Below are positions 1 to 64,000 of a stretch of DNA of 64,000 nt, one piece after another. The stretch spans positions 254,530-318,529 of the forward strand of contig JAGRDS010000002.1 of the NCBI GenBank assembly GCA_020446945.1. The letters run 5' to 3'. Numbering within the stretch: the stretch's first letter is position 1; the number at the start of each line of letters is the position of its first letter. The stretch is from Parvularculaceae bacterium. Lineage in GTDB: Bacteria; Pseudomonadota; Alphaproteobacteria; Caulobacterales; Parvularculaceae. Below the pieces are notes generated by a model that did no database searches, had not been told where the DNA came from, and saw only the letters and a list, made by a program, of their open reading frames with translations. The translations under genes were made by a program, and so were the position numbers.

Positions 1-514
1 CCTTGGTGAGCGTCGTGCCCTTGCGGAGCGAAAGAAGCTCCAGCATCTGGTATTCCTTACCCGTCAGGTGAACGCGCTGGCCGGCGACTTCGACCGTCTT
101 GGCGTCGAGATTGACGGTAAGATTGCCCGTCGTGATAACTGACTGGGAATGTCCCTTGGAACGGCGTACGATCGCGTGAATGCGCGCGACAAGCTCGTCC
201 TTGTGGAAAGGCTTCGTCATATAGTCGTCAGCACCGAAGCCGAGACCGCGAACTTTCGTTTCGATATCGCCTTGACCGGTCAGGATCAGGATCGGCGTGT
301 TGACCTTGGCGACGCGCAAGGATTTGAGCACGTCGAAGCCGGTCATATCCGGAAGGTTAAGGTCAAGAAGGATGATGTCGTAGTCATAGACCTTGCCGAG
401 ATCGACGCCTTCTTCCCCCAGATCGGTCGTGTAGACGTTGAAGCCGTCTGATTTCAGCATCAGTTCGATGCTTTGTGCGGTGGCGCCGTCATCTTCAATC
501 AGCAAAACCCGCAT
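1..514 (-). CDS. ctrA: Cell-cycle response regulator CtrA (partial, C-terminus outside window)
   Basis: Master OmpR/PhoB-class response regulator that, when phosphorylated, activates or represses cell-cycle, flagellar and division genes at TTAA-N7-TTAA boxes. The minus strand reads from ATG at 514 into the window edge, 171 residues. A complete receiver domain is visible: acidic pair Asp8-Asp9, phospho-acceptor Asp51 in LLDLNLPDM, conserved Thr in LTGQG and Lys in MTKPF. The start of the winged-helix output domain follows ([13 protein letters not shown]) before the edge. Asp51 numbering and the short spacing between domains match CtrA rather than PhoB or OmpR. The gene is divergent from fliI, and a candidate target box lies before ftsZ in this same window. 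Confidence 0.95.
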
Positions 515-850
515 TGCCCGCTCTCCTTTGTCGCGCTCCGCCCCTGACGACAAGCGCATTTTTTGATTTGCCTTAACCAGATTTAGGTTGATTTGCTTTC
601 ATAAAGGTTAACGCGGCGCGTCGAATGCGCGCAGCTTTCACGCTCGTGTTAAGCCGCAGACAAGGTTTGTTACCCGCCGAGCGCGCAAATCCCTTGAAAT
701 CGAGGGGTCTGTTAATCGCAGACGGCTTGTCGCCCGGTTAGGATGATTCACGAGTTTACGCGAGCTTAAATGCCTGCGCGTTAAGGTCCGGCCCGAAATT
801 CAGCGGACGCGGCGGCCGGCGGGACCGGCCCTGTCCGAGATGTAGGTGCG
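515..850. promoter_or_regulatory. Divergent ctrA / fliI intergenic region
   Basis: This 336-bp gap carries no credible ORF. It is more AT-rich than the flanking genes on the ctrA side and contains several TTAA/TTAACC half-sites (near 573, 608, 649, 767 and 781), but none is paired at the exact TTAA-N7-TTAA spacing. One GATTC (a GANTC site) lies at 745-749, about 230 bp upstream of the ctrA start. In Caulobacter, ctrA has two promoters, one of them controlled by GANTC methylation; whether this site plays that role is inference. Confidence 0.4.
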
Positions 851-2200
851 ATGGGCGAGCCGGCTCTTCAACAAATGCAAAACGTGCGCAATCTCGTCCG
901 CCGCAACGGCCCGACGTCGGCCTGCGGCGCCGTGGATAGCGTGAGCGATCTTGCGATCAAGATCGAGGACCGGCTCGGCGCCTTGGAAGTCGGCACTCGT
1001 GTCGCCATCGAAACCGATGCGGCCGACCTCATCGCCGAAGTCGTCGGGGTCAGCCGCGGTTCGGCGACGTGCCTTCCCTTCGGCGGGGTCGAGGGGGTGC
1101 GCCGCGGCGCGCGCGTCGCGTTCCAGTCCGGCGCCTCGGCTGTGCGCACCTCGCGCGCCTGGCTCGGGCGCGTCGTCGATGCGCTCGGACGTCCCGTAGA
1201 CGGCAAGGGGCCGATCGCGCCCGGCGGCCAGCCGCGCGATCTTCGCGCCGCGCCCCCGCCGGCCGCGCTTCGCGAAAGGCTGGGCGGGCCGGTCGGATTC
1301 GGCGTCCGCGCGCTCGATATTTTCTGCCCCTCGCGGGTCGGTCAGCGCCTCGGCGTTTTTTCAGGCTCCGGCGTCGGCAAATCGATGCTGTTGTCGATGA
1401 TCGCGCGCAACGCCGACTGCGATATTTCCATCATCGCGCTGATCGGCGAACGCGGGCGCGAGGTGCGAGAATTCATCGAAGACAATCTTGGTCCGGACGG
1501 TCTCGCCCGTTCGGTCGTTATCGTTGCGACATCGGACGAGCCGGCGATGATGCGGCGGGAGGCGGCGTTCCTCGCCCTTACCATCGGCGAATATTTCAGG
1601 GACGAGGGATGTCATGTCCTTTGCCTGATGGATTCCCTGACGCGCGTCGCCGCCGCGCAGCGCGAGATCGGCCTCGCCGCCGGCGAGCCGCCGACGGCGA
1701 AAGGATATACGCCTTCCGTTTTTTCGCTGCTGCCGAAGCTGCTTGAACGCGCCGGATCGGGCGGGCCTGGCGCCGGCGCCGTCACCGGCGTTTTCACCGT
1801 ACTGGTAGAAGGCGACGATCACGACGAGCCGATTGCAGACGCGGCGCGCGCCATACTTGACGGGCATGTCGTGCTTGACCGGAAAATCGCCGAGCGCGGG
1901 CGCTTTCCGGCGGTGGATATTCTAAAAAGCGTATCGCGCACCGCGAATTTCGACACGCAAAGCCGCGAGCGCGATCTGTCGCGGCGTGCGCGCGCGCTCG
2001 CTTCGATCTACGACGATATGAGCGAAATCGTGCGCATCGGCGCCTATCAGGCCGGCTCGAATTTCGAGCTTGACCGCGCAATCGGTTTTAACGGCGAGCT
2101 TGAGAAATTCCTTTCGCAGGAGCTTGACGAATTCACCGCGCCGGCGGACGCATTCGCGGCGCTTGAAACCATCCTTAAAAAACATGAAGCGGAGACGTGA
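851..2200 (+). CDS. fliI: Flagellum-specific ATPase FliI
   Basis: Hexameric cytoplasmic ATPase of the flagellar type III export apparatus, related to F1-ATPase beta subunits; it helps unfold and deliver export substrates. The 449-residue protein has an N-terminal beta-barrel region, Walker A GSGVGKS at residues 172-178, the IALIGERGREV segment, Walker B at CLMDSLTR, and a C-terminal ATPase-family region. Length is normal for FliI. Its stop codon overlaps the fliJ start (TGATG), so the two are coupled. No other flagellar structural genes are present, so the rest of the flagellar regulon is elsewhere. It is distinguished from F1/V1 subunits by the FGVRALDIFCPSRVGQRLG segment. Confidence 0.95.
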   Translation: MGEPALQQMQNVRNLVRRNGPTSACGAVDSVSDLAIKIEDRLGALEVGTRVAIETDAADLIAEVVGVSRGSATCLPFGGVEGVRRGARVAFQSGASAVRTSRAWLGRVVDALGRPVDGKGPIAPGGQPRDLRAAPPPAALRERLGGPVGFGVRALDIFCPSRVGQRLGVFSGSGVGKSMLLSMIARNADCDISIIALIGERGREVREFIEDNLGPDGLARSVVIVATSDEPAMMRREAAFLALTIGEYFRDEGCHVLCLMDSLTRVAAAQREIGLAAGEPPTAKGYTPSVFSLLPKLLERAGSGGPGAGAVTGVFTVLVEGDDHDEPIADAARAILDGHVVLDRKIAERGRFPAVDILKSVSRTANFDTQSRERDLSRRARALASIYDDMSEIVRIGAYQAGSNFELDRAIGFNGELEKFLSQELDEFTAPADAFAALETILKKHEAET

Positions 2201-2643
2201 TGTCGGACGGCGGTCGCGAAGCGAAGGCGTTGGCGAAACTGATCAAGGTGGCGGTCTCGAAAACGGATGAATTCAGCGCGCGTCTTGAAACCTTGCGCGG
2301 GGCGCTCGCGTCCAACGAGACGGCGCTGAACATGCTGAGCGAAAATATTCTTGAAGAGGCGAACGCGACCAAAGCGGCCGAAACAGTCGGCTTCGTCCAG
2401 CTTGCCGGCTATCTTCAGGGCGCCGAGCAAAAGCGAGCAGCCTTGCAAGAGACGCGCGCGCAACTGATCGGTCAGGCGCAGGCGGCCGAAACGGACCTGA
2501 AAGCCGCCTGGGCCGAACTCAAAAAACTGGAGCATCTGGCCGAGCGCGCCGTCCGCTCGCAGGAGCGCCGCCGCCTGCGCCTTGAAAACGCGGAAAACGA
2601 CGATCTCGCCCGGATGAGCGCCGCGGCCCGCAATCGCCGTTAA
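2200..2643 (+). CDS. fliJ: FliJ-like flagellar export chaperone/stalk protein
   Basis: Small, charged, almost entirely helical protein (147 residues from ATG 2200) consistent with FliJ, the coiled-coil stalk that links the FliI hexamer to FlhA in the export gate. Sequence identity in FliJ is always low, so the call rests on length, on the long coiled-coil pattern with many Glu, Lys, Ala and Leu, and on position directly after fliI with a one-base stop/start overlap. A GTG one codon upstream is possible, but the ATG is preferred. No signal peptide or membrane segment is seen. Confidence 0.75.
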   Translation: MSDGGREAKALAKLIKVAVSKTDEFSARLETLRGALASNETALNMLSENILEEANATKAAETVGFVQLAGYLQGAEQKRAALQETRAQLIGQAQAAETDLKAAWAELKKLEHLAERAVRSQERRRLRLENAENDDLARMSAAARNRR

Positions 2644-2748
2644 GCAAAAATCAACCTTTTCCTTCGGGGTTGAGAAAAGGCGGTTCGCGCCCGCCGTTTC
2701 ATATCCGGAATCACCGGCGATTTTTCGGGCTTATTCGTCACTTCTCGT

Positions 2749-2777
2749 TTGACGCTTGGCATTTCGTCGTGTTATCC
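2749..2777 (+). promoter_or_regulatory. Candidate sigma-70-type promoter of the dcw cluster
   Basis: TTGACG at 2749-2754 is separated by 17 bp from TTATCC at 2772-2777, placing a transcription start near 2784. It lies about 85 bp before the mraZ start and is the only good -35/-10 pair seen between fliJ and mraZ. An inverted repeat overlaps the predicted start. Confidence 0.45.
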
Positions 2778-2797
2778 CAAAATTTGTCGAATTTTGG
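2777..2797. repeat. Perfect 8-bp inverted repeat over the dcw transcription start
   Basis: CCAAAATT (2777-2784) and AATTTTGG (2790-2797) flank the 5-nt TGTCG. It is followed by a second palindromic element, GGCGCC-GAAT-GGCGCC at 2796-2811. There is no U-run, so a terminator for fliJ is less likely than an operator or a 5'-UTR hairpin. G-rich, roughly 10-bp-spaced repeats between 2838 and 2864, just before mraZ, could be the MraZ binding boxes. Confidence 0.45.
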
Positions 2798-2863
2798 CGC
2801 CGAATGGCGCCGCTGTCCCGGGCTCCTGGCGGAAGGCGCGGGCGGAGAGGGCGGAGTGCGGGC

Positions 2864-3346
2864 GTGAAATTGCGGGCGCCGGAGACCTCATTTCTCGGGT
2901 CTCACATCAACAAAATCGATGCGAAGGGGCGGGTCGCGGCGCCGGCCGATTTTCGCCGCGCGCTCGAAGGCGACGCCTTGCGCGGATTTTATTGCCTGCC
3001 ATCGCCGCGCGGCGAATTCCTGGAATGCGGCGGCGGCGACATGATCTCCTTCTTCAAGGAAATGATCGCCGAACTGCCGCCTTTCGATGACGACCGCGAG
3101 CTTCTCGAAACGCACCTGCTCGGCGCGGTGCGCCCGCTTTCCTTCGATACCGAGGGGCGCGTCGTAATTCCCGAACCATTAAGAGCGCACGCCAATCTGC
3201 TCGATCGCGTCCTGTTTCAGGGGCGCGGGGAAACCTTCTGGATCATGCCATCCGACGGGGCGCCGGCGGCGCCGGCGGGCGAACGCGCGCGCGTTCGCGC
3301 CGCGCTTCAAAAACTTCGGGCGCCGAAACCTGGAGGCGCCTCATGA
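2864..3346 (+). CDS. mraZ: Division/cell-wall cluster transcriptional regulator MraZ
   Basis: AbrB-fold DNA-binding protein that in Escherichia coli represses its own dcw operon. The core FLGSHINKIDAKGRVAAPADFRRAL begins the first SpoVT/AbrB half, and LSFDTEGRVVIPEPLRAHA is the second half; the duplicated D-x-(K/E)-GRV signature is diagnostic. The start is taken as GTG 2864 because no ATG lies close to the family start and a purine-rich GGAGAGGGCGGAG precedes it. That gives 160 residues; a longer reading from 2756 adds sequence not expected in the family. The stop overlaps the rsmH start (ATGA). Confidence 0.9.
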   Translation: MKLRAPETSFLGSHINKIDAKGRVAAPADFRRALEGDALRGFYCLPSPRGEFLECGGGDMISFFKEMIAELPPFDDDRELLETHLLGAVRPLSFDTEGRVVIPEPLRAHANLLDRVLFQGRGETFWIMPSDGAPAAPAGERARVRAALQKLRAPKPGGAS

Positions 3347-4347
3347 CGGCGAGCGGCCACGCGCCCGTTTTGCTCGACGAAGCGCTCGCCGCGCTCGCGC
3401 CGATCAATCACGGCGTTTATGTCGATGCGACATTCGGCGGCGGCGGCTATACGCGCGCTGTTCTGGGCGCTGCGAACTGCGCGGTCTACGCCTTTGACCG
3501 CGATCCGACGGCGATTGCGCGCGCGCGTGACTGGGCGGGCGCGTATGGCGGGCGGTTGACGCTCGTCAATCGGCCATTCGCAGAAATCGAAGAAGCGCTC
3601 GGGGAACTCGGCGTCGACGCCGTCAACGGCGTCGTCTTCGATCTCGGCGTTTCCTCTATGCAGCTCGACGAGGCCGAACGCGGATTTTCATTCATGCGCG
3701 AAGGGCCTTTGTCGATGCGTATGGATGGCGGCAAGCCCGACGCCGCCGATGTCGTCAACGGCGCCGACGCGCGCGACCTCGCTGCGATATTCAAGGTTTA
3801 CGGCGAAGAAAAAAAGGCCGGACGGATCGCGCGCGCAATCGTCGCCGCGCGGGCCGGGGAACCGATCACGACGACAACGCGCCTCGCCGGAATCATTTCG
3901 CAAGCATCGCCCGCAAGGCCCGGTGAGCGCATTCATCCGGCGACGCGCGTATTTCAGGCGCTGAGAATTTTCGTCAATAACGAACTCGGCCAGCTCGCGC
4001 GCGCGCTTGTTGCGGCGGAAAGGCTGCTGGCGCCCGCCGGGCGCCTCGTCGTCGTGACGTTCCACTCGCTCGAAGACCGGATCGTAAAACGTTTCCTGAC
4101 TGATCGCAGCGGCGCGGCGGCCCGGCCCTCGCGCCACGCGCCGGCGGCGCAAAGCATCGAGGCGACTTTCAAACTGCTGAACGCAAAACCGCAAACGCCG
4201 CGCGGGGAAGAAACCGACGCTAATCCGCGCGCGCGTTCTTCGAAATTACGCGCCGCCATCCGCACCGGCGCAGCCGCGTCGGATTTTGATTTCGCAAGCC
4301 TGCCACCGCGCCTTGACCCTTTAAAGTCCCTTGCAGCCTGGAGATAG
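3343..4347 (+). CDS. rsmH: 16S rRNA (cytosine-1402-N4)-methyltransferase RsmH
   Basis: AdoMet-dependent enzyme that methylates N4 of C1402 in the ribosomal P site; long known as MraW and almost always the second dcw gene. The 334-residue protein begins with GHAPVLLDEALAAL, followed by the AdoMet motif VDATFGGGGYTRAVL, the acidic motif AFDRDPTA, then FDLGVSSMQLDEAERGFSF and HPATRVFQALRIFVNNEL, all family signatures. It overlaps mraZ by 4 bp and is followed 6 bp later by ftsL. Confidence 0.97.
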   Translation: MTASGHAPVLLDEALAALAPINHGVYVDATFGGGGYTRAVLGAANCAVYAFDRDPTAIARARDWAGAYGGRLTLVNRPFAEIEEALGELGVDAVNGVVFDLGVSSMQLDEAERGFSFMREGPLSMRMDGGKPDAADVVNGADARDLAAIFKVYGEEKKAGRIARAIVAARAGEPITTTTRLAGIISQASPARPGERIHPATRVFQALRIFVNNELGQLARALVAAERLLAPAGRLVVVTFHSLEDRIVKRFLTDRSGAAARPSRHAPAAQSIEATFKLLNAKPQTPRGEETDANPRARSSKLRAAIRTGAAASDFDFASLPPRLDPLKSLAAWR

Positions 4348-4353
4348 GACTCT

Positions 4354-4737
4354 ATGCGCCTCACATTGATCCTGTTGTGCTTTATCCTCGCAGCCGCTGC
4401 TGCGGGCCGATACAAGGCGGAAGCGGCGGTGCGCGAAACGCGCGCGGAATTGAAACGGCTGGATCGCGCCAAACAAAGCGAACTGTCCTCGATACAGGCG
4501 TTGCGCGTGGAAGTCGCGTATCTTGAAAACCCGGAGCGGCTCTCCGAAATCGCCAGGAACTTGACCGATCTCGAACCGCTTTCCGGCGCGCAATTAATGA
4601 CAGCCGACGATTTCGAAATCGCATTCGGACAGGGCGCCAGGGACGAAGACGAGGAAAAGCGGGCGGGCGAGCCTACAACGCCTGTAGATGTCGCAGAACT
4701 CGGTGCGGCGGATCCGGGCGCTCTTGGCGCGCGTTGA
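4354..4737 (+). CDS. ftsL: Cell division protein FtsL
   Basis: Small bitopic protein of the FtsQLB complex that activates FtsWI septal peptidoglycan synthesis. The 127-residue protein has a very short cytoplasmic start, one membrane helix (about residues 3-20, LTLILLCFILAAAAAG) and then a periplasmic coiled coil (residues about 22-60) with the typical leucine-rich heptads, followed by the YLENPERLSEIARNLTDLEPL region found in alphaproteobacterial FtsL. The acidic tail is low-complexity. Family identity is low, so position between rsmH and ftsI is an important part of the call. Confidence 0.85.
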   Translation: MRLTLILLCFILAAAAAGRYKAEAAVRETRAELKRLDRAKQSELSSIQALRVEVAYLENPERLSEIARNLTDLEPLSGAQLMTADDFEIAFGQGARDEDEEKRAGEPTTPVDVAELGAADPGALGAR

Positions 4738-4744
4738 ACGAAAG

Positions 4745-6499
4745 ATGCTGAAAAAACGCAGAAAAAACAAAGCCCGCCTGACGGTCGTCGAGGAATGCAC
4801 GCCGTCGGGCGCCGCCTCGCCCGACCGCATCGCCGCGCGAAGCCGTCGTTCGCGCACGCTTTCCGTTTCGCGCCGGCGCATCTCCATGGGCGCGGTCGCG
4901 TTTTCTCTCGCATTCGCATTTCTCGGCGTCAGGCTCGGCGTCGTATCCTTAAGTCCGGCCTCGGCGCAGGGCGCGCCCGCCCTCGCGCAGGGCGATGATC
5001 CGGACCGCAAGGAAATCGTCGATCGCAACGGGCTTCTGCTGGCCGTCAACCTGCCGGTGCGCGCGCTTGAAATCGCGGGCCGCGAAGTCTGGAGCCCGCG
5101 AGAGACGGCGAATGCGGTCGCAACGGTCTTTCCGAATATCGACACGGACGATCTTGAGCGGAAACTCGCCGACGGGCGTTATGTCGAAATCCGCGAACGC
5201 CTGACGCCTGCGCAGGAAGAAGCCGTTTTCGCACTCGGCCTTACCGGCGTCAGATTTTCTCCGCGTACGAAGCGGTTTTATCCGCAGGGGGAAACCGCCG
5301 CGCATGTGATCGGCCACACAGAACCCGGAAAGGGCGGCGTGATGGGGCTGGAGCGCGTGCTCGACGAACGCCGCGCGCGCGGCCCGCTCGTCGCCGCGCT
5401 GGATGCGCGCGCCCAGCAGATCGTCGAGCAGGAGCTTTCCGCATCGCTCGCGAAATTTCATGCGAAAGCCGCGATGGCCGCCGTCATGAACGTCCAGACC
5501 GGCGAAGTGATTGCGCTGGCGAGCCTTCCGACCTTCGATCCGAATGAGCCGGGCGCCTCGCCGGCCGATTTTCGCCGAAATCGCGCCGTTTATGATCGCT
5601 ATGAGCTTGGTTCCGCCTTCAAGCTTTTTACGGCGGCGGCGGCGCTGGAAACCGGCGTCGCCACGGAGAATTCAACCTATGACGCGCGCGGCGGGTACAA
5701 GGTTGCGGACAAAACTATCCGCGACTTCCATGGCGAAAACCGGATTCTGACATTGTCGGAAGTTGTGCAATATTCGTCCAATATCGGCGCGGCGCGCATG
5801 GCGGGGGATCTCGGCCCCGAGCGCCAGGAGGACGCGCTGAGGAAGTTCGGCCTTCTCGATGCGCTGCCGATCGAACTGGCGGAAAGACGCGCGCCGGAGC
5901 TTCCGCGCAAATGGGGTCCGGTCGAATGCGCGACGATTTCGTACGGACACGGAATTTCCGTGACGCCGCTCCATTTGCTCGCCGCCGTCTCCAGTATCGT
6001 AAATGGCGGCGTCTGGCGCGCGCCGGAGTTTGTGAAAGTTAACGCGCCGCAAAAGGGCGTGCGCGTAATATCGGAATCGACAAGCGCTATCATGCGCCGC
6101 GTCATGCGGCGGGTCATCATGGACGGAACCGCCTCATACGCCGATGTCGACGGCTACTACATAATCGGAAAGACGGCGACCGCCGACAAACCCTCGCATG
6201 GCGGATACAATCGTAATGCGCGCATTTCGACCTTCGTCGGCGCTTTTCCAGGCTACGCGCCGCGTTATGCAGTGCTTGTGACGCTTGACGAACCGCAGGC
6301 GGTTCCCGGCACGTATGGCTATGCAACCGCGGGCTGGAACGCCGCGCCGACATTTTCCGCCATCACGCGCCGGCTGGCGCCCTTGCTCGGCGTGATGCCG
6401 ATCGACGAGGCGAGCGCGCTGGCGGCGTTCGAAACGGGCGACGCGCCATCGTCGCGCCGCGCCGCGCTTGTCCAGGCCGAAGCGGAGGGCGCGCCGTGA
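4745..6499 (+). CDS. ftsI: Septal peptidoglycan transpeptidase FtsI (PBP3)
   Basis: Class B penicillin-binding protein that cross-links septal peptidoglycan with FtsW. From ATG 4745 it has 584 residues: a basic cytoplasmic tail, one membrane helix (AVAFSLAFAFLGVRLGVVSL), a dimerisation domain containing GHTEPGKGGVMGLERVLD, and the transpeptidase domain with catalytic Ser290 in SAFK and S344-S345-N346. The third motif reads K476-T477-A478 (KTA) where KTG is expected. The reading frame is open from ATG 4688, but that start would overlap ftsL by 50 bp; 4745 lies 8 bp after the ftsL stop and is preferred. The stop overlaps the murE start. Confidence 0.95.
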   Translation: MLKKRRKNKARLTVVEECTPSGAASPDRIAARSRRSRTLSVSRRRISMGAVAFSLAFAFLGVRLGVVSLSPASAQGAPALAQGDDPDRKEIVDRNGLLLAVNLPVRALEIAGREVWSPRETANAVATVFPNIDTDDLERKLADGRYVEIRERLTPAQEEAVFALGLTGVRFSPRTKRFYPQGETAAHVIGHTEPGKGGVMGLERVLDERRARGPLVAALDARAQQIVEQELSASLAKFHAKAAMAAVMNVQTGEVIALASLPTFDPNEPGASPADFRRNRAVYDRYELGSAFKLFTAAAALETGVATENSTYDARGGYKVADKTIRDFHGENRILTLSEVVQYSSNIGAARMAGDLGPERQEDALRKFGLLDALPIELAERRAPELPRKWGPVECATISYGHGISVTPLHLLAAVSSIVNGGVWRAPEFVKVNAPQKGVRVISESTSAIMRRVMRRVIMDGTASYADVDGYYIIGKTATADKPSHGGYNRNARISTFVGAFPGYAPRYAVLVTLDEPQAVPGTYGYATAGWNAAPTFSAITRRLAPLLGVMPIDEASALAAFETGDAPSSRRAALVQAEAEGAP

Positions 6500-7923
6500 A
6501 GTTGTCGGCGCTCGCCGCGACGCCATGCGAGCCCGATCCTGAAATAAAAGGGATCACGGCTGACAGCCGCGCAGTAGGCGAGGGATTTCTCTTTGCGGCG
6601 ATTGCGGGAACGCTTAGCGACGGCGCGACATATATTCCGCAAGCCGAAGAAGCGGGCGCGGCGGCGATTCTCGCCCGCCCGGGCGTTAAAACGCGCCTTC
6701 CGCTGATCGCAGACATCGAGCCGCGGCGGCGCCTTTCGGAAATGGCGTCGCGGTTTTTTCCGCGCCAGCCGCGCCTGATCGCCGGCGTCACCGGCACGAA
6801 CGGCAAAACGTCGAGTGCGGTTTTTACGCGCGCGCTTTGGGAAATGCTCGGCGAAAACGCCGGCTTCATCGGCACGCTCGGCGCGAAATCGACGAACTTC
6901 GAAAAACAACTCATTCACACGACGCCGGACCCTGTCACGCTGCACGAAACGCTTGATGCGATGGCGGCGTCGGGCGCGGAGTTTTTATGCATGGAGGCGT
7001 CAAGTCACGCGCTGGCGCAACATCGCGCCGATGCGGTCAGGTTTTCCATCGCGGCGTTCACCAATATCACGCAGGACCATCTCGACTATCATTCAGGTTT
7101 TGACGAGTATTTCCGCGCAAAGCTGAAACTCTTTCTTGAAATAGTCCCCGATGATGCGACGGCCGTCGTCAATATGGACGGCGCCGGCGCCGACGAGGTT
7201 GCGCGCGCGTCCAAAACGCGCGGTCTAAGGCTCGTTTCGACCGGCCGGCGCGGGGAAACGATCCGCATCACCTCCGTCGGCGCGCGCCCCTTTGGCCTTG
7301 ACGTGCAAGTTGAATGCGAGGGGAAAACCTGCTCGCTCACCCTGCCGCTGATCGGCGCGTTTCAGGCGGAAAACGCGCTTCTTGCGGCCGGGATCGTCGT
7401 GGCGGGCGGTGAACCGGCCGCGCGCGTGCTGCCGTTGCTGGAAAAGTTGCCCGGCGTGCCGGGGCGCATGCAGCATGCAGCCGATGTCGGCGGCGCCGGC
7501 GTTTATGTCGATTATGCGCATACGCCTGATGCGATCGCGACAGCGCTGGCGGCGATCCGGCCGCACGCCGAAGGCCGGGTTATCGCGATCATCGGCGCCG
7601 GCGGCGATCGCGATCGCGGCAAGCGGGCCCTGATGGGCGCGGCGGCGCAGGCGGGCGCCGATCATGTCATCGTGACCGACGATAATCCGCGCACGGAAGA
7701 CCCGCGCGCCATAAGGCGCGATATTCTGTCGGGCTGTCCGGGTGCGCAGGAAATCGGCGATCGCGGCGAGGCTGTGGCGGCGGCGGTCGCGATGCTGAAA
7801 AAAGGGGATGTCCTGCTTATCGCCGGCAAGGGACATGAAACGGGGCAGATTGTGGGAAAGGATATCCTGCCGTTCGACGACGTTGACGTCGCTCGAAGGG
7901 CGGCGAGGGAGGTCGGGAGATGA
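6496..7923 (+). CDS. murE: UDP-MurNAc-L-Ala-D-Glu:meso-diaminopimelate ligase MurE
   Basis: Cytoplasmic ATP-dependent ligase adding the third residue of the peptidoglycan stem peptide. The 475-residue protein shows the Mur ligase layout: N-terminal UDP-binding domain (GITADSRAV), central ATPase with GVTGTNGKTSSAV, the FTNITQDHLDYH segment, and the C-terminal domain. The DNPRTEDP motif marks the meso-DAP-specific rather than lysine-specific enzyme, as expected for a Gram-negative cell. Starts with GTG in a 4-bp overlap with ftsI and overlaps murF by 4 bp. Confidence 0.97.
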   Translation: MKLSALAATPCEPDPEIKGITADSRAVGEGFLFAAIAGTLSDGATYIPQAEEAGAAAILARPGVKTRLPLIADIEPRRRLSEMASRFFPRQPRLIAGVTGTNGKTSSAVFTRALWEMLGENAGFIGTLGAKSTNFEKQLIHTTPDPVTLHETLDAMAASGAEFLCMEASSHALAQHRADAVRFSIAAFTNITQDHLDYHSGFDEYFRAKLKLFLEIVPDDATAVVNMDGAGADEVARASKTRGLRLVSTGRRGETIRITSVGARPFGLDVQVECEGKTCSLTLPLIGAFQAENALLAAGIVVAGGEPAARVLPLLEKLPGVPGRMQHAADVGGAGVYVDYAHTPDAIATALAAIRPHAEGRVIAIIGAGGDRDRGKRALMGAAAQAGADHVIVTDDNPRTEDPRAIRRDILSGCPGAQEIGDRGEAVAAAVAMLKKGDVLLIAGKGHETGQIVGKDILPFDDVDVARRAAREVGR

Positions 7924-9353
7924 ATGCGGAATTATGGACGGCTTTCGAGGCGGCGGCCGCTACCGGCGGCGCATTGTGCGCGCGCGGCGGCGATCCCGAT
8001 CGCTGGGTCGCGGAGGAATGGGCCGCCGGCGGACTTTCAATCGATACGCGCACGCTTGCGCCGGGCGAAATGTTCGTGGCGCTCAGCGATGCGCGCGACG
8101 GGCATGATTTTGTCGCCAGCGCGTTCGAACGGGGCGCTTCGGCCGCGCTTGTCGCGCGCGCGCCCTCCAATGCGCCTGACGGCGCGCCGTTGCTGGTCGT
8201 TCCCGATACGCTCGAAGGATTGCGCGACCTGGCGCGCGCCGCGCGCCTGCGGAATTTCGGCCGGCGCATCGCCGTTACCGGCAGCGTCGGCAAGACATCG
8301 ACAAAGGAAATGTTGCGTGCGGCGTTGTCGGGCCTCGGGCGCGTTCATGCTTCCGACAGGAGCTTCAACAATCACTGGGGCGTGCCGCTGACGCTCGCGC
8401 GAATGCCGATCGACGTTGATTTTTCCATTTTTGAAATCGGCATGAACCATGCCGGAGAAATCACGCCGCTGACGAGGCTGGTCGCGCCGCATGTCGCCGT
8501 CATTACAACGATTGGCGATGCGCATGTCGAACATCTGGGCTCGCGCGAAAACATCGCGCGCGCGAAAGCGGAAATCTTTTCGGGACTGGAAAAAAACGGC
8601 GCCGCCATATTGCCGCTTGATTGCGCGCAGTTCGGCGTCCTGCGCGATCTCGCAGTGAAGGCGGGCGTAAAGCGCGTTATCACGTTCGGCGAGTCGCAGG
8701 ACGCGGACATACGCCTTGAAGAATATAGCGGCGATGCGGCGGGCGCGGCGATAAACGCGCGCCTGTTCGGCGAACCTCTCGCCTTCTCAATCGGCGCGCC
8801 GGGACGCCATCAGGCCATGAATGCGCTCGCCGTCATCGGCGCGGTCTCGGCGCTCGGCGGCTCGGCGGCGCGCGCGGCCGCCGGCCTGAAAGGGCTCGCG
8901 GCCGCCGCCGGGCGCGGCGCGCAATCGAAAGCACGCCTTCCGGGCGGGGGCGAGGTTACGATCCTTGATGAAAGTTACAACGCCAATCCAACCTCAATGG
9001 CCGCGGCGCTGGCGCTGCTCGGCCAGTTGACGCCCGAACGCACGGGGCGGCGCGTTGCGGTTATCGGCGACATGCTTGAGCTTGGCCCCGCGTCGCACGC
9101 CTTGCACGCTGACCTTCTGGCGCCGCTCCTTGCCGCAAAGGTCGATGCGCTCTATGTCGCCGGCTCTCTCGTGAATTATCTATGGGAAAAGGCGCCCCCG
9201 GCGATACGGGCGGGCCGCGCGGACGACGCGCGCACGCTTTCCCGGACGATAATCGGCGAGTTGAAAGACGGCGACATTGTCATGGTCAAAGGATCGAACG
9301 GGTCTAAGGTGAGCGAGATTGTAGCCGCCATAAAGGCGGGTGCGTCGAGCTGA
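7920..9353 (+). CDS. murF: UDP-MurNAc-tripeptide:D-Ala-D-Ala ligase MurF
   Basis: Last cytoplasmic Mur ligase, joining the D-Ala-D-Ala dipeptide made by Ddl to the tripeptide precursor. The 477-residue protein has the N-terminal [16 protein letters not shown] segment, P-loop [26 protein letters not shown] and the C-terminal [13 protein letters not shown] motif, all characteristic of MurF. It overlaps murE by 4 bp. Its partner ddl lies further down the same operon. Confidence 0.97.
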
Positions 9354-9369
9354 CGAAAGAAAAAAAGAA

Positions 9370-10506
9370 ATGCTCTATTACCTTACGAATTTTTCCGACC
9401 AGTTCGCGCTCTTCAACGTCTTTCGCTATCTTTCCTTTCGCGCCGGCGGCGCGATCATGACTGCGCTCCTCATCGCATTCATCGTCGGACCGCGCCTGAT
9501 CCGCTGGATGCGCAAGAAACAGGGCAAGGGCCAGCCGATCCGTCAGGACGGCCCGCAAAGCCATATCATCGAAAAATCGGGCACGCCGACAATGGGCGGG
9601 GTGCTGATATTGATGTCGCTTACGATTTCCGTTTTGCTGTGGGCGCGGCTCGACAATCCTTATGTGTGGATCGTTATGGGCGTAACGCTCACTTTCGGCG
9701 CGCTCGGGTTCTGGGACGACTATCTTAAAGTGACGAAACAGTCCGCCTCCGGCGTCGTCGGCTCCATGAAACTTGTCGTTCAGTTCATCGTCGCGATTCT
9801 CGCCGGCGTTTTCTGCGTCATGGCGCTTGCGAATTCGCCCGATGCGCCGCACGGAATCGAAACATCCGTCGCCGTACCTTTCGTGCCGCTTCAGTTTTTC
9901 AAAGCCTGGTTCGGCGAAGGGGCGATCGGCGTGCCCATCGGCTGGCTGATGGTTCCGTTCGCCGCGTTTGTAATCGTCGGCGCGTCGAACACCGTAAATC
10001 TCACCGACGGCCTTGACGGACTTGCGACAGTGCCGGTCATGATCGCCGCCGGCGCCTACGGGCTTATCGTCTATCTCGTCGGGCGCATCGACTATGCCGG
10101 CTATCTCGGCGTTCCCTATGTTCCCGGCGTCGGAGAGCTCGCAATAATCTGCGGGGCGATAATCGGCGGCGGGCTCGGATTTCTCTGGTATAACGCGCCG
10201 CCGGCGGCGATTTTCATGGGCGATACGGGATCGCTGGCGCTAGGCGGTTCGATCGGCGCGATCGCAGTCGCCTCCAAGCACGAAATCGTCCTCGCGATCG
10301 TCGGCGGGCTGTTCGTTCTCGAAGGGCTTTCAGTGATGATCCAGATCGCTTCGTTCAAGCTGACCGGAAAGCGCGTCTTCAGAATGGCGCCGATCCACCA
10401 TCATTTCGAACAACTTGGCTGGAAGGAATCGACGATCGTCATCCGTTTCTGGATCATCGCGGTCATACTCGCCCTGATTGGTCTTTCAACGCTTAAACTG
10501 CGCTAG
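9370..10506 (+). CDS. mraY: Phospho-MurNAc-pentapeptide transferase MraY
   Basis: Integral membrane enzyme making lipid I from UDP-MurNAc-pentapeptide and undecaprenyl phosphate. From ATG 9370 there are 378 residues and about ten hydrophobic segments. Family motifs are present: [11 protein letters not shown], the aspartate-rich [31 protein letters not shown] and the cytoplasmic [13 protein letters not shown]. The frame is open from 9340, but the family start MLYYL and the purine-rich leader before it favour 9370. Confidence 0.97.
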
Positions 10507-10518
10507 GCGCCCGTCCGC

Positions 10519-11931
10519 ATGATCGTCATTCCCGGAATAGAAAAGAAAAAAATCGGCGTATACGGCCTAGGCGTGACGGGCCTTGCAACCTGCGAGGCTC
10601 TCGCCGCGTCCGGCGCGGAGGTCTATTGCTGGGACGAAAAGGATGAAGCGCGCAGGAAAACGCAGAACACGCGCTTTGCCGCCGAACATCCCAAAACCTG
10701 GCCGTGGGGCGAACTGAAATCGCTTTCCTTGAGCCCCGGCGTTCCCCTGACGCATCCGGCGCCGCACCCGATCGTAAAAAAAGCGCATCAGACCGGCGTT
10801 GAAATTATCGGCGACATCGAATTTTTTGCGCGCGCGGTAAATGCGGCGCCGGAAAAGGAGCGCCCGCGCGTCATCGCCGTTACGGGCTCGAACGGCAAAT
10901 CGACGACGACGGCGCTCATCGGGCACATGCTGAAAGAATGCGGGAAAGACGCCGTGATCGGCGCGAATATCGGCAAGCCCGTGTTACGCTTGCCGGCGCT
11001 CCAGGCGCACCGCGTCTACGTTCTGGAGCTTTCATCGTTCCAGCTCGACCTCGCCAAGACATTGCGGGCGAATGTGGCGGTTTTGATAAACCTGTCGCCC
11101 GATCATATCGAACGTCACGGCGGAATGGACGGTTACGCCGGCGCCAAGAAGCGCATTTTTCTCAATCAGAAAGACGCCGATGCAAAGATCATCGGCGTCG
11201 ATGATCCGTGGTCGCAAACGATCTGCGCAAGGCTGATGGCCGAGCATGGCGCGCGCGTTACGCCGATTTCGGCCGAAGGCGCGCTCGGACGCGGCGTATT
11301 CGCGCTCGACGGGCGGCTTTATTTCAATCTCGGCGACAAGTCGGGAGAGGCGGGAGGCGTTTCCCATATCGCTTCACTGCGCGGGCGCCACAACTGGCAG
11401 AACGCCGCAGCCGCGCTCGCTGCGGCGATCGCCGAGGGGGTTGCGCCCAATGTCGCCGTCAACGCAATGGAGCGTTTTCAGGGCCTTGCGCACAGAATGG
11501 AAATCGTTGCGAAAAAAGGCGCGCTTCAGTTCGTCAATGATTCAAAAGCAACGAACGCAGACGCCGCCGCGCACGCCCTCAGATCCTACAAGGATATTTT
11601 CTGGATTGTCGGCGGTAAAGCCAAGGAAGGGGGCGTCGCCGGCCTTCGTCCTTTGATGGGGAATGTTCGCGGGGCTTATCTTATCGGCGAAGCCGCGCGC
11701 GAGTTCGAGGAGCAATTGTCCGGCGCCGTTGCATGTTTTCAGTGCGGCGACCTGCCGACGGCGGTGGCGCGCGCGGCGCGCGATGCGGCCGCGAGCGGCG
11801 CGCCGGCGCCGGTCGTTCTGCTATCGCCGGCCTGCGCCTCCTACGACCAGTTTCGCAGTTTTGAAGAACGCGGCGATGTTTTTCGAAAACTCGCCAATCA
11901 GGTTGAAATCGTAAATGGGGCGGCGGCGTGA
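10519..11931 (+). CDS. murD: UDP-MurNAc-L-alanine:D-glutamate ligase MurD
   Basis: Cytoplasmic ligase adding D-glutamate to UDP-MurNAc-L-Ala. The 470-residue protein has a Rossmann-like N-terminal domain (GVYGLGVTGLATCEAL), P-loop AVTGSNGKSTTTALIG, the ELSSFQLD and NLSPDHIERHG segments of the central domain, and VNDSKATNADAA and VGGKAKEGG in the C-terminal domain. It lies 12 bp after mraY and overlaps ftsW by 4 bp. Confidence 0.97.
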   Translation: MIVIPGIEKKKIGVYGLGVTGLATCEALAASGAEVYCWDEKDEARRKTQNTRFAAEHPKTWPWGELKSLSLSPGVPLTHPAPHPIVKKAHQTGVEIIGDIEFFARAVNAAPEKERPRVIAVTGSNGKSTTTALIGHMLKECGKDAVIGANIGKPVLRLPALQAHRVYVLELSSFQLDLAKTLRANVAVLINLSPDHIERHGGMDGYAGAKKRIFLNQKDADAKIIGVDDPWSQTICARLMAEHGARVTPISAEGALGRGVFALDGRLYFNLGDKSGEAGGVSHIASLRGRHNWQNAAAALAAAIAEGVAPNVAVNAMERFQGLAHRMEIVAKKGALQFVNDSKATNADAAAHALRSYKDIFWIVGGKAKEGGVAGLRPLMGNVRGAYLIGEAAREFEEQLSGAVACFQCGDLPTAVARAARDAAASGAPAPVVLLSPACASYDQFRSFEERGDVFRKLANQVEIVNGAAA

Positions 11932-13067
11932 AATCGATTAGTCGGATGGACGATTCGCCCCTGGCGCGATGGTGGTGGTCTGTCGATCACGCGCTGCTCG
12001 CCATTCTCGCCGGATTGATGTTGTTCGGCGTCATCCTCGTTTTCGCCGCCGGGCCGGGCGCCGCCGCGCGCCTCGACATTGAGGACAGTTTTCATTTTCC
12101 GCTGCGCCAGCTTGCATTCCTCGCGCCGGCGATATTCGTTCTGCTCGGGGTTTCCATGCTGACCCCGCTACAATCGCGCCGCCTCGGTTCGGTGATATTC
12201 GCGCTTGCGTTCGTAATGCTGTTCGCCGCGCTCCTCTTCGCGCCGGAAATCAACGGCGCGCGGCGCTGGATCCCCCTCGGTCCGTTGTCGCTCCAGCCGT
12301 CCGAACTTTTAAAACCCGGCTTTGTCGTCATTTCCGCATGGATGCTTGCGGAAGGTGCGCGCGATCCGCGATTTCCGGGCGCCGTCATCGCGACGGCGCT
12401 TTATGTTTTCTGCGCCGGCATGCTCGTCCTGCAACCCGATTACGGACAGGCGGCCTTGTTGACGGCGGTCTGGATGACGATGTTTTTCGTTTCCGGCGGC
12501 GCGGTGGTCTGGATTGCGATCCTCGCAGGGCTCGCCGTCGCAGGGCTGTTCGCCGGCTATCTTTATTCGCCGCATCTTGCAAAACGCATCGACGGTTTTT
12601 TGAATCCGTCGGCCGGCGACAATTACCAGGTCGACAAGGCGCTTGAAGCGATCGCGAATGGCGGAATCGGCCCGCGCGCGCCCGATGCGGCGGCGGTCAA
12701 ATTCTCATTGCCGGATGCGCATACGGATTTTATTTTCGCTGTCGCGGCGGAAGAGTTCGGCCTGCTCGTCTGCCTTGCGATCCTGGCGCTGTTCGCCGTG
12801 TTTGTCGTCCGCAGCTTCATCCTCGCCGGCCATCTGCGGAGCGTTTTCGCGCAATGCGCCGTCTGCGGACTCGCCGCTTTGATCGGGCTGCAGAGTTTCA
12901 TCAATATCGGCGTCAATCTTCGCGCGCTTCCGGCGAAGGGGATGACGCTGCCTTTCATTTCATACGGCGGCTCCTCGCTTGTCGCCGCCGCGCTGACGGT
13001 CGGGCTCATTCTCGCGCTGACGCGCCGTCAGTCGGAGGCCAGGCGGCGCAAGGATGTGATGCCGTGA
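11928..13067 (+). CDS. ftsW: Septal peptidoglycan glycosyltransferase FtsW
   Basis: SEDS-family polymerase that works with FtsI to make septal glycan strands from lipid II. The 379-residue protein contains about ten transmembrane segments and the SEDS signatures LQPSELLKPGFV, GNGGIGPRAPDAAAVKFSLPDAHTDFIFA-type loop (note the GPRAP where many FtsW proteins have G-x-G) and TLPFISYGGSSL near the C-terminus. The GTG start at 11928 overlaps the murD stop; an in-frame ATG at 11946 is an alternative. The cytoplasmic start SPLARWWWSVDHALL is typical of alphaproteobacterial FtsW. Confidence 0.95.
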   Translation: MKSISRMDDSPLARWWWSVDHALLAILAGLMLFGVILVFAAGPGAAARLDIEDSFHFPLRQLAFLAPAIFVLLGVSMLTPLQSRRLGSVIFALAFVMLFAALLFAPEINGARRWIPLGPLSLQPSELLKPGFVVISAWMLAEGARDPRFPGAVIATALYVFCAGMLVLQPDYGQAALLTAVWMTMFFVSGGAVVWIAILAGLAVAGLFAGYLYSPHLAKRIDGFLNPSAGDNYQVDKALEAIANGGIGPRAPDAAAVKFSLPDAHTDFIFAVAAEEFGLLVCLAILALFAVFVVRSFILAGHLRSVFAQCAVCGLAALIGLQSFINIGVNLRALPAKGMTLPFISYGGSSLVAAALTVGLILALTRRQSEARRRKDVMP

Positions 13068-14188
13068 ACGAAGGCGCAGGACGGCTGATTGCGCTCGCCG
13101 CAGGCGGCACCGGCGGACATCTGTTTCCGGCCGAAGCTCTGGCGCAGGAGTTGAAGCGGCGCGGCTGGCGCATCCTGCTGGTCACGGACGAACGCGGCGC
13201 GCGATACGCCGGCGGATTTCCCGCCGACGAGCGCGTGTTGATTTCAGCGGCCAGCCCGTCGATCGGCGGTCCGGTCGCGAAAGCAATGGCGGCGATCGCG
13301 CTGGCCGGCGGTTTTTTCAAAGTCGTGAAGGCGTTTCGCAAGCGCGATATCGCCGCCGCTGTCGGGTTCGGCGGTTATCCTTCCTTTCCGACGATGGCGG
13401 CCGCGCGAATGCTCGCCATCCCCTATGGCGTACACGAACAAAACGGCGTTCTCGGCCGCGCAAACCGGCTGGTCGCGGGCGGCGGCGCATTTCTGGCGCA
13501 CGGATTTTCCGTTCTTGACAAGGCACCGAAAAAATATCGCGGCGAGATGATAGAAGTTGGAAATCCCGTGCGCGATGTCGTATCGCGCGCCGCCGGATCG
13601 GAATTTCAAACGCCGGCGCCGGGTGGAAAAACCAGCCTCCTCGTATTCGGCGGCAGCCAGGGCGCGTCGCTGTTTTCGACCGTTACCCCGGCGGCGATTG
13701 CGAGCCTTCCGCAAACGGTGCGCGAAAAACTTCGCGTCGTCCAGCAGGTGCGCGATCCGGAAATCTCCATGGTGAGAAAAGCCTACGATGCGGCGGGCGT
13801 TGAATGCGAAATCGCCCCGTTCTTCGACGATCTTCCGGCGCGGATCGCCGCAGCGCAGCTTGTTATCGCGCGTGCGGGCGCCTCGACGGTCAGCGAGCTT
13901 GCAGTCATCGGCCGGCCTTCCATTCTCGTCCCGCTGGCGATCGCAATGGACGATCATCAAACCGGCAATGCGCGCGCGTTAAGCGATGCGGGCGGCGCGA
14001 TACGAATCGCCGAAGCCGAATTCAATCCGCAATCGCTCGCCGCACGCCTGCATGATTTATTGACGGATCACGAACTCCTCCGCCATATGGCGGGAGCGGC
14101 AAGGGGGCGCGTCAGGCCTGAGGCGGCGTCGGCGCTCGCCGATATTGTGGAGAAAATCGCCAACCCGAAAGCGAAAGCCGGCGTATGA
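13064..14188 (+). CDS. murG: UDP-GlcNAc:undecaprenyl-PP-MurNAc-pentapeptide transferase MurG
   Basis: Membrane-associated GT-B glycosyltransferase converting lipid I to lipid II at the inner face of the cytoplasmic membrane. The start is GTG 13064, overlapping ftsW by 4 bp, giving 374 residues; an upstream extension of the frame lies inside ftsW and is rejected. Signatures: glycine-rich loop [15 protein letters not shown] near the N-terminus, [30 protein letters not shown] and the donor-binding [21 protein letters not shown]. It overlaps murC by 4 bp. Confidence 0.97.
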
Positions 14189-15612
14189 GCGAAGCGAAAA
14201 ACATAAAGGTCAGGCTCCCTTTCAGCGTCGGCGTCGCCCATTTTGTCGGCATCGGCGGCATCGGCATGTCGGGCATCGCCGAAGTGATGAAAAATCTCGG
14301 CTATGAGGTGCGCGGCTCAGATGTCGCGGAGGGCGCCAATATTCAGCGCCTGCGCGAAAAGGGCATCCCGATCGTCATCGGCCATCATGCGAAGAATGTC
14401 GAAGGCGCGGGCGCCGTCATCGTATCGACGGCGATCAAGCGCGACAATCCGGAGATTCTCGCCGCCCGCGCGCGCCATATTCCTGTCGTGCGCCGCGCCG
14501 ACATGCTGGCCGAACTGATGCGGTTGAAATGGACGATTTCAGTCGGCGGCACGCACGGGAAAACAACGACGACGACGATGATCGCCGCGCTGCTCGACGA
14601 GGCCGGGCTCGATCCAACCGTAATCAATGGCGGCGTCATCAACGCCTATGGAACGAATGCGCGTATCGGCGAAGGCGACTGGATGGTCGTGGAGGCGGAT
14701 GAATCGGACGGATCCTTCCTGCGGCTGCCGACGACGGTCGCCGTCATCACCAATATCGATCAGGAGCATCTCGAACACTGGAGCGGTTTTGAGGAGCTGA
14801 AGAAAGGCTTCGACCAGTTCGTCGAAAATACGCCGTTCTACGGTTACGGCATCGTCTGCCTTGACCATCCGGAAGTGCAGGCGCTGGTAGGTCGGGTCAC
14901 CGATCGCCGGCTCGTCACATATGGAACAAATCCGCAAGCGGATGTTCGCGCCGAGAATATTTCGTTCGAAGCCGGCGGGTCGAAATTCGATATTCTTTTC
15001 AGAAGCAGGGACAAGGGCGAGCGTCGAATAGACGGCTTAAGGCTGCCGATGCCGGGCGTTCATAATGTATTGAACGCGACGGCGGCGGCGATTGTCGCGC
15101 GAAAAATCGGCGCGAGCGATGAATCCATCCGCAACGGCCTCGCTAAATTCGCGGGCGTCAAGCGGCGTTTCACCAGGGTCGGCGAATGGAATGGCGTCGT
15201 CATTATCGACGATTACGGGCACCATCCGGTCGAAATCGCCGCCGTCCTGCGCGCGGCGCGAAACGTAACGCGCGGAAAAATCATCGCGGTCGTGCAGCCC
15301 CATCGCTATACGCGCCTGCGCGATTTGCTGGACCAGTTCTGTTCCTGCCTCAATGAAGCCGATATCGCCTTTGTCAGCGATGTCTACGCCGCAGGCGAGG
15401 CGCCGATCGATGGGATCGACCGCGACGCTTTCGTCGCCGGCGCGGCGGCGCAGGGCCATCGCGACGTGCGTGCGATTTCGGATTTTGACGATCTTCCGGA
15501 ACAGATCGCCGCAATCGCCGAGAAAGGCGATTACGTCGTCATGCTCGGCGCCGGCGACATCACGAAATACGCGGCGGGACTTGCAGGGGAACTAGAGAAG
15601 CTGAAAGCGTGA
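14185..15612 (+). CDS. murC: UDP-N-acetylmuramate:L-alanine ligase MurC
   Basis: First Mur ligase, adding L-alanine to UDP-MurNAc. The 475-residue protein starts with the Rossmann motif [16 protein letters not shown], carries the P-loop [15 protein letters not shown], the [10 protein letters not shown] and [10 protein letters not shown] segments of the central domain, and [11 protein letters not shown] plus [11 protein letters not shown] in the C-terminal domain. 4-bp overlaps with murG before and murB after indicate translational coupling. Confidence 0.97.
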
Positions 15613-16529
15613 AACCGGGCGTCAGGGCATCCGATCTTCCCCCCGTTCGCGGGCGTTATGTCGAACGCGCCGACATGTCGGCGATCACATGGTTTCGCGT
15701 CGGCGGACCGGCGGACGTTCTCTACGCGCCGGAGGATGAGGCCGACCTTTCGGAATTTCTGAAGAATACGCCGAAAGATATTCCCGTTTATCCGGTCGGC
15801 GTCGGGTCCAACCTTCTGGTGCGTGACGGCGGCGTGCGCGGCGTCGTCATCCGGCTCGGCGCGCCGTTTGCGAAAATCGCAATCGAGGGAACGCGCGTCA
15901 GCGCCGGCGCCGCCGCGCTCGATGCGCAGCTCGCGCGTCAGGCGGCGCGCGCCGGCGTCGCAGGACTTGAATTCTATCGCGGCGTGCCTGGAACGATCGG
16001 CGGGGCGCTCGCCATGAACGCCGGCGCGTATGAGCAGGAAACGAAAGACGTGCTGGTCGAAGCCCACGCCTGCGACCGCGATGGCGCGCGGCGCGTTCTC
16101 ACAAACGCCGAGATGGGATTTTCCTATCGCCGCTGCGCCGCCGGAGAGGGACTGATATTCACCGGAGCGGTTTTTCAAGGGCGCGCCGGCGCGCCGGCCG
16201 ACATCGACGCGCGCATGAAAACGATCATGGAACGGCGCGAGCGATCGCAGCCGATCCGTGAAAAAACAGGCGGATCGACCTTCGCCAACCCGGATCCTTC
16301 GAAATCCGGCGGGCGCAAGGCCTGGCAATTGATTGATGAAATCGGCGCGCGCGGGCGCATTGTCGGCGATGCGCAGGTCTCGGCCCAGCATTGCAATTTC
16401 ATGATCAATCGCGGCAAGGCGAGCGCTCGCGATCTTGAATCGCTGGTCGAGGGGCTTCGTAAAGAAGTTCTTAACAGGACCGGCGTTGAGTTGCGCTGGG
16501 AAATCAGGCGGATCGGAGAGCCGGCGTGA
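15609..16529 (+). CDS. murB: UDP-N-acetylenolpyruvoylglucosamine reductase MurB
   Basis: FAD- and NADPH-dependent enzyme reducing the enolpyruvyl group to give UDP-MurNAc. The 306-residue protein contains the FAD-binding segments [25 protein letters not shown] and [15 protein letters not shown], and the C-terminal [14 protein letters not shown] that carries the proton-donor serine of type I/II MurB, followed by KAWQLID. It overlaps murC and ddl by 4 bp each. Confidence 0.96.
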
Positions 16530-17446
16530 AATTCAGGCGCGTTGCAGTCCTAAAAGGCGGTTGGTCGCCCGAGCGCGAGGTGTCGCTGAATTCGGGCGCC
16601 GCCTGCGCGCAGGCGCTGACGAGCGCGGGCTATGACGTCGTAGAAATTGACGCCACGCGCGATCTTGCGCGGCAGTTGAAAGAGGCGAAGCCGGACGCCG
16701 TCTTTAACGCCCTGCATGGCGAGTGGGGCGAGGACGGATGCGTTCAGGGCCTGCTTGAGGTGCTTGCAATACCCTACACCCATTCAGGCGTCCTCGCGTC
16801 GGCTCTTGCGATGGACAAGCAGCGAACGAAACTCGTCCTGGAGGACGCCGGCGTTCCCTCGCCGCTTGGGAAGGTCATGGCGCGCCTCGACGCCGCCGGC
16901 GGCCACGCGATGGAGCCGCCCTATGTCATCAAACCAAACGCGCAGGGTTCGTCGGTCGGCGTCTATATTATCCGCAAAGGCGATAATCGGCCGCCGTCGG
17001 AATTGACGCGCGCGGATTGGGCGCTGGGCGATGAGGTTCTTGTTGAGAAATTCATAGCCGGGCGCGAGCTTACCGTCGCCGTAATGGGCGACCGCGCACT
17101 CTGCGTCACCGAAATAACGACGAGCCTCGCCTTTTACGATTACGAAGCCAAATATGCGCCGGGCGGCTCGCGCCACGTTCTGCCGGCGGACATTCCCGAA
17201 GAAGTCGCCGCGCTCTGCATGGAGCGCGCGCTGAAAGCGCATCAGGCGCTCGGCTGTCGCGGCGTGTCGCGTTCGGACTTCAGATATGATGACAGTCTTA
17301 CGGGCGAGCAGGTTTTCTTTCTTGAGGTGAACACTCAACCCGGCATGACGGGGACGTCGCTCGTGCCGGAGCAGGCGCGCCATCTCGGGATATCGTTTCC
17401 CGAATTGTGCCAATGGATTGTGGAGGATGCTTCATGCCGGCGGTGA
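16526..17446 (+). CDS. ddl: D-alanine:D-alanine ligase
   Basis: ATP-grasp ligase that makes the D-Ala-D-Ala dipeptide used by MurF. The 306-residue protein has the substrate-binding start [30 protein letters not shown], the AMDKQRTK segment, the ATP-grasp region [14 protein letters not shown], and metal-binding [16 protein letters not shown] near the C-terminus. Its last 13 bp overlap the preferred ftsQ start. Confidence 0.96.
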
Positions 17447-18264
17447 AGAAACGAAGGCGTCGCGGCCGCAAAACGCCGTCGCTGATAGAGCGCGCGGCCG
17501 CGGTTTTTGAACGCTACACGATCGCGGGGGCGGCGGGCGCGGGCGTCATCCTGCTTCTCGTCGGCGTCGTTCTTTGGGCGGGCGGTTATTTCGCGATGGC
17601 GGGGCGCAGCGTCGACCGGGCGGCGCAACGCGCGGCGGTCAACGCCGGCCTTGAAGTTCGCCAGGTGCTGTTGCGCGGCGCGCACCAGACGGCGCATCAG
17701 GAAGTTCTAGATGTTTTGGGGCCGGTGATCGGGGAGTCGATCTTTCGCCTGTCTCTGGATGAGGCGCGCGCGCGCATCGAACAGATCGGCTGGGTGCGGT
17801 CCGCTGCGGTGACGCGCCTGTTGCCCGATACGATCGCCATCTCGATCCGCGAACGCGAACCGGCGGCGGTCTGGCAGATGAACGGCGATCTTCACCTGAT
17901 CGACGATAGCGGCGCGAAAATCCGCGAAGTCGGCGCGTATGAGTATTCGAACCTGCCTTTGATCGTCGGCGCCGGCGCGCCGGATGCGGCGGCGGGAATT
18001 TTGAAGGCGATCGGCCTTAGGCCGGAACTTCAAAAGCGCGTATACGCGCTTGTGCGCGTCGGCGACCGGCGCTGGGACATGCGGCTCAGAAACGAAATAA
18101 AGGTCAAGCTGCCGGAAGAAAACTATGAGCGCGCCGTCAACGATCTCGCGTTGCTTCATTCGGCGCAGTCCACGCTTGACCAGCCTCTCGAATATATCGA
18201 TCTTCGCGATCCTGAGCGCATGGTGATCCGCAAACGCGGCGAGACCGGCGCCCCAGCAGATTGA
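17434..18264 (+). CDS. ftsQ: Cell division protein FtsQ
   Basis: Bitopic inner-membrane scaffold linking early and late divisome proteins. The protein has a basic cytoplasmic tail (KKRRRRGRK), one membrane helix (about residues 30-55), a POTRA domain ([21 protein letters not shown]) and the FtsQ beta domain with [31 protein letters not shown]. The start is taken as ATG 17434, which has GGAGG at 17422-17426 at good spacing; GTG 17443, giving a 4-bp overlap with ddl, is an alternative. Length is 276 residues. Confidence 0.93.
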
Positions 18265-18349
18265 GATTGATCGATCGAATGCGGATAATCCTGTTATCCG
18301 CGCACGGAACGGCTGCCTAAGTCGGCGTAACAGGGCGGTGAGACCCGGA

Positions 18350-19612
18350 ATGGCCAAGAGGATCAAACCTGTCAGGGAGCGCGGTCTTGTCGCTGCGATC
18401 GACCTTGGCGGATCGAAGGCGGCTTGCGTTATCGCGCAATTGACGCCGGTGCCCGGCGGCGGGTTCGAGGCGGATGTTCTCGGCGTCGGCCAGCATGGCG
18501 GCGTTTGCCGCGACAAACGCCCGGATATCGAAGCGTCGTTGCGCGCCGCCGTCGAGGCGGCGGAGCGTATGGCCGGCGAGCGTATAAAGCGCGTTCATGT
18601 CGCCGCCGCCGGCAGATCGCTCGGCGCCCGTCGCATCTCTGTCGATCTGGACGTTTCGGGCGGCGTCGTTACCGGCGACGATGTTGCGGACTGTCTGGAG
18701 CAGGGGGCGGCGGCCGCTGCGCCCGACGGCTCCACGCCGCTTCACGCCTTGAAAATCCGGTACTCAGTCGACGGCGAACAGGCGGAGAATCCGGCCGGGC
18801 TGGCGGGCTGCGTTCTCGCGGCGGAGATGCTTGGGATCAGCGTTCGCGATTCCTACGTCGAAAATGTCGAATCCCTGCTCGCGCGCTGCGGGCTGGAGCT
18901 TGAAGAGCTGATCGCAGCGCCATGCGCCGCCGCGGAATCGGTCCTCATCGAAGATGAAAAGGAACTGGGCGTCATCCTGATCGATATCGGCGCCAGGACG
19001 ACGGAATACGCTCTTTTCGAACGCGGCGCCCTGATCGCCTGCGGCGGCGTTCCGGTCGGCGGCGATCATGTGACGCGCGATATCGCCCAGATTTTCGGCG
19101 CGCCGATCGCAAACGCCGAGCGGATAAAAACCCTTTACGGGTCGGCGCTTTCCGGCGCCGGCGACGAACACGGCATGATCGACTTTCCGCAACTCGGCGA
19201 TGAAGGCGAGGTGACGCGCCATCCGCGCGCCGAACTCATTCAGGTGATCGCGCCGCGCTTTGAAGAAATTCTGGAATTGACATTGAACGCCCTGCCGCAT
19301 TCGGGTTCGGCGCGGCGCGCGATACGCCGCGCGGTTCTGACCGGCGGCGGCAGCCTGCTTGTCGGCGCGCGCGAAACGGCGGAAAAAGTAATCGGCGTGA
19401 AAACGCGCCTCGGGCGCCCTGTCGCCCTGTCCGGGGCGCCTGAAATGGCGACCGCCCCGCAATTTTCCGTCGCCATCGGCGCCTTGCAACTGGCGGCGCG
19501 CGAGCGTTCCGAGGCGAAAGGCCGAAGCGCGCGCAATCGCGTCGGCGAATATCCGCGCGCGGCGAGCGGCGTTATCGGACAGGTCGGAGCCTGGCTGCGC
19601 GCGAATTTCTGA
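18350..19612 (+). CDS. ftsA: Cell division actin-like ATPase FtsA
   Basis: Actin-fold membrane tether for the FtsZ ring and activator of constriction. The 420-residue protein from ATG 18350 has the phosphate-1 loop AAIDLGGSKAACVI, the 1C subdomain, the second phosphate segment LIDIGARTTEYALF with the following GVPVGGDHVTRDIA, and VLTGGGSLLVGA. The C-terminal VIGQVGAWLRANF is the amphipathic membrane-targeting helix usual for FtsA. A GTG at 18338 is also in frame. An 85-bp gap separates it from ftsQ. Confidence 0.96.
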   Translation: MAKRIKPVRERGLVAAIDLGGSKAACVIAQLTPVPGGGFEADVLGVGQHGGVCRDKRPDIEASLRAAVEAAERMAGERIKRVHVAAAGRSLGARRISVDLDVSGGVVTGDDVADCLEQGAAAAAPDGSTPLHALKIRYSVDGEQAENPAGLAGCVLAAEMLGISVRDSYVENVESLLARCGLELEELIAAPCAAAESVLIEDEKELGVILIDIGARTTEYALFERGALIACGGVPVGGDHVTRDIAQIFGAPIANAERIKTLYGSALSGAGDEHGMIDFPQLGDEGEVTRHPRAELIQVIAPRFEEILELTLNALPHSGSARRAIRRAVLTGGGSLLVGARETAEKVIGVKTRLGRPVALSGAPEMATAPQFSVAIGALQLAARERSEAKGRSARNRVGEYPRAASGVIGQVGAWLRANF

Positions 19613-19662
19613 AGCGCCCGCGCGGTTCGGATTGAATCCTCGAAATTTCGCACGCGAATTCG

Positions 19663-19684
19663 CCCGAAAATTTATTTTTTCGGG
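19663..19684. repeat. Perfect hairpin between ftsA and ftsZ
   Basis: CCCGAAAA (19663-19670) pairs with TTTTCGGG (19677-19684) around a TTTATT loop. There is no U-run beyond the stem on the plus strand, so it is a weak terminator at best; it may shape the ftsZ leader or lessen readthrough from ftsA. A GAATC (GANTC) site lies just upstream at 19634-19638. Confidence 0.4.
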
Positions 19685-19759
19685 TGACAGCGAACGCGAA
19701 CGCGCCGAAGAAATTTCATGAGTCCTGTAACGGTCGGGACCGGATGGCGGCAGGCCCTG

Positions 19760-19818
19760 ATAACGCCTCATTAACCATTTGGTAACGGTTCTGAAGGATT
19801 CTTTAACATCACCTTAAC
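19760..19818. promoter_or_regulatory. Cluster of CtrA-type boxes and GANTC site before ftsZ
   Basis: A perfect TTAA-N7-TTAAC box lies at 19803-19818, 20 bp before the ftsZ ATG. Two further overlapping boxes with one mismatch each lie at 19760-19775 (ATAA-N7-TTAAC) and 19771-19786 (TTAA-N7-GTAAC). A GATTC (GANTC) site at 19797-19801 abuts the perfect box. In Caulobacter, CtrA represses ftsZ and GANTC methylation affects it; the same arrangement here, with ctrA in the same window, supports that control by inference. Confidence 0.75.
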
Positions 19819-19838
19819 CATGCGGGCGGAGCCGTTTG

Positions 19839-21404
19839 ATGCCAATAAATCTCAGCGTGCCGGAATTGACTGAATTGAAGCCGCGGATCTCCGTGATCGG
19901 CGTCGGCGGCGCGGGCGGAAACGCCGTCAACAACATGGTCGATAGCGGTCTTGAGGGCGTCGACTTTATTGTCGCGAACACGGATGCGCAGGCGCTCGGC
20001 CAGTCGAAAGCCGAACGGCGCATACAGCTCGGCGCGCATACGACGCAGGGGCTTGGCGCGGGCTCCCTGCCGGAAGTCGGCTGCGCGGCGGCCGAAGAAA
20101 CGCTTGAAGAAATTCTCGAGCAGGTCGGCAACGCGCATATGCTTTTCGTCACCGCCGGCATGGGCGGCGGCACCGGCACCGGCGCTGCGCCTGTGATCGC
20201 AAAGGCGGCCAAGGAACGCGACATCCTCACCGTCGGCGTCGTCACGAAGCCTTTCCATTTCGAAGGCGCGCGGCGCATGAAAATCGCGCTTGCCGGTATT
20301 GAGGCGCTGCAACAGCATGTCGATACGCTGTTGATCATTCCCAACCAGAATCTCTTTTCAATCGCCAATGAAAGCACCACATTCGCCGAAGCGTTTTCGC
20401 TCGCCGACCAGGTGCTTCATTCCGGCGTTCGCGGCATTACCGATCTCATGGTGATGCCGGGCCTTATCAATCTCGACTTCAATGACGTGCGCACTGTCAT
20501 GCGCGAGATGGGCAAGGCGATGATGGGTACGGGCGAGGCGTCCGGCGACAAGCGCGCGATCGAGGCGGCGGAAGCGGCGATTTCCAATCCGTTGCTGGAT
20601 GAGGTTTCGATGAAAGGCGCCAAGGGCGTCCTGATCAACATCACCGGCTCGATGGACATGAAACTGTTCGAAGTAGACGAGGCCGCCAACCGCATTCGCG
20701 CCGAGGTTGATCCGGATGCGAACATTATCGTCGGCTCGACCTTCAATCAGGAACTTGAAGGCCGCGTTCGCGTTTCGGTCGTCGCCACAGGTATCGAGGC
20801 GATGCCGCGCGACGTTCACGGTTATCAGCAAAAGTCGAAAACGGTCGCGGTCTCCAAGCCGTGGCGCGAACCGACGCCGCAGGCGGAAACCGAGCCCGCG
20901 CCGGTTCGCGTGACGACGCCCGTTCAAACGCGCGTTGCGCCGGCGGCGCAAAATCCGCAGCCCCGGCCCAATGTCGCGCCGGACGTCGCCCCGGTCGCGG
21001 GTCGTCAGGCCGGCCATCCGCTCGCCCTGCAGGGCCAGGCCAACCCGGTCGGCGATGTCCACGAGCGTATTCGCCGTATGCTGACGGAAGGCGCCGTCGA
21101 CAATACCGGCGCGCCGCGCATGCCCGCAGCGAAACCGCTTTCGGCCGAGCCGCCGGCCGCCGCGCCCGCGCGCGGACGTCATCGCAATCCGTTCCGCGAC
21201 GCGGCGGAAGAATTGCAGCGCGCCTCCGCCGGCGCGCTTGATCTCATCAAATCCTTTGCGCCGCCTCATGAAGACGCGCCGGCGCCGCGCGTTGAAGATC
21301 ATCCGGTCCGGCCGGCCCGGACGGCGAATGGCGATCTCTTTGACGATGAAGACGACGGCGAACTTGAAATTCCGTCTTTCCTCAGAAAGAAGAAAGTCAG
21401 CTAG
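19839..21404 (+). CDS. ftsZ: Cell division GTPase FtsZ
   Basis: Tubulin-like GTPase that forms the cytokinetic ring. The 521-residue protein from ATG 19839 has the nucleotide-binding start [17 protein letters not shown], the tubulin signature [10 protein letters not shown] near residues 107-116, and the catalytic T7-loop region [12 protein letters not shown] long Pro/Ala-rich disordered linker of about 170 residues follows, then the conserved C-terminal peptide [11 protein letters not shown] that binds FtsA. The long linker is typical of alphaproteobacteria. A TTG one codon upstream is not needed. The upstream 226 bp hold CtrA-type boxes, and a strong terminator follows. Confidence 0.98.
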
Positions 21405-21429
21405 TCGGTCGAACGACCGAAAGAATTCA

Positions 21430-21461
21430 GCGCCGCCCCCGCCGGGCGGCGCTTTTCTTTG
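21430..21461 (+). terminator. Rho-independent terminator after ftsZ
   Basis: A perfect 10-bp GC-rich stem (AGCGCCGCCC at 21430-21439, GGGCGGCGCT at 21445-21454) encloses CCGCC and runs into TTTTCTTT. It lies 25 bp after the ftsZ stop and separates the dcw operon from lpxC. Confidence 0.9.
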
Positions 21462-21531
21462 CGATCCGGCGGCAACAAGCGGCAATAATGCGTTAATTGC
21501 TACGCAAAATCAGTAGGCGCATTGTCAATTC

Positions 21532-22425
21532 ATGAATTCCGGACGGGAAAACAGCGCATTCATTCCCCAGATGACGCTCGCCGCGGAGGCGAGATTGTCG
21601 GGCGTCGCGCTGCACAGCGGCACGACCTGCGAAGTTCGTTTGCGTCCGGCGCCGGCGGATCGCGGCGTCGTATTTTTGAAACCGGCGCAATGCGGCGCGC
21701 CGGAATTTTCAGAAATACCGGCTCATGTAAATTCAGTGATCGATACGCGGCTTTGCACGCGCCTCGGCGCCGGCGCGCATTCGATCGCCACGGTCGAACA
21801 TCTTCTTGCGGCCGCTTCGATCCTCGGCGTCGATAATATGTTCGTTGAAGCCGACGCGGACGAGTTGCCGATTTTCGACGGCAGCGCGGCGGCCTATGTC
21901 GACGCGATCAGTGGCGCCGGACTGTCCGCATGTTCGGCGCCGCGGCGCGAACTCCGCATTTCGGGCCGCCTGGTACTGGAAGACGGCGCAAGCTCGATTA
22001 TCGCCGAACCCTTCGACGGGCGCGAGATCGATATCTCCATTGACTATCCGGATACGGCGATCGGCGCATGCCGGACGCGGCTCGACCTCGACGATCCGTC
22101 GACAGTCTCGCGCCTCGCCGCCGCCAGAACGTTCTGCCGCCTCAGCGATATCGAGGCGATGCGCGGCGCGGGGCTCGCGCTCGGCGGCTCGCTTGAAAAC
22201 GCCGTCGTCGTCGACGGCGCGCGAATTCTGAACGAGGAAGGGCTGCGCGACCCCCAGGAATTCGCCCTCCACAAGGCGCTCGATCTTGTCGGCGATCTTC
22301 ATCTCGCCGGCGCGCGAATTATCGGACGCATTCGGGCGGTCCGGCCGGGCCACGAGTTCAATGCGCGTTTCGTGCGCGCGCTTGTGGAACGATATGACGG
22401 CCGCGAGGGGCGGGGACGGAATTAG
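21532..22425 (+). CDS. lpxC: UDP-3-O-acyl-N-acetylglucosamine deacetylase LpxC
   Basis: Zinc-dependent deacetylase and committed step of lipid A synthesis in the cytoplasm. The 297-residue protein begins with the family segment SGVALHSGTTCEVRLRPA, has the zinc-ligand helix TVEHLLAAASILGVDN, and the second zinc motif HKALDLVGDLHLAG (His-x3-Asp). It lacks the long C-terminal extension of some enterobacterial LpxC proteins. It follows the ftsZ terminator, so it should have its own promoter in the 21462-21531 gap, although no clear pair was identified. Confidence 0.97.
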   Translation: MNSGRENSAFIPQMTLAAEARLSGVALHSGTTCEVRLRPAPADRGVVFLKPAQCGAPEFSEIPAHVNSVIDTRLCTRLGAGAHSIATVEHLLAAASILGVDNMFVEADADELPIFDGSAAAYVDAISGAGLSACSAPRRELRISGRLVLEDGASSIIAEPFDGREIDISIDYPDTAIGACRTRLDLDDPSTVSRLAAARTFCRLSDIEAMRGAGLALGGSLENAVVVDGARILNEEGLRDPQEFALHKALDLVGDLHLAGARIIGRIRAVRPGHEFNARFVRALVERYDGREGRGRN

Positions 22426-22553
22426 ACCGCGCCGCAATGGCGGCGGATTTTCGCCCGTCAATCAATAAGTTGGCGCATAAAATTCATACGCCGGCCGATT
22501 CTGGCGAAAGCCCGCTTTTCCCCCGCGCCGAAACTTCGTAGAGGAGGCGTCCA

Positions 22554-22605
22554 CGCTCTTTTCTGAGAGCGCCCGGCGGATTAGGTTGGGCGCATCTCTG
22601 CGCCC
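22554..22605 (+). repeat. Two successive hairpins in the bamD leader
   Basis: CGCTCT-TTTCTG-AGAGCG (22554-22571) and GGGCGCA-TCTC-TGCGCCC (22588-22605) are perfect stems 16 bp apart, ending 27 bp before the bamD ATG. Neither has a U-run. They may be a 5'-UTR structure or a weak attenuator; this is inference. Confidence 0.35.
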
Positions 22606-22632
22606 GCCGAAACCAAGGATACCGCGCTTCCC

Positions 22633-23571
22633 ATGAAATCCCGTGTCTGCGTTTTTTTGCTGGCGGCCGTCGCCGCCATCGCTCTCGGCGCCTGTTCGTC
22701 CTCTTCCAAGAAAAAAGAAAAATTCGCCTATGTCGAAAAGCCGGTCGAGACGCTTTATCTAGATGCGTCCCGCGCGCTGGAGCGGAAACGCTTCGATGAT
22801 GCGGTGGAGCTTTTCGCCGAAGTGGAGCGCCAGCATCCTTATTCGGCATGGGCGCGACGCGCGATCCTGATGAAGGCGTTCGCGCAGTACCAGACGAATG
22901 ACTATGATGACGCGGTGTCGACGCTCGACCAGTTCATATCGCTGCATCCCGGCAACAAGGACGCGCCATACGCCTATTACCTGAAGGCGATGTGTTACTA
23001 TGAACGTATTCGCGATGTCGGCCGCGATCAGGATTTCACCAATAATGCGGTGCTTGCGCTCAACGACGTCGTGCGCCGTTTTCCTGAATCCGAATATGCG
23101 CGCGATGCGCGGCTGAAACTCGACCTGACATTCGATCACCTCGCCGGCAAGGAAATGTATGTCGGCCGCTACTACCTCAAATATGGAAAACATATTGCGG
23201 CGATCAACCGCTTCAAGCGGGTCGTCACCGACTATCAGACGACGAACCATACGGCGGAAGCGCTGTACCGTCTCGTCGAATCCTATCTCAAGATCGGCGT
23301 GATCGGGGAAGCGCGCGCGTCGGCTGCGGTTTTGGGCGCTAATTATCCCGGTTCATACTGGTATGACAAAGCCTATGACTTGATGCGCAAGAACGGATTG
23401 CTCGAACCCGGCTCGAAACCGAAGCGTTCGGAGAAAGAAATCCGCAAGCTTGAGAAAAAAGAGCGCAAGAACAAGAACAAGCTGCTCAAGGACGCCGATC
23501 GTCCGACGATTGAACCTCCTTCCGATGATCCGTTCGATGATGCGATCGATACGCCGATTGACGAGCAGTAG
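22633..23571 (+). CDS. bamD: Outer membrane assembly lipoprotein BamD
   Basis: Essential lipoprotein of the BAM complex that inserts beta-barrel proteins into the outer membrane. The 312-residue precursor has a signal peptide ending in lipobox LGAC with Cys21 as the lipidated residue. Five TPR-like helical hairpins follow, with conserved ALERKRFDDAVELFAEVERQHPYSAWARRA, PYAYYLKAMCYYE and VGRYYLKYGKHIAAINRFK. The charged C-terminal tail (KKERKNKNKLLKD) is low-complexity. The lpxC-bamD-recN order is common in alphaproteobacteria. Confidence 0.95.
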   Translation: MKSRVCVFLLAAVAAIALGACSSSSKKKEKFAYVEKPVETLYLDASRALERKRFDDAVELFAEVERQHPYSAWARRAILMKAFAQYQTNDYDDAVSTLDQFISLHPGNKDAPYAYYLKAMCYYERIRDVGRDQDFTNNAVLALNDVVRRFPESEYARDARLKLDLTFDHLAGKEMYVGRYYLKYGKHIAAINRFKRVVTDYQTTNHTAEALYRLVESYLKIGVIGEARASAAVLGANYPGSYWYDKAYDLMRKNGLLEPGSKPKRSEKEIRKLEKKERKNKNKLLKDADRPTIEPPSDDPFDDAIDTPIDEQ

Positions 23572-23601
23572 GAAACTCCCTGAACGCCGCGCGGAACGCC
23601 G

Positions 23602-25305
23602 ATGCTGACCGCGCTGCACATTCAGGATTTTGTCCTGATCGATCAATTGTCCTTGCCGCTCGGAAAGGGGTTGATCGCGCTCACCGGCGAAACGGGCGCC
23701 GGAAAATCGATCCTGCTTGAAGCGCTCGGCCTTGCCGCGGGCGCAAGAACCGTGCGCAGCGCGGTGCGGCGCAACGCCGAAAAAGGCGTCGTAACGGCGG
23801 CGTTCGAACCGGACGCATCGCATCCGGTCTGGCGCGCGCTTGAAGAAAACGCGGTCGCCGCCGACGACGATCAGGTCATATTGAGGCGCGTGCAGGGCGC
23901 AGACGGAAAAAGCCGCGCTTTCATCAACGATCAGCCCGTTTCCGTCGGCCTGCTCAAGACAATCGGCGAATTGCTGATCGAAATCCACGGCCAGCATGAC
24001 GGCGTCAGCTTCCTGTCGGCGGCGACGCACCGCGCGCTGCTCGATGAATTCGGCGGATGCCGGCGGGAAGCTGTGCGCGTTGAAAGCGCTTTCGCCGAAT
24101 GGCGCGCCGCGCAATCGGCGCTCGAGGAACGGCGGAACATGCGCGATCAGGCGTTGCGCGAAGCCGATTATCTGCGCCACGTCGTCCGCGAACTTTCAAA
24201 CCTCGACCCTCAATCTGGCGAAGAAGAAGAGCTGGCCCTGAAGCGCGCCGACATGATGGCGTCGCAGAAAGTGATGGAAGATCTTTCGGCCGCTTCCGCC
24301 GCCATGTCCGAAGACGGGCTTGAGGGAAAACTGTCTGCGGCCTCTCACCGCCTGATGCGCGCTTCGGCGCAAATGCGCAGCGAGCCAAATCCGCTGGCTG
24401 ATATTATCGATCGCATCGACCGGGCGCTGGGAGAGTTTATCGACGCGCGCGCGGCCGTCGAAGATGCGGTCGAGCGTCTCGGCCTAGATGAAAGCGAACT
24501 GGAAAAAACCGAGGAGCGTCTTTTCGCCATTCGCGCAGCGGCGAGGAAACACGGCGTTGCGCCCGATGCGCTGCCGGAATTTTTAGCCTCGGCCACGCAA
24601 TCGCTGGCGAGCCTTGACGAGGATACGGCGCAATATGGCGCGCTCGAAAAGAAAGTCGCGACAACGCACGCGGCGTTTCTCGACGGCGCGCGCAAATTGT
24701 CCGATACGCGCCGCAAGGCGGCGAAAAAACTCGACGACGCCGTTGCGCGTGAACTTGCGCCGCTCAAACTGGGCAAGGCCGTGTTTTCAACATCGATAAA
24801 AACCGATGAGGACGCGCCCGTCGCTTCGGGTATCGACGCCGTTGAATTCATGGTGGCGACCAATCCGGGCGCGCCGATGGGGCCTTTGAAGACGATTGCG
24901 TCAGGCGGCGAGCTTTCGCGTTTCGTGCTGGCGATGAAGGCGGCGCTCGCCGCAAAGGAAAACCGGACCGTCATTATTTTCGACGAAGTTGACGCCGGCG
25001 TCGGCGGCGCTGTCGCGGATGCTGTCGGCGAGCGTCTGGCGCGTCTCGCCATGGACGCGCAAGTCCTCGTCGTAACGCACTCGCCGCAAGTCGCTGCGCG
25101 CGCAGCGACGCATTGGCGCGTTGAGAAAACGCAGACGCGATCCGATACGACGACGCGCGTCGCCGCGCTTGATGACGATGAACGTATTGAAGAGATCGCA
25201 CGCATGCTGTCAGGCGCCGTCGTAACCGACGAGGCGCGGGCGGCGGCGCGGCGCCTGCTCGGCGCGCCGGAAAAACCCAAACGCGCGAGGAAGAAAAGCG
25301 CATGA
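23602..25305 (+). CDS. recN: DNA repair protein RecN
   Basis: SMC-like ATPase that acts on double-strand breaks. The 567-residue protein has the N-terminal Walker A GETGAGKS at residues 29-36, long coiled coils in the middle, and a C-terminal ATPase half with signature TIASGGELSRF, Walker B TVIIFDEVDAGVGG and VVTHSPQVAA. It lies 30 bp after bamD and overlaps the following oxidoreductase by 4 bp. No consensus LexA box was found before it (a GAAC repeat with the wrong 8-bp spacing is present at 23582-23597). Confidence 0.96.
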   Translation: MLTALHIQDFVLIDQLSLPLGKGLIALTGETGAGKSILLEALGLAAGARTVRSAVRRNAEKGVVTAAFEPDASHPVWRALEENAVAADDDQVILRRVQGADGKSRAFINDQPVSVGLLKTIGELLIEIHGQHDGVSFLSAATHRALLDEFGGCRREAVRVESAFAEWRAAQSALEERRNMRDQALREADYLRHVVRELSNLDPQSGEEEELALKRADMMASQKVMEDLSAASAAMSEDGLEGKLSAASHRLMRASAQMRSEPNPLADIIDRIDRALGEFIDARAAVEDAVERLGLDESELEKTEERLFAIRAAARKHGVAPDALPEFLASATQSLASLDEDTAQYGALEKKVATTHAAFLDGARKLSDTRRKAAKKLDDAVARELAPLKLGKAVFSTSIKTDEDAPVASGIDAVEFMVATNPGAPMGPLKTIASGGELSRFVLAMKAALAAKENRTVIIFDEVDAGVGGAVADAVGERLARLAMDAQVLVVTHSPQVAARAATHWRVEKTQTRSDTTTRVAALDDDERIEEIARMLSGAVVTDEARAAARRLLGAPEKPKRARKKSA

Positions 25306-26372
25306 ACGCCTGCGTTAGGCGCGCGGAGGATTTTGCGCAATCGCTCGGCCTGTCGGTTCCGCTTCTGCTGGCGCCGATGGCGGGCGTTCCCGCGCCGGCC
25401 CTGTCGATTGAAATTGCAAAAGCCGGCGCCATGGGCGCCTGCGGCGTCTTATTCATGCAGCCCGGCGAAATCGCGGATTGGACCGCAAAATTTCGCGCCG
25501 CCGGCGCAACGTCGTTGCAGTTGAATACGTGGACGCCGCAGCCCGCGCCTGAACGCAGCGCCCGTATTGAAGGCGAAATGCGCAATTTCCTCGCGCAATG
25601 GGGTCCGGAAGTCGCGCCGAGCGCGGGCGATCAGACGCCGCCCGATTTCAGTGCGCAATGCGAAGCGATGCTCTCGGCGCGCCCGACATGCGTTTCCTCG
25701 ATCATGGGCCTCTTCCCGGCCCGCTATGTCGCGCGCCTGAACGAGGCCGGCGTTAAATGGTTTGCGACCGCAACGACCGTCGCCGAAGCGCGCGCGGCGG
25801 CGCAGGCGGGCGCCGATGCGATCATCGCGCAAGGCGCCGAAGCGGGCGGCCATCGCGGCGCGTTCGACGCGGATGTCGCCGAACGCTCGATGGCGGGCCT
25901 GTTCGCGCTATTGCCGGCGATTGTCGATGCGGTCGACGTTCCTGTGATCGCGGCAGGGGGAATCGGCGATGCGCGCGGTTTTGCGGGCGCGCTCGCGCTC
26001 GGCGCGCACGCCGTCATGATCGGGACCGCTTTTTTGCGCTGTCCTGAAGCGCAATCGCCCGCCGCCTATTCGGCGGCTCTGGCGCGGGCGCAGCCGGAAG
26101 ACACGCTGGTCACGCGCGCATTCTCCGGCCGGCCGGGACGATCGCTCGCGACCGGATTTGCGCTTGCGGCGCAATCGGCGGGCGCGCCGCGCGCCGCCCC
26201 TTATCCGGTCCAGCGCGGGCTGACGGCGCAGATGCGATCGAAAGCGCTCAAGGAAAACGACGTCGAGCGGATGCAGGCCTGGGCCGGCCAGTCGGCGCGG
26301 CTGGCGCAGGCGCGGCCGGCTGGTGAAATCGTCCAGTCGCTCTGGCGCGGCGCGCGCGAAATTCTCGCCTGA
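25302..26372 (+). CDS. Nitronate monooxygenase-family flavin oxidoreductase
   Basis: FMN-binding TIM-barrel enzyme of the 2-nitropropane dioxygenase/nitronate monooxygenase family, 356 residues. Family features: N-terminal LSVPLLLAPMAGVP, the QGAEAGGHRGAFD segment containing the conserved histidine, and the phosphate-binding VPVIAAGGIGDARGFAGALALGA followed by VMIGTAFLRCPEA. The natural substrate is not predictable; the family also includes enoyl-ACP reductase FabK-like enzymes, but the histidine segment favours the nitronate monooxygenase side. ATG overlaps the recN stop by 4 bp, so it probably rides on the bamD-recN transcript. Confidence 0.85.
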   Translation: MNACVRRAEDFAQSLGLSVPLLLAPMAGVPAPALSIEIAKAGAMGACGVLFMQPGEIADWTAKFRAAGATSLQLNTWTPQPAPERSARIEGEMRNFLAQWGPEVAPSAGDQTPPDFSAQCEAMLSARPTCVSSIMGLFPARYVARLNEAGVKWFATATTVAEARAAAQAGADAIIAQGAEAGGHRGAFDADVAERSMAGLFALLPAIVDAVDVPVIAAGGIGDARGFAGALALGAHAVMIGTAFLRCPEAQSPAAYSAALARAQPEDTLVTRAFSGRPGRSLATGFALAAQSAGAPRAAPYPVQRGLTAQMRSKALKENDVERMQAWAGQSARLAQARPAGEIVQSLWRGAREILA

Positions 26373-26444
26373 GGCCGGTCCTGAAAAACAGTTCCCCGTT
26401 TGTCGGCGTCAATCGCGATGGCGCATGGCGACGGATTCGGCTAA

Positions 26445-28598
<2,154 letters not shown>

Positions 28599-28707
28599 CG
28601 GGTCGAACGCATTCGGATCGCCGGCGTCGGCCGCGCGCGCATTTCAGGCGGCGACGCCGCCCAAACCGTAATTCTAAATCCCTCGAACTTTCGCGCGATC
28701 GCGCCGG

Positions 28708-30525
28708 TCAGATCGGCCGCGTTTCGCGCGCCAGCCATTCTGCGACCGGTTGCGGCGCGGCGGGCGATAAGGTATCGCGCACACGCGCATGATAGGCGTT
28801 GAGCCAGCCGCGTTCAGCGTCCGTCAGCATCGAGGGAACGACAAGATCGAGGCTGATCGGCGCGAGGGTGATCGTTTCGAACGCCATCATCGCGCGTTCG
28901 CCGCCTTCGATCGCGCGCGCTTCGGTGACAATAATCAGGTTTTCGATCCGAATCCCGTAGCGGCCGGTTTTATAATAGCCCGGTTCATTGGAAAGGATCA
29001 TGCCGGGTTTCAGCGGCTGCGCGCTCGCCGCTTTCGCGATGCGTTGCGGACCTTCATGCACGCCGAGAAACGAGCCGACGCCGTGGCCGGTCCCGTGATC
29101 GTAATCGAGCCCGCAATCCCAGAGCGCCTTTCGCGCCAGGACGTCAAGCTGCGCGCCCGTCGTGCCGAGGGGAAAACGCGCGGATGCGATGGCGATATGG
29201 CCTTTGAGGACCAGCGTGAAACGCTCGCGCATTTCATCGCTCGGCGCGCCTATGGCGACGGTGCGGGTGATATCCGTCGTGCCGTCGCGATACTGGGCGC
29301 CCGAATCGATCAGGAACAATTCGCCCGGTTTCAGCTTTCGCGATGTCGCCGTTGAAACCTTGTAGTGGACGACGGCGCCGTTCTCGCCCGCGCCGGAGAT
29401 CGTATCAAAGGAAAGGTCTTCCAGTTTTCCCGTCGCCGCGCGGAATTCTTCAAGTTTTTTCGCTGCGGCGATTTCATCGACGCCGCCGTCCTGCGCGTTT
29501 GTCGCGATCCAGTGCAGGAACTGCGAAACAGCGGCGCCGTCGCGAATATGCGCCGCGCGCGTTCCGTCAAGCTCTGCGGCGTTCTTTGTGGCGCGCGGCA
29601 GCGCGCACGGGTCTGTCATTTCGACAACCGACGCGCCGGAATCCGTCAGCTCCGTCACATATTTAATCGGCGCGAGCGCAGGATCGACGGCGATGGTTTT
29701 TCCCTCGGCGCCAAGCTTTCGCAGCGTCGCCTCGACATCGCTTTCCGCGCGTATGTCGACATCGTCGCCGAGGAATTCGGGCAACTCGTTCCCGACCTTT
29801 TCCGGCGCGATGAACAAGGTCGCCTTTCCATCTTTCCAGGCGAGAACGCGCGCCAGCGGCAGCGGCGTTCTTGCGACATCCGATCCGCGGATATTCAATA
29901 GCCAGGCAATGGAGGGCGGCGCGGTGATAAGTGCGGCGTCCGCGCCGGTTTTCGCAATCGCCTCGCCGATGGCGGCGCGCTTTTCCGCGCTTGACTTGCC
30001 GGCGAGTTCAAGGCCGTGGGGTTTGGCCTGCGTCAGCGGCCGCGCCGGCTGGCCCTTCCAGGCGTCATCGATCGGATTGCCGTCGAGCGCAACGAGCGTA
30101 AAGCCCGCCTTTTTCGCCGCCGCCTCCAGCTTGCGAACGCCCGCCGCCGTGTGCAGCATCGGATCATAACCGATGCGCGCGGCGTTCGGCGCATTCTCCG
30201 CCAGCCATTGATCGAGCGGCGTATCGACGATGTCTTCAAAGGTGAAATGTTTCTCGTCCGTCTGCTGGCGAACCTGAAGCGTATATCGCCCGTCGACGAA
30301 AATGACCGCGTTGTCGGACAGGACGATCGCCGCGCCCGCCGAGCCGGAAAAACCGGACACCCACATCAGCCTTTCCGCATAAGCGGGAATGTATTCGTTC
30401 TGGTATTCATCGTCATGCGGCACGATGAACCCGTCAATTTTGCGCTTTTTCATCTCCGCGCGCAAAAGCGGCAGATGCTTGCCGGCGAAACTGATGTCGG
30501 AGACGGGTTCGAAATGCTGGAACAT
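28708..30525 (-). CDS. Xaa-Pro aminopeptidase (M24B, three-domain APP type)
   Basis: Dimetal aminopeptidase removing the N-terminal residue before proline. The 605-residue length and architecture (two creatinase-like N-terminal domains, a catalytic pita-bread domain and a C-terminal extension ending WLARETRP) match the three-domain aminopeptidase P1 type, not the shorter Escherichia coli PepP. Metal ligands can be read in LIDSGAQYRDGTTDITRT (two Asp), the HGTGHGVGSFLGVHEGP histidine segment, LSNEPGYY and RIENL. No signal peptide, so cytoplasmic. It lies 54 bp downstream of prmA on the same strand. Confidence 0.93.
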   Translation of the reverse strand: MFQHFEPVSDISFAGKHLPLLRAEMKKRKIDGFIVPHDDEYQNEYIPAYAERLMWVSGFSGSAGAAIVLSDNAVIFVDGRYTLQVRQQTDEKHFTFEDIVDTPLDQWLAENAPNAARIGYDPMLHTAAGVRKLEAAAKKAGFTLVALDGNPIDDAWKGQPARPLTQAKPHGLELAGKSSAEKRAAIGEAIAKTGADAALITAPPSIAWLLNIRGSDVARTPLPLARVLAWKDGKATLFIAPEKVGNELPEFLGDDVDIRAESDVEATLRKLGAEGKTIAVDPALAPIKYVTELTDSGASVVEMTDPCALPRATKNAAELDGTRAAHIRDGAAVSQFLHWIATNAQDGGVDEIAAAKKLEEFRAATGKLEDLSFDTISGAGENGAVVHYKVSTATSRKLKPGELFLIDSGAQYRDGTTDITRTVAIGAPSDEMRERFTLVLKGHIAIASARFPLGTTGAQLDVLARKALWDCGLDYDHGTGHGVGSFLGVHEGPQRIAKAASAQPLKPGMILSNEPGYYKTGRYGIRIENLIIVTEARAIEGGERAMMAFETITLAPISLDLVVPSMLTDAERGWLNAYHARVRDTLSPAAPQPVAEWLARETRPI

Positions 30526-30579
30526 GCGTACTGGCCTTTTCGGATGCGACCGGATTTATGGCCCAGCCGTCGATGCGCC

Positions 30580-31467
30580 TCAAGCATGCGCGTGCAATTT
30601 TACCAATAACAGCACGGGCCAGGTCTTGTGATCGAGCCGGTTGATGAGCTTGAAACCGCATTTGCGGTAGGCTTCGACGACGCCGGCCTCCTGGTCGGCC
30701 ATAAGGCCGGCGAGCATTACGCGCCCCGCCGGCTTCAGATGATCGGCCATCGCGGGTGCGAATTCGACGAGCGGGCCCGCCAGGATATTTGCGAAAATGA
30801 AATCATAGGGTGCGCGCACCTTGATGCGCGGATCGGCGAATCCGTCCGCGACAATCGCGTTCACGAGATCATCGGCGCCGTTGAGGGCGATATTTTCATT
30901 CGCAATCTCCACCGACCTGACGTCGACATCGCTTGCGAGCACTTCAACCTCCCAGAGTTTCGCGGCCGCAATTGCGAGAACGGCCGACCCGCAGCCAAGA
31001 TCGAAAACCGTTTCCGGCGCCGCGCCGGCGAAACGGCTTAACAATTCAAGACAACCCGCAGTCGTCGGATGATGACCGGTGCCGAAAGCCTGATTGGCGT
31101 CGATGCGGATTGCGATCTTGTCGGCTGCGCCGGCGACCTTGTCCTCATCATGCGATCCGTAAAGGACGAACCGCCCGGCATCGACGACGCCCAGCCCCTC
31201 AAGCGCGTGCGCAACCCAGTCTATATCGGCAAGCTCCTCGATCGACGGCTCGCCGGCGTCGGCCGCAGCCGCGCGAAGCGCCTCCATGTCCGGCGCCTCC
31301 TCGAAATAGGCGTCGAGCCGCCAGGATTGCGCATCGTCCGGCAGCGCGTCGTCCGACTTCATCAGGCTTACCGCATTCGAAGGCGGGAACAGGCTTTCTG
31401 TAAGCAATTCCGCGGTCCGCTCCAGCGGCGCGCGCGCGCCGGTCCATGTGAATTTAATAGTAGGCAA
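30580..31467 (-). CDS. prmA: Ribosomal protein L11 methyltransferase PrmA
   Basis: AdoMet-dependent enzyme methylating lysines and the N-terminus of ribosomal protein L11. The protein shows DANQAFGTGHHPTTAGCLELL, the AdoMet motif VFDLGCGSAVLAIAAAKL and FIFANILAGPLVEFAP, all specific for PrmA. The start is taken as TTG 31467, giving LPTIKFTWTG as the conserved first strand, with AGGG about 9 bp upstream. An in-frame ATG at 31551 would add 28 arginine/glycine-rich residues not expected in the family. Length from 31467 is 295 residues. Confidence 0.9.
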   Translation of the reverse strand: MPTIKFTWTGARAPLERTAELLTESLFPPSNAVSLMKSDDALPDDAQSWRLDAYFEEAPDMEALRAAAADAGEPSIEELADIDWVAHALEGLGVVDAGRFVLYGSHDEDKVAGAADKIAIRIDANQAFGTGHHPTTAGCLELLSRFAGAAPETVFDLGCGSAVLAIAAAKLWEVEVLASDVDVRSVEIANENIALNGADDLVNAIVADGFADPRIKVRAPYDFIFANILAGPLVEFAPAMADHLKPAGRVMLAGLMADQEAGVVEAYRKCGFKLINRLDHKTWPVLLLVKLHAHA

Positions 31468-31567
31468 GATGCTCGGCCCTTTTATCCGGTGCGGTTCGAT
31501 TTGACCGGGTATCCCGCACCCGGCGGCGCGGCGCAATCCGCGCATTCGCAAACGCGACGCGGACGCT

Positions 31568-33898
31568 TCATGCGGGCGACAGGAAGGCGTCGACCACTTT
31601 TTTCGGTCCGGAATGCTCGAAATCGACTGTCAGTTTCCGCCCGTCGGCGGCGGTCACGCGGCCATAGCCGAATTTCTGATGGAAAACGCGCGCGCCGATT
31701 TCGAATTCCGTGCGGCCGGGCGCGTTGACCGACACGGTCTGCGCGCGCGCGTCGATCATCGGCGGCGCGCCCGACTTTCGCGAGGCGGCCGCCCGCGCGC
31801 GTTTCCAGCCGGGATTGTCGTAATAGGCGCCGTCGTCAACGCGCGCCGCGTCGAAACGTGAATGGCTCGCAAAGGTCGAGGCGGCGTTGCCGTAAAGACC
31901 CGGCTGCGAAATGATTTCAACCTCATCCTCGGGAAGCTCGTCGACAAAACGCGAGGGAAGTGACGACTGCCAGCGGCCGTAGAGCAACCGGTTCGCCGCA
32001 AAGGAGATGCGGCAGCTTTCGCGCGCGCGCGTTATGCCGACATAGGCGAGGCGGCGCTCTTCTTCGAGCGCCGTGGACCCGCCTTCATCGAGCGAGCGCT
32101 GCGAAGGAAAGACGCCTTCCTCCCAGCCGGGCAGAAAGACGACGGGAAATTCAAGTCCCTTCGCTGCGTGAAGCGTCATCAGCCAGACCTGGCCGTCCTG
32201 CGTGTCGTCATTGTGATCTGCGACCAGCGCGACATGATCGAGATAGGCGGCGAGCGTTTCGAATTCGGAAACCGCGTTCACGACTTCCTTGAGGTTTTCG
32301 AGTTTCGATTCGGCCTTCGCCGATTTGTTGTTGCGCCAGAAATCCGTGTAGCCGGATTCTTCGAGGATGAGTTCGGCGAGATCCCGCGGCGACAGATGCC
32401 CGACTTCGCCGGACCAGCGGTCGATCATTTCAACGAACTTGCGCAGCGCACCGCGCGCCGCGCCGCCAAGTTCGTCCGATTCGATCATCAGCCGGCTCGT
32501 CGCCATCATGGACAGCCCGCGCGCGCGGGCGAGCGTGTGGATGCGCGCCATCGTCTGTCCGCCCAGCTTGCGCGCCGGCTTGTTGGCGATGCGGTCGAAT
32601 GCGAGGTCATCGGATTCAGAGCGGACGAGGCGAAGATAGGAAATCGCATCGCGCACTTCCTCGCGTTCGTAAAAACGCGGCCCGCCGATCACGCGATAGG
32701 CGAGCCCGAGCGTATTGAAGCGCTCTTCAAACGAACGCATCTGGTAGGACGCGCGCACCAGAACAGCCATGTCCGAAAGGGCGCGCCCTTTCACCTGTTC
32801 GCTTTCAATGTCATCGCCGATGATGCGCGCTTCTTCCTCGCCGTCCCATACGCCGCGGACCATGACGCGCTCGCCGCCGTCCTTTTCGGTCCAGAGCGTT
32901 TTTCCAAGGCGCGCGGTATTCGACGAGATGAGATGCGAAGCGGCCGCCAGAATGGACGGCGTCGAGCGATAATTGCGTTCCAGCCGCACGACGACGGCGC
33001 CGGGAAAATCTTTCTCGAAGCGGAGGATATTTTCGACTTCGGCGCCGCGCCATCCGTAAATAGACTGATCGTCATCGCCGACGCAGCATATGTTCCTGTG
33101 TTTTTGCGCAAGCAGGCGAAGCCACAAATATTGCGCGACGTTCGTGTCCTGATATTCATCCACGAGCATGTACCGGAACCTGTCCTGATACTTCGCGAGA
33201 ATATCGGGCGCGCTCTGGAATATTGTCAGATTGTGGACCAGCAAATCGCCGAAATCCGCAGCGTTGAGCGCTGTCAGGCGCTGCTGATAGGCGCGATACA
33301 GCGCGATCGCTTTTCCGTCCGCAAAATGCCAGGCCTCGTTCGCCGGAACTTTGTCGGGCGTCAGTCCGCGATTCTTCCAGCCGTCGATGACCGCGGACAA
33401 TCCGCGCCCGGTCCAGCGCTTCTCGTCGAGCCCGGCGGCTTCAATCACCTGTTTGGCGAGACGGACCATGTCGTCCGCGTCGAGAATGGTGAAAGACGAT
33501 TTCAGGCCGACGATTTCAGCGTGCCGGCGCAGGATCTGCGCGCCGATCGAATGGAACGTACCGAGCCATTGAAGGCCCTCGACGCTTTCGCCGATCAGGG
33601 CGGCGATTCGCTCTTTCATTTCGCGCGCCGCCTTGTTGGTGAAGGTGACCGCGAGAAGGCGCCCCGGCGCGGCGCGCCCGGTGAAAAGCAGATGGGCGAG
33701 GCGGGTTGTAAGCGCGCGGGTCTTGCCGGTGCCCGCGCCCGCCAGCATCAGCACGGGCCCCTCCGTTGCGAGCACCGCCTTTCGCTGCTCGTCATTCAGC
33801 CCTTCAAGATAGGCCGGCTCGGCGCCGCCTTGGCCGGCGCCTGCGCCCGCGCCCAGTCCAGCCAGAGCGCGCTCGGAAATTGACTGTTTTGCTGTCAC
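31568..33898 (-). CDS. uvrD: ATP-dependent DNA helicase UvrD/PcrA
   Basis: Superfamily 1A 3'-5' helicase for nucleotide excision and mismatch repair. The 776-residue protein has motif I AGAGTGKTRAL (Walker A, residues 53-60), GTFHSIGAQILRRH, DEYQDTN (motif II), GDDDQSIYGWRGA (motif III), LERNYRS, LMTLHAAKGLEFPVVF and EEERRLAYVGITRA, and ends with a Tudor-like C-terminal segment (VFHQKFGYGRVTAADG). The start is GTG at 33898. A perfect alphaproteobacterial LexA box ends 22 bp upstream, so SOS induction is likely. Confidence 0.96.
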   Translation of the reverse strand: MTAKQSISERALAGLGAGAGAGQGGAEPAYLEGLNDEQRKAVLATEGPVLMLAGAGTGKTRALTTRLAHLLFTGRAAPGRLLAVTFTNKAAREMKERIAALIGESVEGLQWLGTFHSIGAQILRRHAEIVGLKSSFTILDADDMVRLAKQVIEAAGLDEKRWTGRGLSAVIDGWKNRGLTPDKVPANEAWHFADGKAIALYRAYQQRLTALNAADFGDLLVHNLTIFQSAPDILAKYQDRFRYMLVDEYQDTNVAQYLWLRLLAQKHRNICCVGDDDQSIYGWRGAEVENILRFEKDFPGAVVVRLERNYRSTPSILAAASHLISSNTARLGKTLWTEKDGGERVMVRGVWDGEEEARIIGDDIESEQVKGRALSDMAVLVRASYQMRSFEERFNTLGLAYRVIGGPRFYEREEVRDAISYLRLVRSESDDLAFDRIANKPARKLGGQTMARIHTLARARGLSMMATSRLMIESDELGGAARGALRKFVEMIDRWSGEVGHLSPRDLAELILEESGYTDFWRNNKSAKAESKLENLKEVVNAVSEFETLAAYLDHVALVADHNDDTQDGQVWLMTLHAAKGLEFPVVFLPGWEEGVFPSQRSLDEGGSTALEEERRLAYVGITRARESCRISFAANRLLYGRWQSSLPSRFVDELPEDEVEIISQPGLYGNAASTFASHSRFDAARVDDGAYYDNPGWKRARAAASRKSGAPPMIDARAQTVSVNAPGRTEFEIGARVFHQKFGYGRVTAADGRKLTVDFEHSGPKKVVDAFLSPA

Positions 33899-33919
33899 CG
33901 GGCGAAATTGCTTTAATGA

Positions 33920-33934
33920 GAACGATACTGGAAC
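33920..33934 (-). promoter_or_regulatory. LexA (SOS) box before uvrD
   Basis: On the minus strand GTTC-CAGTATC-GTTC, an exact GTTC-N7-GTTC direct repeat, which is the LexA operator of alphaproteobacteria. It ends 22 bp upstream of the uvrD GTG and lies 105 bp before the divergent YegP gene, so it could affect both. Confidence 0.75.
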
Positions 33935-34039
33935 ATTTCATAGGAAGGGACGGCGCGCGAGGCAAGCGTCGCCGTCCGAATCTCTCCACAATTCAAGGTT
34001 ATACGCGATTTTGAAGTTCAACACGAAAGGAGGCCGGCG

Positions 34040-34375
34040 ATGGCTGGAAAATTTGAAATCTATAAGGACAAAAGAGGCGAATTCCGCTTCCGCCTGAAGG
34101 CGGGAAATGGCGAAAACATCCTCGCCAGCGAGGGATATTCGGACAAGGGCGGCTGCACGAACGGCGTTGAATCCGTGCAGAAAAACGCGGCGCTGGCCGA
34201 ACGGTTCGAGAAAAAGACCTCCAGCTCGGGAAAGCCCTATTTCGTCCTGAAAGCCGGCAATCATCAGGTCATCGGCACGTCGGAGATGTATTCAAGCGAC
34301 GCCGCGTGCGAGGCCGGCGTGAAAAGCGTGATGAACACCGCGCCCGGCGCGAGCATCGACGATCAAACCGCCTGA
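34040..34375 (+). CDS. YegP/UPF0339 (DUF1508) family protein
   Basis: Small protein of 111 residues made of two tandem DUF1508 repeats. Each carries the F-x-(L)-K-A-x-N-x-(E/Q)-x-I pattern: FRFRLKAGNGENILASEGYSDKGGC then YFVLKAGNHQVIGTSEMYSSDAAC, both followed by a Gly-Val-(E/K)-S-V helix. The family forms a pseudo-symmetric alpha+beta fold of unknown function; no catalytic residues are known. No signal peptide. The AAAGGAGG before the ATG is a strong ribosome binding site. It is divergent from uvrD across the LexA box. Confidence 0.9.
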   Translation: MAGKFEIYKDKRGEFRFRLKAGNGENILASEGYSDKGGCTNGVESVQKNAALAERFEKKTSSSGKPYFVLKAGNHQVIGTSEMYSSDAACEAGVKSVMNTAPGASIDDQTA

Positions 34376-34387
34376 TCGAAACTTGTT

Positions 34388-34420
34388 CAGCGGCGCGGGG
34401 GCGAAAGCATCGCGCCGCTG
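34388..34420. terminator. Hairpin between convergent YegP gene and secreted protein gene
   Basis: CAGCGGCGC (34388-34396) pairs with GCGCCGCTG (34412-34420), a perfect 9-bp stem around a 15-nt loop, 12 bp after the YegP stop and 15 bp from the end of the minus-strand gene. There is no U-run on either strand, so it is only a possible bidirectional terminator. Confidence 0.4.
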
Positions 34421-34435
34421 TCGCCTCGCCGGCGG

Positions 34436-35218
34436 CTAGGGCGCGGCCTCAATGTCGCCGTTATCGGAAACTACAAATCCGGCGACGTCGCGGATCGATT
34501 TGAAAACCTCTTCGCAATCCTCGGACACATAGGCGAGATCGTCGATCAGGAACTGATAAACCGGGCCCTGATCTTTCGCGCGCGCGACCGAAATATCCAT
34601 GCTGGACGCCGCGTCGCTCAGGAAAAAGCCCCCAGCCATGACGCGCCAACGGAAAGTGTTCTGCGTCCAGGCGAAACGAACATGCGTAGAGCCGGCGGAT
34701 GACCCGTCGGCGTTTTTCGCGTCCAGCGTCACCTCGAAAATCTCGCCCTCTTTTCCGCCCGGCGGATAAACGGAAAGAACAACGCCGCAAACCGGTTTCT
34801 TTTCGAACGTCACATTGAGCGGGCGCGAAAGATCGTCACGGTAATAGGCGGCGTAAGAGCCGGACGGCGGCCTGATATAGGTGCAAAGGCTGTCATACTG
34901 GTAATAGCGCTGATCGTCGCAAATCTGCCATCGCAGGCCCTTTGAAAAACGCACGCCGTATCGTTTGACGAGCGAGTTGCGCACAGGCCTGTCATGCGAG
35001 CCGGGCGGAGGCTCGAACGTCACGACGGTGAAGCGGGGATCGAGAAGCACATCGGTCGCGCCGATATTGGCGACGGCGCGCGTCATGGTCGCCGGATTGG
35101 TGTCGCCGTCAGGGTCCGGACCATATCCGTTTTCATGAGTTTGCGCCGCGGCGAACGCGCTGAACGCCATCGCGGCGGCGGCCGCGGCTGCAACGCATTT
35201 AAATATCGACTTGCCCAT
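34436..35218 (-). CDS. Secreted beta-sandwich protein, unknown function
   Basis: The 260-residue precursor has a clear Sec signal peptide (KSIFKCVAAAAAAAMAFSAFAAAQ). The mature part follows the pattern of extracellular jelly-roll/lectin-like domains common in PEP-CTERM-type surface proteins: FTVVTFEPPPGS, YGVRFSKGL, LNVTFEKKPVCGVVLSVYPPGG, EVTLDAKNADGSSAGSTHVRF and the closing QFLIDDLAYV. Four Cys remain after cleavage and could form two disulfides. No C-terminal anchor or sorting signal is visible. It lies 93 bp downstream of the glycoside-hydrolase-like gene on the same strand, so a shared role in carbohydrate binding is possible. The domain assignment is by pattern only. Confidence 0.7.
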   Translation of the reverse strand: MGKSIFKCVAAAAAAAMAFSAFAAAQTHENGYGPDPDGDTNPATMTRAVANIGATDVLLDPRFTVVTFEPPPGSHDRPVRNSLVKRYGVRFSKGLRWQICDDQRYYQYDSLCTYIRPPSGSYAAYYRDDLSRPLNVTFEKKPVCGVVLSVYPPGGKEGEIFEVTLDAKNADGSSAGSTHVRFAWTQNTFRWRVMAGGFFLSDAASSMDISVARAKDQGPVYQFLIDDLAYVSEDCEEVFKSIRDVAGFVVSDNGDIEAAP

Positions 35219-35311
35219 AACGACCCCCGATAGCGTGAGGCCAGTCTATCCTTATGGGGCCGGTCGGGCAATCAAACGAAAACGTCCGGTATTCAAGCGC
35301 TTGGGCGCGCC

Positions 35312-37171
35312 TTACTTCGCCGGAGCCGTTTTCGCGAACTCATCCCACATGTCCATCATCGGCGTCGATTGCGAATAATGGCCGTCATTCCACGGCGCAT
35401 CCGGCCCCAGCGTGCCGATACTTTCGTAATTGGAAATGATCACGCCCGGAAAGGCGTCGGCGATATCCCGGTTGATGCGCCGCGCGACGCCGGCGTTCCC
35501 CTCGCTCCAGTGCCAGGCGAGCCACCAGGCGAGGAACGATTTGTCGCGGACCAGTTCTTTCGGCGGAAGGAGATGGCTGCCGCCTTCATAGGCGCCGATA
35601 AAGCGGGAGCCGGCGCGATCGGCGAACGCCTTGTGTTCGCGCCAGCGCGCAATCACCCATGCGCCGTTCGCCTTGACGTTTTGCGGGCCTTCGGCGAGCA
35701 GCGTTTCCAGACGGCGCGCGAATGCTTCCGGATCCTTTTTCATTTCCGCGATCCAGAGCGGCGCATATTCAGCGGGCTTTGAAACGCCGAACATCGCCTT
35801 CGACATCTCGTTGAAGTGCCCGTAATAATTCGTGACGGCGACGCCGGTCATGGCGAGGTAGGGCGCGGGTTCGACGCCGTTCCGTTTGAGATATTCCGCA
35901 AGCCCTTCCAGCGCGGTTTTCGTTCGCCACGGATTGGCTGTGTGGCTTGCAACGACATAGGTGACGTTCGGCCGGATCTTGCGCCGGGCGAATTCGCTTT
36001 CGAGCGCCATCATATAACGCGCGACGAGAACGCCGTATCCCTGTCCGACGGCCCATTCCGGATTGACGCCCCGGCCGATTCCCTCCGCATAGCGCGTTGA
36101 AACGTAAAAACCGCCGGCGAGATTCCAGATTTCATTGCCCACTTCGAGATAAAGCGGCCTGTTCAAGGGGTAGCCGGACGCGACATAGCGATCGACGAAT
36201 GATTTCGCGAATTTTTCCCATTCAGGGCTCTTCAGCGTTTCGGCCGCGTTTTTCGCCGCGCTGTCGCGCACTTTCTCGCCGCTGATCCGGAATTTGCGAT
36301 TGTCGCGGCGCAGGGACGGATCGGCCGCGGCGATGGGCGATCCAAGTTGCGGCGGCAACGTCATCCACATTTTCACATCGGCCGTAACGCCGAGGTTGAA
36401 AAGCGCTTCATAGGGGATACTGTAAAACGGCGGTTCGGGCCAGACGGGTCCGCTGCCCTGACCCCAGGGTTCGTCCATTTCGGCAAGCTGGTCGTAACGC
36501 CTGACGGCGGTATTGTTCGTTGACTGAAGATCCATCGTCCGAATGATATCGTATCGGCGGACGTAGTTCAGAAAATCCGGATTCCAGAGTTCGCCTTTCG
36601 CAAGACGCGCGGCGTATTCCTTTCGGTACAGGCGGAAACCCGTAAAGCCTTCGCCGACGCCGGAAAACCTCAACGCGCCGCCTTTTGCGCCCGCCGCCGG
36701 CATCGAGTATTCCACCGAATTCGACGTGCGTCGGCGTTCGAATGATTTCGGCCAGCGTTGCATGAAGCCGTAAGCTTCGCCCTTCCAGTCGAGAATATAA
36801 TCGCCGGCGTAATATTCACGATAGCGATCCGCGTTCGGCATGAACACGGCGACGGCCGCATAAGACGTTTCCCGGCTCTTCGGCGTCGGCATATAACTCG
36901 CCGGATCGAGATATCCCGCTTCCAGCGCCTCGGTCGCTGAAATTCTCTTCTGGCGTCCGACGCCGAACCGCCAGCCGGCGCCTCTCGTTTTCGTCAGGTC
37001 GATGAACGGTTCTTCCATGTTGAAGGGGGCGGCGAAACCGAGGCCGAGCTGTAGCTGATAATCCCGCTTGCGCTCGCTCGCATCGCTTGACATGACGGAC
37101 AGCGCGCCCGCGACAAGGGCGGCCGCAAACACCGCCTTTTTCAATTGTCCGCGCAAGAAATTCTCCTTCAT
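35312..37171 (-). CDS. Secreted glycoside-hydrolase-like protein (clan GH-A type candidate)
   Basis: The start is taken as ATG 37171, giving a 619-residue precursor with signal peptide KKAVFAAALVAGALSVMSSDA; the frame is open back to 37237, but that adds a non-secretory leader. YLEVGNEIWN puts Glu347 in the Asn-Glu position used as acid/base in clan GH-A, and FIGAYEGGSH places Glu529 where a nucleophile would be expected. WMTLPP, RYMMALESEF and LAWWLAWHW are further barrel-like segments. No specific GH family can be assigned by eye, and substrate is unknown. A secreted beta-sandwich protein follows in the same orientation. Confidence 0.55.
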   Translation of the reverse strand: MKENFLRGQLKKAVFAAALVAGALSVMSSDASERKRDYQLQLGLGFAAPFNMEEPFIDLTKTRGAGWRFGVGRQKRISATEALEAGYLDPASYMPTPKSRETSYAAVAVFMPNADRYREYYAGDYILDWKGEAYGFMQRWPKSFERRRTSNSVEYSMPAAGAKGGALRFSGVGEGFTGFRLYRKEYAARLAKGELWNPDFLNYVRRYDIIRTMDLQSTNNTAVRRYDQLAEMDEPWGQGSGPVWPEPPFYSIPYEALFNLGVTADVKMWMTLPPQLGSPIAAADPSLRRDNRKFRISGEKVRDSAAKNAAETLKSPEWEKFAKSFVDRYVASGYPLNRPLYLEVGNEIWNLAGGFYVSTRYAEGIGRGVNPEWAVGQGYGVLVARYMMALESEFARRKIRPNVTYVVASHTANPWRTKTALEGLAEYLKRNGVEPAPYLAMTGVAVTNYYGHFNEMSKAMFGVSKPAEYAPLWIAEMKKDPEAFARRLETLLAEGPQNVKANGAWVIARWREHKAFADRAGSRFIGAYEGGSHLLPPKELVRDKSFLAWWLAWHWSEGNAGVARRINRDIADAFPGVIISNYESIGTLGPDAPWNDGHYSQSTPMMDMWDEFAKTAPAK

Positions 37172-37350
37172 GTCCCGTTCCGATGGCGGTCGATTTTCCC
37201 AAAAGCCGGCGTCCCGGCCAGAAAAGCCGGTTTCCACAATAGCCGATTTTATGCGTCAATCGAGCCGGAGCGGAGGCGCCGGTTGACGCGCCCGCGCGCG
37301 CCGGCGCCTACTGGCGGCGCCGAGTGAAGGGAAAATCCGGGAGCCGCGCC

Positions 37351-38976
37351 ATGTCCGGGCGTATGCAATTTGCGATAGCGGCGATGCTGATCGCGTCGAT
37401 TTTCGGCGCCGGGCGCGCCGGCGCGGCGAACGAGAATTCCAGCGACCGCATTCGCGCCGATGTCGCCTATCTCGCCGATGATGCGAGAAAGGGACGCGAG
37501 GCGGGTGAGAAAGGTTACGACGACGCCGCGTCGTATGTCATAAAGCGTATGAAAGAGATCGGCGTGCGCCCGCCGCGCCGGGGCGGCTGGCGCCAGACAA
37601 TTCGCCTGCGCAGCGCCGTTCGCGATATTGAAAGCGCGCAATTCAACCTGAATTCGCCCGCCGGCGCCGTAAACCTTGTTCACCTTGAAGATTACATTTC
37701 GGCGCGCTCGTATAATAAATCCGGTTATGACGTCGATGCGCCGCTTGTATTCGCGGGGTATGGCGTAACCGCGCCCGAAGAAGGCGTCGACGATTACGCC
37801 GATCTTGATGTCGACGGAAAGATCGTCGTCGTTTTCACCGGCGCGCCGCCCGGCATGAACTCGGAGAAGCGGGCGTTTTTTTCCCGGAGCGAGGTGAAGC
37901 TGAGCGCGGCGGCCGCACGCGGCGCAATCGGATTTCTCGCGATACCGACGATAACCGAAATCAAAAAGAACAAATGGCCGCGCATCGTAAACGGCGCGCG
38001 CTCGGCCGGCATGACGTTCTTCGACCCGAACGGCAGGCTGCTGATCGCTGCGCCCGATGTCGCCGCCGTCGCGACAATGAGCGAGGCCGGCGCGCGCAAA
38101 CTCTTCGCCGGAGAACAATTCGACTATGATACGCTGCTGGCTGAGGAAAATCAGGGCGCGCTTGCGCCGAAGGGGTTTGAACTTCTGAAGACGGCGGCGC
38201 TTAAAGGGCGCTCGATCCTGTCCGATGCGAGAAGCGCAAACGTGATCGGCGTCATTCGCGGGTCGGACCGGCGCCTGGCGAGGCAGGTAGTCATCGTGAC
38301 CGCTCATCTCGACCATCTTGGCGTTTCAAACCGCGCCGCACCGGATGAAGATGCGATTTACAACGGTGCAATCGACAATGCGAGCGGCGTCGCCGTCATG
38401 CTGGAAGCCGCGCGCATGATGCAGGAATCCGGCGTCCGGCCCAAACGCACTGTCGCCTTCATCGCCCTGACGGCCGAGGAAAAGGGCCTGCTTGGATCGC
38501 AGTATCTGACAATCAACAATCCTTTCGTCGGCCGGCGCGCCGTGGCGAACGTCAATATCGACATGCCCGTCGCGCTCTATCCATTCACCGATGTCATCGC
38601 ATTCGGCGCGGAACGAACGACGATCGGCGCGAGCGTTGAAAGCGCCGCGCGCGAGATGGGCCTGACGCTTTCACCCGACCCCATGCCGGACGAAAATTTC
38701 TTCGTCCGCTCGGACCATTTCAGCTTTATCAAGGCGGGCGTTCCGGCGGTGTCCTTGCGGCTTGGTTTTTCAAATGGCGGCGAAAAGGCTTTTCGCGAGT
38801 TTTTGCGCGATCACTATCACCGCCCGTCGGATGATTTATCCCTGCCGATCGACTATGGCGCGCTCGCGCATTTCGCTGAGCTTAACTATCGCATATTGCG
38901 CGATCTCGCGGACGCCGAGAGCGAACCGGCATGGCGCGAAGGCGATTTCTTCGGCGATCTTTTCAGCGCCGACTGA
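37351..38976 (+). CDS. Secreted M28-family metallopeptidase with PA domain
   Basis: Co-catalytic dizinc aminopeptidase of the M28 family, exported. From ATG 37351 (good GGGAG upstream) it has 541 residues with a signal peptide (FAIAAMLIASIFGAGRAGA). A protease-associated insert (VFAGYGVTAPEEGVDDYADLDVDGKIVVVFTGAPP) precedes the catalytic domain, whose zinc ligands can be read in TAHLDHLG, NGAIDNASGVAVMLE, LTAEEKGLLGS (general base and ligand Glu pair) and FFVRSDHFSF. The reading frame also starts at GTG 37324. Its stop codon abuts that of the convergent gene. Confidence 0.88.
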   Translation: MSGRMQFAIAAMLIASIFGAGRAGAANENSSDRIRADVAYLADDARKGREAGEKGYDDAASYVIKRMKEIGVRPPRRGGWRQTIRLRSAVRDIESAQFNLNSPAGAVNLVHLEDYISARSYNKSGYDVDAPLVFAGYGVTAPEEGVDDYADLDVDGKIVVVFTGAPPGMNSEKRAFFSRSEVKLSAAAARGAIGFLAIPTITEIKKNKWPRIVNGARSAGMTFFDPNGRLLIAAPDVAAVATMSEAGARKLFAGEQFDYDTLLAEENQGALAPKGFELLKTAALKGRSILSDARSANVIGVIRGSDRRLARQVVIVTAHLDHLGVSNRAAPDEDAIYNGAIDNASGVAVMLEAARMMQESGVRPKRTVAFIALTAEEKGLLGSQYLTINNPFVGRRAVANVNIDMPVALYPFTDVIAFGAERTTIGASVESAAREMGLTLSPDPMPDENFFVRSDHFSFIKAGVPAVSLRLGFSNGGEKAFREFLRDHYHRPSDDLSLPIDYGALAHFAELNYRILRDLADAESEPAWREGDFFGDLFSAD

Positions 38977-39465
38977 TCAGTCTGCTGACGGTTCAAGGTC
39001 CGGCCCGACCCATGCGCGGCGCGCGGCGAGCGAAAACAGCCGCTCTTTCGTGTAAAAGGCAAGGAGATATTCCGGGTCGGCGAGCGGCGAGGCGACAAGG
39101 CGAGTCGCGTCGGCGCCGACGCCGCGCGCGCGTTCCATATTGGCGCGGGCGCCGGTTGCGAAAAACGCATCGATCCGGCGCAGGAAGAACAGCGTTATCG
39201 TATGATGATAGCCTTCGCTGTCGTTATTCGGCGTGCCGACGGAAATATTATAAGCGCGTATCATATCGGGCATCTTGCGTTCCGCGCCCGCCAGCCCTTC
39301 GCGCTGAAGCAGAACTGCTGCGAATACGAGATGGGCGGGGTGCGTCCATTCGCTGCGCGCCAGCGTGCAGGCGGTGACACGGGCGAAAATTCTTTCCGCG
39401 TCCTCGTCGCTGACGGTGTCTCCTGCGCGAATGGGCGCGCGAATGTCAGACGGGGAACGGTCCAT
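38977..39465 (-). CDS. Conserved hypothetical protein with WTHPAHL motif
   Basis: Cytoplasmic 162-residue protein, no signal peptide or membrane segment. A conserved-looking helical block LARSEWTHPAHLVFAAVLL carries two histidines in a T-H-x-x-H arrangement, and a second block YHHTITLFFLRRIDAFF carries two more. A metal- or substrate-binding role is possible but not shown. It starts 12 bp after the isoaspartyl peptidase gene on the same strand, so the two are probably co-transcribed. I do not recognise a named family. Confidence 0.6.
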   Translation of the reverse strand: MDRSPSDIRAPIRAGDTVSDEDAERIFARVTACTLARSEWTHPAHLVFAAVLLQREGLAGAERKMPDMIRAYNISVGTPNNDSEGYHHTITLFFLRRIDAFFATGARANMERARGVGADATRLVASPLADPEYLLAFYTKERLFSLAARRAWVGPDLEPSAD

Positions 39466-39477
39466 GACGCCGCGCGC

Positions 39478-40386
39478 CTAGAAGGTCGCCGCGAAAAGCG
39501 GCAGGTCGGGACCGACCCCGGCGCGCTTCATGCCGTTCGAATTCCAGGCGAATGCGATTTCACCGTCGCGCGAAACTGCGATGACGCCGCCGTTTCCGCC
39601 CTGCTTTGCGACATCCCTGATCATTCCCTGCGCCGCCTGGGCGAGATCGGCGCCCTGATACCGGACCCGGCTGGCGACATCCTGCGCGCCGCCGGCGAGA
39701 ATGAAGTACTCGCCAAGGCCGGTGCAGGAGGCGGCGACATATTCATCCGCCCAGGCGCCCGCGCCGATCAGCGGCGTATCGCCGACGCGCCCTTCGAGTT
39801 TGCCGAATACGCCCCCTGTCGATGTCGCCGCCGCCAATCGGCCCGAGGCGTCGAGCGCGACGGCGCCGACCGTTCCGTGACCAAGCTCGTTATCGAGCAT
39901 TTCCGATTGCGTGACGCCGATCGGCGCCGTGTAGTAATTCGCCGGATCATCGACGAATTGCGCGCCATGCGCCTTGCAGAAATTTTCCGCCCCGCGTCCG
40001 GCGAGCATGACGTGCGGCGTTGTCTCCATGATCATGCGCGCGGCCTTGACCGGCGATTTCAGATGCGCAACCGCCGCGATCGCGCCGGCGCGCCGGCGCG
40101 GATCTTCATTTTCGCCCGGCAAACCGCCGACCATGATCGATGCGTCGAGCTCGACATAGCCGGCCTTGTTCACCGCCGACCCGCGCCCGGCGACGTAAAA
40201 TCCCGATTGCTCCATGTCGAAGACCATTTCCTCGACGACATCGACAGACGCCGCGCCCTGCGCAAGCATCGCTTCGCCGCGCGCGCATAGTTGCGAAAGG
40301 TGGGTTTCGGCGCGGGAATAGTCTCGCCCGGCGCGCGCGCCGGCGCCGCCATGCAGGGCGAGAGCGATTTTCGGAGGGCGGGGCAT
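39478..40386 (-). CDS. Isoaspartyl peptidase / plant-type L-asparaginase (Ntn hydrolase)
   Basis: N-terminal nucleophile hydrolase that self-cleaves and removes isoaspartyl residues from dipeptides and hydrolyses asparagine. From ATG 40386, with AGGAA upstream, it has 302 residues starting [12 protein letters not shown]. The autocleavage site is Gly-Thr in [11 protein letters not shown] with Thr172 as the new N-terminal nucleophile; [26 protein letters not shown] carries the substrate-binding glycine and arginine residues. The frame is open to 40437, but those 17 residues are not family-like. Confidence 0.93.
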
Positions 40387-40509
40387 CGAAGATTCCTTTT
40401 GACTGGCGCGTTTTAGCGCATTTTCCGCGGTAGCCAATCGGACTTCCCCGCCTTATGAACCGATCCGCGCCGGGCATTCGCCGGCGGCCGCAGGAAGGAA
40501 CAATCGCCC

Positions 40510-41232
40510 ATGGCTTATCTCGCGCTCATTCGTCACGGACAAAGCGAATGGAACTTGCAGAACAGGTTCACCGGCTGGGTCGATGTCGACCTGACGGAGC
40601 AGGGGCGGGCGGAAGCGAAAAAGGCGGGCGCCCTGCTGAAGGAAACCGGCGCGTCATGGTCCGCCGCCTATACCTCGGTTCAAAAGCGCGCGATCCGGAC
40701 GCTCAATATCGCGCTTGATGAAATGGATCTGATGTGGCTTCCGGTGATCAAGAGCTGGCGGCTGAACGAACGCCATTACGGGGGGCTGACCGGCCTCAAC
40801 AAAAAGGAAACGGCGGAAAAGCACGGCGAGGCGCAGGTCAAAATCTGGCGGCGCAGCTACGATACGCCGCCGCCGCCGATCGATCCGGAAAGTCCGTTCA
40901 ACCCCGCCCGCGATCCGCGTTACGCCGCCCTCGGCGATAAAACGCCGGTGACGGAATCGCTGAAAACGACGCTCGATCGGGTGAAACCCGTTTGGGACGG
41001 CGAGATTGCGCCGCGCCTTATGGACGGACAATCCCTTATGGTCGCCGCGCACGGAAACTCGCTTCGCGCGCTGGTCAAATTGTTGCTCGACGTATCGGAC
41101 GAGAAAATCGTCGAAGTTGAAATCCCGACCGGAAACCCGCTTCTGTTTGAATTCGCATCCGGATCGGTGAAGCCGGTTTCCGCCCGCTATCTCGACGCCG
41201 CGCGCGCTACGCCGGTACCTTCGCTCCCCTGA
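40510..41232 (+). CDS. gpmA: 2,3-bisphosphoglycerate-dependent phosphoglycerate mutase
   Basis: Glycolytic/gluconeogenic enzyme interconverting 3- and 2-phosphoglycerate. The 240-residue protein has the phospho-histidine motif [10 protein letters not shown] near the N-terminus, [43 protein letters not shown], and the second active-site histidine in [15 protein letters not shown]. These are the d-PGM signatures that separate it from general histidine phosphatases. Its last 26 bp overlap the convergent HxlR-type regulator gene. Confidence 0.95.
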
Positions 41233-41956
41233 CCGCGCCATCGGGAAGGGCGCGCTCAAGGCTTCTCTGCTTGATGAGTTCTGCGACCTCGAAGGCGATA
41301 TCTGCACCCGGCATAAATCCCGCCAGGAAGTGATCGAGCGCGCTCGCATCGCCGGAAAGGCGCGATCTCTTTCGCGTCTCGTCGATATAAATCTCGCTTC
41401 GCATCGCCATCATCAATGTCGCGACATCGGTTTCAATGCGCGCGATCGCCGGCGCATCGGCGCCGCGCCGCGCCGTCATTTCGCCGTTCATGAAATAATA
41501 CGTATAGGAATTTTCGTCGATCTTGAGGTGCAGGACGTAATTGGCGTGGGGCAGCACGCATTTGTTGGCGAACATCTCGATCGCCAGCGCAACGGAATCG
41601 GGAACGAGATCGTTGGAATAAATGCAATCTTTCGGCTCGGAAGGCTCCGGCCGGTTCATGAAATATTCGATCGCCCAGTACATTAGCGTGCGGGCGGTCG
41701 GGCGCAGCGACTCGCCGGCGTCAGTCAGACGGTAGCGGTTACGCCCGTCCCCGGTCGCCGCAACGAGGCCCGCTTCTTCAAGCTCCTTCAACCGCTTGCT
41801 CAAAAGGTTGGTGCCGATTCCCGGAAGGGCGGCGTGGAGATCGCCGAACCGGCGCGGACCGAGAAAAAGTTCGCGGATGATAAGAAAGGTCCATCGCTCT
41901 CCGAGCAGGTCGAAAGCATAGGCGAGGACGCATTCCTGATTGTAAGTCCTTGACAT
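41207..41956 (-). CDS. HxlR-family winged-helix transcriptional regulator
   Basis: The start is taken as ATG 41956 (AAGGG upstream), giving 249 residues; the frame is open to 41986. The N-terminal 95 residues form a MarR/HxlR winged helix: [57 protein letters not shown] is the HxlR signature region. The C-terminal 140 residues are a SCP2/sterol-carrier-like extension seen in a subset of such regulators (identified by length and pattern only). The target may be the divergent small secreted protein gene, across an AT-rich 204-bp region. Confidence 0.85.
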
Positions 41957-42067
41957 TAAAGCCCTTTTTCTCAGGCGTTTTCCCAAACTCCGCCGCTTGT
42001 TTCTGGAAGCGGTCTAATTCTGAGACATTCAGCCTACCAAATTTTTCGCCTTTCGACAAAAATGATG

Positions 42068-42095
42068 TTGACACTTTAAAAAACAATAGTAAATA
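42068..42095 (+). promoter_or_regulatory. Promoter of the small secreted protein gene
   Basis: TTGACA (42068-42073) and TAAATA (42090-42095), 16-bp spacing, in a strikingly AT-rich stretch. A divergent minus-strand pair (TTGTCG, N17, TAGGCT) that could drive the HxlR gene lies just upstream. The matched -35 is the best consensus seen in the window. Confidence 0.5.
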
Positions 42096-42160
42096 GGATT
42101 ACAACGAAGAGTGAAGAAAGCCAAAACCTGTTCGCCGCCAACCTGAAAAAGGAAATCCCA

Positions 42161-42439
42161 ATGAACAAACTACTTGTCGCGGCGGCCGCCGCCCTCGCAA
42201 TCGGGACCGCGCCCGCCTTCGCCAGTTCGACGCAGGACCAGATCTCGCTCTGCACGTCCGAGCTTTCGACCCAGGGTCTCGCGCCGGCCGATCAATTTCG
42301 CGCGAAATTCGTGAGCCTTAAGGGCGCGTCATTGCGCACGCTCAAACTTAAGCTTATTCCCGTCGACGGCGGCGACAGCAAAGTCGCCGAGTGCCGCATC
42401 AAAGGCGATACGGTCGTCGAAGCGACGATCAAATCGTAA
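42161..42439 (+). CDS. Small secreted protein, unknown function
   Basis: A 92-residue precursor with a typical Sec signal peptide (KLLVAAAAALAIGTAPAFA). The 71-residue mature part has two Cys (ISLCTSEL and VAECRIKG) that could make one disulfide, and an alternating pattern suggesting a small beta-rich domain. A strong promoter, an AAGGAAA ribosome binding site and a strong terminator bracket it as a single-gene transcript, which suggests high expression. No family recognised. Confidence 0.7.
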   Translation: MNKLLVAAAAALAIGTAPAFASSTQDQISLCTSELSTQGLAPADQFRAKFVSLKGASLRTLKLKLIPVDGGDSKVAECRIKGDTVVEATIKS

Positions 42440-42475
42440 ACTGACATAGTGGCTCGCCCTGAACGAGCGATTATG

Positions 42476-42511
42476 GAAACGCCCGCACCCCTTCGCGGGC
42501 GTTTCTTTTTT
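42476..42511 (+). terminator. Strong rho-independent terminator
   Basis: A perfect 11-bp stem GAAACGCCCGC / GCGGGCGTTTC (42476-42486 and 42495-42505) with loop ACCCCTTC and a following run of six T. It ends the small secreted protein transcript, 37 bp after its stop, and lies 11 bp before the end of the convergent hydrolase gene. Confidence 0.93.
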
Positions 42512-42522
42512 CGCGCCGGCTT

Positions 42523-43443
42523 TCACCGCCCCTTCGTCGGCGCCTGAGTCTTATTCCGCGTCAGCGATCGATACGCCGCGCGCGTCATGGCTTCGCCGTC
42601 GATAAAGCCGGTTCCCCATTCCCCGTTCAGATCTTTCAGCGGATCGGCCTTGACGGCCGCGTTCTCGTCGAGACCGCTGTCGACCAACGCCTGAACGCGG
42701 GCGCGCACGTCTTTCAGCATCGCGAGATAGCGCTCCAGGTCTTTTTTGGCGCTGAGCGGGCCGTGGCCCGGAATAATTTTCGTATTGTCGTCAATCTCGC
42801 CGAGCGTTGCTTCGTGCGCGGCGATAACGCCGTCGAGATCGCCGCCGGATTCGATGTCGATATACGGATAGGCGCCGTTGAAAAACGTATCTCCCATATG
42901 AACGACATTGGCGGGCCTGAAGGAAATGATCGCGTCGCCGTCCGTGTGGGCGGGCGCCGGGTGGCGTACATTGATGGATTGTCCGTTCCAGTAAAAATTC
43001 ACGCTGTCCGAAAACGTGATGACGGGCAGCGAAGCATAGGGCGCGGGCGGCGTTTCGCCGGATGCGCGCTTCAGCCCTTCCTTCAGGCGGGTTCTGACAT
43101 TTTCATGGGCGATGATGACGGCGCCGCGGTCGGCGAACGCTTCGTTGCCGCCGGAATGATCGCCGTGCCAGTGGGTGTTGACCAGAAATTTCACCGGCTC
43201 GTCGCTGACCTTTGCGATCGCCGCCAGGATTTTGGCGGACAGGGGCGCGAACTGGTCGTCGATCATGAAAGCGCCGTCAGGCCCGGTCGACAGGCCGATA
43301 TTCCCGCCAGCGCCCTGTAACATGTAGACGCCGGGCGCGACTTCCTGCGTTGTAATTTCGATTTCGCTGAAATCGCGCTGCGCCAGCGCATTCGCCGGAT
43401 AGACGATCAAAAGTCCTGCGGCGATCAGTGTTGTCAGCTTCAT
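42523..43443 (-). CDS. Secreted metallo-beta-lactamase-fold hydrolase
   Basis: Exported MBL-fold metallohydrolase of 306 residues with signal peptide [21 protein letters not shown]. Zinc ligands are visible in [12 protein letters not shown] (H-x-H-x-D-H), the following [10 protein letters not shown] histidine, MGDTFF and IPGHGPLS. The family includes lactamases, glyoxalase II-like and quinoprotein-cluster hydrolases; the substrate cannot be predicted. It does not carry the full B1/B3 lactamase signature, so a resistance role should not be assumed. Confidence 0.88.
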
Positions 43444-43564
43444 TGCGCACTCCTTTTTGAGGATATCACCTTTAGCAGATGCGGTCCGGCGAGGAGACCC
43501 GCGACGATTTCAATATTGCGGCGCCGCAGGCCCGGTCTTAAGAGAACCCGTCTTTGGAGGTGAA

Positions 43565-44926
43565 ATGAGTTGGAAGCCTGACAGCTGGCGAATGAAGCCG
43601 GCCCGCCATATGCCGGCGGACTATCCCGATCCCGCCGCGCTTGAGGCCGTGGAGTCGGAATTGTCCGGCTATCCCCCGCTCGTATTCGCCGGCGAGGCGC
43701 GCACGCTGCAGGAAGAACTGGCGCGCGTCGCCGATGGCCGCGCTTTCCTGCTGCAGGGCGGGGACTGCGCAGAGAGCTTCAAGGAATTTCATCCCAATAC
43801 GATCCGTGATACGTTCCGCGTCCTCCTTCAAATGTCGGTGGCGCTTACTTTCGGCGGCGGCATGCCGGTCGTCAAAATCGGCCGCATCGCCGGGCAATAC
43901 GCCAAACCGCGTTCGTCGCCGACCGAAACGCTGAACGGCGTCACGCTGCCGAGTTATCGCGGCGACAATATCAACGGCATGGAATTTGACGGCGCGGCGC
44001 GAACGCCCGATCCCGCGCGGCTGCTGAAAGCCTACGGCCAATCGGCGGCGACGCTGAACCTGATCCGCGCATTCGCCGGCGGCGGTTACGCGGACCTTCA
44101 CAACGTTCATCGCTGGAACCTTGAATTCGTGTCGGGCAATCGTCAGGCCGACCGGTATCGCACGCTCGCCGACCGGATTTCCGAAGCACTCGCGTTCATG
44201 GAAGCGTGCGGCATCACCGCCAAGGAAGTGCGTCCCGTTCGCGAGGTCGACTTCTACACCAGCCATGAAGCGCTGCTGCTCGGTTTCGAGCAGGCGATGA
44301 CGCGCATCGATTCAACGAGCGGGCGCTGGTACGACACCTCCGCCCACATGATCTGGATCGGCGATCGCACCCGTCAGCTTGACGGCGCGCATGTCGAATT
44401 CTGCCGCGGCGTCGCAAATCCGGTCGGCGTCAAATGCGGCCCGTCTTTAAGCCCCGACGAGCTCATCGGACTTCTGGACGCGCTGAACCCGTCGAATATT
44501 CCGGGCCGGATCGTCCTGATCGCGCGCTTCGGCGCCGAGAAGGTCGCCGACGGCCTGACGCCGCTTGTCCGAAAAGTAATGGAGGAGGGGCGATCGGTCG
44601 TCTGGTCGAGCGATCCCATGCACGGCAATACGATCAAGGCGGAAAACGGTCTCAAGACGCGGCGGCTGAATGATATCCGCTCCGAAATAGACGCATTTTT
44701 CTCTATCTGCCGGGCCGAAGGCGCCTATCCGGGCGGCGTCCATCTCGAAATGACCGGCCAGAACGTAACCGAATGTCTCGGCGGGATGCAGGAAATCTCC
44801 GAAAACGACCTCGCGGACCGCTATCATACGCATTGCGACCCCCGCCTGAACGCCACCCAGGCGCTTGAACTCGCCTTCCTGCTGGCTGACGAACTCAAGA
44901 AAAATCGCGATCGTATTGAAATCTAG
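43565..44926 (+). CDS. Class II 3-deoxy-7-phosphoheptulonate (DAHP) synthase
   Basis: First enzyme of the shikimate pathway, condensing erythrose-4-phosphate and phosphoenolpyruvate. The plant-type class II family is recognised from [71 protein letters not shown] and [18 protein letters not shown]. The start is ATG 43565, with GGAGG at 43556-43560; the frame runs back to 43457 without support. Length is 453 residues, normal for the family. Confidence 0.95.
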
Positions 44927-45038
44927 GCTGAAACAGGCCGAAACATAGTTTGAAGGTCGCGACGCCGTAAGGCGTATCGCCGTTAAGGGGGCGCAGCTAT
45001 GGTCACCGCCGAAACCGGTCAAGTTGCGGGGCGTTAGC

Positions 45039-45974
45039 GTGAAATCCAGGCTGAAGACGGGCGTCGTAGGTGCGGGAGTTTTCGGCGCGTTTCATGCGGC
45101 CAAGCACGCCGCGAGCGAACGCGCGGAGCTGGTCGGCCTTTACGATATCGACGCCGGCCGCGCCCGCGAACTCGCCGATCGGGTCGGCGTCACGCCCTTT
45201 GCGGATTATCCGTCACTTCTCAAATCGGTCGATGCGATCGTCATCGCGTCGCCCGCGCCGACGCATTTCCGCTTTGCCAAAGCAGCGCTTGAAGCCGGCC
45301 TGCATGTCTATGTCGAAAAGCCGCTCGCCATGAGCGTCGCCGAGGCCGATGCGCTGATCGCGATCGCCGAGCGAAAGTCGCTGATCTTGCAGGTCGGCCA
45401 TCAGGAACGTTTCGTCCTGTCGGCGATCGGATTGCCGCTTATTGAAGTCGCGCCGAAGAAGCTGGAATTTTCGCGTTGCGGGCCTCCGTCCGGCCGCGGC
45501 GAAGACGTCTCGGTCGTATTCGACCTGATGATCCATGATCTCGATATTGCGCGCTTTTTCGGATTTGCAGACCCGAAAAACGTTTCCGCCTGCGGCGACC
45601 GGCATGAAACGATCGCGACCCTTGAATTCGATCATGGCCGAAGCTGTTCTTTTATCGCCAGCAGGCGCGCCGAAGAACGCCGCCGGCACTTGCGTATCGA
45701 ATATGAGCAGGGGCGAATAGAGATTGATTTCATGGCGCGCCGCGTGACGGATGCGACGCCGCGTCCGGGCAGCGTTGCAATCGCCAATACGGCGGCGGCG
45801 TTCGCCGATCCGCTGGCCGAGAGCGTCGAAGCGTTTTTCGCATCCGTTCTCGACGGCGCGCGCACGATGGTCGACGGCAAGGCCGGGCGCGCCGCGATCG
45901 ACTGGGCGACGGCGATCGATCTGAAACGCAATTCACTGATAGCGGCCGAGCAGGCGGACAGGATGATCGCATGA
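45039..45974 (+). CDS. Gfo/Idh/MocA oxidoreductase, GnnA-like
   Basis: NAD(P)-binding sugar oxidoreductase of 311 residues from GTG 45039 (TTG at 45024 also in frame). Rossmann motif GVVGAGVFGAFH at residues 8-19, EKP triplet in YVEKPLAMS, and the IHDLDIARFFG segment with the catalytic-site histidine. The protein is short for the family, as is GnnA of Acidithiobacillus, which oxidises the 3-OH of UDP-GlcNAc. The 4-bp overlap with a DegT aminotransferase gene supports a two-step pathway to UDP-GlcNAc3N, the precursor for amide-linked lipid A. Enoyl or inositol substrates cannot be excluded by sequence alone. Confidence 0.75.
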   Translation: MKSRLKTGVVGAGVFGAFHAAKHAASERAELVGLYDIDAGRARELADRVGVTPFADYPSLLKSVDAIVIASPAPTHFRFAKAALEAGLHVYVEKPLAMSVAEADALIAIAERKSLILQVGHQERFVLSAIGLPLIEVAPKKLEFSRCGPPSGRGEDVSVVFDLMIHDLDIARFFGFADPKNVSACGDRHETIATLEFDHGRSCSFIASRRAEERRRHLRIEYEQGRIEIDFMARRVTDATPRPGSVAIANTAAAFADPLAESVEAFFASVLDGARTMVDGKAGRAAIDWATAIDLKRNSLIAAEQADRMIA

Positions 45975-47146
45975 ACGGCGTCGCCAATCTTATGCTCGCC
46001 GGAGATACCGACGTCGGCGAGATCGCTTTTGTTGACCTGAAATCGCAACAAAGACGGATCAGAGCGCGTATCGAGGCGCGCCTTCAGGCCGTACTCGATC
46101 ATGGTCGTTATATCGCGGGCCCCGAGATCGAGGAGCTTGAGGCGCTGCTCGCCGAAAAGACGGGCGCGGCGGGCGCTGTCGCCTGCGCAAGCGGTACGGC
46201 GGCGCTGATCATCCCCTTGCTGGCCGCCGGCGTCGATACAGGGGACGCCGTTTTTCTGCCGGCGTTTTCCTATAATGCGACCGCCAACGCCGTCCTGCTG
46301 ACGGGTGCGACGCCGGTGTTCGTCGATATCGATCCCGCCACATTCAATATGGATCCCGACGACCTTGAGCGCCGGATCGCGGAGGTGAAGGCGCGCGGCG
46401 CATTGCGTCCCGCGGCGGTCATTCCGGTCGACCTCTTCGGTTCGCCGGCCGATTACCGATCCATTTCCGCGATCGCCGATCGCAATAACCTGTTCCTTCT
46501 CGCCGACGGCGCGCAAGGTTTCGGCGGCAGGCTGGACGGCGCGTGGATCGGCAATCTGGCGCCGGCGACGGCGACGAGCTTTTTTCCAGGCAAGGCGCTC
46601 GGCGCCTATGGCGACGCCGGCGCGATCCTGTCGCAGAATCTCGGAACGCTCGAACAATGGATGTCGATCCGCTGGCACGGTACGGATTCAGCGCGCAAGA
46701 ACTCGGTCTGCGTCGGGTTCAACGGTCGAATGGACAGTTTCCAGGCGGGCGTGCTGCTCGAAAAGCTGGCGATATTCGACGAAGAACTCGAAGCGCGCAC
46801 GATGATCGCCGAGATTTACGATCGACGCCTTTCAAATCTCGCAAGTCCCCAGCGCCACATTGAAGGCGCGCAATCCGGATACGGATATTATTCGGTCAGG
46901 ATGGACCATCGCGATGACGTGGCGGCGGCGCTGAAGGCGAAAGGCGCGCCGACGGCGGTTTATTACTCGACGCCGCTTCACAAAATGCCGGCGTTCGAGA
47001 AATTTGCGCCCGCCGAACCGCTGACGGCGACGGAGCGTTTGTGCGAAGAAATCATATCGCTGCCGATGCATCCCTATCTGACGCCGGATCAGGCGCATTA
47101 TGTATGCGACTGCATCGAAGCCGCGCTTGCGTCATTTCGCGATTGA
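45971..47146 (+). CDS. DegT/DnrJ/EryC1/StrS aminotransferase, GnnB-like
   Basis: PLP-dependent sugar aminotransferase of 391 residues. The PLP lysine is Lys208 in SFFPGKALGAYGDAGAIL; other family landmarks are IAFVDLKSQQ, GRYIAGPEIEELE, CASGTAALIIPLLAAGV and DGAQGFGG (cofactor Asp). In GnnA/GnnB systems the partner transaminates the 3-keto sugar nucleotide. Its start overlaps the oxidoreductase by 4 bp, and its last 15 bp overlap the convergent iron permease gene. Related enzymes make other amino sugars, so the product is inferred from the pairing. Confidence 0.8.
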   Translation: MNGVANLMLAGDTDVGEIAFVDLKSQQRRIRARIEARLQAVLDHGRYIAGPEIEELEALLAEKTGAAGAVACASGTAALIIPLLAAGVDTGDAVFLPAFSYNATANAVLLTGATPVFVDIDPATFNMDPDDLERRIAEVKARGALRPAAVIPVDLFGSPADYRSISAIADRNNLFLLADGAQGFGGRLDGAWIGNLAPATATSFFPGKALGAYGDAGAILSQNLGTLEQWMSIRWHGTDSARKNSVCVGFNGRMDSFQAGVLLEKLAIFDEELEARTMIAEIYDRRLSNLASPQRHIEGAQSGYGYYSVRMDHRDDVAAALKAKGAPTAVYYSTPLHKMPAFEKFAPAEPLTATERLCEEIISLPMHPYLTPDQAHYVCDCIEAALASFRD

Positions 47147-48730
47147 CGACCCGCGCATTTCCGAAAGCACGTGAAAGATCAAAATCGGGATTGCGCCGAC
47201 GCCGATGAGAATGAGCGCTTCGGGCGCGGCCTCCGCCAGCCTTTCGTCGCCGGCGAGGCGATAAACCCGCGTCGCCAGCGTTTCGAAATTGAAGTCTCGT
47301 AAAATCAGCGTCGCCGGCAATTCCTTTATGATATCGACGAAAACGATCGTCGCGCCTGCGAATACGGCGCGCCTCAATAATGGCGCGTGGATCGTTGCGA
47401 GAATGCGTGAGGCGCCCGCGCCGAGCGTTTTCGCCGCCGCGTCATAGCCCTTGTCGATTTTATCAAGGCCTGCGGATGCTGCGTTGTAACCGGCGGTGAG
47501 AAAACGCACGCTGTAGGCGTAGATCAGCGCCGCCGCGCCGCCGCCGAGAAAGGCGGCGGGACCGATTGTCTCACGAAGCGTTGAAAACGTCGCCAGGACG
47601 CCGATGGCGATGACTGTTCCCGGTACGGCGTATCCAAGCGTTGCGATCCGGATCAGCGCCTTGAGCGCGCTGTTGGCGGTCTGTCGCCCTGCATAGGCGA
47701 GAAGGAGCGATAATGCGATCGCCGAGACGACGCCCGCCGCCGCAATCGAAAAACTGTTGGCGGCCGTTGCGCCGAGATTGCGCGAGGCGACCGGCCAGAG
47801 CGACGGGTCGAGTTTGGCCGCGATCGCAATCGCCGGAACGAAAAATCCGCCGCATACAAGGATCGCGCAAAACAAAACGGCGCCCGCGGCGGCGAAACCG
47901 TTGAGGCGGATGCGCATCGGCGCGCGTGAAACCCGCGGCGCCTCGCTCGTGCGCCCGCGCCGCGTGATGCTTTCGAAGGCGACGAGCGACAGCGAAAAAA
48001 TGAAGAGCGCAGAAGCGACCTGGGACGCCGCCGTCAAATCGCCGAACGAGTGCCACGTCCTGAATACGCCGACGCTCAATGTCGAGACGCCGAAATAATC
48101 GGCGACGCCGAATTCGGCCGCCGTTTCCATCATGGCGAGCGCCGCGCCGCCGGCGATCGCCGGGCGCGCCATCGGCGCCAGCAGAACGAGCGCCGCTTTA
48201 AGGGGGCGCGCGCCGAGCGTGCGGGCCGTTTCAAGCATGGCCGACGATTGCGCCGCGAAAGCCGCCCGCGCGGTGAGGTAAACATAAGGAAAGAGCGTCA
48301 GCGAAAGTACGAACGCCGCGCCGGCGAGGCTTTTGATCGGCGGCAGGCCGACCGACTGGGCGAAGCCGGCGAGCGGCGCCAGCGCGCCGAACGGTCCAAG
48401 AAGATCGGCGTAGGCGTATGCCGCGATATAGGCCGGCGTCGCCAGCGGAAATATCAGCGCGAGGGCGAAAAAGCGTCTCAGGGGAAAATCGCAAACAGCC
48501 GCAAGGAACGCCGCGCCGCCGCCGAGAATGGCGCTCGCCGCGCCGACCGCAAAACAAAGGATTGCGGTGTTGACGAGATAGTCCGCGCCGACTGTCGCGG
48601 CGACATGCGCGATCGTATCGCCATACGGCCCGGTGAGGCTTGCAAGGACTGCAAGGACCGGCGCGCCGACGACGATCGCCGACACGACAGCTGCAATCGC
48701 GCCCGTTCTTTTTTCGCCGCCGAAAATCAT
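47132..48730 (-). CDS. Ferric iron ABC transporter permease (FbpB/SfuB type)
   Basis: Integral membrane protein of 532 residues with about twelve hydrophobic segments arranged as two homologous halves, each carrying an EAA-type loop (LETARTLGARPLKAALVLLAP; YDAAAKTLGAGASRILATIHAP). This fused double permease is characteristic of FbpB/SfuB iron transporters. The start at ATG 48730 gives a normal cytoplasmic N-terminus; the longer frame to 48901 would run through the divergent ATPase gene start. The ATPase and binding protein genes lie on the other strand. Confidence 0.9.
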   Translation of the reverse strand: MIFGGEKRTGAIAAVVSAIVVGAPVLAVLASLTGPYGDTIAHVAATVGADYLVNTAILCFAVGAASAILGGGAAFLAAVCDFPLRRFFALALIFPLATPAYIAAYAYADLLGPFGALAPLAGFAQSVGLPPIKSLAGAAFVLSLTLFPYVYLTARAAFAAQSSAMLETARTLGARPLKAALVLLAPMARPAIAGGAALAMMETAAEFGVADYFGVSTLSVGVFRTWHSFGDLTAASQVASALFIFSLSLVAFESITRRGRTSEAPRVSRAPMRIRLNGFAAAGAVLFCAILVCGGFFVPAIAIAAKLDPSLWPVASRNLGATAANSFSIAAAGVVSAIALSLLLAYAGRQTANSALKALIRIATLGYAVPGTVIAIGVLATFSTLRETIGPAAFLGGGAAALIYAYSVRFLTAGYNAASAGLDKIDKGYDAAAKTLGAGASRILATIHAPLLRRAVFAGATIVFVDIIKELPATLILRDFNFETLATRVYRLAGDERLAEAAPEALILIGVGAIPILIFHVLSEMRGSSIAK

Positions 48731-48806
48731 CGCCTGTTCGAACCTGCCGTCTTGTCGCCGCAAAGCCCTATCATTCGTCGCCGGATGATGCGAGATGAGG
48801 TCGCCT

Positions 48807-49826
48807 ATGGGTCTCGTTCTCAGGAACATTCGCCACAGTTTCGGCGCGGGTCTTGTCGTCGACGGCGCAAGCCTTGAGGCTGCGCCCGGCGAAATCGTCA
48901 CGCTTTTCGGTCCGTCGGGTTGCGGTAAAACGACTTTGCTGCGGATCGCTGCGGGGCTCGAAAAATTACAGGACGGCGCCGTCGAACTTGACGCGGCGAC
49001 GCTTGCGAGCGCGCAAAAACATACGCCGCCGGAGATCCGTCCGATCGGTTTCGTCTTTCAGGACTATGTTCTGTTTCCGCATATGAGCGTTGCGGAAAAT
49101 GTCGCGTTCGGGCTCGCCGGGCACGCGCGGGCCGAGCGCGCGGCGCGTGTTGCGGCCGAACTCGGCGCCGTTGGAATTTCGGAATTGTCGGACCGCTACC
49201 CGCATCAGCTTTCAGGCGGCCAGCAGCAGCGCGTCGCGCTCGCGCGCGCCTTCGCGCGACAGCCGCGCGCCATGCTGCTCGACGAGCCGTTCGCCAGCAT
49301 CGACGTCGCCTTGCGCCGGCGCCTGCGCGCCGAAATGCGGCGCATTCTGAAAGCGCGCTCGACAACGACCGTTCTCGTAACGCACGATCCCGCCGAAGCG
49401 GTTGAAATCGGCGACCGGATCGCGGTGATGCGGGCGGGGCGCATCGTTGAAACCGGCTCGCCCGAACAACTTTACGCCGCGCCGAAAACGGTGGCGGCCG
49501 CTAGCGTATTTCCCGGCGCGCAAACGCTCGCCTGCCGCCCCGTCGATCAAGGGATCGCCACCGAATTCGGCGCGCTCGCCGTCGAACGCCGGCCGGCTGA
49601 CGCCGCCTTTATCGTCATTCACGAAGGCGGCGCCGCCGCTCTCGCCGACGAAAACGGACCCTGCCGGGTCGTCGATTGCCGTTTCGCCGGGCCGCGCTGG
49701 ACGGCGAGCCTTATCGTCGACGGCGCCGAAGCGGCGCTGAAAGCCCAATGCGAGCGCCCGCTGGAACCTGGAACGCGCGCGCGGGTCGCGTTCGATCCGG
49801 CGCGTATTCGCGTGCTTGCGGCTTAG
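48807..49826 (+). CDS. Ferric iron ABC transporter ATPase (FbpC type)
   Basis: Nucleotide-binding subunit of 339 residues from ATG 48807 (GAGG at 48797-48800); an in-frame ATG at 48795 is also possible. Walker A FGPSGCGKTTLL, Q-loop VFQDYVLFPHMSV, signature LSGGQQQRVALARAF, Walker B AMLLDEPFASID and the H-loop VTHDPAE are intact. The C-terminal about 100 residues form a TOBE-like domain. Divergent from the permease gene and 53 bp before the binding protein gene. Confidence 0.93.
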   Translation: MGLVLRNIRHSFGAGLVVDGASLEAAPGEIVTLFGPSGCGKTTLLRIAAGLEKLQDGAVELDAATLASAQKHTPPEIRPIGFVFQDYVLFPHMSVAENVAFGLAGHARAERAARVAAELGAVGISELSDRYPHQLSGGQQQRVALARAFARQPRAMLLDEPFASIDVALRRRLRAEMRRILKARSTTTVLVTHDPAEAVEIGDRIAVMRAGRIVETGSPEQLYAAPKTVAAASVFPGAQTLACRPVDQGIATEFGALAVERRPADAAFIVIHEGGAAALADENGPCRVVDCRFAGPRWTASLIVDGAEAALKAQCERPLEPGTRARVAFDPARIRVLAA

Positions 49827-49851
49827 GGCCGCAGCCGGTTTTATTTGCGGT

Positions 49852-49866
49852 TGATAATTATTCGCA
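49852..49866 (+). promoter_or_regulatory. Fur-type box before the iron-binding lipoprotein gene
   Basis: TGATAAT-T-ATTCGCA, a 7-1-7 inverted repeat matching TGATAAT-N-ATTATCA with two mismatches, 14 bp before the ATG at 49880. Nearly the same sequence occurs before the TonB receptor at 59841, which supports a shared iron regulator. Confidence 0.65.
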
Positions 49867-49879
49867 GTATGATCGGCCC

Positions 49880-50947
49880 ATGACGCAAAGCAATCAAATC
49901 ATCACCGGGGCCTCAGCCGCCATTCTCATAATGCTGGCTTCGGCCTGCGGGCGGGGCGGGGCCGTCGAGACGAGTGAGGCGGCAAGGCCCGCCAATGGCG
50001 AAGTGAACGTTTATTCCGCGCGCCATTACGATTCCGATCTTGCGATTTACGACGCTTTCACCGCCGAGACGGGAATTCGCGTCAACCTGATCGAAGCCGG
50101 CGGCGACGCGCTGATCGAACGGTTGTCGCGCGAGGCGGAGGCGAGCCCGGCCGATGTTTTCATCACGGCCGATGCGGGAATTTTATGGCGCGCGGAAGAT
50201 CGCGGCGTCCTGCGTCCGATTGAAGACCCGGCGATCCTGGAGCGGGTGCCGGCGCAGTTTCGCGATCCGGAAAATGAATGGGTCGCCCTGTCGAAGCGCG
50301 CGCGGATCATCATCTACGACAAGGCGCGCGGCGCGCCCGAAGGTCTTTCCGATTACGACGATCTCGCCTCGCCGAAATTCGCCGGCGAGATATGCGTTCG
50401 TTCGTCGACGAATGTTTACAATCAGTCCCTGCTGGCCGGCATCATCGAAAATGAAGGCGCGGAGAAAGCCGAGGAATGGACGAAAGGCGTCGTCGCCAAT
50501 TTCGCCCGCAAGCCGGAAGGCAACGATACGAGCCAGATAGAGGCCGTCGCCGCAGGACAGTGCCGCATATCGATCGTCAACAGCTATTATCTCGCGCGCT
50601 ATGTCGGTTCGGACAACGCCAGGATGCGGGCCATCGGCGAAAAGGTCGGCTTCATTTTTCCAAACCAGGATACGACCGGCACGCATATCAATATTTCCGG
50701 CGTCGGCGTCGCGCGCTATGCGCCGGACCCTGAAAACGCCGAAAAGCTGATCGCTTTCCTGTTGAGCGATGAAGCGCAGGAAGCGTTCGCGGCCGGCAAT
50801 AACGAATATCCCGTCGTCGCAGGCGTGAAGGCGAGCGGACCGATCTCCTCGTTCGGAGAATTCCGCGCCGATACGATCGATATGTCGGCGCTCGGCGCGC
50901 ATCAGACGCAGGCGGTGAAAATCTTCGACCGTTCCGGCTGGCGATAG
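49880..50947 (+). CDS. Ferric iron ABC transporter substrate-binding lipoprotein
   Basis: Periplasmic iron-binding component of 355 residues. The signal peptide ends in lipobox LASAC with Cys23, so it is a lipoprotein rather than a free periplasmic FbpA. The mature protein starts VNVYSARHYDSDLAIYDAFTAETG (classic FbpA/FutA start), and the iron-binding tyrosine pair is in SIVNSYYLARY. FPNQDTTGTHINISGVGV is a further family segment. A Fur-type box is immediately upstream. The frame also runs back to 49676 inside the ATPase gene, which is rejected. Confidence 0.93.
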   Translation: MTQSNQIITGASAAILIMLASACGRGGAVETSEAARPANGEVNVYSARHYDSDLAIYDAFTAETGIRVNLIEAGGDALIERLSREAEASPADVFITADAGILWRAEDRGVLRPIEDPAILERVPAQFRDPENEWVALSKRARIIIYDKARGAPEGLSDYDDLASPKFAGEICVRSSTNVYNQSLLAGIIENEGAEKAEEWTKGVVANFARKPEGNDTSQIEAVAAGQCRISIVNSYYLARYVGSDNARMRAIGEKVGFIFPNQDTTGTHINISGVGVARYAPDPENAEKLIAFLLSDEAQEAFAAGNNEYPVVAGVKASGPISSFGEFRADTIDMSALGAHQTQAVKIFDRSGWR

Positions 50948-50974
50948 GCGCAAGGTCGATGGTAGATTCGCGGG

Positions 50975-52228
50975 ATGACGAATCCGCCCGACTTTAACGC
51001 GATCCTGTCTCGCGCACGCGCGGGCGAGCGCGGCGCGCAATATGAACTGGCGACGGCGCTTGTCCGGGCCGGACGCCGTGAAGACGCCGAAATCTGGTTG
51101 CAGGCCGCCGCTGCGGGCGGTCATCCCGGCGCGCTCTATACGCTCGCAAACCGTAAACTGTTCACTATCGAAACGACGCCTGACGGCGTTTCAGCGCTTA
51201 GGGCGGCGGCCGAATGCGGCTCGCCGGAGGCGAGGCGACTTCTCGCCGCCTGCACGGCGCTCGGCGTAGACGGCGCGGGCGATGAACGCGCTGCAATCGA
51301 TGACTGGATCGAGCTTGCGCGCGGCGGCGATCCGGTTGCGCTCGCAGCGCTCGCCTGCGCGCTCGCGATACGCGACATCGATGATGCGGCGATCGCCGAT
51401 ATCGCCGCGCAGTCCGCGCTTGAAGAACCGGTCGGCGCGGCGTTCGTCCTTGCGCGCGCCGCAGCCGGGCGGCCGGTCGTCGGCGATCTTGCGAAAATCG
51501 CGCTGGCCCTCGACCAGTCGGCTTACCCCCGCGCGCCGCAATTGCGCGCCGCGACCGCAGCGGCGGCGCCGGCGGCGGCGGCGCCGATCGACTGGCGCGG
51601 GATATCAGAAAAACTAACGCTGAAACCGGCGCCGGTTTGCGCACCCGAACGTCTCAGCGTTTCGCCCGATATCGTCATTTACCGAAATGTCGTCGCGCCG
51701 GAGATTTGCGAATATCTGATCGCGCACGCCGCATCGCGACTCGGGCCGGCGCTCGTTTACGATCCGACGCGAACGCGCATGGTGCGCGACGTTTTGCGAA
51801 CCTCCTCAACGGCCAGTCTATCAATCGCCGATCAGGATCTGGCGCTGATCGTTCTAAATCGGCTGCTGGCGCTCGCGGCCGGCGCGCCCGAGGAAAACGG
51901 CGAATTCCTGAGCGTTATGCGCTACGCGCCGGGCCAGGAATACAAGCCGCATTTCGACTGCATACCGCCAGGTCCGGATTTCGATCGCAGCGGCCAGAGG
52001 TCGAAAACGGCGCTCCTGTTTTTGAATGACGACTTTGAGGGCGGGCGCACGCGCTTTGCGTCCGGCGATCTTGAAATACGCGCCGGGCGCGGGGATATCC
52101 TCGTATTTTCAAACGTTACGAGCGACGGCGCGCCCGACCGCGCATCGCGCCATGCGGGAATGCCGGTCCTGTCGGGGGAGAAATGGATCGCGTCGAAATG
52201 GTTCCGGACACGGAAGTTCCTCTATTAG
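50975..52228 (+). CDS. Sel1-like repeat / prolyl 4-hydroxylase-type 2OG-Fe(II) oxygenase fusion
   Basis: A 417-residue cytoplasmic protein. Residues about 15-200 are helical repeats of the Sel1/TPR type (GAQYELATALVRAGRREDAEIWLQAAAAGGHPGAL is one unit). The C-terminal half is a P4H catalytic domain: iron ligands His326 and Asp328 in YKPHFDC and His393 in SRHAGMPV, with Lys403 in GEKWIASKWF as the likely 2-oxoglutarate anchor. All key residues are present. Substrate unknown; bacterial members hydroxylate proline in proteins. It starts 27 bp after the iron-binding lipoprotein gene, so it may be iron-regulated with it. Confidence 0.85.
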   Translation: MTNPPDFNAILSRARAGERGAQYELATALVRAGRREDAEIWLQAAAAGGHPGALYTLANRKLFTIETTPDGVSALRAAAECGSPEARRLLAACTALGVDGAGDERAAIDDWIELARGGDPVALAALACALAIRDIDDAAIADIAAQSALEEPVGAAFVLARAAAGRPVVGDLAKIALALDQSAYPRAPQLRAATAAAAPAAAAPIDWRGISEKLTLKPAPVCAPERLSVSPDIVIYRNVVAPEICEYLIAHAASRLGPALVYDPTRTRMVRDVLRTSSTASLSIADQDLALIVLNRLLALAAGAPEENGEFLSVMRYAPGQEYKPHFDCIPPGPDFDRSGQRSKTALLFLNDDFEGGRTRFASGDLEIRAGRGDILVFSNVTSDGAPDRASRHAGMPVLSGEKWIASKWFRTRKFLY

Positions 52229-52238
52229 GTTTGCTCGC

Positions 52239-52259
52239 GATATAACGTGTGATATAACA
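52239..52259. promoter_or_regulatory. Candidate Zur operator / repeated element before zur
   Basis: GATATAAC occurs twice, at 52239-52246 and 52251-52258, 12 bp apart, and the second copy lies in the near-palindrome TGTGATATAACA (52248-52259). Zur operators in Gram-negatives are AT-rich dyads with GTTATA..TATAAC cores. Position 26-46 bp before the zur start fits autoregulation, by inference. Confidence 0.5.
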
Positions 52260-52284
52260 TACAAAAAATAGATCGGAGGTCGCG

Positions 52285-52749
52285 TTGGCTCACAATGATA
52301 ATCACGACGGCCATGGCGATGGCGCCGGCCATGAAAATGGCGCTGACGGCCGCGAGCCGTCAGGGCTCACCCGCAATGAGACTTTTGTCTGGGAGACGCT
52401 GACGGAGGCCGAATCGCCGCTGAAGGCCTATGAAATCCTGGACAAATTGAAAGACAAGGGCGTGCGCGCGCCGATGACCGTCTATCGCGCGCTCGAAGGG
52501 CTTGAGCAAAAGGGATTCATCCACAAGCTCGAAGGCATCAATGCGTTCGTCACCTGCAATCATGAAGGCCCGCACGAAGTTCAGGTCTTTCTCGTTTGCG
52601 AAAACTGCGCGTCGGCGAACGAGGTTGAACTCGACATCATCGAGTCGAATCTTCGCCCGCTTCTGCGCCGGTCATCGTTCCAGATGAAGACGGCGCGACT
52701 GGAGGCGCGCGGCCTGTGCCGGAATTGCAATTCGCCGGCTGCGGCCTGA
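52285..52749 (+). CDS. zur: Zinc uptake regulator Zur (Fur superfamily)
   Basis: Zinc-responsive repressor of zinc uptake. The 154-residue protein starts with TTG 52285, placed by GGAGGT at 52275-52280. It has a histidine-rich N-terminal tail (HNDNHDGHGDGAGHEN), a winged helix with TVYRALEGLEQKGFIHKLEGINAFVTC (closer to Zur than to Fur), and the dimerisation domain with CENC and a C-terminal CRNC that together form the structural zinc site. No Znu genes are in the window. The His-rich tail may serve as a zinc-binding extension. Confidence 0.88.
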   Translation: MAHNDNHDGHGDGAGHENGADGREPSGLTRNETFVWETLTEAESPLKAYEILDKLKDKGVRAPMTVYRALEGLEQKGFIHKLEGINAFVTCNHEGPHEVQVFLVCENCASANEVELDIIESNLRPLLRRSSFQMKTARLEARGLCRNCNSPAAA

Positions 52750-52820
52750 CCGATCGCCCTGACGGGGCGGACCGTAGGCGACGAATGAAGGGCGGGGCGG
52801 AAAATTCCGCCGTCGAATCA

Positions 52821-52848
52821 TTGACTGCGCCAAGCCGGCCCGTATTGT
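52821..52848 (+). promoter_or_regulatory. Promoter of the glycine cleavage operon
   Basis: TTGACT (52821-52826) and TATTGT (52843-52848), 16-bp spacing, placing the transcript start near 52855 just ahead of the riboswitch. A GAATC (GANTC) site is at 52815-52819, immediately before the -35, and an interrupted inverted repeat GGCGGAA-AA-TTCCGCC is at 52796-52811. Confidence 0.55.
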
Positions 52849-52869
52849 CGCCGGCCAGCGGCGCCAGAC

Positions 52870-53075
52870 GCCGCGACGCGCAAGCGGGAGAGGTCGACGG
52901 CGCAAGCCGGCGGCGCCGAAGGAGCAACCGCCCCGGAAACTCTCAGGCAAAAGGACCGCGCGCGGGATAAAGGCTGGAAAGCGGCCGGAGCGATCCGGCC
53001 CACCGAAGGAGTAAGCCGGCGCCTTTTCAAAAGCGACGCCGGCGAAATCTCTCAGGTTCCGTGACAGCCGGGGCG
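52870..53075 (+). promoter_or_regulatory. Tandem glycine riboswitch
   Basis: Two glycine aptamers lie in series before gcvT. The first has GGGAGAG (52887-52893 region), GCCGAAGGAGCAA and AACTCTCAGGCAAAAGGACCG, with its P1 paired GCGG/CCGC. The second begins GGCTGGAAAG (52972), has CACCGAAGGAGTAAG and AAATCTCTCAGGTTCCGTGACAG, with P1 GGCTG (52972-52976) pairing CAGCC (53065-53069). The linker carries GGGATAA. Known tandem glycine riboswitches upstream of gcvT activate expression when glycine is present; the switch end is placed about 40 bp before the gcvT start. Confidence 0.95.
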
Positions 53076-53112
53076 CCCGCCAATTCCGGCGGCCAACGAT
53101 CATGGAACCGAA

Positions 53113-54231
53113 ATGACATCCGAATTGAAGCGAACGCCGCTCTACGATCTCCACCTCTCGCTCGGCGCGAAGATGGTTGAATTCGCCGGTTACGAAATGC
53201 CGGTTCAATACGCGGACGGCGTTTTGAAAGAACACCTTCACACGCGCGCGAAGGCAGGTCTGTTCGACGTTTCGCATATGGGGCAGGCGGCGATTGTCGG
53301 GCCCGATCATGAAACGGTCGCGCGCGCCCTTGAAACGCTCGTTCCCGGCGAAATCCTCAAACTCGGCGCGGGGCGCCAGCGCCTTTCCGTCCTGCTGAAC
53401 GACAGGGGCGGCATCGTCGACGACTTGATGGTGAGCCGTCCGGCGACGGACGGCCGGTTGAACATCGTCGTCAACGGCGCCTGCAAGGAAAAAGACTACG
53501 CCTATCTCGATGCGCGCCTGCCTGCGGGCGTCAGGCTTGAGCGGTTTGACGATCGCGGACTGATGGCGCTGCAGGGGCCGATGGCGTCCGCCGTTCTGGC
53601 GCGCCATGCGCCGGACGCGGCGACGCTAAAATTCATGAGTTTCACCGAGATGAAAATCGGCGGGTTCGACGCCGTCGTGACGCGCGGCGGATACACCGGC
53701 GAAGACGGCTATGAAATTTCAACGCGCGGCGAAGACACGGCGAAAGTCGCCAAGCTGCTGTTGGGCGAAGCGGAAGTCGCGCCGATCGGCCTTGGCGCGC
53801 GCGATTCGCTGCGCCTTGAGGCGGGCATGTGCCTTTACGGTCATGATCTCGACGAGGACACCTCGCCTGTTGAGGGCAATATCGGGTTCGTCATCGGAAA
53901 GCGCCGCAAGGAAGAAGGGGGATTTCCGGGCGCTGAACGAATTCTTTCCGAACTGGCGAACAACCCTTCGCGCCTTCGCGTCGGCGTGCGCCCCGAAGGG
54001 CGCGCGCCCGCGCGCGAAGGAACGGAAATCGTCGACATGAACGGCGCGAAAATCGGCGTCGTCACCTCGGGCGGATTCGGCCCGACGGCGAATGCGCCGG
54101 TCGCCATGGGCTATGTCGATTTTGCGCATTCGAAAACCGGCGATCCGGTGCGATTGAAAGTACGCGGCAAGGAATTGCCCGCAACGATCGTCGATATGCC
54201 TGTAGTTCCCCACAATTATTACCGCGGCTAG
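53113..54231 (+). CDS. gcvT: Aminomethyltransferase (glycine cleavage T protein)
   Basis: Tetrahydrofolate-dependent T protein that releases ammonia and forms 5,10-methylene-THF from the aminomethyl group on GcvH. The 372-residue protein has the family start RTPLYDLHLSLGAKMVEFAGYEMPVQY, FDVSHMGQ with the Asp that binds folate amine, GYTGEDGYEI, GLGARDSLRLEAGMCLYG, and a C-terminal beta-barrel (GGFGPTANAPVAMGYV). ATG 53113 is 38 bp after the riboswitch; gcvH follows 9 bp later. Confidence 0.97.
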   Translation: MTSELKRTPLYDLHLSLGAKMVEFAGYEMPVQYADGVLKEHLHTRAKAGLFDVSHMGQAAIVGPDHETVARALETLVPGEILKLGAGRQRLSVLLNDRGGIVDDLMVSRPATDGRLNIVVNGACKEKDYAYLDARLPAGVRLERFDDRGLMALQGPMASAVLARHAPDAATLKFMSFTEMKIGGFDAVVTRGGYTGEDGYEISTRGEDTAKVAKLLLGEAEVAPIGLGARDSLRLEAGMCLYGHDLDEDTSPVEGNIGFVIGKRRKEEGGFPGAERILSELANNPSRLRVGVRPEGRAPAREGTEIVDMNGAKIGVVTSGGFGPTANAPVAMGYVDFAHSKTGDPVRLKVRGKELPATIVDMPVVPHNYYRG

Positions 54232-54240
54232 GAGAGCGCC

Positions 54241-54612
54241 ATGACCACGAAATACACCAAGGATCACGAATGGGTTCGTTTTGACGATTCTGGCGCCACG
54301 ATCGGCGTCAGCGCGCACGCCGCAGAACAATTGGGCGATGTTGTTTTCGTCGAGCTGCCCGAAATCGGCAAAACGTTCAACAAGGGCGATGACATGGCCG
54401 TCGTTGAATCGGTGAAAGCCGCGTCCGACGTTTATGCGCCGATTTCCGGCGAAGTGATCGAGATCAATCAGGCGGTTGTCGATGATCCCGCGCAGGTGAA
54501 CGCCGATCCCGAAGCGGGCGCCTGGTTCGTCAAGCTCAAGCCGACCAATCCGGCCGACGCCGACGGATTGATGGACGCCGCCGCATACAAAGCTTTCCTT
54601 GCAACGATCTGA
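54241..54612 (+). CDS. gcvH: Glycine cleavage system H protein
   Basis: Lipoyl carrier shuttling the aminomethyl group between P and T proteins. The 123-residue protein starts [11 protein letters not shown], and the lipoyl-accepting Lys59 lies in [14 protein letters not shown], the invariant ESVKA motif. Length and the closing AYKAFLAT are normal. It sits between gcvT and gcvPA in the expected order. Confidence 0.97.
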
Positions 54613-54617
54613 TCCCC

Positions 54618-55961
54618 ATGCGTTACCTTCCCCTTTCGGCGGATGACCGCCGCCAGATGCTCGAAACGATCGGCGCCCGGTCGATCGACGATCTATACGC
54701 CGACGTGCCGAAAACGGTTTTGAACGCGGCGTTCGATCTTCCCGCGCACAAGGGCGAGCTTGAAGTTGAACGGATGATGGGCGCGATGGCGGCGAAGAAC
54801 CGCGCCGCCGGCGCGGGGCCGTTCTTTGTCGGCTGCGGCGCCTACAAGCATCATACGCCGGCGAGCGTCGATCACATCATTCAGCGTTCGGAGTTTTTAA
54901 CCTCCTACACGCCGTACCAGCCGGAAATCGCGCAAGGTACGCTGCAATATCTCTTTGAATTCCAGAGCCAGGTCGCGGCGCTGACCGGCATGGATGTGGC
55001 CAACGCCTCGATGTATGACGGATCGACAGCGTGCGCCGAAGCCGCGCTGATGGCGCGGCGCGTCACCAAACGCGGCAAGGTCGTACTGTCCGGCGCGCTG
55101 CATCCCCATTACGCGGCGGTGACGCGCACCAATGTCGAGCTTCTGGGCGAGCGGGTCGTGCAGATGCCGATCGATACGCAGGCGTCGGAAGATCTCGCCG
55201 CCGCGATCGACGGCGATACCTCCTGCGTCATCGTGCAAACGCCTGACGTTTTCGGCAATCTGCGCGATCTGACCGGGCTTGCGCAGGAATGCCGGGCGAA
55301 AGGCGTGCTGCTGGTCGCCGTCGTCACCGAAATCATGTCTTTGGGCGCTGTCAAAAGCCCCGGCGAAATGGGCGCCGATATCGTCGTCGGCGAAGGCCAG
55401 TCGATCGGCAACGGCCTCAATTTCGGCGGGCCTTATGTCGGGCTTTTCGCCACGCGCGAGAAACTCCTGCGCCAGACGCCCGGCCGCTATTGCGGTCAGA
55501 CCGTCGACGCCGACGGCAAGCGCGGTTTCGTTCTGACGCTTTCAACGCGCGAGCAGCACATTCGCCGCGATAAGGCGACATCGAACATCTGCACCAATTC
55601 GGGGCTGTGCGCGCTCGCCTTCACGATCCATATGACCTTGCTTGGCGAGGCGGGTTTGCGCCGCGTCGCCGCGCTCAATCATGAAGCCGCGTGCAGGACG
55701 GCCGACGCGCTCTCGAAAATACCGGGCGTTCAATTGTTGACGTCTTCGTTCTTTAACGAGTTCGCGCTGCGCCTTCCGAAAAATGCGACGAAAGTCGTCG
55801 AGAAACTCGCCGCCGACGATATTCTCGCCGGCGTGCCGGGCGAACGGCTCTGGCCGCATGACAGCGAGGCGCATGACATTCTTATCGTCGCGGCGACGGA
55901 ATGCGTCAGCGATGAGGATATCGCGGCATACGCAAAATCTCTTTCAAAGGCGCTCGCATGA
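54618..55961 (+). CDS. gcvPA: Glycine dehydrogenase (decarboxylating) subunit 1
   Basis: First half of the two-subunit P protein, which decarboxylates glycine. The 447-residue protein begins [15 protein letters not shown], typical of GcvPA, and includes [41 protein letters not shown] and [18 protein letters not shown]. It lacks the PLP lysine, which is on the partner subunit. It starts 5 bp after gcvH and overlaps gcvPB by 4 bp, so the two subunits are coupled. Confidence 0.96.
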
Positions 55962-57514
55962 CCATGAATTCTCAAGGCCGCCAGACAAAAGGCGACGGCG
56001 CAAGCGTCGATGTCGAGACGTTTACGGGCAATCGCGCATTGCAGATCGAAGAATCGCTGATCTTCGAAAAGGATGCATTCGCCGCGACGGGCGTCGATTT
56101 CCCTGAGCCGAAAGGCGGCGCCGATCGCCTCGGCGCCATGAAGCGCGAGGCGCCGTTCAATCTGCCGGGCCTGTCCGAGCCCGAAGCGATGCGCCATTAT
56201 GTGCGTCTCAGCCAGAAGAATTACGCGATCGACATGGGGCCGTTCCCGCTCGGCTCCTGCACGATGAAGCACAATGCGCGCCTGAACGAGAAGATGGCGC
56301 GCCTTCCGGGGTTCGGCGATGTTCATCCCTTGCAGCCGCAATCGACGGTTCAGGGCGCGCTCGAACTGATCGACACGCTGGCGAACTGGTTGATGGAGCT
56401 GACGGGCATGCCCGCTGTCGCGATGTCGCCGAAAGCCGGCGCGCATGGCGAACTTTGCGGCATGATGGCGATCAAGGCCGCGCTCGACGCGCGGGGCGAG
56501 AGCCACAGGAAGCGCGTGCTGGCGCCTGAATCCGCGCATGGCACGAACCCCGCGACCGCCGCGCAATGCGGTTTCGTCGTCGACGCCATTCCGGCCGATG
56601 ATACGGGCCGCGTCGATCTGGAAGCCTTTCGCGCCAGGCTCGGACCCGATGTCGCCGGCATCATGGTGACGAACCCGAACACCTGCGGGCTCTTTGAACG
56701 CGACATCAAGGCGATCGCCGACGCGGTGCATGAAGTCGGCGGGTATTTTTACTGCGACGGCGCCAATTTCAACGCCATTGCGGGGAAAGTGCGCCCCGGC
56801 GATCTCGGTGTCGATGCGATGCACATCAATCTGCACAAAACCTTTTCAACGCCGCATGGCGGCGGCGGGCCGGGTTCGGGGCCTGTCGTCCTTTCGGCTG
56901 CGCTCGCGCCTTTCGCGCCGGTGCCCTATGTCGTCAGGGAGGGGGAGAAATTTCACCTCGTCGAAACGCGCCGCGCGGCGAAAGCCGAGGGCGAGGGCGA
57001 GGCGGGCGGACGCATCACCGCGTTCCAGGGGCAGATGGGCATGTTCGTGCGCGCGCTCGCCTATATGCTCAGCCATGGCGGCGATGGAATCCGTCAGGCG
57101 TCTGAAGACGCCGTCCTGAACGCCAATTATGTATTGGCGCGCCTCAGCAAGGAAATGTCGCCGGCGTTTCCCGGCTATTGCATGCATGAGGCGCTATTCG
57201 ACGATGCGTTCCTCAAGGGTACCGGCGTCGAAACGCTCGATTTCGCAAAAGCGATGATCGACGAGGGCTATCATCCGATGACGATGTATTTCCCGCTGGT
57301 CGTTCACGGCGCAATGCTGATCGAACCGACGGAATCGGAATCGCGGCAGGAACTCGACCTGTTCTGCGATGCGCTTCTCGATCTTGCGAAAAAGGCGAGG
57401 GCCGGCGAGGCGGCGCGGTTCAAGGCCTCGCCCATGCTTTCGCCCCGGCGCAGGCTCGATGAAACCGCAGCGGCGCGAAAGCCGATCCTGCGTTGGGCGC
57501 GCGAGGCGCAATAG
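55958..57514 (+). CDS. gcvPB: Glycine dehydrogenase (decarboxylating) subunit 2
   Basis: Second, PLP-binding half of the P protein. The 518-residue protein carries [19 protein letters not shown], the ligand-binding [14 protein letters not shown] and the PLP-lysine segment [22 protein letters not shown], in which the lysine follows histidine. It overlaps gcvPA by 4 bp and is the last gene of the glycine cleavage operon; an all-GC hairpin follows the stop. Confidence 0.96.
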
Positions 57515-57527
57515 AAAACGCGAATGC

Positions 57528-57551
57528 GCGCGCGCCCTGTCCGGCGCGCGC
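57528..57551 (+). terminator. GC-only hairpin after gcvPB
   Basis: GCGCGCGCC (57528-57536) pairs with GGCGCGCGC (57543-57551) around CTGTCC, a perfect 9-bp stem 13 bp after the gcvPB stop. There is no U-run, so termination would need Rho or be incomplete. The rest of the 57552-57724 gap before the convergent receptor gene holds nothing recognised. Confidence 0.4.
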
Positions 57552-57724
57552 GGTTCACCGATCATCCTGTCAATTTGATTGCGCCGCCGCATTGTGCAGC
57601 GGCGGGCGTCTCCTTCGCCGGCGCCGCCGGCGCGCCTTCTAGGGCGAGGGCGCGGGCGTACAGGCCCTTCGGTTCGATACGCGAACCACCAAGCCGGCGG
57701 CGCCGACGAAAGAGACCGGGGCCT

Positions 57725-59815
57725 TTACAGACGCCCCGTTAACGAAACGCGGAAGGCGCGCGGGCTTCCCGGCGTGATGTTGTTGTCGTTGTGCGCAGTC
57801 GGGAAGTAATGCTTGTCGAACAGGTTCTCGACATTGAGCTGCGCCTCAAAGCGTTCATTCAGCGTGAAATAGATCGCCGCATCGACGCGCGTATAGCCGG
57901 GCAGCGCCACCTTGTTTGAGATCGAGGCGAACTGGTCGGACTGATGAATGACGCCGACGCTCGCGCGCCATTGATCGGTGATGGAATAGGCGTTCCAGAT
58001 CGCGAAGGCGTGTTTGGGAACAAGCGCGACTTCGGCGCCGGCCGCGGCCGATCTCGTATCGCGGGTTATCTCGGCGTTCTGCAATGTATAGCCGGCGAGA
58101 ACCTCCCAGCGATCGGTTACGGAACCGGCCAGCGAAATCTCCAGCCCCTTGCTGCGCTGCGCGCCGGTCAGCACGGTGAGGTTGGTGACCGGATCGATCG
58201 CGCGGGTGTTTTCACGGTCGAGGCGATAGAGCGAGGCCGAAAAAGACAGGCCCTCTCGCGGCTCAATCTTCATGCCGACTTCGATATTTTCAAATGATTC
58301 AGGTTCAAGCGCCGCCGTCGATGCGCTGAGCGAGGAGAACTGATCGCCCGATTGCGGCAGGAAGGATTTCGAGTAGCTCGCGTAGATCGAGGATTTTTCC
58401 GTCGGCTTGACGATAACCCCGCCGCGCGGGCTCCAGACATTATCGGTGCGCGAAAGGCGCGTCGGCGACCGGTTGTCTGAAAAGTCGAGTTCGAAATGAT
58501 CAAAGCGCACGCCGCCGATAAGCTGAAGCCAGGAGGCGACGTCGATCTGGTCCTGAATATAGGCGGACGCCGTCGTCAGATCGACGTGATTGTCGTTGCG
58601 GATCTGGCTTGAAAACATGGCGGGCGCGAAAGTCGTCGGATTTGCGATCGTAACGATTCCGGCCGAATTATTGTTCTCCGAGCGCAGATTGTCCGTATCC
58701 TGAACGCCGATCTCGCCGCCGATCAGGATCGTGTGCCCGATCGCGCCTGTATCGGTTTTCCAGATGAGGTCGGTCTGATTGAAAAAGTTGCGCCGATCCG
58801 TGTCCGAGAAATAGGCCTGCAACGGAACCTCGCCCGCGGTCCCGGTCGAACCTACCGATCCGCCTGCGTGAATGTTCTGGTAATGCTTGTCGTAATCGGC
58901 AAGGCGCAGATGATTGCGCAGGGTCAGCGCGTCGTTGAATTCATGCGCAAAGGCGAAATCGCCGGTGTGAACATAGGCTTCGCTGAATGACTCGTCCGGA
59001 TTTCCGAAAAACGCGCGCCGGTCGCCGGAATAGGGAAGGCCGTTGTCAGACGGCACGCCGCGATCGACTGTTCGCTCATCGCTCAGGAATTCATAAGTCA
59101 CGTCGATAGAGGTGCGATCGCTCGGCGCAAAACGCAGCGTCGGGCTGACGCCGAAGCGCTCGATGCCCGCATAGTCGCGGTAACTGTCCGAATTTTCGTA
59201 AAAGGCGTTGAGGCGCGCCGCGGCCGTCGGTGAAAAAACGAGGCCGGAATCGATCGCCCCGCGTGCAAAACCGAATGAACCCCCTTGCAGGGTGATCGCA
59301 TGAACCGGATCGAAATTCGCGGTTTTCGTGACGCGGTTGATGACGCCGCCGCCGCCGCCGCGACCGAAAATCATCGCATTCGGCCCTTTGAGAATTTCGA
59401 TGCGTTCCGCATTGAACAGGTCGCGGTAATATTGAACGTCGTCCCGCACGCCATCGACATAAAAGTCCGCCGTCGATGCGTTCCCGCGAAGGGTCGGCGC
59501 GTCGCGATGGCCCTCGCCCTGTCCCATCTGGACGCCCGGCACATATTGAACGACATCCGCCATCGACCGCATCATCTGATCGTCGATGAGGTCGCGCGTA
59601 ATCAGCGATATCGACTGGGGTATGTTAACCAGGGCCGTATCGGTCTTGGTCGCCGTCGCGGTATGCGCGTTCGCATATTCGACGCGCTCGCCGGTGACGA
59701 TCACCTGATCGGAAATCATCGCGAGCCGCATCTCCTGCGCGTCCTGCGCCGCCGCAGGAAGCGCGGCGACCATTGCGGCCCCCGCCAGGAACGGCGTTTT
59801 AATCATACCACGCAT
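57725..59815 (-). CDS. TonB-dependent siderophore receptor (catecholate/Fiu-like)
   Basis: Outer membrane receptor for active uptake of a ferric siderophore. The start is ATG 59815 with GGAG upstream, 696 residues, with signal peptide KTPFLAGAAMVAALPAAAQ. A TonB-box-like QVIVTG, the plug domain (NIPQSISLITRDLIDDQ, YVPGVQMGQGEG, FYVDGVRDD, IEILKGPNAMIFGRGGGGGVINRVTK) and a 22-strand barrel follow, ending GSPRAFRVSLTGRL. The plug is closest in pattern to Fiu/CirA-type catecholate receptors; the ligand is not certain. The last residue is Leu rather than the usual Phe. A Fur-type box lies 26 bp upstream of the start. Confidence 0.93.
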   Translation of the reverse strand: MRGMIKTPFLAGAAMVAALPAAAQDAQEMRLAMISDQVIVTGERVEYANAHTATATKTDTALVNIPQSISLITRDLIDDQMMRSMADVVQYVPGVQMGQGEGHRDAPTLRGNASTADFYVDGVRDDVQYYRDLFNAERIEILKGPNAMIFGRGGGGGVINRVTKTANFDPVHAITLQGGSFGFARGAIDSGLVFSPTAAARLNAFYENSDSYRDYAGIERFGVSPTLRFAPSDRTSIDVTYEFLSDERTVDRGVPSDNGLPYSGDRRAFFGNPDESFSEAYVHTGDFAFAHEFNDALTLRNHLRLADYDKHYQNIHAGGSVGSTGTAGEVPLQAYFSDTDRRNFFNQTDLIWKTDTGAIGHTILIGGEIGVQDTDNLRSENNNSAGIVTIANPTTFAPAMFSSQIRNDNHVDLTTASAYIQDQIDVASWLQLIGGVRFDHFELDFSDNRSPTRLSRTDNVWSPRGGVIVKPTEKSSIYASYSKSFLPQSGDQFSSLSASTAALEPESFENIEVGMKIEPREGLSFSASLYRLDRENTRAIDPVTNLTVLTGAQRSKGLEISLAGSVTDRWEVLAGYTLQNAEITRDTRSAAAGAEVALVPKHAFAIWNAYSITDQWRASVGVIHQSDQFASISNKVALPGYTRVDAAIYFTLNERFEAQLNVENLFDKHYFPTAHNDNNITPGSPRAFRVSLTGRL

Positions 59816-59840
59816 CTTGTTTCTCCAAGCCTTTCGTTTT

Positions 59841-59855
59841 TGATAATCATTCGCA
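59841..59855 (-). promoter_or_regulatory. Fur-type box before the TonB receptor gene
   Basis: Read on the plus strand, TGATAAT-C-ATTCGCA, a 7-1-7 repeat that differs by one base, in the central position only, from the box at 49852. It lies 26 bp before the receptor start codon on the minus strand. Confidence 0.7.
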
Positions 59856-59888
59856 ATTTGGCGCTGCGTAGCAGCCGCGCTATTCCAA

Positions 59889-59903
59889 TGCAAGTGATTA
59901 TCA
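59889..59903. promoter_or_regulatory. Second Fur-type box in the divergent receptor/DUF2807 region
   Basis: TGCAAGT-G-ATTATCA, a 7-1-7 element with a perfect right half ATTATCA. It lies 34 bp from the first box, so two repressor dimers could bind the shared divergent promoter region, controlling the receptor and possibly the DUF2807 genes. Confidence 0.6.
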
Positions 59904-60042
59904 TAAGCAGGCTTGCTCAAATTTCGCTGGAAAGAGCCGCCGGTGCGCCGTTCCGGATTTAAGAGCGGCGGTCACGGGGCTAAGGTCGATTTTGAGGGGT
60001 TTAAAAACGGGCGGGCGGCCCTCAGGAGCGAGTAGAAGCGAG

Positions 60043-60669
60043 ATGATGAGAATTGCGCTGATTGCGACGGGTTTGATGGGCGCAGGCGCGCCGGCGCTGG
60101 CCGGCGAAACCATGAGCCGGACCTATGACGTGCGGGATTTTTCTTCAATCGAGATCAGCGGCGCGTATGAACTCGATGTCGCAGTCGGCGGCGAGTACGG
60201 CGTCAGGCTTGAAGGGCCGAGCAAGGAGATGGAGCGCGCCCTCGTGAAGGTGGCGGACGGCGCGCTCGTCCTGGCGAGCCGAAAACATCGCGGCGATCGC
60301 GACGGGCTGAAGGCGAGCGTAACGATGCCCGCGCTCGATCGGTTGTCGGTATCGGGAATAGTCGACGCCGATATTCGCGGCGTCGACGCCGCGGGGTTTA
60401 AAATGAACCTTTCCGGCGTCGGCGAGGTCGATATTCAGGGCCGGTGCAGATCGCTCCACGCGCGCGTTTCCGGCGTCGGCGAGCTTGATGCGAAATCGTT
60501 CGAATGCGCCAGCGTCGATGTTTCGCTTTCCGGCATGGGCGAGGCGAGCGTTTACGCGCGCGAGCGCGCGAAGGCGGAAGTTTCCGGCATGGGTGAGATC
60601 AACATTTACGGATCGCCGAAAACGGTCGACAAGCGCGGCGGTTTCTTTTCGGAGATCAACGTTCGTTAG
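60043..60669 (+). CDS. DUF2807 (head GIN domain) secreted protein, copy 1
   Basis: Exported protein with a signal peptide (RIALIATGLMGAGAPALA); about 208 residues from ATG 60043 (ATG 60046 also possible). The DUF2807 region starts FSSIEISGAYELDVAVGGEYGV and continues with internal repeats of the pattern (V/L)SG(V/M)GE(V/L/A)(D/S): LSGVGEVDI, VSGVGELDA, LSGMGEASV, VSGMGEINI. This predicts a right-handed beta-helix, probably surface or periplasmic, with a possible adhesive or envelope role. Function unknown. A paralogue follows 32 bp later. Confidence 0.8.
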   Translation: MMRIALIATGLMGAGAPALAGETMSRTYDVRDFSSIEISGAYELDVAVGGEYGVRLEGPSKEMERALVKVADGALVLASRKHRGDRDGLKASVTMPALDRLSVSGIVDADIRGVDAAGFKMNLSGVGEVDIQGRCRSLHARVSGVGELDAKSFECASVDVSLSGMGEASVYARERAKAEVSGMGEINIYGSPKTVDKRGGFFSEINVR

Positions 60670-60701
60670 CCGGCGGAAGAACGGCGCGAAAGGAGCGGGC
60701 G

Positions 60702-61400
60702 ATGCGTTTGTTTTTTGGATTTCTGATCGGCCTTGCGCTGGCGGTCGCCGTTGCGGCGACCGCATTCAAGGTCGCCTGGGGCGATATCGGCGAGTTTGAA
60801 GATCGCGATCGCAGCGCGGATGAAAAACGCGTCGTCGAAGCGGTTGATTTCACGGAAATTGAAATCAAGGGCGTGTTCGAACTCGAAGTGCGCGTCGGCG
60901 ATGATTATTCCGTGACGCTATCGGGCCGGCGCGAGGATCTGGATCGCACGCGCGCGCATGTTGAATCGGGCCGTCTTGTTCTCGATACGGAGCAGAAGGG
61001 AGAGGGCCGTCGCATAAGCGCTGTCAAGCGCGGCGTGACGGCGGTTGTGATGCTTCCCGCGCTTGACGCTATCGAGATTGAGGGCGTTGTCGACGCGGAT
61101 ATTAGCGGCGTGAATGCGGATAAATTTTCCGCCGATCTTTCCGGCGTCGGAGAGGTGGACCTGTCGGGAGTGTGCGTTTCATTTCAGGCTGAAATTTCCG
61201 GCATCGGCGAGGTCGACGCGAAAAATCTGGAATGTCAGGACGTTCGCGTTGAGGTGTCGGGCATCGGCGACACCAGAATTTACGCCTCGCGTTCAGCCGA
61301 CGCCGATCTCACCGGCATCGGCCGGATTGAGATATACGGCTCGCCTGCGAATGTGTCGAAAACGCAGACCGGTCCGTTTGGACGCATCAAGGTGAAATGA
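60702..61400 (+). CDS. DUF2807 (head GIN domain) protein, copy 2, membrane-anchored start
   Basis: A 232-residue paralogue of the preceding gene. The N-terminus is a hydrophobic segment (LFFGFLIGLALAVAVAATAFKVAW) with no clear cleavage site, so it may stay anchored. The DUF2807 region FTEIEIKGVFELEVRVGDDYSVTL and the repeats LSGVGEVDL, ISGIGEVDA, VSGIGDTRI and LTGIGRIEI align with copy 1, and both end with an IYGSP-x(n) tail. An AAAGGAGCGG leader precedes the ATG. Tandem duplication is clear; function is unknown. Confidence 0.8.
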   Translation: MRLFFGFLIGLALAVAVAATAFKVAWGDIGEFEDRDRSADEKRVVEAVDFTEIEIKGVFELEVRVGDDYSVTLSGRREDLDRTRAHVESGRLVLDTEQKGEGRRISAVKRGVTAVVMLPALDAIEIEGVVDADISGVNADKFSADLSGVGEVDLSGVCVSFQAEISGIGEVDAKNLECQDVRVEVSGIGDTRIYASRSADADLTGIGRIEIYGSPANVSKTQTGPFGRIKVK

Positions 61401-61417
61401 CGATGCGCCGATAACGG

Positions 61418-61437
61418 GAATTTCGCGCGCGAAATTC
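61418..61437. repeat. Perfect 20-bp palindrome after the DUF2807 pair
   Basis: GAATTTCGCG is followed directly by its exact reverse complement, giving a 20-bp self-complementary sequence 17 bp after the second DUF2807 stop. It could be a protein binding site or the base of a stem; no U-run follows, so a simple terminator is unlikely. Confidence 0.55.
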
Positions 61438-61718
61438 GCCAAAATCGGGGCTTGATCCAAAACGCGTTATCCCTTCTTATAAGCGGCGTCGGCGGCCGCC
61501 CCTTCGGGCGGGCGCCGATTTTCGTTTCAGGAGCATTTTTCGCGCGAAGCGGTTTGCGCTTCAATTCGGGAGACTGCTTTAGAATACGATGCTGGTGCGG
61601 GCCGGGAGTGCGAGTTGCGTTCGAGGGCCGCGTCACGGCGCGCTGGAATGCGCGCCGGCTCTTTGACATTCCGCTTTGTCGGCGCCCCGGTTGCGAACTG
61701 GCCGTCCGATGCGATTTG
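61438..61718. other. Gene-free region between convergent genes
   Basis: No supported coding sequence is present. It contains a 6-bp stem with a CTTC loop (CCGCCC at 61496-61501, GGGCGG at 61506-61511) followed shortly by ATTTTCGTTT, a possible weak terminator for the DUF2807 transcript, and a GGCGGCCGCC palindrome just before it. Nothing else is recognised. Confidence 0.4.
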
Positions 61719-61766
61719 CTTGCGGCGCGCAGGTTACTTGCGGCGTGCAGGTTGCTTGCGGCGTGC
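61719..61766. repeat. 18-bp tandem repeat (about 2.7 copies) at the DUF488 3' end
   Basis: Units at 61719-61736, 61737-61754 and the first 12 bp at 61755-61766 share CTTGCGGCG(C/T)GCAGGTT(A/G). The unit length is 18 bp, so it keeps frame and encodes R-R-K-Q-P-A on the minus strand. The DUF488 stop codon lies inside the first (plus-strand) unit, from a single G-to-A difference. Confidence 0.85.
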
Positions 61767-62123
61767 TGGGGCCGCGCCGGCCGCTTCCATGACGGCCTTG
61801 AGAACGCGCGCGCTGTTTCGTTCGGTGTCTTTCGCCGCATAGATAAAAGTGACGACGCCTTCGGCGCACTGTTTCGCCAATTCGCCGACCGCTTCGCTGT
61901 TTTCTTTCAGCTCAGCGCGGTAGCGGCGTTTGAATTCCGGCCATTTCTGCGGATCGTGGCCGAACCATCGTCTCAATCCAGGCGAGGGCGAGATTTCTTT
62001 CAGCCACAAATCTATCCGCGCGGCCTCCTTCGTCAGGCCGCGCGGCCAGAGCCGCTCGACAAGAATTCGCCGGCCGTCCGATTTCGACGGCGCCTCATAG
62101 GCGCGTTTCAGCCGGATATTCAT
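61734..62123 (-). CDS. DUF488 (YeaO-like) protein with repeat-encoded basic tail
   Basis: Small cytoplasmic protein of 129 residues. The family core IRLKRAYEAPSKSDGRRILVERLWPRGLTKEAARIDLWLKEISPSPGLRRWFGHDPQKW is diagnostic of YeaO-type DUF488, whose function is unknown. The C-terminus is an unusual basic tail, ARRKQPARRK, encoded by the 18-bp tandem repeat, and the stop lies inside a repeat copy. It overlaps the upstream oxidase-fold gene by 4 bp, so they form an operon. Confidence 0.88.
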   Translation of the reverse strand: MNIRLKRAYEAPSKSDGRRILVERLWPRGLTKEAARIDLWLKEISPSPGLRRWFGHDPQKWPEFKRRYRAELKENSEAVGELAKQCAEGVVTFIYAAKDTERNSARVLKAVMEAAGAAPARRKQPARRK

Positions 62124-62752
62124 GAAACGCCTTCCAGGGCGGCGATACGATCGCGAAGCGCCGCGTTCTCGCGCTGCAATCTCGCCGCCTCCTTTGCGAG
62201 ATCGCCGACCGCCGCCTCGACCTCCGGTTCGGTGAAACGCGGCGTAATATGCTGCGGACAGTTCCAGTCGAGCGCCTCGATTTCGGCGATGAACACGCGC
62301 TCAATCCGGGCCGAATAGGCCAAATCGGCGAATTTCTCAACTATTTCAGTTGCTTGGCCGGTTTCAGCCGGCGCGACATTGGCGAGCGCTTTCAGGCGCG
62401 CGCGGTTTGGGTAGTCGATAAAGAAGAAAGCGGCGCGCTTTTCATCCGCCAGATTGCCGAGGCTGATATATTGGCGATTGCCGCGGAAATCGGGAAAAGC
62501 GAAGCGTCGCTCGTCAAGGATCCGGATAAATCCGGGCGGGCCGCCCCGGTGCTGAAGATAGGGCCAGCCGGACCGGGAAATCGTCGCCATGAAAAAATGG
62601 TCGCGCGCGGCGATGAAGCCCGCCTCACGCGGGCCGAGGCGGAAATCGCGGTCGCTTTCAGCCATCGCGGCGCAGAATTCGCGCGATCCGTTTTCGGACT
62701 GCGCATTTTTGACGCCTGACGTGAACAGGATATCGGCGAAGGGATACGCCAT
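62120..62752 (-). CDS. Pyridoxamine 5'-phosphate oxidase-fold flavoprotein
   Basis: FMN-binding split-barrel protein of 210 residues from ATG 62752 (AGGAG just upstream); the frame is open to 62944, but that leader is arginine-rich and not family-like. Core: AARDHFFMATISRSGWPYLQHRGGPPGFIRILDE, FPDFRGNRQYISLGNLADEKRAAFFFIDYPNRARLKALA. The C-terminal 35 residues are a coiled coil (VGDLAKEAARLQRENAALRDRIAALE) that may mediate dimerisation. Substrate unknown; genuine vitamin B6 oxidase is unlikely because of the fold variant and the tail. Confidence 0.82.
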   Translation of the reverse strand: MAYPFADILFTSGVKNAQSENGSREFCAAMAESDRDFRLGPREAGFIAARDHFFMATISRSGWPYLQHRGGPPGFIRILDERRFAFPDFRGNRQYISLGNLADEKRAAFFFIDYPNRARLKALANVAPAETGQATEIVEKFADLAYSARIERVFIAEIEALDWNCPQHITPRFTEPEVEAAVGDLAKEAARLQRENAALRDRIAALEGVS

Positions 62753-62958
62753 CGGCTCCTCTTTCGGTGCGCCGCCCCGACGCCAATCGAGCATAACCGG
62801 CCGGACGCCGCCATTCACATTGACGTTGGACGGGATATTCGACCGTTGGCGGTAAGCGGCAAGGCGTCGCCCGGCGCGCAGGTTCGGGCCGCGAATATGT
62901 CGCCTGCGGCCGGTCCAAGCCTTTCCTCCCGGGCTCAACCGCATTATGACGCCGCCCC

Positions 62959-64000
62959 ATGGAACAGTTCTGGACCTTCATCTCTTCGCGCCCGACCGAT
63001 CAGGGCTGGCTCTGGTGGCTCGTGCCGACGACCTTGCAGGCGTTGGCGCTTATCGTGGCGCTGCTGCTCGCGCAGGCGTTCCTCATGTATTTCGACCGCA
63101 AGGTCTGGGCTGCGGTTCAGATGCGCAAAGGGCCGAACGTCGTCGGCCCCTTCGGGCTGCTTCAATCCTTCGCGGACCTTTTCAAATTCGTGTTCAAGGA
63201 AATCGTCTTTCCGGCGGGCGCCAACAAGGCGCTGTTCCTGATCGCGCCGATCATCACTTTTATTCTTGCGCTGGTCGGCTGGGCGGTCATTCCGGTGGGG
63301 CCGGGCATGGTGGGCGCAGACATCAATGTCGGCATACTCTACCTGTTCGCGATATCCTCTCTCGGCGTTTACGGCATCATCATCGGCGGCTGGGCGTCAA
63401 ACTCGAAATATCCGTTCCTCGGCAGCCTTCGCTCGGCTGCGCAGATGGTGTCTTATGAAGTCTCGATCGGCTTCGTGATCATCACCGTTTTGTTGCTCGT
63501 CGGATCGCTGAACCTTTCCGATATCGTCATGTCGCAGGCGCGCGGCGGCGGCGGTTTCTGGAACTGGAACTTCATTCCGCTCTTTCCGATGTTCGTCGTC
63601 TTTTTCATTTCGGCGCTCGCCGAAACCAACCGGCCGCCATTCGACCTTCCGGAAGCGGAATCGGAACTCGTCGCCGGCTATCAGGTTGAATATTCCTCGA
63701 CGCTGTTCTTGATGTTCATGATCGGCGAACTCGCCAATATCGTCCTTATGTGCGCGATGTTGACGCTGCTTTTCCTCGGCGGGTGGCATTCGCCCCTGCC
63801 GACAGGCTGGGTTCCAATTCTCGATCAGATCCCGGTCTTCTGGTTTATGTTGAAGACGTTCTTTTTCTTTTTCATGTTCGCGATGGTGAAGGCGATCGTG
63901 CCGCGCTATCGCTACGATCAATTGATGCGCATCGGCTGGAAGATTTTCCTTCCCTTGTCGCTTTTCTGGGTCGTGCTGGTTTCGGGCCTCCTCATCGCTT
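62959..64000 (+). CDS. nuoH: NADH-quinone oxidoreductase subunit H (partial, runs off the window)
   Basis: Membrane subunit of complex I at the junction with the peripheral arm, forming part of the quinone site. From ATG 62959, 347 residues are visible and the frame is still open at the edge. Family landmarks: [60 protein letters not shown], and [30 protein letters not shown] (the acidic quinone-site loop). It is divergent from the oxidase-fold gene with a 206-bp gap, so no nuoG lies directly upstream. No strong promoter was identified in the gap. Confidence 0.95.

Follow-up and report, generated by a model that had tools for sequence, protein, structure and literature searches.

The ftsZ gene of this Parvularculaceae bacterium is preceded by a regular row of CtrA-type half-sites which, judged from the DNA sequence, is very probably a real regulatory switch of the kind known from Caulobacter. 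The row lies in the gap between ftsA and ftsZ within a 64,000-nucleotide stretch of genomic DNA (the window), and binding of CtrA to it is likely. In our preferred reading, to which we assign a probability of roughly 0.6, phosphorylated CtrA (CtrA~P) fills the array over the putative −35 and −10 elements and represses ftsZ, as at the hemE Ps promoter of Caulobacter crescentus, and methylation raises promoter activity.

Architecture of the ftsA–ftsZ gap

The sequence-only reading had described three CtrA-type boxes before ftsZ, namely a perfect TTAA-N7-TTAAC box at 19803–19818 and two overlapping one-mismatch boxes at 19760–19786, together with GANTC sites at 19634 and 19797. All of these elements were found as described, the overlapping pair resolving into 19760–19775 and 19771–19786, but both counts proved too low: a fourth box (19792–19807) and a third GANTC site (GAGTC, 19720–19724) had been overlooked. 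The four boxes are chained from six half-sites (ATAAC at 19760, TTAAC at 19771, GTAAC at 19782, TGAAG at 19792, TTAAC at 19803 and TTAAC at 19814), which follow one another in steps of 11, 11, 10, 11 and 11 bp; boxes A and B overlap in a common TTAAC. The features are listed in Table 1.

Table 1. Positions of genes, predicted CtrA boxes and putative promoter elements in the window.
Feature	Positions	Strand	Remarks
ctrA, first 171 codons	1..514	-	start codon at 514; continues past the left edge, into a stretch of N
ftsA	18338..19612	+	TIGR01174, 247.9 bits; ends 226 bp before ftsZ
CtrA box A (half-sites H1-H2)	19760..19775	+	ATAACGCCTCATTAAC; 1 mismatch
Conserved ftsZ promoter core of the family	19770..19807	+	38 bp, ungapped; 50/50 genomes
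CtrA box B (H2-H3)	19771..19786	+	TTAACCATTTGGTAAC; 1 mismatch; over the putative -35; family-wide
Putative -35, TTGGTA	19779..19784	+	predicted from sequence; 17 nt before the putative -10
CtrA box C (H4-H5)	19792..19807	+	TGAAGGATTCTTTAAC; 1 mismatch; over the putative -10; family-wide
GANTC (GATTC), CcrM methylation site	19797..19801	+	inside box C, between H4 and H5
Putative -10, TTTAAC	19802..19807	+	predicted from sequence; overlaps H5; first five bases invariant, 50/50
CtrA box D (H5-H6)	19803..19818	+	TTAACATCACCTTAAC; 0 mismatches
ftsZ	19839..21404	+	start ATG 19839, not TTG 19836; TIGR00065, 405.9 bits

The start codon of ftsZ in relatives is the ATG equivalent to 19839, and transcription may begin near 19814, which would give a leader of about 25 nt. 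A consensus scan found no sigma-70 promoter at the array, and the putative −10 departs from a good −10 element at two positions, having neither A at position 2 nor T at position 6. The GANTC site at 19797 lies between the putative −35 and −10, just upstream of the latter; at the Caulobacter ftsZ promoter, a CGACTC motif lies between −35 and −10 (PMC3708114). No terminator was found by a scan between ftsA and ftsZ. Further upstream, between ftsA and the promoter, a perfect 8-bp inverted repeat without a T tail was observed (CCCGAAAA-TTTATT-TTTTCGGG, 19663–19684). A second block upstream of the promoter, at 19682–19704 (GGGTGACAGCG..CGCGAAC), recurs in varied form in several relatives of the same genus (L085, L086 and L088) but is missing in others.

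The array is highly unlikely to have arisen from chance clustering of TTAA-like words, although the gap is richer in AT than its surroundings (53% GC vs 62% in the window) and would favor such words. The whole window contains 11 matches that differ from the motif at no more than one position, compared with 2.13 expected, and 6 of the 11 fall within 60 bp. The 226-bp gap holds 6 such matches vs a mean of 0.043, and none of 5000 dinucleotide shuffles reached as many. Chance is further refuted by the conservation of the core in 50 of 50 family genomes. Whereas the exact TTAA-N7-TTAAC motif has 26 strand-matches in the whole assembly, the exact triple half-site TAAC-N7-TAAC-N7-TAAC occurs a single time in its 2.98 Mb, at the ftsZ array. 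The word GANTCTTTAA was also considered as a general promoter class and rejected, since its three other matches in the genome lack the CtrA-type context of ftsZ.

Conservation of the promoter core within the family

Sixty family genomes were searched, and the region upstream of ftsZ was examined in 50, including the source genome; the other 10 were left out because ftsZ was unmatched or matched in fragments, or because the sequence upstream was too short. The examined relatives probably belong to the Parvularculaceae. Conservation of the boxes in close relatives, which had been proposed as a check, was confirmed: an ungapped core aligning with 19770–19807 was present in 50 of 50 genomes, starting between −68 and −194 relative to the ftsZ ATG, although these counts from sampled genomes are inflated by kinship and correspond to an effective number of about 30. 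Fourteen core columns are invariant, comprising TTAA of H2, AA of H3, the first T of H4, GA, and TTTAA of H5. Across the family, half-sites peak at −11, 0, 11, 21, 32 and 43 over a background of 6%. In two relatives (L101 and L104), an insertion of about 100 bp with a palindrome-like GTGATC motif separates the promoter core from the start of ftsZ.

The individual boxes are kept unequally. Box B has at most two mismatches of eight in all 50 genomes and box C in 48, whereas box A is free of mismatches in 26 of the 50, mostly from one sister genus, and degenerate in others. Box D is perfect in 11 of 50 genomes, six of which are among the eight genus members. The end boxes are therefore lineage-specific and the middle pair common, so the family-wide boxes are B and C rather than the perfect box D. 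The GANTC column at 19797 is occupied in 31 of 50 genomes and is missing from most of one genus. The GANTC sites at 19634 and 19720 were not seen at matching places in the relatives inspected by eye. The suggestion that this region recreates the Caulobacter logic thus holds in part: a CtrA-type operator is kept throughout and ctrA, gcrA and ccrM are present, but with GANTC in 31 of 50 genomes, tuning by CcrM appears optional in the family.

For the 16 genomes of two genera, tblastn of about 360–700 bp immediately upstream of ftsZ gave no FtsA match. The core is nevertheless kept in all 16, and we conclude that it belongs to ftsZ. A position weight matrix of the core matched 5 of 80 named ftsZ loci, separated from the other 75 by a wide score gap; the core is seen, for example, in the named records of Parvularcula maris and of a Parvularculaceae MAG. 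As nothing convincing was matched in ftsZ loci outside the family, the ungapped core is regarded as family-specific.

Proposed mechanism and alternative explanations

We propose that the ftsZ promoter has a CtrA operator built in, with box B over the −35 region and box C over the −10 region. Dimers of CtrA~P, a regulator of the OmpR/PhoB type, would fill the phased half-sites side by side, and the extra lineage-specific half-sites H1 and H6 would lengthen the row. At high CtrA~P, the filled row would block RNA polymerase and keep ftsZ off; removal of CtrA would release it. CcrM would methylate the GANTC lying between −35 and −10, and this mark, presumably recognized by GcrA, would raise ftsZ activity. 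Repression, cooperativity and the role of methylation are all inferred here. At hemE Ps, CtrA binds cooperatively and repression is strongest with both boxes intact (PMC11264516). Moreover, half-sites over −10 are characteristic of promoters that CtrA represses, and full boxes at −35 of those that it activates (PMC4287350). Repression is preferred because of the hemE Ps box pair and the position of half-sites over −10 at repressed promoters. In C. crescentus, CtrA regulates ftsZ and CcrM controls it, and GcrA control of ftsZ has been predicted to vary within the Caulobacterales (PMC7987155).

The main rival, which we consider possible but clearly less probable, is that CtrA activates ftsZ or acts biphasically, with box B recruiting polymerase as long as CtrA~P is low to moderate, and boxes C and D switching the promoter off only once it is high. 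Box B at −35 is also an activator geometry, this being the usual position of full boxes at activated promoters, and a start near 19814 would place the beginning of box B at about −43. At pilA, extra sites can induce and repress, and the hemE, fliQ and fliL promoters lose first repression and then activity as CtrA falls. Also counting against repression, ftsZ promoter activity in a C. crescentus mutant with less CtrA was moderately lower, not higher (PMC3751295). However, box C lies on the putative −10 and is about as conserved as box B, which favors occlusion, and C. crescentus ftsZ expression is highest in stalked and early predivisional cells and lowest in swarmer and late predivisional cells.

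A rather unlikely alternative is a conserved promoter, read by sigma-70 or assisted by GcrA, in which the TTAA-like bases of the core serve as promoter elements and the CtrA matches are incidental. The bases between the half-sites are also conserved, which could reflect RNA polymerase or another factor; the TTGGTA-17-TTTAAC spacing fits, and GANTC adjoins the −10. Nevertheless, the positions beyond the core at which extra half-sites recur are exactly −11 and +43, and in one genus (g3) the −35 TTGGTA is poorly kept, with TTG lost, while TTAA is invariant; in other families, moreover, a CtrA box is retained near ftsZ although this core is missing. Ownership of the array by another OmpR-family regulator such as CenR, or by MucR or SciP, seems very improbable. 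The genome does contain seven Trans_reg_C matches, and many CtrA promoters are also targets of MucR and SciP, but the half-site and spacing are those of CtrA (TTAA-N7-TTAAC), as given by ChIP-seq in Hyphomonas neptunium (PMC7200025). The CenR motif is TGA-N8-TGA, of which no pair was seen in the core by inspection, and the SciP motif is of the GCGNC type.

Comparison with other families and known CtrA promoters

Sixty genomes sampled from four further families of the order were compared, and 56 of them carry a TTAA-N7-TTAA box, allowing one mismatch at most, in the 300 bp upstream of ftsZ. One of these families (f3) is taken as Caulobacteraceae because its ftsZ site is nearly identical to the published C. 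crescentus CtrA site CAGTTAACCGCCGATTAACGA (PMC3751295) and because it carries the CGACTC motif of PMC3708114. When the sequences of this family are aligned on their first half-site, TTAA-like half-sites appear at 0, 11 and 32 and less often at 43, a spacing like that of the array described here. The claim that the array has more boxes than Caulobacter is consequently only partly right, as a third and sometimes a fourth half-site stand at the same +32 and +43 spacing in f3. The 32-bp step common to both families may be inherited or convergent. The two differ in the placement of GANTC, which lies upstream of the CtrA box in the Caulobacter-type family and inside the array, between H4 and H5, in the present genome. 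We tentatively suggest, as an idea with a low chance of being right, that the shared 0/11/32/43 layout stayed fixed while the promoter and GANTC slid from upstream to inside the array; if true, a conserved operator with a sliding promoter would have altered the competition between methylation and CtrA.

The ftsZ promoter of C. crescentus resembles the present one in having a TTAA-N7-TTAA box upstream of the gene, a GANTC in the promoter, and CtrA, GcrA and CcrM in the genome. A single box is listed for that promoter in the published account, whereas here box C additionally lies over the putative −10. The C. crescentus hemE Ps promoter likewise has two CtrA boxes, at −35 and over −10 (both elements being predicted in our case), but it serves another gene, and the half-sites before ftsZ are phased without a break and include a GANTC. 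Several CtrA boxes at one promoter also occur at C. crescentus pilA; their spacing is irregular (31, 3 and 78 bp), in contrast to the regular row at ftsZ. In H. neptunium, CtrA regulates ftsA, ftsK, ftsQ and ftsZ through a TTAA-N7-TTAAC motif identified by ChIP-seq (PMC7200025).

CtrA control of ftsZ is thus already described in C. crescentus and H. neptunium. Among the publications searched, we found no paper on CtrA sites at ftsZ in Parvularculaceae; the new element is the continuous phased row with a GANTC inside, conserved across the family. At the level of sequence, these data suggest that the direct control of ftsZ by CtrA established in Caulobacter is widespread among members of the order. 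With its several conserved and regularly spaced boxes, the promoter could serve as a test case for CtrA cooperativity and its interplay with CcrM methylation, and natural relatives without GANTC could be used for comparison.

Regulators and other CtrA boxes in the genome

The sequence-only reading had placed ctrA 20 kb from ftsZ. The gene is real and lies about 19.3 kb away, cut by the window edge; the distance is irrelevant because the regulator is trans-acting. The best NCBIfam match of its product is NF045991 (CtrA), with 299.7 bits over 171 of 224 positions, a score below the whole-protein cut-off of 350 with the first 171 residues alone submitted, and the best structure match is CtrA (PDB 4qpj). 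The genome also encodes GcrA, and a protein with a RAMA domain is interpreted as CcrM. The window contains 93 GANTC sites where 381 would be expected, a roughly fourfold depletion of the kind usual where CcrM acts.

Some of the other perfect boxes precede flagellar rod and fliL genes or lie near a fliR homologue, and some precede a DivIC/FtsB-type gene and a LysM-M23 peptidase, a gene set that fits a CtrA regulon; the remaining boxes precede genes without an obvious CtrA link. A perfect bidirectional box lies between an enolase-like gene and the DivIC/FtsB-type gene (L151 1991–2008; C58:10191–10207), making the latter a second division gene with a perfect box. The mipZ locus was considered as a co-regulated control and dropped: a single GTTAAC half-site precedes the gene, and no full CtrA box was found there when up to one mismatch was allowed. 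In the roughly 290 bp before ctrA (window 500–800, minus strand), several TTAA half-sites were observed, along with a one-mismatch box at 754–769 and a GANTC at 745–749, which is consistent with CtrA autoregulation. Finally, a one-mismatch box, TTAAGCAAAAATCAAC, is located at 2640–2655, at the end of a fliJ-like ORF and a short distance ahead of the mraZ-like gene, the first of the dcw cluster.
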